Shown here in pieces: positions 1-37,551 of a stretch of 37,551 nt of DNA. Origin of the DNA: an uncultured Eisenbergiella sp. (GTDB taxonomy: Bacteria > Bacillota > Clostridia > Lachnospirales > Lachnospiraceae); NCBI GenBank assembly GCA_947631815.1, contig CANRMT010000014.1, positions 1 through 37,551 of the forward strand, read 5' to 3'. The first letter of the stretch is position 1, and every line of letters begins with the position of its first letter. A program made the position numbers and the translations under genes. The notes beneath the pieces are model-generated. The model ran no database searches. It saw only the letters and a program-made list of their open reading frames with translations, and was not told where the DNA came from.

Positions 1-2
1 AT

Positions 3-110
3 GGAAGCATCCACCTGATCCGGTACGACGGCGGTCCGATCGAAGTGGAAACCGTCTATGCCGGGACGCCCAACGCGTTCTTTCAGGCCGACCGAAACAA
101 CTTGTATTGA
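3..110 (+). CDS. 3' end of an upstream CDS (partial; ...GSIHLIRYDGGPIEVETVYAGTPNAFFQADRNNLY*)
   Basis: Open frame from the window edge to TGA at 108-110; the product cannot be identified from 35 residues. Confidence 0.5.
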   Translation, partial: GSIHLIRYDGGPIEVETVYAGTPNAFFQADRNNLY

Positions 111-183
111 CCGAATAACTTGTATTGACCGAACGGTCATCAACAATCAACAGGATATCAAAATCCACAAGGAGAGAAAACAC

Positions 184-2367
184 ATGACGAACTGGAACGC
201 CAAATGGATCCGGCCACAGACGGACATGGGCGATGTCTGCCCGGTGTTTGAAAAGGACTTCGAAGCGGCACAGCCGCCCGTTTCCGCCGTCCTGCGCATC
301 ACCGCGCTGGGCGTCTATGAAGCAAAGCTGAACGACCAACGCGTCGGCGATTTCGTGCTGGCCCCCGGCTGGACCTCCTACGAACACCGTCTGCAGTATC
401 AGGAATACGACGTAACCGGACTGCTGACGGCGCACAACCGCCTCGCCGTCACGGTGGGCAAGGGCTGGTATCGAAGCCCCCTGCCCGGCTGGCAGACGGC
501 ATACACCCGCCAGGCGGCGCACAAAACCGCCGGTCTGCTGGCGGAGCTGACGCTGACCTTCGCGGACGGCAGCGCACAGACGGTCTGCTCTGACGAAAGC
601 TGGACCGTTTCGGAGAGCGGGGTCCGTTTTTCCGAAATCTATGACGGGGAAACCTATGACGCCTCCTTTTTTACGGAGGACAAAAGACCGGCTGCCGTAT
701 TCGACGGCCCGTTCCATACCCTGATCCCCCAGCAGGGCGAAGAGATCCGGGAACAGGAGCGCATCTCCCCCGTTTCCGTCTTCACCACGCCCGCCGGGGA
801 AACCGTTGTGGATTTCGGCCAGGAGGTCACCGGATATGTGGAGCTCTCCCTGACCGCGGACGCCGGGCAGCGCGTGCATCTCTCCCATGCCGAGGTGCTG
901 GACCGGGACGGCAATTTCTATACGGAAAACTACCGGAGCGCCAAGGCGGAATATCTTTACATCTGCCGCGGCGGATTCCAGACCTATAAACCGAAGATGA
1001 CGTTTTTCGGCTTCCGCTATATCCGGGTGGACGAATTTCCCGGCGGCCCCGCCTGCGCCCGCGCGGAGAACTTCACGGCCATCGCGGTGCATTCCGACAT
1101 GAAGCGCACCGGCAGGCTCCGCTGCAGCGACGCGCTTTTAAACCGCCTGTTCGATAATATCGTCTGGGGACAGAAGGGGAACTTCCTGGATGTTCCCACC
1201 GACTGCCCGCAGCGCGACGAACGGCTGGGCTGGACGGGGGACGCGCAGGTCTTCACGCGCACGGCGTGCCTGAATTTCGACGCAGAGCGTTTCTTTACCA
1301 AATGGCTGGCGGACATGAGCGCGGACCAGAAGCCGGACGGGCAGCTCTGCCATGTGATCCCGGCCGTGCTGGACGATCCGGACAGCAGCGCCGCCTGGGG
1401 AGACGCCGCCGCGGTCTGTCCCTGGGAGGTCTATCTGGCATACGGGAACCGGGAACTGCTCCGGGATCAGTTCGACTGCATGAAAAAATGGGTGCGCTAC
1501 ATCACCGCCCACACCGCTGACGAAAACCTCTGGACCGGCGGCACACACTACGGCGACTGGCTGGGACTGGATGCGCCCGTCGGCAGCTATAAGGGCTCTT
1601 CCCGGGAGGATTTCATCGCCTCCGCCTTCTACGCCCACTCCACCGAGCTGGTGATCAAGGCGGGACGGGCGCTGGGTGAGGACGTGACGGAATTTGAAGC
1701 GCTTTCCGCGCGCATCCATGCCGCGTTCCGCAAAACCTATCCGGAATACCGCACGCAGACGGAATGCGTGCTGGCGGCACATTTCGGGCTCACCGACGAT
1801 CCGCAGGCCGCGGCGGACCAGCTGGCGCAGATGATCCGCGCCTGCGGCACGAAGCTGCAGACCGGCTTCGTGGGCACGCCCTATCTGCTCCACGTGCTCT
1901 CCGACTACGGCTATGAAACGCTGGCCTGGGACCTGCTGCTGCGCCGGGAGTACCCTTCCTGGCTCTATCCCGTGACCAAAGGCGCCACCACGGTATGGGA
2001 GCACTGGGACGGCATCATGGAGGACGGTTCCTTCTGGAGCCGCGACATGAACTCCTTCAACCACTACGCCTACGGCGCGGTGGCGGACTGGGTCTACAAC
2101 GCGGCCGCAGGCATCCGGACCGTGGAGGAAGCGCCCGGCTACGCGAAGGTGCGGATCGCGCCCCATCCCGACAGCCGTCTGGACTGGCTGTCCGCCGATC
2201 TGGACACCCGCCGCGGCCATATCCGCTCCTGCTGGAAAAAACAGGACGGCCTCTGGCGGTTCGAGATCGATACCCCCGTGGAGGCCGAGATCACCATTGC
2301 CGGAAAGACCCAAACGGTCGGCAGGGGAAGTTACATTTTCTATGCGCCGGTGAAGGAAGCACTGTAA
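184..2367 (+). CDS. Alpha-L-rhamnosidase-like glycoside hydrolase (GH78 family)
   Basis: GH78-like motifs (WTGDAQVFTRTACLNFD, DVPTDCPQRDERLGW, TTVWEHWDG, MNSFNHYAYGAVADWVY). ATG at 184 follows AAGGAGAG, so it is preferred over the upstream ORF start at 58. Confidence 0.9.
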   Translation: MTNWNAKWIRPQTDMGDVCPVFEKDFEAAQPPVSAVLRITALGVYEAKLNDQRVGDFVLAPGWTSYEHRLQYQEYDVTGLLTAHNRLAVTVGKGWYRSPLPGWQTAYTRQAAHKTAGLLAELTLTFADGSAQTVCSDESWTVSESGVRFSEIYDGETYDASFFTEDKRPAAVFDGPFHTLIPQQGEEIREQERISPVSVFTTPAGETVVDFGQEVTGYVELSLTADAGQRVHLSHAEVLDRDGNFYTENYRSAKAEYLYICRGGFQTYKPKMTFFGFRYIRVDEFPGGPACARAENFTAIAVHSDMKRTGRLRCSDALLNRLFDNIVWGQKGNFLDVPTDCPQRDERLGWTGDAQVFTRTACLNFDAERFFTKWLADMSADQKPDGQLCHVIPAVLDDPDSSAAWGDAAAVCPWEVYLAYGNRELLRDQFDCMKKWVRYITAHTADENLWTGGTHYGDWLGLDAPVGSYKGSSREDFIASAFYAHSTELVIKAGRALGEDVTEFEALSARIHAAFRKTYPEYRTQTECVLAAHFGLTDDPQAAADQLAQMIRACGTKLQTGFVGTPYLLHVLSDYGYETLAWDLLLRREYPSWLYPVTKGATTVWEHWDGIMEDGSFWSRDMNSFNHYAYGAVADWVYNAAAGIRTVEEAPGYAKVRIAPHPDSRLDWLSADLDTRRGHIRSCWKKQDGLWRFEIDTPVEAEITIAGKTQTVGRGSYIFYAPVKEAL

Positions 2368-2454
2368 AAAAACTTCTTTCGGCGCCCGTCCGTCTTCGGA
2401 ATCCCGGATGGAGCCGCGCCCGCCTTTATAACCGCATCAGGAATCCGATCCTGC

Positions 2455-2485
2455 GCCAGGCCCGAAAGGGCCTGGCTGTTTTGCT
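2455..2485 (+). terminator. Intrinsic terminator downstream of the GH78 gene
   Basis: Perfect 9-bp stem GCCAGGCCC-GAAA-GGGCCTGGC followed by TGTTTTGCTC. Confidence 0.75.
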
Positions 2486-2489
2486 CGCT

Positions 2490-3644
2490 TCAGGCCAGCC
2501 GCCCGTTTCCGGCACATTTCCACAGCCGGAACGCCTGCTCCGCCGTGTCCGCCAGATTTGCCCTGGCCGCATCCTTACACATCGCTTCCTCCAGCGTGCA
2601 GACCCGGCGCAGGATCGGGAAAAACGCGTCGATGCCGTTTTCGTTGCAGGCCGCGGCTTCCTCCGTCACGCCGCCCGCGAAGGCCACCACCGGGATCCCG
2701 TATTTTTTCGCCAGACGGGCCACTCCCACGGGAGCTTTCCCCATGGCGGTCTGTCCGTCCAGGCGGCCTTCGCCCGTCACCACGATATCCGCATCCTTTA
2801 TACAGGACTCCAGCCGCGTTTCCTCCAGCACGATCTGAACGCCGGACTCCAGCCGCGCCTTGGTAAAGGTCAGGAACGCGAAGCCCATACCCCCGGCCGC
2901 ACCGGTGCCGGGGAACAGGGGATCCGCCCTGGGAAACTTCTCCTTCGCCAACTCCGCATATGCTTCCAGCCACCTGTCCATCTGCGGGATCACGGACGGC
3001 GCGGCGCCCTTCTGGGGCCCGAAAACCGCACTGCAGCCCTGCTCGCCGCACAGCACGTTGGTCACGTCGCAGGCGATCCGGAATTCGCACTCCTCCAGCT
3101 CCGGGATCACGCCCTCATCCGTGATCCGGGCCAGTCGCTCCAGTCCCTTCGCGCCGAAGGGCACCTGCTTTCCGTCCCGGTCCAGGAACCCATAGCCCAG
3201 CGCCTGCAGCATGCCTATGCCGCCGTCGTTGGTGGCGCTGCCGCCGATCCCCACGAGGAAGCGCCTGCACCCGACGGCGATGGCGTCCCGAATGACCTCG
3301 CCCACGCCGTAGGTGGTGGTCTCCAGCGGATCCCGTTTCTCTGCGGGCACCAGTGTGAGTCCCGCCGCGCCGGACATCTCCATCACGGCCGTCTTCGTTT
3401 CCTCAATGATGCCGTATGCGCAGCTCACCGGCGCGCCCAGCGGCCCGGTCACCGACACGTTCCGGATCACGCCGTTCATGCCCGTTACCAACGCGTCCAC
3501 CGTTCCCTCTCCGCCGTCCGCCAGCGGGCGCACCAGTACCTGCGCGGACGCGTCGGCCCGCCGGATGCCCTCTGCCGCCGCATACCCGGCCTCCATGGAG
3601 GATAAGCTTCCCTTCATGGAATCCATCGCGATCACTGCTTTCAT
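2490..3644 (-). CDS. Glycerate kinase (GckA/GlxK type I family)
   Basis: MKAVIAMDSMKGSLSSMEAGYAAAEGIRRA...PLADGGEGTVDALV...GIGGSATNDGGIGMLQALG...TGEGRLDGQTAMGKAPVGVARLAKKY; start taken at MKAV rather than the longer ORF. Confidence 0.92.
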   Translation of the reverse strand: MKAVIAMDSMKGSLSSMEAGYAAAEGIRRADASAQVLVRPLADGGEGTVDALVTGMNGVIRNVSVTGPLGAPVSCAYGIIEETKTAVMEMSGAAGLTLVPAEKRDPLETTTYGVGEVIRDAIAVGCRRFLVGIGGSATNDGGIGMLQALGYGFLDRDGKQVPFGAKGLERLARITDEGVIPELEECEFRIACDVTNVLCGEQGCSAVFGPQKGAAPSVIPQMDRWLEAYAELAKEKFPRADPLFPGTGAAGGMGFAFLTFTKARLESGVQIVLEETRLESCIKDADIVVTGEGRLDGQTAMGKAPVGVARLAKKYGIPVVAFAGGVTEEAAACNENGIDAFFPILRRVCTLEEAMCKDAARANLADTAEQAFRLWKCAGNGRLA

Positions 3645-4058
3645 TTTCCAACCCTCCGTCTCATTCCTGTTCTCTCCGCACCAATCTGTGCCGGTCCGCG
3701 CGGATCTGCATCGGTCCGCACAGCCCTGCGCGCACGGCCTTTGCGGTCTTTGCGCCCTGTGCGCTCTTTGCGGTCCTTCCGCTCCCGTCACGCACGCCGC
3801 CCGCCAGCCCGCGCAGCGGATCTTTCTGTCTATAATCACTATAACAAAAAAACACCGACCGGGATATATCCGGAAGGCAAAAAGTAACATTTCAGCCATA
3901 AACGAGATAACATGCGGATCATGCCTGCATGAATGAGCATGTTGTATCGGCTATGAGCGGAGCGCCATGTCATGAGCAATTTTGAAGCGCGAAGCGCGGG
4001 ATCGCGAATGGCGCGGGCTGAACTGTTATAAATTGTTTGCGGAAATCGAAAGTCGGGA

Positions 4059-4087
4059 TTGACAGGACGTTCTACAGGATGTAATAT
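4059..4087 (+). promoter_or_regulatory. Sigma70-type promoter of the blaI/blaR1-like operon (TTGACA-N17-TAATAT)
   Basis: -35 TTGACA at 4059-4064, -10 TAATAT at 4082-4087, exact 17-bp spacer. Confidence 0.8.
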
Positions 4088-4109
4088 GGGAATGTACTAC
4101 ATATTGTAG
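4073..4109 (+). promoter_or_regulatory. Two BlaI/MecI-type operator dyads (TACA-N3-TGTA at 4073-4083; CTACA-TAT-TGTAG at 4097-4109)
   Basis: TACA/TGTA dyads placed between -35/-10 and near the expected +1, immediately upstream of a BlaI-family gene. Confidence 0.7.
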
Positions 4110-4178
4110 AACCGCAAGGAAGCGAGGGAAATGTCCGGCGTGTATTGGCCCGCATACGCTGGCGGCAGGGAGGAAGAG

Positions 4179-4538
4179 ATGGGTGATCTGAAAATGGGAA
4201 CTTCGGAAGCAAAATTTGCGGATATGATCTGGGAGCGGGAGCCGATTGCGTCAGGAGAGCTGGCAAGGCTGGCCAGTCAGGTATTTTCCTGGAAAAAAAC
4301 CACTGCCTTTACGGTATTAAAACGGCTGTGCGAACGGGGACTTTTCCAGAATCGGAATGGAGTTGTCACTTCCCTGATATCGAAAAAAGAATTTTATGCC
4401 CGTCACAGCGAGCAGTATGTAAAAGAGGCGTTCGGAGGATCTCTGCCGGCGTTTTTGGCCGCGTTTGGGTCGGGGAAAAAACTGACGGAGAAGGAAATTG
4501 ATGAAATTCAGAAAATCATTGATTCTATGAGGGAATGA
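4179..4538 (+). CDS. BlaI/MecI/CopY-family transcriptional repressor
   Basis: MGTSEAKFADMIWEREPIASGELARLASQVFSWKKTTAFTVLKRLCERGLF winged-helix pattern; next to an M56 protease gene; GGGAGGAAGAG RBS before ATG 4179. Confidence 0.87.
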   Translation: MGDLKMGTSEAKFADMIWEREPIASGELARLASQVFSWKKTTAFTVLKRLCERGLFQNRNGVVTSLISKKEFYARHSEQYVKEAFGGSLPAFLAAFGSGKKLTEKEIDEIQKIIDSMRE

Positions 4539-4542
4539 ACGA

Positions 4543-6639
4543 ATGCTGGAACAGATTTTTCTGAAGGTAACGCAGATGAGTCAGGCGGCGGGACTGCTCA
4601 TTCTGGCCGTGCTTTTCATGCGCATGCTTTTCAGGGGATTCCCGAAATATATTTCCTATATGCTTTGGAGCGTTGTTTTGCTGCGACTGCTGTGTCCGGT
4701 CACCCTGAAATCCGCATATAGTCCCGTGCCGGATTACGACTCTTTTTTTTACGGATATACGTCGGTGCAGTCGGCCTTCGGACAGACTGCGGCGGAACAG
4801 GTCGTGCCGGAGCAGGCTGCGTCTGAGGCCGAGGAGGTGCCGGAACAGGCTGGAGCTCCGGCGTTGGAAGGGAAAGGAAAAAAGACGGAAAACGGCCGGG
4901 AGGCCGGGAGGCACGCTGTTTTGCCTTTTCCGGCGGGCATAAACCGGACGGACAGGGAAGCATCCCTGTGGGTGCGTTTTTGGACGGCAGGAAAATATGT
5001 GTGGCTCGCGGGTGTCGTCATCCTGTTTTTGTATGGGGCGGCTTCCTTTGTCAGAATCCGCAGGAGAGTGTCTGCAGCGGCACCTCTGAGGGGGAATATT
5101 TATGTCACGGATGCCGGTCTTTCCCCATTTGTCATGGGCGTATTCAGACCGCGGATCTATCTGCCGGAGGGGCTGAACAGGAGAGAGCGGAAATACATTA
5201 TTTTACATGAAAGGCTGCATATCAGACGCCTGGATCACCTCGTAAAACCGCTGGCCTTCGCGGCGCTGTGCCTTCACTGGTTCAATCCCCTGGTATGGCT
5301 CGCCTTTTCCCTCTTTTGCAGGGATATGGAAATGAGCTGTGACGAAGCGGTCATCCGGAAAATGGGAAAAGGAATCCGGGCGGATTATGCCGCTTCCCTG
5401 CTGGCCCTTTCCACACGTAAATATCCTGTCCGGGGGATTCCTGTGGAATTTGGAGAGGGGGATATCAAGGGCCGAATCCAAAATCTGGCGTCCCTGCGAA
5501 AGAGGAAAAAGGCAGTATTGACGGCGGCTCTTGCGGGAGCCTGTGTCTTTCTTTTGTGTGCGGCGTATCTGGCGTTTACCCGCAGGACACCGGAGTCGGA
5601 ATCGACGGGCCGGGAGACGGCTGGTCCGGAGGAGGAATCGACAGAACCGGAGACGGCGGAGCCGGAAGCGGAAGCCGCCGCATTCCGGCCGGAGCTTTTG
5701 CCGGATATTACAGAGCAGTACCGCACTCACACGGGCGATCCCTCGAATCTTTATTATATTGACGAAAATCATGTGTTGTGGGGAAGCGGAAGAAATGATT
5801 TCGGACAACTGGGGCTGGGAACGCGGGATGACGAATTTCACAGCACGGCGGTAAAAATTGCGGAAGACGTGATACATGTGGACCATTCGCAGAAGGGATT
5901 TGTCATTTACCTGACGCGGGATCACAGGCTGTACGGCATCGGAAACGCCGGAGGCGGGGCCTTGCAGCAGTATGAAACCTTCGACGGGAACAGATATGTC
6001 AATGATGAGAACTGTTTTGTGAGCAAACCGTATCTGCTCATGGAGCACGTAAAATACGCGTGCTGCGGAAGGGATGACATTGCCTGTATAGCGGAGGATG
6101 ACAGCGTCTGGATATGGGGGACGGTTTGGTGCGACGGAAATACGCTTCTGGCGCCATGGGTTCCCGATCAGGTCAGTTTTATAAAAGAGCCGAAAAAGAT
6201 TCTGGAAAATGCGGCTCTGGTTACAGGCGGCTGGTGGAACCATGCGGCCCTGCTCCGGGACGGAACTGTCTGGACCTGGGGCTATAACAGCTCCGGGAAC
6301 TGCGGCATTTCGGATTTCGGCGGAGTCAGTGAGCCGGTAAAGGTGGCGGAGGACGTCATCATGGTCTGGACGAATCTGGCCGTAGACAATTATCCGCAGC
6401 CGGATGCGGACGATATCGCCATGGGCTGGACGGGAAAGAAGACCTACCGCGAGGATTATGAGGATATCGCGGAATTTGACGGGGTTTACCCCCGGTTTTT
6501 GAACAATACGGTGATTCTGAAAACAGACGGTTCCCATTGGGTGTGTGGAGAAAATGTGGGAGAACAGGAAAGGACGGTACACGGGGAAGAGGCGGACTAT
6601 TCCGTTGTCTGCACCGGTGATTTTTTGCCCTGCGAGTAG
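4543..6639 (+). CDS. BlaR1/MecR1-like M56 metalloprotease with a C-terminal RCC1-like repeat domain
   Basis: N-terminal TM segments; HExxH variant (ILHERLHIRRLDHL) and MEMSCDEAVIRKMG typical of M56; C-terminal RCC1-like motifs (VLWGSGRNDFGQLGLGT, SVWIWGTVW, GTVWTWGYNSSGNCGI). Confidence 0.85.
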   Translation: MLEQIFLKVTQMSQAAGLLILAVLFMRMLFRGFPKYISYMLWSVVLLRLLCPVTLKSAYSPVPDYDSFFYGYTSVQSAFGQTAAEQVVPEQAASEAEEVPEQAGAPALEGKGKKTENGREAGRHAVLPFPAGINRTDREASLWVRFWTAGKYVWLAGVVILFLYGAASFVRIRRRVSAAAPLRGNIYVTDAGLSPFVMGVFRPRIYLPEGLNRRERKYIILHERLHIRRLDHLVKPLAFAALCLHWFNPLVWLAFSLFCRDMEMSCDEAVIRKMGKGIRADYAASLLALSTRKYPVRGIPVEFGEGDIKGRIQNLASLRKRKKAVLTAALAGACVFLLCAAYLAFTRRTPESESTGRETAGPEEESTEPETAEPEAEAAAFRPELLPDITEQYRTHTGDPSNLYYIDENHVLWGSGRNDFGQLGLGTRDDEFHSTAVKIAEDVIHVDHSQKGFVIYLTRDHRLYGIGNAGGGALQQYETFDGNRYVNDENCFVSKPYLLMEHVKYACCGRDDIACIAEDDSVWIWGTVWCDGNTLLAPWVPDQVSFIKEPKKILENAALVTGGWWNHAALLRDGTVWTWGYNSSGNCGISDFGGVSEPVKVAEDVIMVWTNLAVDNYPQPDADDIAMGWTGKKTYREDYEDIAEFDGVYPRFLNNTVILKTDGSHWVCGENVGEQERTVHGEEADYSVVCTGDFLPCE

Positions 6640-6985
6640 CCGCACAGCGGGTGCGGTCATGCGCGGCCGCGCCGGCGGCGGCAGGCAGACCGGATCGGAT
6701 GATCTGCGTTCCCTTTTTATCCGGAACGGGGGAAAAAACGGTTTTGGTATCCTTTTCCCGTCAGCAAAACGCAGGAGGGCGGCGTCCATCCATGGCAGGA
6801 AATTATGAAAAAGCAGAACATAAAGAAGATATTTCCAGGCTGAACGCAAAAATAAATTATTTCAAAAAAGGATTGTTGTCCGCCGCATTTTCCGGTATGC
6901 TATATCCAGACTGCTCCTCCCGGGCCCTCACCCGCGGACCGATCTTTGTACCTGCTGCGCGGCGCTGCCGCAGAATGGAGTTCCC

Positions 6986-7840
6986 ATGTCAAAAAGCAAA
7001 GCGCTTTCTTTCCTTTTCACCTTCCTCCTGCTTCTGTCCGGACTGCTCTTCTGCATCCGGCCCGTCTGCGCCGACCTGATTCGGGAGGCCTATATCGGGC
7101 GGGCCGTGGCCCTGCGCATGAACGACGTGATCTTCGCGCATTTCCCCGATATGGACATCGAAGCGGGCATCGCCATTCAGGAAAAAATGGAACGGCACAG
7201 ACAGCTGAACCGCATGACGGCGGCCTATCTGGACGCTGTTGCGGACTGCGTCGGCTCCGGCGCGGCCTGGAGTTCCCCGGACGTAAGCGAAGCCTTTGAA
7301 AAGCTGAGCCAGGACGTGATCCTTGCCCTGCAGCAGGAGGGCGGTTGCGTCATATCTCCGGAGCTGGAGGCGCAGCTTCTGACGGAATTTCGGGAAAAGC
7401 AGGGCGCCGTCCTGTCCATCCTGGAGGAGCTTCCCTCCCTGCCCGACCGCTTCGGCAGACCCGCCCGGGCCGCGCTGATTCTGTATCGGTTTCTCACCTC
7501 CGTCCCCTTCACCGCGGCCGTTCTTTTTCTGACCGCCGCGATCGGCATACTCCTGTATTTCCGCCGGAAGGAAAACGCGGAATGGATCAAAAGCTTCGCC
7601 GCCGCAGGGCTGGCGGACGGCATCGTTCTCGCCATCCTGCTCCCGCTGCTCATTCAGGCCGTCACGCTGCCTCTGACCAACCGGGTCCTGGGGCGCAGCA
7701 TGTTCATAGACGTTTCCGCCTTCCGCCTTTCCGGCACTGTACTCCTGTTGGCCGGGGGCCTGCTGGCCGCCTTTCGGCTCCTTTCCCGCCATGCGGCCGC
7801 GCCGGGCGCTGATCCCGAGACTGCCGTATCAGAGCGCTGA
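6986..7840 (+). CDS. Membrane protein of unknown function (multiple TM segments)
   Basis: Coherent ORF with signal-like N-terminus and hydrophobic segments; possible promoter TTGTTG-N17-TATGCT upstream. Confidence 0.6.
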   Translation: MSKSKALSFLFTFLLLLSGLLFCIRPVCADLIREAYIGRAVALRMNDVIFAHFPDMDIEAGIAIQEKMERHRQLNRMTAAYLDAVADCVGSGAAWSSPDVSEAFEKLSQDVILALQQEGGCVISPELEAQLLTEFREKQGAVLSILEELPSLPDRFGRPARAALILYRFLTSVPFTAAVLFLTAAIGILLYFRRKENAEWIKSFAAAGLADGIVLAILLPLLIQAVTLPLTNRVLGRSMFIDVSAFRLSGTVLLLAGGLLAAFRLLSRHAAAPGADPETAVSER

Positions 7841-7970
7841 GTTCCAGGCAGCCACAGCAGGGCGCTGAAAGCCAGGCGGCCGCAGCAGGGTGCTGAACCT
7901 CGGACAACTGCGCCGCAACACTGCTCCAAAGCGGCCGTGCGGAGCACTGAGTTCCAGACAGCCGCAGCAG
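7830..7970. repeat. Degenerate tandem array (~28 bp units) starting at the stop codon of the 6986-7840 gene
   Basis: CAGAGCGCTGAGTTCCAGGCAGCCACAG / CAGGGCGCTGAAAGCCAGGCGGCCGCAG / CAGGGTGCTGAACC... / GAGCACTGAGTTCCAGACAGCCGCAG. Confidence 0.7.
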
Positions 7971-8050
7971 AGCAGCGGCGCAGCGGCAGCCGTCCCTGAT
8001 GCGGCCCACGGACCGCATCTCATAGAAAAACAGACAAGGAGTGTATCCGC

Positions 8051-10183
8051 TTGAAATCCTTCACGCACGAATTTATCCCCGAGTTCCATAAATCCCTCAC
8101 GCCCACCGCCGAGATCAGCGGGTTTCCGGTGCGCCCCGGCATGTTCGACAACAACGGCGCCATCATGCTCCCCGTGGGCGTGAACTTCACCGTGCACACC
8201 CAGGGCGGCACGGCCTGCACCCTGCTCCTGTTTCACCGGGGAGAGGAGGAGCCCTTTGCCCGGCTGCCCTTTCCCGAGGCCTACAAGATCGGCGACGTGT
8301 ATTCCATGATCGTGTTCGGCCTGAACATCGAAGAATTTGAATACGCCTATCAGGTGGACGGCCCCTATGATCCCCAGAAAGGGCTGATCTACGATCCCGC
8401 CAAGGTGCTGCTGGATCCTTATGCTAAGGCCGTGGCGGGCCAGCGGGAATGGGGAGAGAAAAAGCTGGGAAGCTATCACGCCCGCGTGGTGCGCGATGTG
8501 TTCGACTGGGGAGATATGCCGCAGTCCCCACGCAAGATGAGCGACCTGGTCATCTACGAGCTCCACATCCGCGGGTTCACCCGCCACCCCTCCTCGGGCG
8601 TGGCGCATCCCGGCACCTTCTCGGGATTAAAAGAAAAGATCCCCTACTTAAAAGAGCTGGGGATCAACGCGGTGGAGCTGATGCCGATCTTCGAATTTGA
8701 CGAGAACCGCAATTCCCGCACGGTAAACGGGAAAAAGCTCCTGGAATACTGGGGCTATAACACGGTGAGTTTTTTTGCCCCGAATACCAGCTACAACTCC
8801 ACGCCGGAATACAACCGGGAAGGCACGGAGCTGAAGGAGCTGATCAAGACACTGCATGACAGCGGCATCGAAGTGATCCTGGATGTGGTGTTCAACCATA
8901 CGGCGGAAGGAAACGAAAAAGGCCCCACGTTCTGTTTCAAGGGCTTTGACAATAAGGTCTACTACATGCTGACGCCGGAGGGCCATTATTACAATTTCAG
9001 CGGCTGCGGCAATACCCTGAACTGCAACCATCCCGTGGTCCGGCAGATGATCCTGGAATGCCTGCGCTACTGGACCATCAACTACCGGGTGGACGGCTTC
9101 CGCTTCGATCTGGCCAGCATCCTGGGCCGTCAGGAGGACGGCTCTCCCATGAACAACCCGCCGCTTCTGGAGGTGCTTGCCTACGATCCGGTCCTGCGCA
9201 ACGTCAAGCTGATCGCCGAGGCTTGGGACGCAGGCGGCATGTATCAGGTGGGCAGCTTCCCGGCCAGCAAACGCTGGGCGGAGTGGAACGGCCGCTACCG
9301 CGATTCCATCCGCGGGTTCCTGAAAGGGGACTGCTGGCTCTCCTGGGATGCCGCATGGCGCATCGCCGGTTCCGGCGACCTGTACGGCGGCTATTTCGAC
9401 GATCACAACGACAACTACGCCGGTTACAATTCCTGCGTGAATTTCCTGACCTGCCACGACGGCTTCACGCTGTACGATCTGTATTCCTATAATGAAAAGC
9501 ACAATGAGGCCAACGGCTGGAACAATACGGACGGCGCCAACGACAACCGCAGCTGGAACTGCGGCGCGGAGGGCGACACCGATGACCCGGAGGTCCTTTC
9601 CTTACGTTTCCGCATAATCCGCAACGCCTGCGCGGTGCTGATGTGCAGCCGCGGCACGCCCATGTTCTTCGCGGGGGATGAGTTCGGAAATACGCAGTAC
9701 GGCAACAACAACGGCTACTGCCAGGACAACGAGATCTCCTGGCTGGACTGGACCCTTCTGGAGAAAAACAGGGAGCTGTTCGAATTCTTCAAATTCATGA
9801 TCCGATACCGCCAGCGCCACCCGGTCATCCGCAAAAAGCTGCCCAACGCGGTCTGCGGCATGGAGCCCTTACAGGCCCACGACGTCAACGCGGATATCAA
9901 CGATCTTCCTGAGAACACGCGGACCTTCGGCATCAGCTTCGCGGGCTATGACCGGGAGACCGGTCAGGACGATCTGGTCTATGTGGCCGTCAACACTCAT
10001 TGGGAAGACACCGCGATCACGCTTCCCTCCCAGGGGCTGCGCGGCTCCTGGTATTTGAGCGTCAACACCTGGGGCGACGGCGAGGGCCGGTACTGCTACC
10101 CGGAGGGCACGGAGGTACGCATCGACGGCGGATTCGTCATGCGGCCCCGCTCCGTGGCCGTCTTCACAGGACGGCCGCTCTGA
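8051..10183 (+). CDS. glgX: Glycogen debranching enzyme / isoamylase-type GH13
   Basis: MLPVGVNFTVHTQGGTACTLLLF; VIYELHIRGFTRHPSSGV; EVILDVVFNHTAEGN; DGFRFDLASILGR; LIAEAWDAGGMYQVG; NFLTCHDGFTLYDL. TTG start after AAGGAG. Confidence 0.9.
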   Translation: MKSFTHEFIPEFHKSLTPTAEISGFPVRPGMFDNNGAIMLPVGVNFTVHTQGGTACTLLLFHRGEEEPFARLPFPEAYKIGDVYSMIVFGLNIEEFEYAYQVDGPYDPQKGLIYDPAKVLLDPYAKAVAGQREWGEKKLGSYHARVVRDVFDWGDMPQSPRKMSDLVIYELHIRGFTRHPSSGVAHPGTFSGLKEKIPYLKELGINAVELMPIFEFDENRNSRTVNGKKLLEYWGYNTVSFFAPNTSYNSTPEYNREGTELKELIKTLHDSGIEVILDVVFNHTAEGNEKGPTFCFKGFDNKVYYMLTPEGHYYNFSGCGNTLNCNHPVVRQMILECLRYWTINYRVDGFRFDLASILGRQEDGSPMNNPPLLEVLAYDPVLRNVKLIAEAWDAGGMYQVGSFPASKRWAEWNGRYRDSIRGFLKGDCWLSWDAAWRIAGSGDLYGGYFDDHNDNYAGYNSCVNFLTCHDGFTLYDLYSYNEKHNEANGWNNTDGANDNRSWNCGAEGDTDDPEVLSLRFRIIRNACAVLMCSRGTPMFFAGDEFGNTQYGNNNGYCQDNEISWLDWTLLEKNRELFEFFKFMIRYRQRHPVIRKKLPNAVCGMEPLQAHDVNADINDLPENTRTFGISFAGYDRETGQDDLVYVAVNTHWEDTAITLPSQGLRGSWYLSVNTWGDGEGRYCYPEGTEVRIDGGFVMRPRSVAVFTGRPL

Positions 10184-10215
10184 ACGGCGGCGCATAGCCG
10201 CCCCCGTCAAAGAAC

Positions 10216-10419
10216 GGCAGCCGCCCCGGCAGAAAGCGCCGCCCGCGGCCTGTGTGTATTCCATTTTCCCGGACCGTAGAAAAACGCCGGTTCTTAACGA
10301 AGCAAGTCCGCCAGGACGCCGCTGAGTTTAGAACCGCTGCGTTTTTCTCCGAGCGCGAGCGTGTCCGGAAAAGGAATACACACAGGCCGCGGGCGGCGCT
10401 TTCTGCCGGGGCGGCTGCC
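10216..10419. repeat. Long palindromic element 1 (204 bp; 47-bp perfect outer arms; 69-bp family core at 10279-10347)
   Basis: GGCAGCCGCCCCGGCAGAAAGCGCCGCCCGCGGCCTGTGTGTATTCC is the exact reverse complement of the right flank; inner GAAAAACGCCGGTTCT / AGAACCGCTGCGTTTTTC. Confidence 0.95.
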
Positions 10420-10436
10420 ACACTTTGGCAAAGGCC

Positions 10437-11246
10437 TCAGAGCGCCGTCAGGCAACCGCCTTTGGCCTCCACGATGACATCATCCACGGCCAGCCACGCG
10501 CTGTCCGCCGACGGATTATACACCGCTCCGCAGTCCGCCGTGAAGCGCAGACCGCGCAGAAGCTGCAGATAATCGATGATCTCGATGTTGGTGGCGTACC
10601 AGATATCGGGACGGTTCCCCATCAGCCTGCAGAAATCCTCGATCACCTTCCAGTTATTGCGCTCCGTATTCTGATCGAACTCATAGCTGTGTCCCCAGAC
10701 ATACATCAGCTTCAGATACTGCTTCTTCGGGAAATCCGCGAAATACTGTCCGTACTCCATCAGCTTCGGGTCGCTGTGGTGACAGGTGGGATGCCACTCC
10801 ATGGGATTCTCCGGCAGCGCGAAATCCGGCACGCTTTCCACCACGCGGCCGTATGCGATGCCGAGGCTTGCAAACAGCGTTTCGATCTCCTTCGTATAGG
10901 AGCCGTTGGGATAGGCATGTCCCCTGACCACATATCCGGTGAGCTTCTCCAGCCCCCTGCGGTCCTCCAGGATCTCCTCCGCCACCTCGGAAAGCGGACA
11001 TCTGGCGATGGTCGGATGGTGCTGCGTATGGGTCGCCACCTCATGTCCAAGGTACAGCGTGCCGACCTCCTCCGCCAGGACCCGTTCGCCCCGTTCCATC
11101 AGTCCATAGTTCAGATTGAAGGTCCCGCGGATCCCGTACCGGTTGAAGATCTCCACCAGCTTCCGATCCTGCTCCCTCCCATCGTCATAGCTCATGGTGA
11201 GCGCCTTCGCCTTCCCCTGCGGGAAGCAATAGTAAATGTTCTTCAT
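10437..11246 (-). CDS. Polysaccharide deacetylase (NodB-homology/CE4-like)
   Basis: KALTMSYDDGREQDRKLVEIFNRYGIRGTFNLN; LGHEVATHTQHHPTIA; RGHAYPNGSY. Confidence 0.85.
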   Translation of the reverse strand: MKNIYYCFPQGKAKALTMSYDDGREQDRKLVEIFNRYGIRGTFNLNYGLMERGERVLAEEVGTLYLGHEVATHTQHHPTIARCPLSEVAEEILEDRRGLEKLTGYVVRGHAYPNGSYTKEIETLFASLGIAYGRVVESVPDFALPENPMEWHPTCHHSDPKLMEYGQYFADFPKKQYLKLMYVWGHSYEFDQNTERNNWKVIEDFCRLMGNRPDIWYATNIEIIDYLQLLRGLRFTADCGAVYNPSADSAWLAVDDVIVEAKGGCLTAL

Positions 11247-11258
11247 TTTCTTCCTCCT

Positions 11259-13115
11259 TTATCCCTGTGTGATCTCGCTCCAGCTCTCGATGCCGATGAT
11301 GGATTTCGCGAATTCCGTCACGGCCTCCGATCCGGGTCTGTCGATATTTTTAAACACATCGTAGATGAACTTATGATGCCCTCCCTGATAGGAAAGCCCC
11401 AGCGCCAGTCCCTGCGCCACCTCCTCCGACGCGTCTGTCTGACGGGACAGGATCATGGCGTCGATATGAGGATTCCCGGCCGCCGCGTAATAGGCATAAG
11501 CGAAGGCCGCCGCCTGGTTTGCCTCTCCCTTCGCGGAGGAATAGCCCAGCTCGCTCAGAATGATGGGGCGCACCTCCCCGGAGGCCGTGAGCATCTCTTC
11601 ATTCTGCATAAAATCCGTCACCACATGGATATTCTCCATCGTGACGATGGAGGTATCCTCCGAATCGGTGATCAGCCTGTCGATCTTTTCGGAGGAATTC
11701 CAGAAGGTCGTGTTGTTCAGCGGATACGCATACGGATGGTGTGCCAGCCCCCAGTCGAAATTGCCTTCTTTTTTCACGATCTCGTTTATGGCGGTCAGCA
11801 GATCCCTCACGTCGTAGCTGCTATTGGACTGCAGATCCCGGTTCCACTGCTGATCCATGGAGACATAAATGCGGGCGTTGGCGTTGTAGCTTTTGATGCC
11901 GTTGTAAAAAACACGCACCGCGTTGGCGTACTCCCTGGCGTAGGTATCCAGATCCACATACTGCATGTAATTCCAGTCGGCCCGGACGTTCACTTCGTTC
12001 CCCACGATCCAGTTCATGACCGTGCCGTGCTCCGTGTCCCGATACCGCCGCGCCAGAAAACAGGCCACCGCCTCCATCGTCTCGATCCCCGCGTCCTCCG
12101 CCGTGTTGAAGGCATAATAATGGCCGGAGCCGCCGCGGGAAAGCGGGTGGATGAGCTGGGGCTGCGCCGCGCTCTTATTGTTCAGGAGGATCGCCGTAAT
12201 GGTGATGCCCTTTTCCGTCAGCGTGCTGAAAACATGGTCGTACTCCGAGATCCGCTGTCCGTTGAAGGCGTAGGTCTTCCCGTTATGGTCAAAATAAATG
12301 GTGGGGTACGCGCCGTTCGTGGTCTCCCCCAGGATCTTGGAAATGAAGATATTGTACGCGGCGTGATGGACGCCCAGATCGTCCAGCTCGGACCCGGTCA
12401 GCTTCAGCGGATCCACCAAAATGCCCTTGATGGACGCGGGCTTTGGAAAATCTCCCCGATACGCCGCCAGCACCTCCGGATTGGTGATATACTGCGGCTC
12501 GCAAAGCGGCACATATTCCCCGTTCAGCTTCACCGCCACCACGAACTTGGACATCAGCCTGGAATCGGAGCGGTCAATGTTGGTCTGCGCGGACAGGGTA
12601 AACGATCTATCCTTCGTCACGCGGGCGATATAGTTTCCCTCCGGATCGGGCTGCGTATCGTACATCTTCATCTCGAGCAGATAAAAGCTGTCGTCATCGC
12701 TGACCGGCTTTTCCTCCACCGTGCCCCGCAGCTCAAAGCTGCCGGTGCCGGGCCGGATCTCACAGGATTCCACCTTGACAAAACCGTCCCGGTTCTCCTC
12801 CGTCAGCTCCACATATACCTCTGGCTCTTCTGTTTCGGTCTCGGTCTCCGTTTCCGGTTCTGTTTCTGGCTCCGTCTCATATCCGGACTCCTCCGCCTGC
12901 GGTCCGTCCGTCTGCTGCGCGTCCGCCCCAGCCTCGTTCTGAGCCAACTCCGCCTGAACGGGCTGTGCATCCTCCGCCCCTTCCCGCAGGGCATAGAACA
13001 GCCCGCAGCCCAGCGTGACCACGGCAAAAAAAACAGCCGCCGCGTATATGGCGGTCAGGGTCCGCATTTCCCGTCTATTCTTTTTTCTCTTTTTTTTGGT
13101 GTTCACCGCTTTCAA
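11259..13115 (-). CDS. Membrane-anchored, putatively secreted DUF5722-like glycoside-hydrolase-fold protein
   Basis: N-terminal basic/TM anchor, (ET/EP)-rich linker, then IVGNEVNVRADWNYMQYVDLDTYAREYANAVRVFYNGIKSYNANARIYVSMDQQW and ILSELGYSSAKGEANQAAAFAYAYYAA. Confidence 0.7.
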   Translation of the reverse strand: MKAVNTKKKRKKNRREMRTLTAIYAAAVFFAVVTLGCGLFYALREGAEDAQPVQAELAQNEAGADAQQTDGPQAEESGYETEPETEPETETETETEEPEVYVELTEENRDGFVKVESCEIRPGTGSFELRGTVEEKPVSDDDSFYLLEMKMYDTQPDPEGNYIARVTKDRSFTLSAQTNIDRSDSRLMSKFVVAVKLNGEYVPLCEPQYITNPEVLAAYRGDFPKPASIKGILVDPLKLTGSELDDLGVHHAAYNIFISKILGETTNGAYPTIYFDHNGKTYAFNGQRISEYDHVFSTLTEKGITITAILLNNKSAAQPQLIHPLSRGGSGHYYAFNTAEDAGIETMEAVACFLARRYRDTEHGTVMNWIVGNEVNVRADWNYMQYVDLDTYAREYANAVRVFYNGIKSYNANARIYVSMDQQWNRDLQSNSSYDVRDLLTAINEIVKKEGNFDWGLAHHPYAYPLNNTTFWNSSEKIDRLITDSEDTSIVTMENIHVVTDFMQNEEMLTASGEVRPIILSELGYSSAKGEANQAAAFAYAYYAAAGNPHIDAMILSRQTDASEEVAQGLALGLSYQGGHHKFIYDVFKNIDRPGSEAVTEFAKSIIGIESWSEITQG

Positions 13116-13359
13116 AACGCATCCCCCACACGCTTTGGCGCACGTCCCTGACGCCGCGCCGTCTGGTTTTCATTCTATCATCCCTGACGGGCCCGGCGCA
13201 ATAGGTTTTTGTAATATCTCCGTAACATTTTTTGCGATGGAAAACGGGATGCTGTCAGTGTTTATCGAATAAAAGAATTGAATTTTTATATTCATTATGT
13301 TACTGTTACACTAACGCCGAAATCATATCGTTCCAACGATCGCTTCATGAGGATATATT

Positions 13360-15264
13360 ATGATCAGAAAAGAAAAAGGCTTTTTTTACGGACAGGTTCT
13401 CTTCTCTTTCGCCGCGGTGCTGTTCACGCTCATTCTTGTGAGAGGCCGGGAACCCGTGATCTCCTACACATTTGTAAAAGGACTCGTCCTTCCCCTGCTT
13501 TACTGTTTCTTCTATCTCTCCAAATGGATGAACTGCGGCATTTTCACCGCGGCAGTCCTGACCATATGTGCGGTCATCCGATTTGCCCGGAAAGAGAAAA
13601 ATATTTTTCAGAACGCGCAGACGGGCTGTCTGATCTCGGGCTTGTCGGTTCTGCTGTGCTTTTATATCGTAGTGCTCAAAACCGGTTATGCGGACGCATG
13701 GGACCCCTCCCTGCGCACACTGCAGGTGATCAGCTTTATTGGCCTGGAAAGTCTCCTGATCGGAATAACGGGCTGGCTTCGGACACACGGCCCCCGTTCC
13801 GCCGACCGGGAGTTTCAGCTTCCCGCATGGCTGTATACAGCCGTTCCCATTGCCGCTATTCTTTGCTATATCCCCATCGTCCTGTCCGGACGCTACGTCT
13901 ATCCGCAGGGAGATGACTTCGATTACAGCGCGCTCTGCCATCGTGTCTGGGTGGAGGGCCAGGGATTTTCCGGCGTGTTAAAGGCGGCGCTCGCGCAGGT
14001 CGCGGAGGCCTATGTGGGGTGGCAGGGCACTTTTTCCTCCCTTTTCCTGATGGCACTCCAGCCGGGCGTCTGTGACACAGACGGCTATCATCTGGTTCCC
14101 TTCCTGCTGTCCTTTCTCTGCATCGCTGCGACCTGCCTGCTCTTCTACGCACTGCTGTACAAAATATGCGGCGCCTCTAAGAAGGAAACGGTTTTCGCCG
14201 CGTCCTGTGTCAGCCTTTTGATCGTCCAGCTTGTGCCCGCCAAGGCCCACGCATTTTTCTGGTACAACGGCGCCATCCATTATATGGGATCCTTTTCCTT
14301 CCTGATCTGCTTTTTATCCTTTGTCCTGCTCGCATGCCAGGCACGGACGGTCTGGAAACGCCGGATCTTTCTCATCCTCTCTGCGCCCTTCGGAATCCTG
14401 GCGGGCGGCGGGGATCTGGTGAGCGGGCTGACCGGCTGTATCCTGATCGGTTATCTGTTCATCCTCTTTATCTATCTGAAAAAGAAGGAGTGTCTGAAGC
14501 CCCTTCTGTTTTCCGGATTCTTCCTGCTGGCGGCCTTTTCGGCAAATGTCCTGTCTCCCGGCTTCCCGAAACGCGACATGCGCATTCAGCAGGAAATCGA
14601 ATACGGAGCGATAGGTTCCATCCTGAAATCCTTCCAGGTATGTTTCACGCAGGCGGCCGGTGAATTCGTGAGCTGGTATCTCCTTCTCCTCCTGCTGGTC
14701 CTCTCACCCGTGCTGTGGAATATCGCCCGCAGATGCAAATTCCGTTTCCCTTTGCCGGGGATCGTCTCCCTTGCCAGTTACTGCATGCTTTCCGCAATGT
14801 ACACGCCTCTGATCTTCGCGCTGGGAGAATGGCGCCTCGGCCGGATCCAGGATATCATTTATTTCGCCTACGTCCTGCTCCTGACCCTGAACGAATTCTA
14901 TCTGTTCGGATGGATCCAGCGGAAAAAAGGAGCTGAATTCGGATTTTTCCTGTCTCCGAAGACATTCTATGCCCTGACTGCTGCCGGGCTCGTCATCACC
15001 GGACTGCTCACCGTCGGAACGCCGCAGAAGGTCACCAGCGCCGCCATCCTGGATGCGATCCGCACGGGAGAGGCGCAGCGATATGCCGCATGCATCCAGC
15101 GCAATATCGATCTTCTGGAGACCACCGAAGAGACTAGCGTGCAGGTGGAAAAGCCGCCCCGGACGCCAACCGTTTTCGTGGATGAGGAGATCGAACCCTG
15201 GCGGTGCGGGACGGCTGAATTTTTCGGAAAAGAAAAGGTTTATTACCCGGACGAGGCCGAGTGA
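13360..15264 (+). CDS. Large polytopic membrane protein (DUF6056-like; possible glycosyltransferase-type fold)
   Basis: Many TM segments; YVYPQGDDFDYSALCHRVWVEGQGF...YVGWQGTFSSLFLMALQPGV. Confidence 0.6.
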   Translation: MIRKEKGFFYGQVLFSFAAVLFTLILVRGREPVISYTFVKGLVLPLLYCFFYLSKWMNCGIFTAAVLTICAVIRFARKEKNIFQNAQTGCLISGLSVLLCFYIVVLKTGYADAWDPSLRTLQVISFIGLESLLIGITGWLRTHGPRSADREFQLPAWLYTAVPIAAILCYIPIVLSGRYVYPQGDDFDYSALCHRVWVEGQGFSGVLKAALAQVAEAYVGWQGTFSSLFLMALQPGVCDTDGYHLVPFLLSFLCIAATCLLFYALLYKICGASKKETVFAASCVSLLIVQLVPAKAHAFFWYNGAIHYMGSFSFLICFLSFVLLACQARTVWKRRIFLILSAPFGILAGGGDLVSGLTGCILIGYLFILFIYLKKKECLKPLLFSGFFLLAAFSANVLSPGFPKRDMRIQQEIEYGAIGSILKSFQVCFTQAAGEFVSWYLLLLLLVLSPVLWNIARRCKFRFPLPGIVSLASYCMLSAMYTPLIFALGEWRLGRIQDIIYFAYVLLLTLNEFYLFGWIQRKKGAEFGFFLSPKTFYALTAAGLVITGLLTVGTPQKVTSAAILDAIRTGEAQRYAACIQRNIDLLETTEETSVQVEKPPRTPTVFVDEEIEPWRCGTAEFFGKEKVYYPDEAE

Positions 15265-15288
15265 CCGGCAGATTCCCTGATCCGGGCG

Positions 15289-15460
15289 GTTCACACCCGA
15301 TAGCCGGTACGAAGGCCCCGGGTTCACGCCCGAATCCGATATGAAGCTCCACTGGATTCACACCCGATAGCTGATACGAAGCTCCACCGGGTTCACGCCC
15401 GATAGCCGGTGCGAAGCTCCACTGGATTCACGCCCGATATCCGGTGCGAAGATCCACCAG
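15289..15460. repeat. Five tandem units (~33-35 bp) spanning the stop codon of the D-2-hydroxyacid dehydrogenase gene
   Basis: Units at 15289, 15322, 15356, 15391 and 15426; consensus RTTCACRCCCGATAGCCGGTRCGAAGCTCCACYGG. Confidence 0.9.
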
Positions 15461-16384
15461 GTTCCCCAGCGGCTCCCCGTTCAGATACCGGCGCAGATTC
15501 TGCGCGAAAAGCTCCACGATCTGCTCCAGCGTCTCCGGCAGCGCGAAGCCGCCCGAGATGTGAGGCGTGATGACGGCATTGGGCGCATCCCAGAGCGGAT
15601 GGGAAGCCGGAAGCGGCTCGGGATCGGTCACATCCAGCGCGGCGCCCGCGATCCGGCTCGCATACAGCGCGTCGCAGAGGGCGTCCGTATCGATGGCACT
15701 GCCCCGCCCCACATTGAGCACTACCGCATTCTTTTTCAGAAGCGCGATGCGCGCCCGGTTCAGCGTGTGCCGGGTGAAGTCATTGCCGGGCAGGCTCATG
15801 GCCACCACATCGGCCCAGGGCAGAAGCCGGTCCAGCTCCTCCATGCCGCACAGCTCTTCCAGCCATTCCGGCTTATCAAAGCTCCGCCGCCGGATACCGG
15901 CCACATGGCAGCCCAGGGCTGCCATTTTTTTCCCGAAGGCGGACCCGATATCCCCGAAACCGACGATGAGCACATTGCTGCCCTCGATCACATCCACAAA
16001 TCCTTCCGATCTCCAGTCATGGGAAAGCTGATTTCGATAATATAAATGGAGCTTCTTGCGCAGCTCGAACAGGCAGCCGATCATATGCTCGGAGATCGCC
16101 AGCCCATAGGCGCCGGTGGCGTTGGCCAAAAGCGCGCCCTCCGGCAGGATCCCCGGTTCGCAGTAGCCCTCCGTTCCCGCGTTATTGAGCTGGATCCACT
16201 TCAGTTCCCCGCACTTTTGCAGCTGGGAAGGCGAACGCAGATTGCCCAGAATGACCTCCGCGTGCCGCAGATCCTCCTCCGTCACCGCGCTTTGCTCCCG
16301 AAAGACAAACGTCCGGCCCGGAGCGGCCTCCCGCAGTTTTTGTTTCTGCCGCTCGTTCAGCGGCGGCGTGACCAGAATATGCAT
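15428..16384 (-). CDS. D-2-hydroxyacid dehydrogenase family oxidoreductase
   Basis: VLIVGFGDIGSAFGKKMAALG; ALLKKNAVVLNVGRGSAIDTDALCDAL; GAALDVTDPEPLPASHPLWDAPNAVITPHISG; start MHILVTPPLNE with RBS. Confidence 0.9.
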   Translation of the reverse strand: MHILVTPPLNERQKQKLREAAPGRTFVFREQSAVTEEDLRHAEVILGNLRSPSQLQKCGELKWIQLNNAGTEGYCEPGILPEGALLANATGAYGLAISEHMIGCLFELRKKLHLYYRNQLSHDWRSEGFVDVIEGSNVLIVGFGDIGSAFGKKMAALGCHVAGIRRRSFDKPEWLEELCGMEELDRLLPWADVVAMSLPGNDFTRHTLNRARIALLKKNAVVLNVGRGSAIDTDALCDALYASRIAGAALDVTDPEPLPASHPLWDAPNAVITPHISGGFALPETLEQIVELFAQNLRRYLNGEPLGNLVDLRTGYRA

Positions 16385-16469
16385 GCCGATCTCTCCCTTC
16401 TTTTTTTTGCAAATCCGTCCCCAGACGGACATTCCGCGAAAATGCGGTCCCGCGAAGGGCCGTTTTCTC

Positions 16470-17315
16470 CTATCTGTTATAGATCCCCATTTTATTGATG
16501 ATGCCCTCCGCATCGATCCCCGGATGCGTCACATAAAGGCGGCAGATCAGCTCTGCCAGTTCCTCCCCGATCCGGTATTTTCCCGCCAGCTCCTTCACGG
16601 GCCGGCCCCTGTCCACGCTGCGCATGATGTCGGACACCAGCTTTTTCAGATCCTTTTCCGGCAGCTGCGCCATATATGCCTCGGGGGAGTCCGCCTTTAA
16701 ACCCTTGGCCGCTTTCTCTCCGGGATCTGCCTTCATTTCGGGAGCATTCGCTCCAAAGGCTCCCGTTTCCCTTCCGAGCGCGCCCACACCGGAGACTCCC
16801 GCATCCGTCCCGGAGTCCGCCTTTTCCGCCCCCGACACATACAGCGTGCCGCCCTGCGTCCCGGCGGGCAGATCCAGCCGTTCCGCTTGCCATCCATTCT
16901 CCGAAACCTTCAGCACCGCCATCGTGACCGGAAGAAGGAAACGCTTCGGGCCGCAGCTCCCGGGATTCAGAAAAAGCCTGCTGCCCTCGCGCCTTTCCTC
17001 GTATTTATGGGTATGACCGCTCAGCACGATATCGCACTCCGGCAGTTCCCCTGCCTTTTTGCGGTTATGGATCAGGAAAAAACGGACGCCGAAGAGCGTG
17101 ACCGACTGCGTTTCCGGCAGGGGCTTTTCCCAATCCCGATCCGTATTGCCCCGCACGGCGTACACGGGCGCGATCGCGGAAAGCCGCTCCAGGATCTCCG
17201 GTCCGCCCACGTCTCCGGCGTGCAGGATCGCGCCGCAGCCTTTCAGCGCTTCCAGCACCTCCTCCCGTAGCAGCCCGTGCGTATCCGAAAGGATCCCGAT
17301 CCTGTTCTCCGCCAT
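16470..17315 (-). CDS. YfcE-like metallophosphoesterase with a C-terminal extension
   Basis: NRIGILSDTHGLLREEVLEAL; ILHAGDVGGPEILERL; VRGNTDRDW; VLSGHTHKYEERREGSRLFLNPGSCG; then ~110 extra residues. Confidence 0.88.
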   Translation of the reverse strand: MAENRIGILSDTHGLLREEVLEALKGCGAILHAGDVGGPEILERLSAIAPVYAVRGNTDRDWEKPLPETQSVTLFGVRFFLIHNRKKAGELPECDIVLSGHTHKYEERREGSRLFLNPGSCGPKRFLLPVTMAVLKVSENGWQAERLDLPAGTQGGTLYVSGAEKADSGTDAGVSGVGALGRETGAFGANAPEMKADPGEKAAKGLKADSPEAYMAQLPEKDLKKLVSDIMRSVDRGRPVKELAGKYRIGEELAELICRLYVTHPGIDAEGIINKMGIYNR

Positions 17316-17489
17316 CTCCTGTGCCTCCTTTTTCCGGACTGTATGTCCGGCCCTTCTGTTCCCGCCCGGGTACATGTTTCCTTCCGGGCAGACATTTCCC
17401 CCTGAGCCCACATCTCCCTTTTCTCCGGGCAGATATTTCTCCCGGCGGCGCTTTCCCGATCCGCAGATCCTTCCCGTAGAAAATCGTTT

Positions 17490-17552
17490 CCGGCAAAACA
17501 GCCGCTTCCCCGGCGAAAAAACTTCCCGTCCGGCAAAAAAATCCGCTTCCCA
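17490..17552. repeat. About three 20-bp degenerate tandem units
   Basis: CCGGCAAAACAGCCGCTTCC / CCGGCGAAAAAACTTCCCGT / CCGGCAAAAAAATCCGCTTCC. Confidence 0.6.
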
Positions 17553-17613
17553 CCGGAGCGGAATATTGCTATACTATATCCGTCGGCCTTTTGCCCGACA
17601 GGGAGGTTCTTCC

Positions 17614-18546
17614 ATGAATATCATGATCGTGATCCAGCAGATGTGCGTCATGCTGATCCTCATTCTGACCGGCTGTTTTCTCTTCCGGAAAAACAGGCTC
17701 AGCGAGGAATCCGCGGGCCATATCTCCGGCCTGGTGGTGAATATCTGCAATCCCGCGGCCCTGATCTGCTCCGCCTTCGACGAGGGGCCCCGGCTTTCGG
17801 TCCCGGAGCTTGCCTTTTCCTTCGGCGTGATGCTTCTCCTATATCTGGTCCTGATCGCGGCGGGCACCCTGTTCCCGCTCCTTCTGGGGATAAAAAAAGA
17901 AAAGCGTTATCTGTATCACCTGCTGACGGTATACGGCAACGTGGGCTTTCTGGGGATCCCGCTGGTTACCGCCGTCCTCGGAAACAGCGCGCTCATCTAT
18001 GTCTCGATCAACAACCTGATCTACAATCTTCTGTTCTATACCAGCGGCCTTTCCATTCTGCGCAGAAAGGCCGGACTGAAGGGAGGGAACGGGCTTCGGG
18101 ATACCCTGTCCGGCTTTGTCAACATCGGCACCGTTTCCGCCCTGCTGACCATCGTGCTCTACATCATCGATCCGCCCGTGCCCGCCGTGCTGTCGGAAAC
18201 CGTCACCTATGCAGGCCGCTGCACCACGCTGCTGTCCATGCTGGTGCTCGGCGTTTCCGTGGCCCGGCTGCCCATCCGGGAGATCTTTTCCCACAAAAAG
18301 GACTATCTGTTCCTCGCGCTGCGCCTCGTGCTGCTGCCCGTGGGCTGCGTAGTCTGCCTGCGCCCGTTTCTGTCTAACCCGCTGCTGGCGGGCACCTGTG
18401 CCCTGCTGCTGGCCGCGCCCTGCGGCAATCTGCCGCTGATGTGTTCCAAACAGTTCGGGCTGGAAACGGATACGCTGGCGCGGACCATCGTTCTCGCCAC
18501 TCTGCTCTCCGTGCTCACGATCCCCATCGTCGTGATGTTTTTGTAA
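17614..18546 (+). CDS. AEC-family (auxin efflux carrier-like) transporter
   Basis: Ten-TM-like hydrophobic protein; LSEESAGHISGLVVNICNPAALICSAF; VYGNVGFLGIPLV; GTCALLLAAPCGNLPLMCSKQF. Confidence 0.85.
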   Translation: MNIMIVIQQMCVMLILILTGCFLFRKNRLSEESAGHISGLVVNICNPAALICSAFDEGPRLSVPELAFSFGVMLLLYLVLIAAGTLFPLLLGIKKEKRYLYHLLTVYGNVGFLGIPLVTAVLGNSALIYVSINNLIYNLLFYTSGLSILRRKAGLKGGNGLRDTLSGFVNIGTVSALLTIVLYIIDPPVPAVLSETVTYAGRCTTLLSMLVLGVSVARLPIREIFSHKKDYLFLALRLVLLPVGCVVCLRPFLSNPLLAGTCALLLAAPCGNLPLMCSKQFGLETDTLARTIVLATLLSVLTIPIVVMFL

Positions 18547-18572
18547 AAAATATATTCGCCGTTTCGGAGTCT

Positions 18573-18675
18573 GCCGCCGCACTGCACCGGAGTCCGGCAG
18601 TTTTTAGGAACGCACCGTACACCGGAATCCGGCGGTTTTTAAAAACACACCGCGCACCGGAGTCCGGCTACTTTC
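18573..18675. repeat. Three tandem units of ~35 bp between converging AEC transporter and rpe
   Basis: GCCGCCGCACTGCACCGGAGTCCGGCAGTTTTT / AGGAACGCACCGTACACCGGAATCCGGCGGTTTTT / AAAAACACACCGCGCACCGGAGTCCGGCTACTTTC. Confidence 0.85.
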
Positions 18676-18681
18676 AAAAAT

Positions 18682-19359
18682 TCACTGTGCATCCCGCGCA
18701 CGGGAATGCTCCCGCAGGATCCGCATGAATTCGGCGGCATCCTTCTGCGGATCGTGAAATACGGCGGAGCCCGCCACGATCACGTTGGCACCCGCATCCA
18801 GTATCTTTTCCACATTGTCCCGGGTCACACCCCCGTCCACCTCCAGATCGATGGACCTGCCGCTTTTGCGGATCAGCTCCGCGGCCTCCCGGATCCGGTC
18901 GGTGGCGCTGGCGAAATAATGCTGACCGCCGAATCCCGGATGAACGCTCATGATCAGAAGCTGGTCGATCTGATCCAGATATTCCTCCACAGCGTCCACC
19001 GGTGTTTCCGGGCGGATCGTCAGCCCGGCCCGGCAGCCCTGCCGTTGGATCAGCGCGATAGTCTCCCGCACGTCCGCACAGGCCTCCAGATGCACCGTGA
19101 TGATATCCGCGCCTGCCTGTGCGAACGCCTCCACATACCGGTGCGGCTCCACGATCATCAAATGCACATCCAGCACCATATCGCAGGACTTCCGGATGGA
19201 TTCCACCACACAGACCCCATAGGAAAGGGACGGGACAAAAATGCCGTCCATCACATCGATGTGCAGATATTTTGCGCCAGCCCCGCGCACTTCGCTGATC
19301 TGCTCCCCCAGCCGCATGATATCCGCGGCCAGGATCGAAGGGGCCAAAATATTTTCCAT
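18682..19359 (-). CDS. rpe: Ribulose-phosphate 3-epimerase
   Basis: LAPSILAADIMRLGEQI; LHIDVMDGIFVPSLSYG; DVHLMIVEPHRYVEAFAQAGADIITVHLEA; MSVHPGFGGQHYFASA; DLEVDGGVTRDNVEKILDAGANVIVAGSAVF. Confidence 0.95.
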   Translation of the reverse strand: MENILAPSILAADIMRLGEQISEVRGAGAKYLHIDVMDGIFVPSLSYGVCVVESIRKSCDMVLDVHLMIVEPHRYVEAFAQAGADIITVHLEACADVRETIALIQRQGCRAGLTIRPETPVDAVEEYLDQIDQLLIMSVHPGFGGQHYFASATDRIREAAELIRKSGRSIDLEVDGGVTRDNVEKILDAGANVIVAGSAVFHDPQKDAAEFMRILREHSRARDAQ

Positions 19360-19522
19360 AGAGAACCTCTTTTATTCCTTTGTCGCCGGTAAGGACGAGA
19401 AACGGCATGCGCATTCCGCCACTCGCCCGCCGTCCATATTCTGTCGTACACTTATTTATGTATCACATTTCCTATAACCCGGTCAAGCCCTTTCCCACTC
19501 CCGCCCGCAGGAAACCGCCGCC

Positions 19523-19700
19523 CGGCCTGGGTCAGCGCACGGGGAGGGGATGGGGATTCTGCAGACACGCTTTCGCTTCGTGAAAAACGCAGCGGTTCTA
19601 AGCTCAGTTTCGCCTTGTCAGGCTCACTTCGCTAAGAACCGGCGTTTTTCAAGAGTCTGCATGAATTCCCCATCCCCTCCACGCGTGCTGACCCAGGCCG
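19523..19700. repeat. Long palindromic element 2 (178 bp; same 69-bp core family at 19582-19650, opposite orientation to element 1)
   Basis: CGGCCTGGGTCAGC...GGAGGGGATGGGG pairs with CCCCATCCCCTCC...GCTGACCCAGGCCG; core GAAAAACGCAGCGGTTCTAAG...AAGAACCGGCGTTTTTC. Confidence 0.93.
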
Positions 19701-19770
19701 ATCCGAGATTTACCTTCATAATAGAAAATAGAACCTCATATAGATAGTAAAAAATGTCAGGAATTCTACT

Positions 19771-21684
19771 TTGAAAAAGAAAAAATATTTCTTTTGCTGT
19801 GCCGCGCTGGTCTGCCTGCTGGGCCTGTGCTGGTTCGGTTCTCAAAGATTCGACAGTCTCTGTTTCCGACATCTGACGGATGCTTTTTTCGTCCAGTCCC
19901 TGGAGGGCGATCCTTTGAGTCTCCATTTTACGCTGGCGCAGCCGGAGCAGTTCGGCGTATCGCCCGATTCCTGTTCTCTGCCGGTCTACGATCCGGACAG
20001 CTCCGGGAAATCCGCGGCCGCAGCGCAGGATCTGCTGGACCGTCTTTCCAGACTCCGTCCCGATCATCTCAAGGACGAAGAGCGCTATACCCGGGAGCTG
20101 CTGATCTCCTACCTGAACACCGCGCTGGAGGGACAGCAGTTCGCCCTGTATGACGAGCCGTTCTCCCCCTCCTCCGGCATGCAGGGAGAACTGCCCCTTC
20201 TGCTGGCGGAATACACGCTGCGCAGCGAAAAGGACGCGGCCGATTATCTCTCCCTCCTGGAATCCGTCCCTTCTTATCTGCAGGGGCTTTCCGATTATGA
20301 AGCCGCCAAAGCACGGGCCGGGCTTTTCATGCCGGAGGAAGATGCCCTGCGGGCGGCGGCGCAGTGCGGCAGCATTATGGATGCCTCCGCGCTGGAAAAG
20401 GGAACCCATTTTCTGCAGACGACCCTTCGGGACAGACTGGACACGCTTCTTACGCAGGGCGCCCTCACCGAAGAACAGCGAAACCTCTATCTCTCGGAAA
20501 ATGACCGTCTGCTCACGGAATCGGTCCTTCCGGCCTACCAGGAGCTGGCCGACGATCTGATCCTGCTGTCAAAAAGCGGCCGAAAGGAGGGCGGGCTGTG
20601 TGAACTGCCGAAGGGACGGGCGTATTACGCCTGGTTGGTCAAAAAAAACACCGGCACCCGGCTGGACATGGACAGCCTTTACACTGTCCTGCGGAAATCC
20701 TTCCGCAAGAACTTTGAAACGCTGAAGGCCCTCGTGTCCCAATATCGGGAAATGACCGGCAGCCTGCCGGATCCTGCTTCTCTGTCCGACGGCTTTCCGA
20801 TCACCGATCCATCCGGCATCCTGGCCGACCTGCAGCAGAAAATGCAGGCGGATTTTCCGCCCCTGACTGCGCTTTCCGATAGCGGCATTTCCTGCACCGT
20901 CAAAAACGTGGACGCGGCGCTGGAATCCTATACCAGCCCGGCCTTTTATATGTCCCCGCCCATCGACGATCTTTTTCACAACACGATCTGCATCAACCGT
21001 TCCTCCACCTCGGACGGGATCGAGCTGTACACCACGCTGGCCCATGAAGGATATCCCGGCCATCTCTATCAGACCGTATATTCTTCCCTCTACGGCTCCG
21101 TCCAAAACGGTCAGCGGGTCCGGGAGCTTCTCTTTTACGGCGGATACGTGGAGGGCTGGGCCTATTATACGGAACAGCTTTCCTACGATTATGCCGCGCA
21201 GCTTCTCGCCGCATCCGGCGCGCCGGACGCCTCCGTCCTGCTGTGCCGCCTCACCTCCGTCCAGCGGGACCTGCAGATCAGCTTGTATTCCCTGCTGGAC
21301 ATGGCCCTCCACTACTACGGCACGGCCAAACCGGATATCCTGCGCTCGCTCACGTCCTTCGGCCTTCCCGCCGAAACGGCGGAGCGCGTATACGATTACC
21401 TGCGCACCGACCCTGCCGTCTATCTGAAATATTACGTGGGCTTCCTGGAGATGCGCGCGCTGCGCGCCCGGGCCGAGGCGCTGTGGGACGACGCCTTCAC
21501 GCCGCTTCGGTTCCATCAGTTCGTGCTGGAGGCGGGGCCCTCCGATTTCACCAGTCTCAACCGGCGGCTCACGGAGCAGGCCGGGACTCACAGCAGTACA
21601 GCTCAAACCTGTTCCGCCAGGATCTCTTCGATCCTGGACATATCCAGATTTTCCCGCAGCGCAGCGGCCAGCAGGTCATACTGA
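19771..21684 (+). CDS. DUF885-family putative metallopeptidase
   Basis: TTLAHEGYPGHLYQTVY (HExxxxH-type DUF885 signature), CINRSSTSDGIELYTTL, GGYVEGWAYYTEQLSYDY; TTG start; N-terminal signal/TM. Confidence 0.8.
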   Translation: MKKKKYFFCCAALVCLLGLCWFGSQRFDSLCFRHLTDAFFVQSLEGDPLSLHFTLAQPEQFGVSPDSCSLPVYDPDSSGKSAAAAQDLLDRLSRLRPDHLKDEERYTRELLISYLNTALEGQQFALYDEPFSPSSGMQGELPLLLAEYTLRSEKDAADYLSLLESVPSYLQGLSDYEAAKARAGLFMPEEDALRAAAQCGSIMDASALEKGTHFLQTTLRDRLDTLLTQGALTEEQRNLYLSENDRLLTESVLPAYQELADDLILLSKSGRKEGGLCELPKGRAYYAWLVKKNTGTRLDMDSLYTVLRKSFRKNFETLKALVSQYREMTGSLPDPASLSDGFPITDPSGILADLQQKMQADFPPLTALSDSGISCTVKNVDAALESYTSPAFYMSPPIDDLFHNTICINRSSTSDGIELYTTLAHEGYPGHLYQTVYSSLYGSVQNGQRVRELLFYGGYVEGWAYYTEQLSYDYAAQLLAASGAPDASVLLCRLTSVQRDLQISLYSLLDMALHYYGTAKPDILRSLTSFGLPAETAERVYDYLRTDPAVYLKYYVGFLEMRALRARAEALWDDAFTPLRFHQFVLEAGPSDFTSLNRRLTEQAGTHSSTAQTCSARISSILDISRFSRSAAASRSY

Positions 21685-23102
21685 CCCTGCAGAAAAGCGG
21701 CCGTATCCGTCTCCTGTACCGGTCCCTCACAGGAGAGCCCCCTGCGGGAAAGGAGCAGCTTTTCCAGGGCCGCAGCCGCGTCCCGGTCGAACAGGCCGTG
21801 AAGATAAGTGCCCGCCACGTTTCCTCTCACGGCCCCTTCCCCGCTGCCGTCAGCCAGGCGGCAAAAGGGAGAGGTATCTTTGCCGGGCGTCGAGATCCCC
21901 ATATGGATCTGATAGCCCGAAAACGCCGCTCCCGTCAGCGGTCCGAAAATGCCCTCCGGCGGTTCGATGACGCCCTCCGACCGAAGTCTCGTTTTCCGGG
22001 CGGCAAAGACCGTCTCCAGAGGCAGAAGGCCCATTCCGCGCATTTCTCCTCCCCGTTCGGTCCCTTCGGGATCCGACAGGCGCTCTCCCAGCATCTGATA
22101 GCCGCCGCAGATCCCCAACACAGGCGTTCCCGCCGCCGCTGCCTTTTGGACCAGCGCCTCCAGCCCGTTCTGACGCATCCATTCCAGATCCGCCATCGTG
22201 CTTTTCGTGCCGGGCAGGATCACCATGTCCGGACGGCCGAATTCCGCCGGGCGGCCGACGTAACGCACATGGACCGCGGGCCGCCGCTGCAGCGGGTTGA
22301 AATCGGTGGAATTGGAAATGCGCGGAAAACGGATCACTGCGATCTCCAGCGGCCTGCGCTCCTTATTTTCCCGCTGGATCACGCTGTCCTCCTCATCGAT
22401 ATCCAGCTGCAGATAAGGCACCACCCCGATCACGGGAACGCCGGTCAGGTCCTCTATCATGCGCAGTCCGGGCCGCAGGATCTCCACGTCTCCCCGGAAC
22501 TTGTTGATGATCACGCCCCGGATCCGCCTCCGCCATGCAGGAGGCAGCAGCATGATCGTCCCGTAGATCTGCGCGAAAACGCCGCCCCGGTCGATATCCG
22601 CCGTCAGCAGGACCGGCGCGTCGAACATGTCCGCGATCCCCATGTTCACCAGATCGTCCTGATTCAGATTGATCTCCGCCGGACTTCCCGCGCCCTCTAT
22701 CACGATCCGCTCATACTCCTGCGCCAGCAGGTCGAACGCCTGCCGTATCGTGCCGCGCAGGGAAGGGCGGTAACGGTAGTACTCTTCGGCGTGCATGACG
22801 CCGACCGCCTCTCCGTTTACGATCACCTGACTTCCCATATCCGTACAGGGCTTCAGCAGGATCGGATTCATCCGCACGGAGGGTTCGGCACAGGCCGCCT
22901 GCGCCTGTACCGCCTGTGCCCTGCCTATCTCCAGTCCGTCCTCCGTGATAAAGCTGTTGAGCGCCATGTTCTGACTTTTAAACGGCGCGACGCGATATCC
23001 GTCCTGATGAAAAATGCGGCAAAGACCCGTCGCGATCAGGCTCTTTCCCGCGCTCGACATGGTTCCCTGGATCATGATCCGTTTCGCCATGGCTGAACTC
23101 AT
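21603..23102 (-). CDS. cobQ: Cobyric acid synthase
   Basis: IMIQGTMSSAGKSLIATGLCRIFHQDGYRVAPFKSQNMALNSFIT; IVIEGAGSPAEINL; VLTADIDRGGVFAQIYGTIMLL; VLGICGGYQMLGE; GTYLHGLFD. Start could be 23090 (MAKRIMIQ). Confidence 0.95.
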   Translation of the reverse strand: MSSAMAKRIMIQGTMSSAGKSLIATGLCRIFHQDGYRVAPFKSQNMALNSFITEDGLEIGRAQAVQAQAACAEPSVRMNPILLKPCTDMGSQVIVNGEAVGVMHAEEYYRYRPSLRGTIRQAFDLLAQEYERIVIEGAGSPAEINLNQDDLVNMGIADMFDAPVLLTADIDRGGVFAQIYGTIMLLPPAWRRRIRGVIINKFRGDVEILRPGLRMIEDLTGVPVIGVVPYLQLDIDEEDSVIQRENKERRPLEIAVIRFPRISNSTDFNPLQRRPAVHVRYVGRPAEFGRPDMVILPGTKSTMADLEWMRQNGLEALVQKAAAAGTPVLGICGGYQMLGERLSDPEGTERGGEMRGMGLLPLETVFAARKTRLRSEGVIEPPEGIFGPLTGAAFSGYQIHMGISTPGKDTSPFCRLADGSGEGAVRGNVAGTYLHGLFDRDAAAALEKLLLSRRGLSCEGPVQETDTAAFLQGQYDLLAAALRENLDMSRIEEILAEQV

Positions 23103-23112
23103 CTCCTCTCCT

Positions 23113-24180
23113 TCAGATCAGCTCCCGCACCGCCGCCAGCAGCCGGTCATTCTCCGCGGGCAGGCGGACGGCAGTCCGATAATCCCCTTCCTCCAGCCCC
23201 GGATAGGTCCGGCAGTCCCTGACCAGGATCCCCCGCTCCGCGAGCCGCGCGCCGAAATCCGGGATCTCCGTATGAAAAAACAGATAATTCGCTTCCCCTC
23301 CATACAACTCGGAAGGATACGGGCTTTCCCGGAAAACGGCCTCCAGCTCCCGCTTCATGCGCCCGCGCTCTGACTGCAGAAGTGCCAGCGAGCGCTCCAG
23401 GTACGCGCTGTCCGCCAGCGCCGCGGTCCCCGCCGCCTCCGCCATCGCGGACACCGGCCAGCTCTGCCCCTGTGCCCATAGCTTCTCCGTCATTTCCGGA
23501 TCGGAACAGAGCGCATAGCCCAGCCGCAGTCCTGCCATGGCATAGAGCTTGGTCAGCGCACCTATGAGAATGAGATTTCCGTACCGCTCCAACTGTCCCC
23601 GCAGCGAATGGGCCGCCGGTTCCTCCAGGAATCCGTTAAAGCATTCGTCCACGCACAACAGCACGCCGCAGTCCCGGCACCGCTCCAGGATGTGCAAAAG
23701 CAGCGCCCGGTCCACGGTCCGTCCCGTAGGGTTGTTGGGATTGCATAGAAAAACCGCCCCCAGATCCGCCGTGATCCGCGAAAGAAAGTCCTCTGTCACG
23801 GAAAATCCGGTTTCCCGCAGGAGCTGAAAGCGGCGGATGCGGCATCCGAAGGCGGACAGCGCGGCTTCATATTCCGAAAAGGTGGGCGCGGTCAAAAGCG
23901 CCGGTTTCCCCCGCACGAGGGCGGCGATCCGCCAGATCAGATCGGCGGCGCCGTTTCCGGGCGTCACACAGTCTTCCGGGACCCCGCAGTGCTGTCCCAG
24001 CGCCCTGCACAGCCGCCGATACCGCATATCCGGATACCTTTCCCCGTGGGAAAGCGCCTCCGCGGCGGCCTGTCGGGCGGACGGCGGCAGACCCGCCGGA
24101 TTGACATTCACCGAAAAATCCAGCGGTTCCCGCCCATAGGTTTCCCGGAAACCGATCCTGTCCCCTCCGTGCGTCAGCAT
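23113..24180 (-). CDS. cobD: Threonine-phosphate decarboxylase / class I-II PLP aminotransferase-fold
   Basis: HGGDRIGFRETYGREPLDFSVNVNPAGLP; FLCNPNNPTGRTVDRALL; LCVDECFNGFL; LIGALTKLYAMAGLRLGYA; located between cobQ and cbiB. Confidence 0.88.
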   Translation of the reverse strand: MLTHGGDRIGFRETYGREPLDFSVNVNPAGLPPSARQAAAEALSHGERYPDMRYRRLCRALGQHCGVPEDCVTPGNGAADLIWRIAALVRGKPALLTAPTFSEYEAALSAFGCRIRRFQLLRETGFSVTEDFLSRITADLGAVFLCNPNNPTGRTVDRALLLHILERCRDCGVLLCVDECFNGFLEEPAAHSLRGQLERYGNLILIGALTKLYAMAGLRLGYALCSDPEMTEKLWAQGQSWPVSAMAEAAGTAALADSAYLERSLALLQSERGRMKRELEAVFRESPYPSELYGGEANYLFFHTEIPDFGARLAERGILVRDCRTYPGLEEGDYRTAVRLPAENDRLLAAVRELI

Positions 24181-25136
24181 AAAAAGATCACAGCCCCTTT
24201 CACAAACATACAGAGCAGCCAGCACAGCGCGCCCGCGGCATACTGCAGACGGTTGGCCCGTACGATATCCTCCGCCTCCACCGGGCGGTCATCGTCCCCG
24301 ATGGTCGGTTTTTCCACCGGTTTCCCGAAATAACTGGAGGTTCCTCCCAGCCGGATGTGAAGCGCGCCCGCACAGGCCGCCTCTGTCTGTCCCGCGTTGG
24401 GGCTGGAATGACGTCTCCTGTCCCGGCAAAAGATCCGCAGCGCGTTTCCGGCATCCAGCCCCAACGGGGCCGCGACGAGGATCCACAAAACGGCCGCGAT
24501 CCGGGACGGGAAGAAATTGGCCGCGTCGTCCAGTCTGGCCGCCGCCCGCCCGAAATACAGATACCGTTCTTTTTTATAGCCCAGCATGCTGTCCATGGTA
24601 TTGACAGCCTTATACAGCACGCCGAACGGCGCGCCGCCCAGGGCCAGATACAGCATCGGCGCTATCTCACCGTCCGAGCTGTTTTCCGCCACCGTCTCCA
24701 CACAGGCCCGATAGACGCCCGCAAAATCCAGCGCGCCGGTATCACGTCCCACGATGCGCCCTACTGCTTCCCTGGCCTTTGCGAGGTCGTCCCGCGCTTC
24801 ATAAACGCGCATGCTCTCCGCCTTCAGACAGCGCATGGCAAGGCACTGCCAGCACAGAAAGCTCTCCCCGGCCAATCCGGCGGCGGGATGCAGCCGATAC
24901 AGGACATATAGGGCCGCCGCGCTCCCGAGCCAATTTCCCGCACCGACGAACAGAACGAGAAACACTCCACCGGCCAGCTCTCCCACGGCATTTTTCGGGA
25001 ACAGCCGCCGAAACCCTTTTTCCAGCAGGGAAATCTCCTTTCCCATCCAGACCACGATATGAAAACTCCCCAGCGGGTCGCCGAACATCAGATCCGCCGC
25101 AAAGCCGATCACGAACGCGCACAAATGCCAGATCAT
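24174..25136 (-). CDS. cbiB: Adenosylcobinamide-phosphate synthase
   Basis: GFAADLMFGDPLGSFHIVVWMGKEISLLEKGFRR; RIVGRDTGALDFAGVYRACVETVAENSSDGEIAPMLYLALGGAPFGVLYKAVNTMDSMLGYK. Confidence 0.93.
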   Translation of the reverse strand: MIWHLCAFVIGFAADLMFGDPLGSFHIVVWMGKEISLLEKGFRRLFPKNAVGELAGGVFLVLFVGAGNWLGSAAALYVLYRLHPAAGLAGESFLCWQCLAMRCLKAESMRVYEARDDLAKAREAVGRIVGRDTGALDFAGVYRACVETVAENSSDGEIAPMLYLALGGAPFGVLYKAVNTMDSMLGYKKERYLYFGRAAARLDDAANFFPSRIAAVLWILVAAPLGLDAGNALRIFCRDRRRHSSPNAGQTEAACAGALHIRLGGTSSYFGKPVEKPTIGDDDRPVEAEDIVRANRLQYAAGALCWLLCMFVKGAVIFLC

Positions 25137-25281
25137 TCTTTTTCGCCTATCCGTTCTTTATAAATTCCGCACCCTTATGATTCTGCACCCTCCGGCAGCC
25201 GCGGCACGGCAGGCCCAATCCCGGATCCCGAGAAATCTGCGGCGGACAGTTCCCCGCCTCCGGAGCCCCGCGGCAGGTGCC

Positions 25282-26034
25282 TCAGGCTTCCGGCGCACGA
25301 AACGGCGGCTGCGTCCTCACGATATCGCCCAGCACAAAGGGAAGTCCGTCCGTCCCCGGCAGCACCGTGCAGACGATCCCCTGACAGTTCTGCACATGTC
25401 CTTCATAAAACTCCATGGCCGGGCGGGCGTACTTTTCCAGCACGGCCATGATCGTACCGCCATGCACCACGAAAACCGCCGGTTCCCGGGACGAGGCGGC
25501 TTCCATCCGCGCGGCGATCACGCGCGCAAAGGCTTCCTGTACCCGGCGCAAGAAATCCGCTTTGGATTCTCCCCCCGGGCACGGTCCCTCGCATTCTCCT
25601 TCCACCCATTCCCGATAGGCCGCATCCTCCGCCATTTCCTCCGCACTTCGGTTTTCGAAATCGCCGAAATCCATTTCCCGCAGATCATCCACCGCGATCT
25701 GCTCCGCGCCCGGAAAAAGGATCGCGGCGGTCTGCCGGGTCCGGATAAGCGGAGTGACATAGACGCATGCCGGAACGGGCCAGGCTGCCCCGGCCCGGGT
25801 GCCGCGCTCCCCCAAAAAAGCCGCTTCCGCACGGGTCCCGTGCTCCGCAGGGCAGATCGCTTCCGCAAGGGTTCCTCTCTCCGCAGAAAAAACCGTTTCC
25901 AGCCGGATCCCGCGCTCCGCCACCGCCCGGGCCTGTGCGATGCCCTGTCCGCTCAGCGGTTCGTCCGTCCTGCCGATGTATTTCCTCCGCTCGTTTCCGG
26001 CGGTGGCCCCGTGCCGCAGCAGCAGTACCTTCAT
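25282..26034 (-). CDS. cobC: Histidine phosphatase family protein, likely alpha-ribazole phosphatase, with internal 12-aa tandem repeats
   Basis: MKVLLLRHGATAGNERRKYIGRTDEPLSGQG; YVTPLIRTRQTAAILF; LREMDFGDFENRSAEEM; VFVVHGGTIMAVLE; operon context. Confidence 0.85.
   Translation of the reverse strand: MKVLLLRHGATAGNERRKYIGRTDEPLSGQGIAQARAVAERGIRLETVFSAERGTLAEAICPAEHGTRAEAAFLGERGTRAGAAWPVPACVYVTPLIRTRQTAAILFPGAEQIAVDDLREMDFGDFENRSAEEMAEDAAYREWVEGECEGPCPGGESKADFLRRVQEAFARVIAARMEAASSREPAVFVVHGGTIMAVLEKYARPAMEFYEGHVQNCQGIVCTVLPGTDGLPFVLGDIVRTQPPFRAPEA
25777..25920. repeat. Four in-frame 36-bp tandem units inside cobC
   Basis: Equivalent CTCCSC sites end at 25812, 25848, 25884 and 25920, exactly 36 bp apart; protein units AERGIRLETVFS/AERGTLAEAICP/AEHGTRAEAAFLG/ERGTRAGAAWP. 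Confidence 0.85.
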
Positions 26035-26384
26035 GGGAGTTCTCCTTTGATCACCGTGGGGATGCCGCAGATCATGCGCACCACGGCGTCCGCTTCCCGG
26101 GCCAGCAGAATGCACAGACGCCCCGCGGCCTCTCTTCCCAGGCGTTCCCCGCGGTCGATGGGGATGACGCCGCTGCCCACCTCATTGCAGATCACGACCT
26201 CTTTTTCCAGAAGCGCCCGATACAGCTCTTCCATTCCGTCCGGACGGGCGAAAACCATTTTTTCCACATGAAAGACCACCGGCCGTTCATCGAGGCAGGC
26301 ATCCGCCATGTCCTCCTGCCGATACCCCAGCGCGGCGGCAAGGCTGCGTTTCCCGGAGCCCTCTCCTCCGACGATCAAAACCAT
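26031..26384 (-). CDS. Short (117 aa) CobU-like P-loop protein
   Basis: MVLIVGGEGSGKRSLAAALG (P-loop), VVICNEVGSGVIPIDRGERLGREAAGRLCILLAREADAVVRMICGIPTVIK matches the CobU C-terminal motif; start overlaps the 3' end of cobS. Confidence 0.8.
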   Translation of the reverse strand: MVLIVGGEGSGKRSLAAALGYRQEDMADACLDERPVVFHVEKMVFARPDGMEELYRALLEKEVVICNEVGSGVIPIDRGERLGREAAGRLCILLAREADAVVRMICGIPTVIKGELP

Positions 26385-27154
26385 AGACTCACCATCCTGT
26401 CCGTTATGAGATACGCAAAAAGCATCAAAAGCTCCGATACCGTGATGATATATCCGGCCAGATCCCCGGACATGCCGCCGAACTGTTTCTCCGCCATTCT
26501 GCGCAGATACAAAAAGCAGAGCAGGAACACGGCCAGACATGCGGCCCCTCCTGCGGGCGAAAGAAGGCACAGCGCCGCCGTGCAGAGGACCGTCCAGCCC
26601 AGCAGGAAAAAGACGGCCCGGCCGGACGCGGCTCCCCGGAACGTATGCTGCAGTCCCTCCCCGGAGGCGGAAGGGAGACAAACACTCCCCAGGGCTCCCA
26701 GCGTCCGCGCGAACACCTGATGGAGCCCCAGCGTGAGCACCGCCTCCCGGCTGCGGGGCAGCTCCGTGCAGAGGGCGAAAAACGACAGCAGCCAGAGCCC
26801 CGCGTAGATCACGGCGAATGCCCCCGCATGCGGATCCTTCAGGATCTCCCGCTTCCGCGCACTGGGCCCATGGCTCGCCAGCGCGTCCACGGTATCGCAG
26901 AAGCCGTCCATATGGATGCCGCCGGTGATCAGGACCGGCAGCAGCGTCAGACCGGCGGCGAACAGGACATTTCCAAAGGAAAAAACCTCGCAGAGCAAAA
27001 ACCAGCCCCACTGCAGCAGGCCAGCCGCGGCTCCCACCAGGGGAAGGCAGGCCAGCATATATTTCATGTTTTCCTGTTTCCACTCGATCCGCGGCATGGG
27101 TATGACGGAAAACATCAGAAAGGCCATCGCCAGCGACCGCAAAAATTCTCTCAT
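26375..27154 (-). CDS. cobS: Adenosylcobinamide-GDP ribazoletransferase (cobalamin synthase)
   Basis: MAFLMFSVIPMPRIEWKQENMKYMLACLPLVGAAAG; LITGGIHMDGFCDTVDALASHGPSARKREILKDPHAGAFAVIY. Confidence 0.95.
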   Translation of the reverse strand: MREFLRSLAMAFLMFSVIPMPRIEWKQENMKYMLACLPLVGAAAGLLQWGWFLLCEVFSFGNVLFAAGLTLLPVLITGGIHMDGFCDTVDALASHGPSARKREILKDPHAGAFAVIYAGLWLLSFFALCTELPRSREAVLTLGLHQVFARTLGALGSVCLPSASGEGLQHTFRGAASGRAVFFLLGWTVLCTAALCLLSPAGGAACLAVFLLCFLYLRRMAEKQFGGMSGDLAGYIITVSELLMLFAYLITDRMVSLWF

Positions 27155-27711
27155 CCGGTGTTTTCCTCCTTCCCGCTCAGCCGGGCGATCCCGCCCGGAC
27201 AGCCCTTTTTCTGCAGCGGAATGCCGCAGACCAGCTCGAAGACCGCATCCGCCCGCTCCGCCAGGACGGCGTTGATCCGCCCCAGCGCCCGGATATAGGC
27301 GGTGGTGCCGGGATCGTATTCCCGCCCGTCGCTCCCCACGTCATTGGTCACTACGATCAGATCCCGGCACTGGCGGCGCAGCGCTTCCACCCCGTCCAGC
27401 ACCCGGGCGCAGGGATCCGTCCAGGTTCCCGTTTCATCGAACATTTCGTTGGCGGTCAGGTTGCAGATGCACTCCAGCAGCGCGACACCCCGGCCGGGCA
27501 GCGCAAGTCCGGCCAGATCCGTATAGCGCTCCACCGTCTCGAAGCCCCTGCCCTCCCGCATCCTCCGATGCTTTGCGATCTTTCGCTCGCTTTCTTCTCC
27601 ATAGGGCCGCATGGCGGCGATATAATATCTGGGGCCCTCCATGTCTGCGCAGAGCGATTCCGCATAGGCGCTCTTTCCGCAGCCGGATCCCCCGGTCAGC
27701 AGGATCATCAT
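27151..27711 (-). CDS. cobU: Adenosylcobinamide kinase / adenosylcobinamide-phosphate guanylyltransferase
   Basis: MMILLTGGSGCGKSAYAESLC; YYIAAMRPYGEESERKIAKHRRMREGRGFETVE; ALLECICNLTANEMF. Confidence 0.88.
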   Translation of the reverse strand: MMILLTGGSGCGKSAYAESLCADMEGPRYYIAAMRPYGEESERKIAKHRRMREGRGFETVERYTDLAGLALPGRGVALLECICNLTANEMFDETGTWTDPCARVLDGVEALRRQCRDLIVVTNDVGSDGREYDPGTTAYIRALGRINAVLAERADAVFELVCGIPLQKKGCPGGIARLSGKEENTG

Positions 27712-28772
27712 AACGTTTCTTCTCCCTGCGGCGTGTACGCCGCGACTCCGGCGTCCGCAAATGCGGCGGCCCCGTCATAGACGGAAACGGCCAGATCCAG
27801 CAGCGGCATCATGCAGACCGCCCCGGTCCCCTCGCCCAGCCGAAGACCGGCATGGATCACGGCCTGAAGGGACAGCGCGTCCAGAACGGCCTGCGCGGCG
27901 GGCTCCGCCGAGCAGTGACTGGCGATCATCGCACAGACGCTCCCCGGACACAGCCGTGCGGCCGTCAGCGCGGCGACGGCGCTGATAAAGCCGTCGATGA
28001 GGACCGGCACCCGGTACAGCGCGCCGCCCAGAAACAGCCCGACCATGCCCGCGATGTCAAGACCGCCCAGCTTCCAGAGCACCTCAAACGCGTTTCCGGC
28101 GTCCGGCCGATTGCACTCTTCCGCCCGGCGGACCGCCTCCCGTTTCCGCAAAAGCCCTTCTTCCGAAAGCCCGGCCCCGCGCCCCACGGCGCGCTCCGCG
28201 GGAATCCCCAGCAGAACGGACGCCATGGCACCGGCGGTCGTGGTGTTCCCGATCCCCATTTCGCCGGTAGCCAGAAGCGCATACCCCTGTTCCCGGTACT
28301 CGCGGGCCAGCCGGATGCCCGTTTCGACCGCCCGCTCCGCCTCCTGCGGGGTCATGGCAGGTCCCCGGGAAATATCGCCGGTCCCGTTTCGGATATGCAG
28401 ATCCCGGACGCCCGGCGCCCGCCGGAGCATCCCGATATCCACGGGAAATACCTCCGCTCCGGCAGCCTCCGCCATCCGACAGACGCTGGATCTTCCGCGG
28501 GCGATCATTTCGGCCATGGAAGCCGTCACCGAAGCGTCCGTCTGCGTCACGCCTTGCGCGACGACGCCGTTGTCGGCGCAGAAGACCACCACAGCTCTTT
28601 TTTTCAGGGAAAGCCTTTCACTGCCGGTCAGCCCCGCGATGCGGACACAGATCTTCTCCAGCTCTCCGAGGCCCTCCAGCGGCTTGGCGATCGAATCCCA
28701 CCGCGCCTTTGCGCGCCGCATCGCGCCCTCATCCGGGGGCAGGATCTCCCGGTTGAAACGTCCAAAATCCAT
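27708..28772 (-). CDS. cobT: Nicotinate-nucleotide--dimethylbenzimidazole phosphoribosyltransferase
   Basis: RWDSIAKPLEGLGELEKICVRIAGL; VVFCADNGVVAQGVTQTDASVTASMAEMIARGRSSVCRMAEAAGAEVFPVDIGM; LLATGEMGIGNTTTAGAMASVLLG. Confidence 0.95.
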   Translation of the reverse strand: MDFGRFNREILPPDEGAMRRAKARWDSIAKPLEGLGELEKICVRIAGLTGSERLSLKKRAVVVFCADNGVVAQGVTQTDASVTASMAEMIARGRSSVCRMAEAAGAEVFPVDIGMLRRAPGVRDLHIRNGTGDISRGPAMTPQEAERAVETGIRLAREYREQGYALLATGEMGIGNTTTAGAMASVLLGIPAERAVGRGAGLSEEGLLRKREAVRRAEECNRPDAGNAFEVLWKLGGLDIAGMVGLFLGGALYRVPVLIDGFISAVAALTAARLCPGSVCAMIASHCSAEPAAQAVLDALSLQAVIHAGLRLGEGTGAVCMMPLLDLAVSVYDGAAAFADAGVAAYTPQGEETL

Positions 28773-28865
28773 TTTCTCTCCATACTGCGTCCGGCCGCCG
28801 AATCCTGTACAGGCGAAAGGCCGCCCCCACCCATCCGTTTCCATACGGCGGCGCTTCTCATTTTC

Positions 28866-29621
28866 TTAACTCCACTGGGACAGCAGTCCCCGCATCCACG
28901 CGTAAACGTCCATCCGGTATACCTGCTCCAGCCGCTCCGGCGCGAGCACCTCCGACACACTGCCGCGGGCCACACAGCGGCCCCGGTCCATCAACAGCGC
29001 CCCGGTGCCGCAGGCCTTCGCCAGCGACAGATCGTGCACCACCGAGATCACGGCTTTCCCCGGCCTTTTCAGCCAGTCGGAGATCATGCCGAACACCTGC
29101 TTCTGATAGATCAGGTCCAGATGGTTCGTGGGCTCGTCCAGGAGCAAAAGCTGCGGATCCTGCGCGAACGCCTGCGCCAGAAACGTCCGCTGCAGTTCGC
29201 CGCCGGACAGGGTGAGCACGGACTGCTTTCGCTGCTCCCGCATCCCGGTCAGCTCCAGTGCGGTCTCCACCGCCGCCTCGTCCTCGTCCCCGCGGCCGGA
29301 TAAAAGCCCCGCGGAATAGGCATAACGCCCCAGCGAGACCACCTCCTCCACCGAAAAGGAATAGGCCGCCGGGTGCGACTGCGCCAGCATCCCGATACAG
29401 CGGGCCCGCTGTACGCTCTTCATCCGCCGGACATCCTGCCCCTGGAAAAGGATCTGTCCCGTGTAGGGAACGCCCTGCGTAACGGCGTTTAGGACCGTGG
29501 ATTTTCCTGCGCCGTTGGGGCCCACGATCATCAGCCACTGCCCCTCCTCCACGGTCAGGTCCAGACCGTCCACGACGGTCAGCTCCCCGAAACGCACGGT
29601 GAGCTTTTTGATCTCCAACAT
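28866..29621 (-). CDS. btuD: ABC transporter ATP-binding protein (cobalamin/iron-siderophore type)
   Basis: Walker A GPNGAGKSTVLNAV; LSGGELQRTFLAQAFAQDPQLLLLDEPTNHLDL; adjacent FecCD permease and binding protein under a B12 riboswitch. Confidence 0.88.
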   Translation of the reverse strand: MLEIKKLTVRFGELTVVDGLDLTVEEGQWLMIVGPNGAGKSTVLNAVTQGVPYTGQILFQGQDVRRMKSVQRARCIGMLAQSHPAAYSFSVEEVVSLGRYAYSAGLLSGRGDEDEAAVETALELTGMREQRKQSVLTLSGGELQRTFLAQAFAQDPQLLLLDEPTNHLDLIYQKQVFGMISDWLKRPGKAVISVVHDLSLAKACGTGALLMDRGRCVARGSVSEVLAPERLEQVYRMDVYAWMRGLLSQWS

Positions 29622-29711
29622 GGGAACCTCCATTCCGGTCCGGGGCAGCGGGCCGCATTTTCCCGACCGTCCGCTACCCTGAAACGCATTCCCGTCAAAA
29701 TACCGACTTTT

Positions 29712-30761
29712 TCAGCCTTTGACCCTTTTTCTGGAGCGGTAAAAAATGATCACGAACACCACCGCGCCCACCAGGCTGGTGACGACGCCGATGGGCAGCT
29801 CCACCGGGTTCAGAAGAATGCGGGCCGTCAAATCCGCCAGCATCAGAAACACCGCGCCGCCGAACAGGGACGCAGGGAGAAGCCGCCGGTGGTTCGGCCC
29901 CGCCAGGAGCCGCACCGCATGGGGCGTCACCAGCCCCACGAAGCCGATGGTCCCGCCGACAGACACACAGACGCCGATGAGACCGGACACGGCCAGCAGG
30001 ATCAGGAGCCGGACCCGGCGCACGTTCACGCCGATGTGACGGGCGTTGTCCTCCCCCACCGCGAAGGCGTTCAGCTCACGCCAGCGGGAAAAAATGACGC
30101 TGCCGCAGACGAGCAGCGCGGCCCCTGTCAGCAGCACATCCGTATAGTTTTTCCCCTGCAGGCTCCCCATCGTCCAGAAAGTGATATGCTGGATGCGGTC
30201 GGCCGCAAAGGTGATGATGACGCTCATGAGGCTGGACACGAACATGGAAAAGACCACGCCGATCAGAATGATCGTATTGGTGGAAAAAGAGCAGTCCATC
30301 CGGTAGGCCAGCCCCAGAATGATCAGCAGGGAAAAAAAGGCGAACAGGATCGCCATGGCGGTGGTGCCCGCAAAGGGCAGGAACGGGACCCGCACGCCGA
30401 AGGCGATGGCGATCACCGCGCCCAGCGACGCGCCGGAGGAAACGCCCAGCGTGGAGCCGTCCGCCAGCGCATTTTTCAAAAGCCCCTGCATGGCCGCGCC
30501 CGCCAGCGCCAGCGACGCGCCCACCAGGGCGACGCAGAGCACCCGCGGGATCCTGACCGACAGGATGATGGCGGCCCCCAGCCCGGAGGGACGCTCCCGA
30601 TGCAGAACCAGGGCCCGCAGCGCCTCCGCGACAGCTGTCAGGGTCTCCCGCAGAGGCACATTGACGCTGCCGACGCAGACGCAAAGGCACAGCACCGCCA
30701 GCGTTATGCCCGCGAAAAGGGCATATTCCCAAAGAGAAAAACGGTCTGACCGTGTTCTCAT
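29712..30761 (-). CDS. btuC: FecCD/BtuC-family ABC permease
   Basis: RIPRVLCVALVGASLALAGAAMQGLLKNALADGSTLGVSSGASLGAVIAIAFG; GTIGFVGLVTPHAVRLLAGPNHRRLLPASLFGGAVFLMLADLTAR. Confidence 0.9.
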   Translation of the reverse strand: MRTRSDRFSLWEYALFAGITLAVLCLCVCVGSVNVPLRETLTAVAEALRALVLHRERPSGLGAAIILSVRIPRVLCVALVGASLALAGAAMQGLLKNALADGSTLGVSSGASLGAVIAIAFGVRVPFLPFAGTTAMAILFAFFSLLIILGLAYRMDCSFSTNTIILIGVVFSMFVSSLMSVIITFAADRIQHITFWTMGSLQGKNYTDVLLTGAALLVCGSVIFSRWRELNAFAVGEDNARHIGVNVRRVRLLILLAVSGLIGVCVSVGGTIGFVGLVTPHAVRLLAGPNHRRLLPASLFGGAVFLMLADLTARILLNPVELPIGVVTSLVGAVVFVIIFYRSRKRVKG

Positions 30762-30917
30762 ATCGTTCCTCCGAATCGGGCGGGAAGCGCCTCCCCGCCG
30801 CATACAGCGAAACCGCGCGCCGCGCGGATCCGCCGGACGCGGCAGGGCCGATCCGCCCTGCCATGCCCGGCATGTCTATGCGGTCCGGATGCCCGGCCCG
30901 CCGGAACGGTTTTCCTC

Positions 30918-32030
30918 TCAGTCCCCGCTCCCATACACGAAATCATAGAGCATCTGCGCGCCCTCCGCCAGCCGCGGGGCCGGACGGGAAAGCTCGTCGT
31001 TCTGAAGGTTCAGGATCGCTTTGTTCTGCACGGCGGTGATGTTTTCCCAGCCGGAACGGCCCAGGATCTCCTCCTCCGGCGTAGGGCCCTCCCCGTAATA
31101 CTGGGTAATGGTCAAAATATAATCCGGATCGCGCTCCAGCACCTGCTCCTCGGAGACCTCCGCCCAACCCTCCACATCCGCGAAACAGTTGGTCAGACCC
31201 AGCATGCCCGCGATCTCATCCATGAAGGTGTGGCTTCCAGCGGCCCAGAGCCCCCACTGCAGCGGGGATACCTCAAAGTAGATCGTCTTGCCGCTTCCTT
31301 CTCCGGCCTTTTCCTGCAGATCCGCAAAGGTGCTCTTCATGCCGTCGATCACCTCAGCCGCCTCCGCGTCCTTTCCCATCAGCGCGCCGATGAGCTCGAT
31401 GGCCGTATAGACGCCCGCAATGTCCTGCGCGTCGCTGACCACCACATGTACACCGGCCGCCTCCAGCTGCGCCACCTGCTCCTCGGTCTGCGCCATGGTG
31501 CTCATCAGAAGCACCTGCGGCTCCAGAGAAAGGATCTGCTCGATATTGGTGTCCGCGCCGGACTGGACGGAGGGAACCTCCAGAACCTTGGCCGGATAAT
31601 TGCAGTATTCTCCGCGTCCCACCAGCGCGTCCCCCGCGCCGATGGCATAGAGGATCTCACAGTCAGAAGCGGTGAGCGCCACCACCTTCTCGGCGGGCTC
31701 CTCCAGCGTGATCTCCCGGCCCGTCATGTCCATGACCGTGATCGGCCCGTTTTCCGCCGTCTGCGCGGATCCGGCTTCTCCCGCCTGTCCGGCTTCCTCC
31801 TGTGCGGACTCCGTTTTCGCCGCCTGTGCAGATCCTTCCGCGGATCCGTTCTCCTCCGCCTGCGCGGATCCGTCCGCGGATCCGTTCTCTTCCGCCTGCG
31901 CGGCTTCGCTCACCGCCGCCTGGGAAGCAGTCTCCGGCGCCGTGCCGGAACCGTTTTGTGTGCCGCAGGCGGTCAGAGCCGCCAGCAGCGCGGCGATCAG
32001 GATCGCCGCCAACCGTCTTGTGCGTTTCAT
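30918..32030 (-). CDS. btuF: Lipoprotein periplasmic-binding-like ABC substrate-binding protein (BtuF-like)
   Basis: Lipobox LLAALTAC; ITVMDMTGREITLEEPAEKVVALTASDCEILYAIGAGDALVGRGEYCNYP; first gene behind the cobalamin riboswitch. Confidence 0.88.
   Translation of the reverse strand: MKRTRRLAAILIAALLAALTACGTQNGSGTAPETASQAAVSEAAQAEENGSADGSAQAEENGSAEGSAQAAKTESAQEEAGQAGEAGSAQTAENGPITVMDMTGREITLEEPAEKVVALTASDCEILYAIGAGDALVGRGEYCNYPAKVLEVPSVQSGADTNIEQILSLEPQVLLMSTMAQTEEQVAQLEAAGVHVVVSDAQDIAGVYTAIELIGALMGKDAEAAEVIDGMKSTFADLQEKAGEGSGKTIYFEVSPLQWGLWAAGSHTFMDEIAGMLGLTNCFADVEGWAEVSEEQVLERDPDYILTITQYYGEGPTPEEEILGRSGWENITAVQNKAILNLQNDELSRPAPRLAEGAQMLYDFVYGSGD
31831..31902. repeat. Two 36-bp in-frame tandem units inside btuF
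   Basis: GATCCTTCCGCGGATCCGTTCTCCTCCGCCTGCGCG / GATCCGTCCGCGGATCCGTTCTCTTCCGCCTGCGCG (2 mismatches). Confidence 0.9.
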
Positions 32031-32138
32031 TTTGAATACGCTCCTTTCTTTTTTTCACCGGACAGAGAAGGAGCATCTTTCACCGCGGCCATCCCAGACC
32101 GTACGGATTTTCTGTCGTTACGGCAGACCGGAAAACGC

Positions 32139-32260
32139 TTCGCGAACCCCGCCACAGTAGCCAGCGCTGCACTTCACAGACCCTGCCGTCAGCTCTGCAG
32201 CACTGCACTCAGCAGGCCCTACTGCCAGCTCTGCATCGCTGCGCTGCGCGAACCCCGCCG
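32139..32260. repeat. ~36-bp degenerate tandem array in the btuF leader
   Basis: Units starting at 32139, 32173, 32209 and 32245 (partial); TTCACAGACCCTGCCGTCAGCTCTGCAGCACTGCAC / TCAGCAGGCCCTACTGCCAGCTCTGCATCGCTGCGC. Confidence 0.75.
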
Positions 32261-32264
32261 CCGT

Positions 32265-32297
32265 AAACAAAAAATTGCTCCCCCGATTGGGGAGCAA
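32265..32297 (-). terminator. Intrinsic terminator downstream of the cobalamin riboswitch
   Basis: Minus strand: TTGCTCCCC-loop-GGGGGAGCAA followed by TTTTTTGTTT. Confidence 0.85.
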
Positions 32298-32349
32298 CAA
32301 AAAGAACGCAACTTCGCCTGCGCGAACTCACGTCGTTCCCACCCAACCC

Positions 32350-32530
32350 CAGAAGTGTTTCATACGCAGACAGGTCTCCCGGCTTGGCTTCATCCTACTT
32401 GGGCGCCTTCCCACCTTGCGGCAGTGACTTGATTGCCCGTTCGTCAGCTTCACGGTTACTGGGATAGCCCGGAAGTTTCATCCGATTCCCTCAACGCATC
32501 AGCGTTGGCGCCTCCCGGCGCAAAAGCGTA
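32350..32530 (-). ncRNA. Cobalamin riboswitch
   Basis: Minus strand: GAGGGAATCGGATGAAACTTCCGGGCTATCCCAGTAACCGTGAAG...CACTGCC...GGGAAGGCGCCCAAGTAGGATGAAGCCAAGCCGGGAGACCTGTC. Confidence 0.93.
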
Positions 32531-32549
32531 TGCTGTTCGGTTTGCATCC

Positions 32550-32578
32550 AATATACCATCCGGCCCGAAGGCCGTCAA
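32550..32578 (-). promoter_or_regulatory. Promoter of the riboswitch/cob operon transcript (TTGACG-N17-TATATT)
   Basis: -35 TTGACG (32578-32573) and -10 TATATT (32555-32550) on the minus strand, exact 17-bp spacer. Confidence 0.75.
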
Positions 32579-32608
32579 TCGCTTTCTGAAAAAACGCATC
32601 CGAAAAGA

Positions 32609-32853
32609 CGCCGTGACACCCCGCCCCGGAAGGACGGCAGACGTAGATCGCGGTGCCTTTGTGTCCGAATGCATCGTTTATCCGCCAGCCGTCCATTTGG
32701 GCCCGTGCCGGAAAATACGGGATGTCTGAGCGAAGCGAGTTTCCCGTATTTTCCGGCAGCTTCGGGCACAAACGGATGGCTGACGGATGATGCATCCGGA
32801 CGCAGGGCACGCGATCTACGTCTGCCGTCCTCCCGGGGCGGGGTGTCACGGCG
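32609..32853. repeat. Long palindromic element 3 (~245 bp, imperfect, ~120-bp arms, apex TGAGCGAAGCGAGTTT)
   Basis: CGCCGTGACACCCCGCCCCGGAAGGACGGCAGACGTAGATCGCG pairs with the reverse complement of CGCGATCTACGTCTGCCGTCCTCCCGGGGCGGGGTGTCACGGCG; apex stem CGGAAAATACGGGA/TCCCGTATTTTCCG. Confidence 0.95.
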
Positions 32854-32901
32854 CCATGCAGGACGTGAACACAAAAGCGCAGATGCCGCGGCCGACACGC
32901 G

Positions 32902-34209
32902 TTACGCCTTCACCGCCTCGAACGCCGCGTCCAGAGCCGCGATCAGATCCTCCGCCTTCTCAATGCCGATCGACAGGCGGATCGTGTTCGGCCGAATGCC
33001 CTGATCCAGAAGCTCGGCCTCGTTCAGCTGCGAATGCGTCGTGCTCGCCGGATGGATGACCAGTGATTTCACGTCCGCCACGTTTGCCAGCAGGGAGAAA
33101 ATGGCAAGGTTGTCGATGAATTTCTGCGCGGTCTTCGCGTCCCCTTTGATCTCAAAGGTGAAGATTGAGCCGCCGCCGTTCGGCAGGTATTTCTGATAAA
33201 GCGCATGGCTCGGCTCGCTGGGCAGCGATGGATGATGCACCGCCTCCACCTGCGGATGGGCTGCGAGATATTCCACGATCTTCAGCGCGTTGCTCACATG
33301 GCGCTCCACGCGCAGCGACAGGGTTTCCAGCCCCTGCAGGAAAAGGAAGGCGTGGAACGGGGAGAGCGTCGCCCCCGTATCGCGCAGCAGGACGGCGCGG
33401 ATATAGGTGGCAAACGCCGCCGCGCCGACGGCATCGGCGAAGGAAATGCCGTGATAGCTGGGATTCGCCTCCGAGATCCACGGATATTTGCCCGAAGCCT
33501 TCCAGTCAAACTTCCCGCCGTCCACGATGACGCCGCCGATGGCCGTCCCGTGGCCGCCGATGAACTTCGTTGCGGAATGCACGACGATGTCCGCCCCGTA
33601 CTCGATCGGCCGGATCAGGTACGGCGTCGCAAAGGTGGAATCCACCACCAGCGGGATCCCATGCCGGTGCGCGACCTCGGAAAGCGCCTCCAGATCGACC
33701 AGATTGGAATTCGGATTGCCCAGCGTCTCCACGAAGATGGCCTTTGTGTTTTCCCGGATCGCCGCCTCAAAGGAGCCTTCCTCCTCCGGATCCACGAAGG
33801 TCGTCGTAATGCCGGCGGTCAGCGGAAGCGTGTGGGCGAGCAGGTTGTAGGTCCCGCCGTAGATCGTCTTGGAGGCCACGATATGCTCCCCGGCTCTGGC
33901 CAGCGCCTGGAACGTGTAGCTGATCGCCGCTGCGCCGGAGGCCACTGCCAGCGCCGCCGCGCCGCCCTCTAAGGACGCGATGCGCTGTTCAAAAACATCC
34001 TCCGTCGGGTTGGTCAGCCTCCCGTATATGTTTCCCGCGTCCCGCAGCCCGAAACGGTCCGCCGCGTGCTGTGAATTGTGGAACACGTAGGACGTCGTCG
34101 CGTAGATCGGCACCGCCCTCGCGTCCGTAGCCGGATCGGCCTGCTCCTGTCCGATGTGAAGCTGTCTCGTCTCAAATCCCCAGTTTTTGGAATCTCTGAT
34201 GTCCGCCAT
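32902..34209 (-). CDS. metY: O-acetylhomoserine aminocarboxypropyltransferase / sulfhydrylase
   Basis: WGFETRQLHIGQEQADPATDARAVPIYATTSYVFHNSQHAADRFGLRDAGNIYGRLTNPTEDVFEQRIASLEGG; ADIVVHSATKFIGGHGTAIGGVIVDGG; SLVIHPASTTHSQL. Confidence 0.95.
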   Translation of the reverse strand: MADIRDSKNWGFETRQLHIGQEQADPATDARAVPIYATTSYVFHNSQHAADRFGLRDAGNIYGRLTNPTEDVFEQRIASLEGGAAALAVASGAAAISYTFQALARAGEHIVASKTIYGGTYNLLAHTLPLTAGITTTFVDPEEEGSFEAAIRENTKAIFVETLGNPNSNLVDLEALSEVAHRHGIPLVVDSTFATPYLIRPIEYGADIVVHSATKFIGGHGTAIGGVIVDGGKFDWKASGKYPWISEANPSYHGISFADAVGAAAFATYIRAVLLRDTGATLSPFHAFLFLQGLETLSLRVERHVSNALKIVEYLAAHPQVEAVHHPSLPSEPSHALYQKYLPNGGGSIFTFEIKGDAKTAQKFIDNLAIFSLLANVADVKSLVIHPASTTHSQLNEAELLDQGIRPNTIRLSIGIEKAEDLIAALDAAFEAVKA

Positions 34210-34359
34210 TTTTCTTTCCTCCCTGCCATAGTCGTATGCGGGTCGGCATGCACGCCGTTTTTTTCGGCCTTTCGCTGTTCCCCGCGTTTTGTTTCCGTTC
34301 GGTCCCGAAAAGCCGGAAACCCCGGTTTTTTCGGGCCCTGTCGTTGTTTTTTATAAGCA

Positions 34360-34372
34360 TACCAGTATGGTA
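34360..34372 (-). promoter_or_regulatory. 13-bp perfect dyad TACCA-GTA-TGGTA in the probable metY promoter
   Basis: Minus-strand promoter-like TGGACA-N17-TATGCT with the dyad in the spacer/-10. Confidence 0.55.
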
Positions 34373-34390
34373 GGTTTTTGTCCAATACGC

Positions 34391-34429
34391 AAAAAAAATA
34401 CCCGGTTATAAATTGAATCTATAACCGGG
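34391..34429 (-). terminator. Intrinsic terminator of the LysR-family gene
   Basis: Stem CCCGGTTATA/TATAACCGGG (34401-34429) followed on the minus strand by TATTTTTTTT. Confidence 0.85.
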
Positions 34430-34469
34430 CTCTCTGTTCTGCATGGCGGCGGGAAACTTTTGCTCCCTT

Positions 34470-35390
34470 CTATTCGGCGGGCAGACAGCTTTTCAGCTTC
34501 TCCACATACCGCTCCCCGACCCCGCTCAGGATCGTATTTTCCCGCGTCACATAGCCGATCTCCATCGTGCTGTTGCGGTTGCTCTCGTCCTCCTGGAACG
34601 GTATGGCCGCGTACTCGCTGCCGTTAAGCTCTTCGCAGATGATCCCGGAGCAGAGCGTATAGCCGTTCAGGCCGACCATCAGGTTCAGCATGGTCGCCCT
34701 GTCGTTCGCCCGGATCGTCCGCGGATACTCGTTCGTTGAAAGGATCTCCTCCGCCAGGTAAAAGGCGCTGTTGTCCCCCTGCTCGAAGGACAGGCAGGGA
34801 TAGTTTTTCAGCTGTTCAAAGCAGATCTGGCTGCAGCCTGCCAGCGGGTGGTTTTTCCAGAGATAGACATAGGCCCGGCATTCGATGAGCGGATGAAACG
34901 TCAGATTCGCCGTACGAAGGAGCTTTTCCATGGGCTTTCGGTTGAGCTCGGAGAGATAAAGGATCCCGATCTCGCTTTTCATCAGGCTGACGTCGCGGAT
35001 CACCTCCGCCGTCTTCGTCTCCCGGATCGCGAACTCGTACTCCGACATGTCAAATTCCTTCGCCATATCCACGAAAGCCTTCACCGCGAAGGAATAATGC
35101 TGCGTGGACACGCCGAACTTCTTTTTCCGGGCATCCCCTTTCCCGTATTTTTCCAGCACGGTCTCGTACTGCCCGTAGATCTGCTTCGCATAGAGCAGAA
35201 ATTCCGCCCCGTCGTTCGTCAGGCTCACGCCCCGCCCGCTCCTGTGCAGCAGCGTGATCCCCAGCTCCTTTTCCAGCTCCTTCACCGCGCTGGTCAGGGA
35301 CGGCTGGGACACATAGAGCTGCTCCGCCGCCTTATTCAAAGAACCCGTCTCCGCGATCGCGATGAGATACCGCAGCTGTATCAGCGTCAT
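34470..35390 (-). CDS. LysR-family transcriptional regulator
   Basis: MTLIQLRYLIAIAETGSLNKAAEQLYVSQPSLTSAVKELEKELGITLLHRSGRGVSLTNDG. Confidence 0.93.
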   Translation of the reverse strand: MTLIQLRYLIAIAETGSLNKAAEQLYVSQPSLTSAVKELEKELGITLLHRSGRGVSLTNDGAEFLLYAKQIYGQYETVLEKYGKGDARKKKFGVSTQHYSFAVKAFVDMAKEFDMSEYEFAIRETKTAEVIRDVSLMKSEIGILYLSELNRKPMEKLLRTANLTFHPLIECRAYVYLWKNHPLAGCSQICFEQLKNYPCLSFEQGDNSAFYLAEEILSTNEYPRTIRANDRATMLNLMVGLNGYTLCSGIICEELNGSEYAAIPFQEDESNRNSTMEIGYVTRENTILSGVGERYVEKLKSCLPAE

Positions 35391-35472
35391 TTTTCAATCT
35401 TCTCCTCCATACCGCAGCGTATGCGGACCGATGCGCGCGTCCCCGGGATCCGGCACTTCTCCTTCCAGCAGC

Positions 35473-37551
35473 TCACTCGATGCTCTTTAACGACTCCGCC
35501 ATATCGATCCGTTCCAGCTTGAGGTACATGAACACATCCACCACCGCCATGAACACGAAGGTCAGCACGATGCTTTTGCAAAAGCTGGCAGGCAGGACGC
35601 GCACGTCAAAGCTGACCATATCCACCCGGATCTGGGACATGACGAACCGGTGCAGCCAAACGCCCAGCCCCTGTCCGACCAGCGCGCCGATGGCCGTCAG
35701 CACCACATTTTCCCGGAACACATAGGAGGCCGTCTCCCCGGGATAAAAGCCCAGCACCTTGATGGTGGCGATCTCCCGGATGCGCTCGGTGATGTTGATG
35801 TTGGTCAGGTTGTAAATGACGATAAAGGCCAGCGCACCGGCGCAAAGGATGATCAGCAGCACGATATAGTCCAGACTGCCCATCATGTTGTTGACCCGGT
35901 CCATGAAATCCCGGTTCACGGAAACCGCCGAAACCTCCTCACACTCCAGCAGGGCCTCCGACAGCGCCCGGAGGTCGGTGTCCTCCCCGGCCGTCAGATA
36001 CAGGCTCTTGTATTCCGGCAGCTCCCCGTTGTCCTCCTCCCAGGTCTCCGGACAAATATAGGCATAGTTGTATACGAAGTTGCGGCACAGGGCGACAACC
36101 TTTCCTTCCAGCCGCTCCCCGTCATCGTTGCGCAGTGACACGGTATCGCCCACGCGGATACCGCATTTATCCGCCACCTCGCGGTTTAAGACCAGTTCTC
36201 CCGGCCCCGGCCAGGCGATGGGCTCCATTTCATCCGTACAGAGATTGATGAAGCTGCCGATCTCCTCCGGATTTTTCGCGATGACCACATTGACCGCTTT
36301 CGTCGCGGCGGGGCCCGTCAGATCCAGCGCCTTCTCGCTGACCGCCGTATAGGCCTCCATGCCGTTTCGCGCCGCGGTTTCCAGCACCCCGGCAAGGCCG
36401 TCCGCCGCTCTGCCGGAAGTCCCCGCCGCTTCGCCGGAATCCCCTGCCGCCCCGTCAGAGCCTTCGGCCGCTCCGACGTCTGCGCTTTCTGCTGCTTCAC
36501 TGAAATCGGCTCCGCCTTCCTCCGGAATGGGATCCTTCAGCGTCAGGCTCATATCGTAGTTCAGGATCTCCTCATACTGCTGGGAGGCCACATCCGCGAT
36601 GGAATCTTTGATGCCGAAGCCCGTGACCAGCAGGGCGGTACAGCCGCCAATGCCCACCACCATCATGAAAAACCGGCGCTTATAGCGCATCACGTTGCGG
36701 ATAGAGACCTTCACGAGGAAGGACAGCCGTCCCCAGAGGAATGTGGCGCGCTCCAGCAGGATGCGCTTCCCGTTTTTGGGCGCCCTGGGCCGGATCAGCT
36801 CCGCCGCCACGCTGTTCAGCTCATACCGGCAGGTCAGCCAGGTGGTCCCCATGGAACACAAAAGCGCCACAGCCAGAGAGATCAGCGCCAGCGGAATGCT
36901 GTACCGGATCCGGATCTCTCCCATCCGGTACATGATCTTGTAAGCCTCCCAGATCACCACCGGGAAAATGAACGCGCCCGCGAAAAAGCCCGCCACGGCG
37001 CCGATCACCGCGGCGCTGCCGGAGTAGAAAAGATATTTCCCCATGATCTTTCCTTCGGAATAGCCCAGCGCCTTGAGCACGCCGATCTGCGTCCGCTGCT
37101 CCTCCACCATCCGGTTCATCGTGGTGATGCACACCAGCGCGGCCACCAGGAAAAAGAAGATCGGGAAGACCCTGGCGATACCGGCTACGATGGAGGAATC
37201 GTTTTCAAAACAGGCATAGCCCAGATTCGTGTCCCGCCCCAGCACATAGGTGTCTGGTTCTTCGATGTCCGCCAGCTCCGCCCTGGCGTCGTCTATCTCC
37301 TCCTGCGCCTCCGCGGTCTTCTCCTCCAGCTCCCGCTCGCCGTCCGCGTATTCCTGCTGTCCCTCTTCCAGGTCCGCCTGCGCGTCCTCCAGCTTTTTCC
37401 GGTTCTCTTCCAGCTCCGCTTCGCCGTCCGCGATCTCGCCTCTGGCCTCTTCCAGTTCCTTCCTGCCGTCCCGGACCTGTGCTTCCCCCGCTTCGACCTG
37501 GGCCAGACGCGCCCGCAGCTCTGTCTCCTGCGCCTCCAGCTGAGAAAGCTG
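35473..37551 (-). CDS. FtsX/MacB-like ABC transporter permease with coiled-coil extracellular segment (5' end beyond the window)
   Basis: VAALVCITTMNRMVEEQRTQIGVLKALGYSEGKIMGKYL; NITERIREIATIKVLGFYPGETASYVFRENVVLTAIGALVGQGLG; the same frame stays open to the edge with a Glu/Ala-rich coiled coil (QLSQLEAQETELRARLAQVEAGEAQVRDGRKELEEARGEI...). Confidence 0.88.
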   Translation of the reverse strand, partial: QLSQLEAQETELRARLAQVEAGEAQVRDGRKELEEARGEIADGEAELEENRKKLEDAQADLEEGQQEYADGERELEEKTAEAQEEIDDARAELADIEEPDTYVLGRDTNLGYACFENDSSIVAGIARVFPIFFFLVAALVCITTMNRMVEEQRTQIGVLKALGYSEGKIMGKYLFYSGSAAVIGAVAGFFAGAFIFPVVIWEAYKIMYRMGEIRIRYSIPLALISLAVALLCSMGTTWLTCRYELNSVAAELIRPRAPKNGKRILLERATFLWGRLSFLVKVSIRNVMRYKRRFFMMVVGIGGCTALLVTGFGIKDSIADVASQQYEEILNYDMSLTLKDPIPEEGGADFSEAAESADVGAAEGSDGAAGDSGEAAGTSGRAADGLAGVLETAARNGMEAYTAVSEKALDLTGPAATKAVNVVIAKNPEEIGSFINLCTDEMEPIAWPGPGELVLNREVADKCGIRVGDTVSLRNDDGERLEGKVVALCRNFVYNYAYICPETWEEDNGELPEYKSLYLTAGEDTDLRALSEALLECEEVSAVSVNRDFMDRVNNMMGSLDYIVLLIILCAGALAFIVIYNLTNINITERIREIATIKVLGFYPGETASYVFRENVVLTAIGALVGQGLGVWLHRFVMSQIRVDMVSFDVRVLPASFCKSIVLTFVFMAVVDVFMYLKLERIDMAESLKSIE

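Follow-up and report, generated by a model that had tools for sequence, protein, structure and literature searches.

The palindrome at 10216-10419 raises the question of how a hairpin can keep one conserved centre from locus to locus while carrying long arms that belong to each locus. We examined it in a 37,551-nt stretch of an uncultured Eisenbergiella sp. (contig CANRMT010000014.1; hereafter the window, from the genome that we label G000 in comparisons). This first copy lies between convergent glgX (8051-10183, + strand), whose best named relatives are in rabbit-gut Eisenbergiella-labelled MAGs and other Lachnospiraceae, and a polysaccharide deacetylase gene (10437-11246, − strand). An earlier note had described the outer 47 bp as an exact inverted repeat, and the reverse complement was confirmed; the region folds with −192 kcal/mol (z = −16.8), a value that none of 200 shuffles equalled. 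The core does recur on the other strand at 19582-19650, with 83% identity. The description of the core as a 69-bp unit in two copies stood as to sharing and recurrence and failed as to extent and number, since the conserved unit really spans about 120 bp and at least 66 copies are found in the genome with a covariance model.

Anatomy and distribution of the element

The conserved unit comprises CATTCCATTTTCCCGGACCGTTA, the apex and TCGAGCGCGAGCGTGTCCGGAAAAGGAAT. At its tip is a hairpin in which a two-base CT bulge is conserved; it also has a tandem G.A/A.G internal loop and an A-tract/stem/T-tract layout, and is flanked by imperfectly paired shoulders of about 25 bp per side, directly outside which lie the arms. 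At 22 of the 41 consensus pairs both sides have changed with pairing kept, which indicates that the folded form matters. An Rfam search at the gathering score returned nothing credible over the element, a cobalamin riboswitch being the sole match in the window.

Table 1. Features of the window and coreless one-arm sites in relatives
Feature	Position or comparison	Strand	Remarks
Left arm, copy 1	10216-10262	.	GGCAGCCGCCCCGGCAGAAAGCGCCGCCCGCGGCCTGTGTGTATTCC; exact reverse complement of 10373-10419; fold
Right arm, copy 1	10373-10419	.	perfect 47-bp inverted repeat with 10216-10262
Conserved element (shoulders and apex), copy 1	10255-10376	+	covariance model R1, 141.9 bits, E 5e-30
Apex hairpin core, copy 1	10279-10348	+	conserved CT bulge and G.A/A.G internal loop
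Conserved element, copy 2	19553-19674	−	R1, 116.6 bits; shoulder subfamily GCAGACTCTT...ACGAAGCG
Arm, copy 2	19512-19556	.	82% complementary to 19667-19711
Other arm, copy 2	19667-19711	.	pairs with 19512-19556
Left arm, second-family hairpin	32609-32652	.	inverted-repeat listing
Conserved apex, second family	32680-32786	.	GCCGGAAAATACGGGATGTCTGAGCGAAGCGAGTTTCCCGTATTTTCCGGC; matches in three genomes
Right arm, second-family hairpin	32810-32853	.	inverted-repeat listing
Coreless one-arm site	G000:C56 vs L255		23 bp flank-like
Coreless one-arm site	G000:C28 vs L271		22 bp flank-like
Coreless one-arm site	G011:C8 vs L273		53 bp flank-like
Coreless one-arm site	G011:C5:120913 vs L277 and L314
Coreless one-arm site	G000:C11 vs L256 and L284
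Coreless one-arm site	G000:C115 vs L260
Coreless one-arm site	G000:C36 vs L270		11 bp, in loop of ordinary hairpin

A DNA search of the genome with copy 1 yielded at least 40 matches among 64 candidates. With the covariance model, trained on 29 copies, the counts were 66 for G000, 25 for G009 and 68 for G011, each of them a lower bound. The family is thus present in three of the 13 genus genomes, the flanks of G009 and G011 being about 91% identical to those of G000, and none was found in the 10 other congener genomes. Only weak matches occurred elsewhere among 397 genomes of the bacterial family. The apex CGGTTCTAAGCTCA..CGCTAAGAACCGGCG lies within hairpins of other Lachnospiraceae genera (L335 and L339 in G052, L336 in G051), and at least two of the weak matches, L335 and L339, retain it within long palindromes. 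We found no literature on Lachnospiraceae palindromic elements of such kind.

The arms are specific to their loci. Own inverted arms accompany 149 of the 150 copies, with a median length of 50 bp and 96% matching (38 are perfect); the arm score has a median of 44 for a copy's own arms versus 3 for arms taken from different copies (99th percentile 13). The copies therefore do not all share the same arms, a possibility raised in the earlier note, and its pairing of a shared core with locus-specific arms holds. Some relatedness between loci nonetheless exists, which corrects the note's statement that the long arms are not shared: many contain a degenerate GGCGGCGCTTTCTGCCGGGGC stretch, with 92 non-orthologous pairs reaching at least 32 bits versus 2 with reversed arms.

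The window also holds a hairpin of an unrelated family of the same design. Its apex has 23 matches in G000, 17 in G011, 7 in G009 and none in G008 and G012; long arms were present in 8 of 11 copies tested, the mismatched-arm control being less clean than for the first family.

Arm changes, core inversion and the proposed birth of arms in sister species

Fifty-three orthologous pairs share both flanks; pairs overlap where three species share a copy, and their counts are not fully independent. Distances and counts were obtained with our own scripts on fetched stretches of draft MAGs. The arms are inherited across the pairs and differ by 134 two-sided complementary changes, whereas independent evolution of the arms would give about 33 two-sided changes, complementary or not. 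A further 226 arm changes are one-sided, indicating that homogenisation is incomplete. Transitions and transversions number 68:66 among the two-sided changes; the corresponding flank ratio is 574:381 (Fisher p about 0.05). Transversions make up half of the two-sided changes, a larger share than in the flanks, which speaks against a stepwise route by way of G-U pairs. Indels that are symmetric and span several bases also occur (G000:C95 versus G011:C34). Divergence is 12.4% in the arms versus 9.5% in the flanks; cores of paralogous copies retain 85% identity.

In 20 of the 53 pairs the core lies in opposite orientation between conserved arms. Long inverted repeats can be assembled wrongly, and completeness is 95% for G000 and 68% for G009. 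The exact arm run reaches at least 54 bp in 7 of the 20 inverted pairs and falls below 54 bp in the other 13. At copy 2, whose core is flipped between the same arms in the G009 orthologue (C39), the runs are only 14 and 17 bp. Misassembly can thus not explain all inversions and is unlikely to underlie that of copy 2. The copy 1 core is likewise inverted relative to its G011 orthologue. At this locus the outer GGGGCGGCTGCC of the right arm corresponds to ordinary right flank outside the palindrome in G011; the outer arm is the inverted right flank in G000 and the inverted left flank in G011. Elsewhere, arm-like sequence stands in tandem outside the element in two species (G000:C3:37775 and G009:C183:1889), where the arm has seemingly been drawn into a short tandem array.

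For copies without an orthologue, the flanks were located in other genomes by concatenated queries and then read. Seven coreless sites (Table 1) have a common structure: the outer 11 to 53 bp of one arm are ordinary flank in the relative, the second arm reads as an inverted copy of this flank-like arm, and in most cases no more than 7 bp separate the outer end of the other arm from the point at which target sequence resumes (15 bp at L260). Overlaps at coreless sites range from none to 9 bp and are microhomology-like. The inner 20-40 bp of the arms are usually not target-derived. We set aside four further sites at which the relative has part of one arm (L281, L358, L360, L364), all too diverged to count, and rejected G008 as a polarising outgroup because its intergenic DNA is too diverged.

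Taken singly, a coreless site would fit gain as well as deletion. The cores of G011:C5:120913 and G000:C11:4082 exist in one species only and are absent from both congeners, which favours gain at these two sites. Deletions do occur at such sites, as L259 and L278, two candidate right-arm ancestral sites, retain the 3' end of the core and had to be reclassified as deletion remnants. A perfect 35-bp hairpin without core at L279 (G000:C8, 42500-44000), where G011 and G009 carry the full element, indicates that palindromes can persist without the core.

The reading that we favour, and hold somewhat better than evenly probable, is that the element is a dispersed, non-autonomous hairpin of REPIN/MITE-like type: fold-back template switching would copy part of its arms from the target and subsequently homogenise them. 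A new copy would arrive as a core with a short inner arm. At insertion or the next replication, the new strand would fold back on the core hairpin, use the target flank next to it as template for an inverted outer arm, and then return to the target. Later arm-to-arm template switching would keep the arms complementary, transversions and symmetric indels included, and would sometimes invert the core. Template switching between inverted repeats homogenises arms and inverts spacers (PMC8604942), and makes perfect stems in one step (PMC8794818). The proposal in the earlier note that adjacent sequence is copied into an arm by fold-back or template-switch synthesis gains from the coreless sites with one flank-derived arm, the symmetric changes and the core inversions; it is curtailed by the origin of the inner arm segments and by several sites at which the relative has neither arm. 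The novel point, so far shown only in part, is the apparent copying of target flank into an arm at about the time of insertion.

Alternatively, an ordinary MITE/REPIN-like palindrome may insert whole, its arms then changing through long divergence and arm-to-arm conversion, with coreless relatives arising by later deletion. This scheme, which we consider unlikely on balance, would account for the degenerate, ancestral motif common to the arms and for the deletion remnants L259 and L278. Both arms are missing in the relative at L262, L355 and L367, as expected if a whole palindrome was inserted or deleted, and deletion could in principle have left the 11-53 bp kept in relatives as scars. Deletion, however, does not predict that the breakpoint should match the outer end of the other arm, as it does at most one-arm sites. 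Arms diverge about as fast as flanks and the cores remain 85% identical, so that divergence would hardly suffice unless the core is constrained. A donor with the same arms was also not found: when the three genomes were searched for 8 copies, most of which have relatives with neither arm, only the copies themselves, their orthologues and one 25-bp match were returned.

A bolder form of the fold-back reading, which we regard as rather doubtful, would make the core a self-templating mobile hairpin, in which, once the core is joined to the target, a dedicated, strand-specific fold-back synthesis primes the copying of 20-50 bp of target flank as an inverted arm and builds a new, site-specific stem at each insertion. 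The ancestral arm lies on the same side of the core in the seven clear one-arm sites (the weaker L356 is opposite), a hint of directionality. To our knowledge, such installation by self-templating fold-back would be a mode of transposition undescribed in bacteria.

Genomic setting and possible selection on the hairpin

Gene context was assigned to 128 copies from codon-scored frames, which replaced a first, crude ORF context misled by GC-rich shadow frames. Neighbouring genes are convergent at 31 copies, tandem at 76 and divergent at 21, and at least one gene runs into the element at 107 of the 128. The outer ends of the arms lie at a median of 13 nt from gene 3' ends or stop codons and 108 nt from 5' ends. 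Copies often occupy places where relatives bear an ordinary terminator-like hairpin, as in the glgX-deacetylase gap of G008, and in coreless relatives a stable hairpin is commoner at the junction (z −1.44) than at a distance of 250 nt (z −0.2; p = 0.0007). We interpret these hairpin-bearing sites, together with the proximity to stop codons, as a sign that many copies probably also serve as transcription terminators, a side role. A simple intrinsic-terminator scan of 9800-10800 found none, but GAAAAACGC..GCGTTTTTC surround the inner stem of the core and the majority of copies adjoin gene 3' ends.

This setting bears on the idea that a long hairpin is needed as RNA or DNA, for termination or for protecting mRNA ends, and that compensatory substitutions preserve it, with a recognised apex at its centre. 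The position of the outer ends, the inbound genes and the covarying A-tract/stem/T-tract apex agree with it; nonetheless, we judge it quite improbable as the source of the arms. Two-sided changes are not enriched in the transitions compatible with G-U pairing, and this weakens the earlier note's suggestion of selection for a long hairpin, as do the symmetric multi-base indels. Moreover, copies between divergent genes include copy 2 of the window, perfect arms of up to 77 bp exceed what a terminator requires, and the perfect hairpin at L279 has no core. We consider it very unlikely that the element is a site-specific invertible one, in which a recombinase acting on shoulders or arms as recombination sites flips the core for phase variation: this would explain the flipped cores between kept arms, but arms that differ at each locus offer no common site and inversion alone cannot make flank-derived arms.

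A long perfect hairpin between bacterial genes is commonly read as a terminator or as a fixed repeat. The close sister species provide about 50 pairs that serve as natural experiments, from which one can read directly how palindromes arise, lengthen, are repaired and flip. Fold-back copying followed by homogenisation would link mobile hairpins to template-switch mutagenesis and explain locus-specific stems, and would carry the warning that compensatory changes in a hairpin need not mean selection on RNA.

Candidate partners, known systems and other repeats

A search for RAYT/Y1_Tnp (PF01797) returned no match in G000, none in G009 (68% complete), 5 in G011 and 4 in G008, which is without the element; absence from G000 led us to discard this transposase as the partner. 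Reverse transcriptases were rejected because they are found both with and without the element. SbcCD cleaves hairpins, and its loss was considered as a permissive cause and dismissed, as frames for SbcC and SbcD are present in G000 and G011 and one for SbcD in G009. The SbcD proteins of L155, L156 and L157 (G000:C6, G009:C172 and G011:C10) carry a low-complexity, Ala/Glu/Asp-rich insertion of variable length that is absent from G008; a link to the hairpin element is conceivable.

Among known systems, REPINs, the REP doublets associated with RAYT (PMC3116915), resemble the element as short intergenic hairpin repeats that are non-autonomous and occur in many copies in few related species. They differ in having conserved, paired REP ends around a spacer, whereas here the apex is conserved and the arms vary by locus. 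Bacterial MITEs are likewise non-coding, palindromic and short, with insertions of about 200-250 bp; here, in contrast, no family-wide terminal inverted repeat exists, the outer arms being locus-specific and the inner shoulders alone shared, and no constant target-site duplication was seen. Template-switch hairpins (PMC8604942, PMC8794818) share reverse-complement copying that gives perfect arms, symmetric changes and inverted spacers. Those are described as mutational events scattered over yeast genes and RNA genes, whereas ours is a dispersed family with a conserved 120-bp spacer and candidate arm birth from flanking DNA. Short palindromes of Volvox (PMC2670323) and yeast GC clusters (PMC4478555) are proliferating hairpins with no known transposase, but are organellar, with short, family-specific stems. 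The coding palindromes of Nematomorpha (PMC6649704) also have no known transposase, and their long perfect arms are believed to be kept so by conversion; they differ in being organellar and in having no shared apex.

Other repeats were noted in the window. Two short arrays of 35-bp direct repeats, unrelated in sequence and with 3-4 copies each, lie at 15269-15464 and 18584-18691. Imperfect 36-bp repeats at 31747-31908 fall within a Peripla_BP_2 frame, that of a periplasmic binding protein, upstream of which the cobalamin riboswitch is located on the minus strand (32352-32530).
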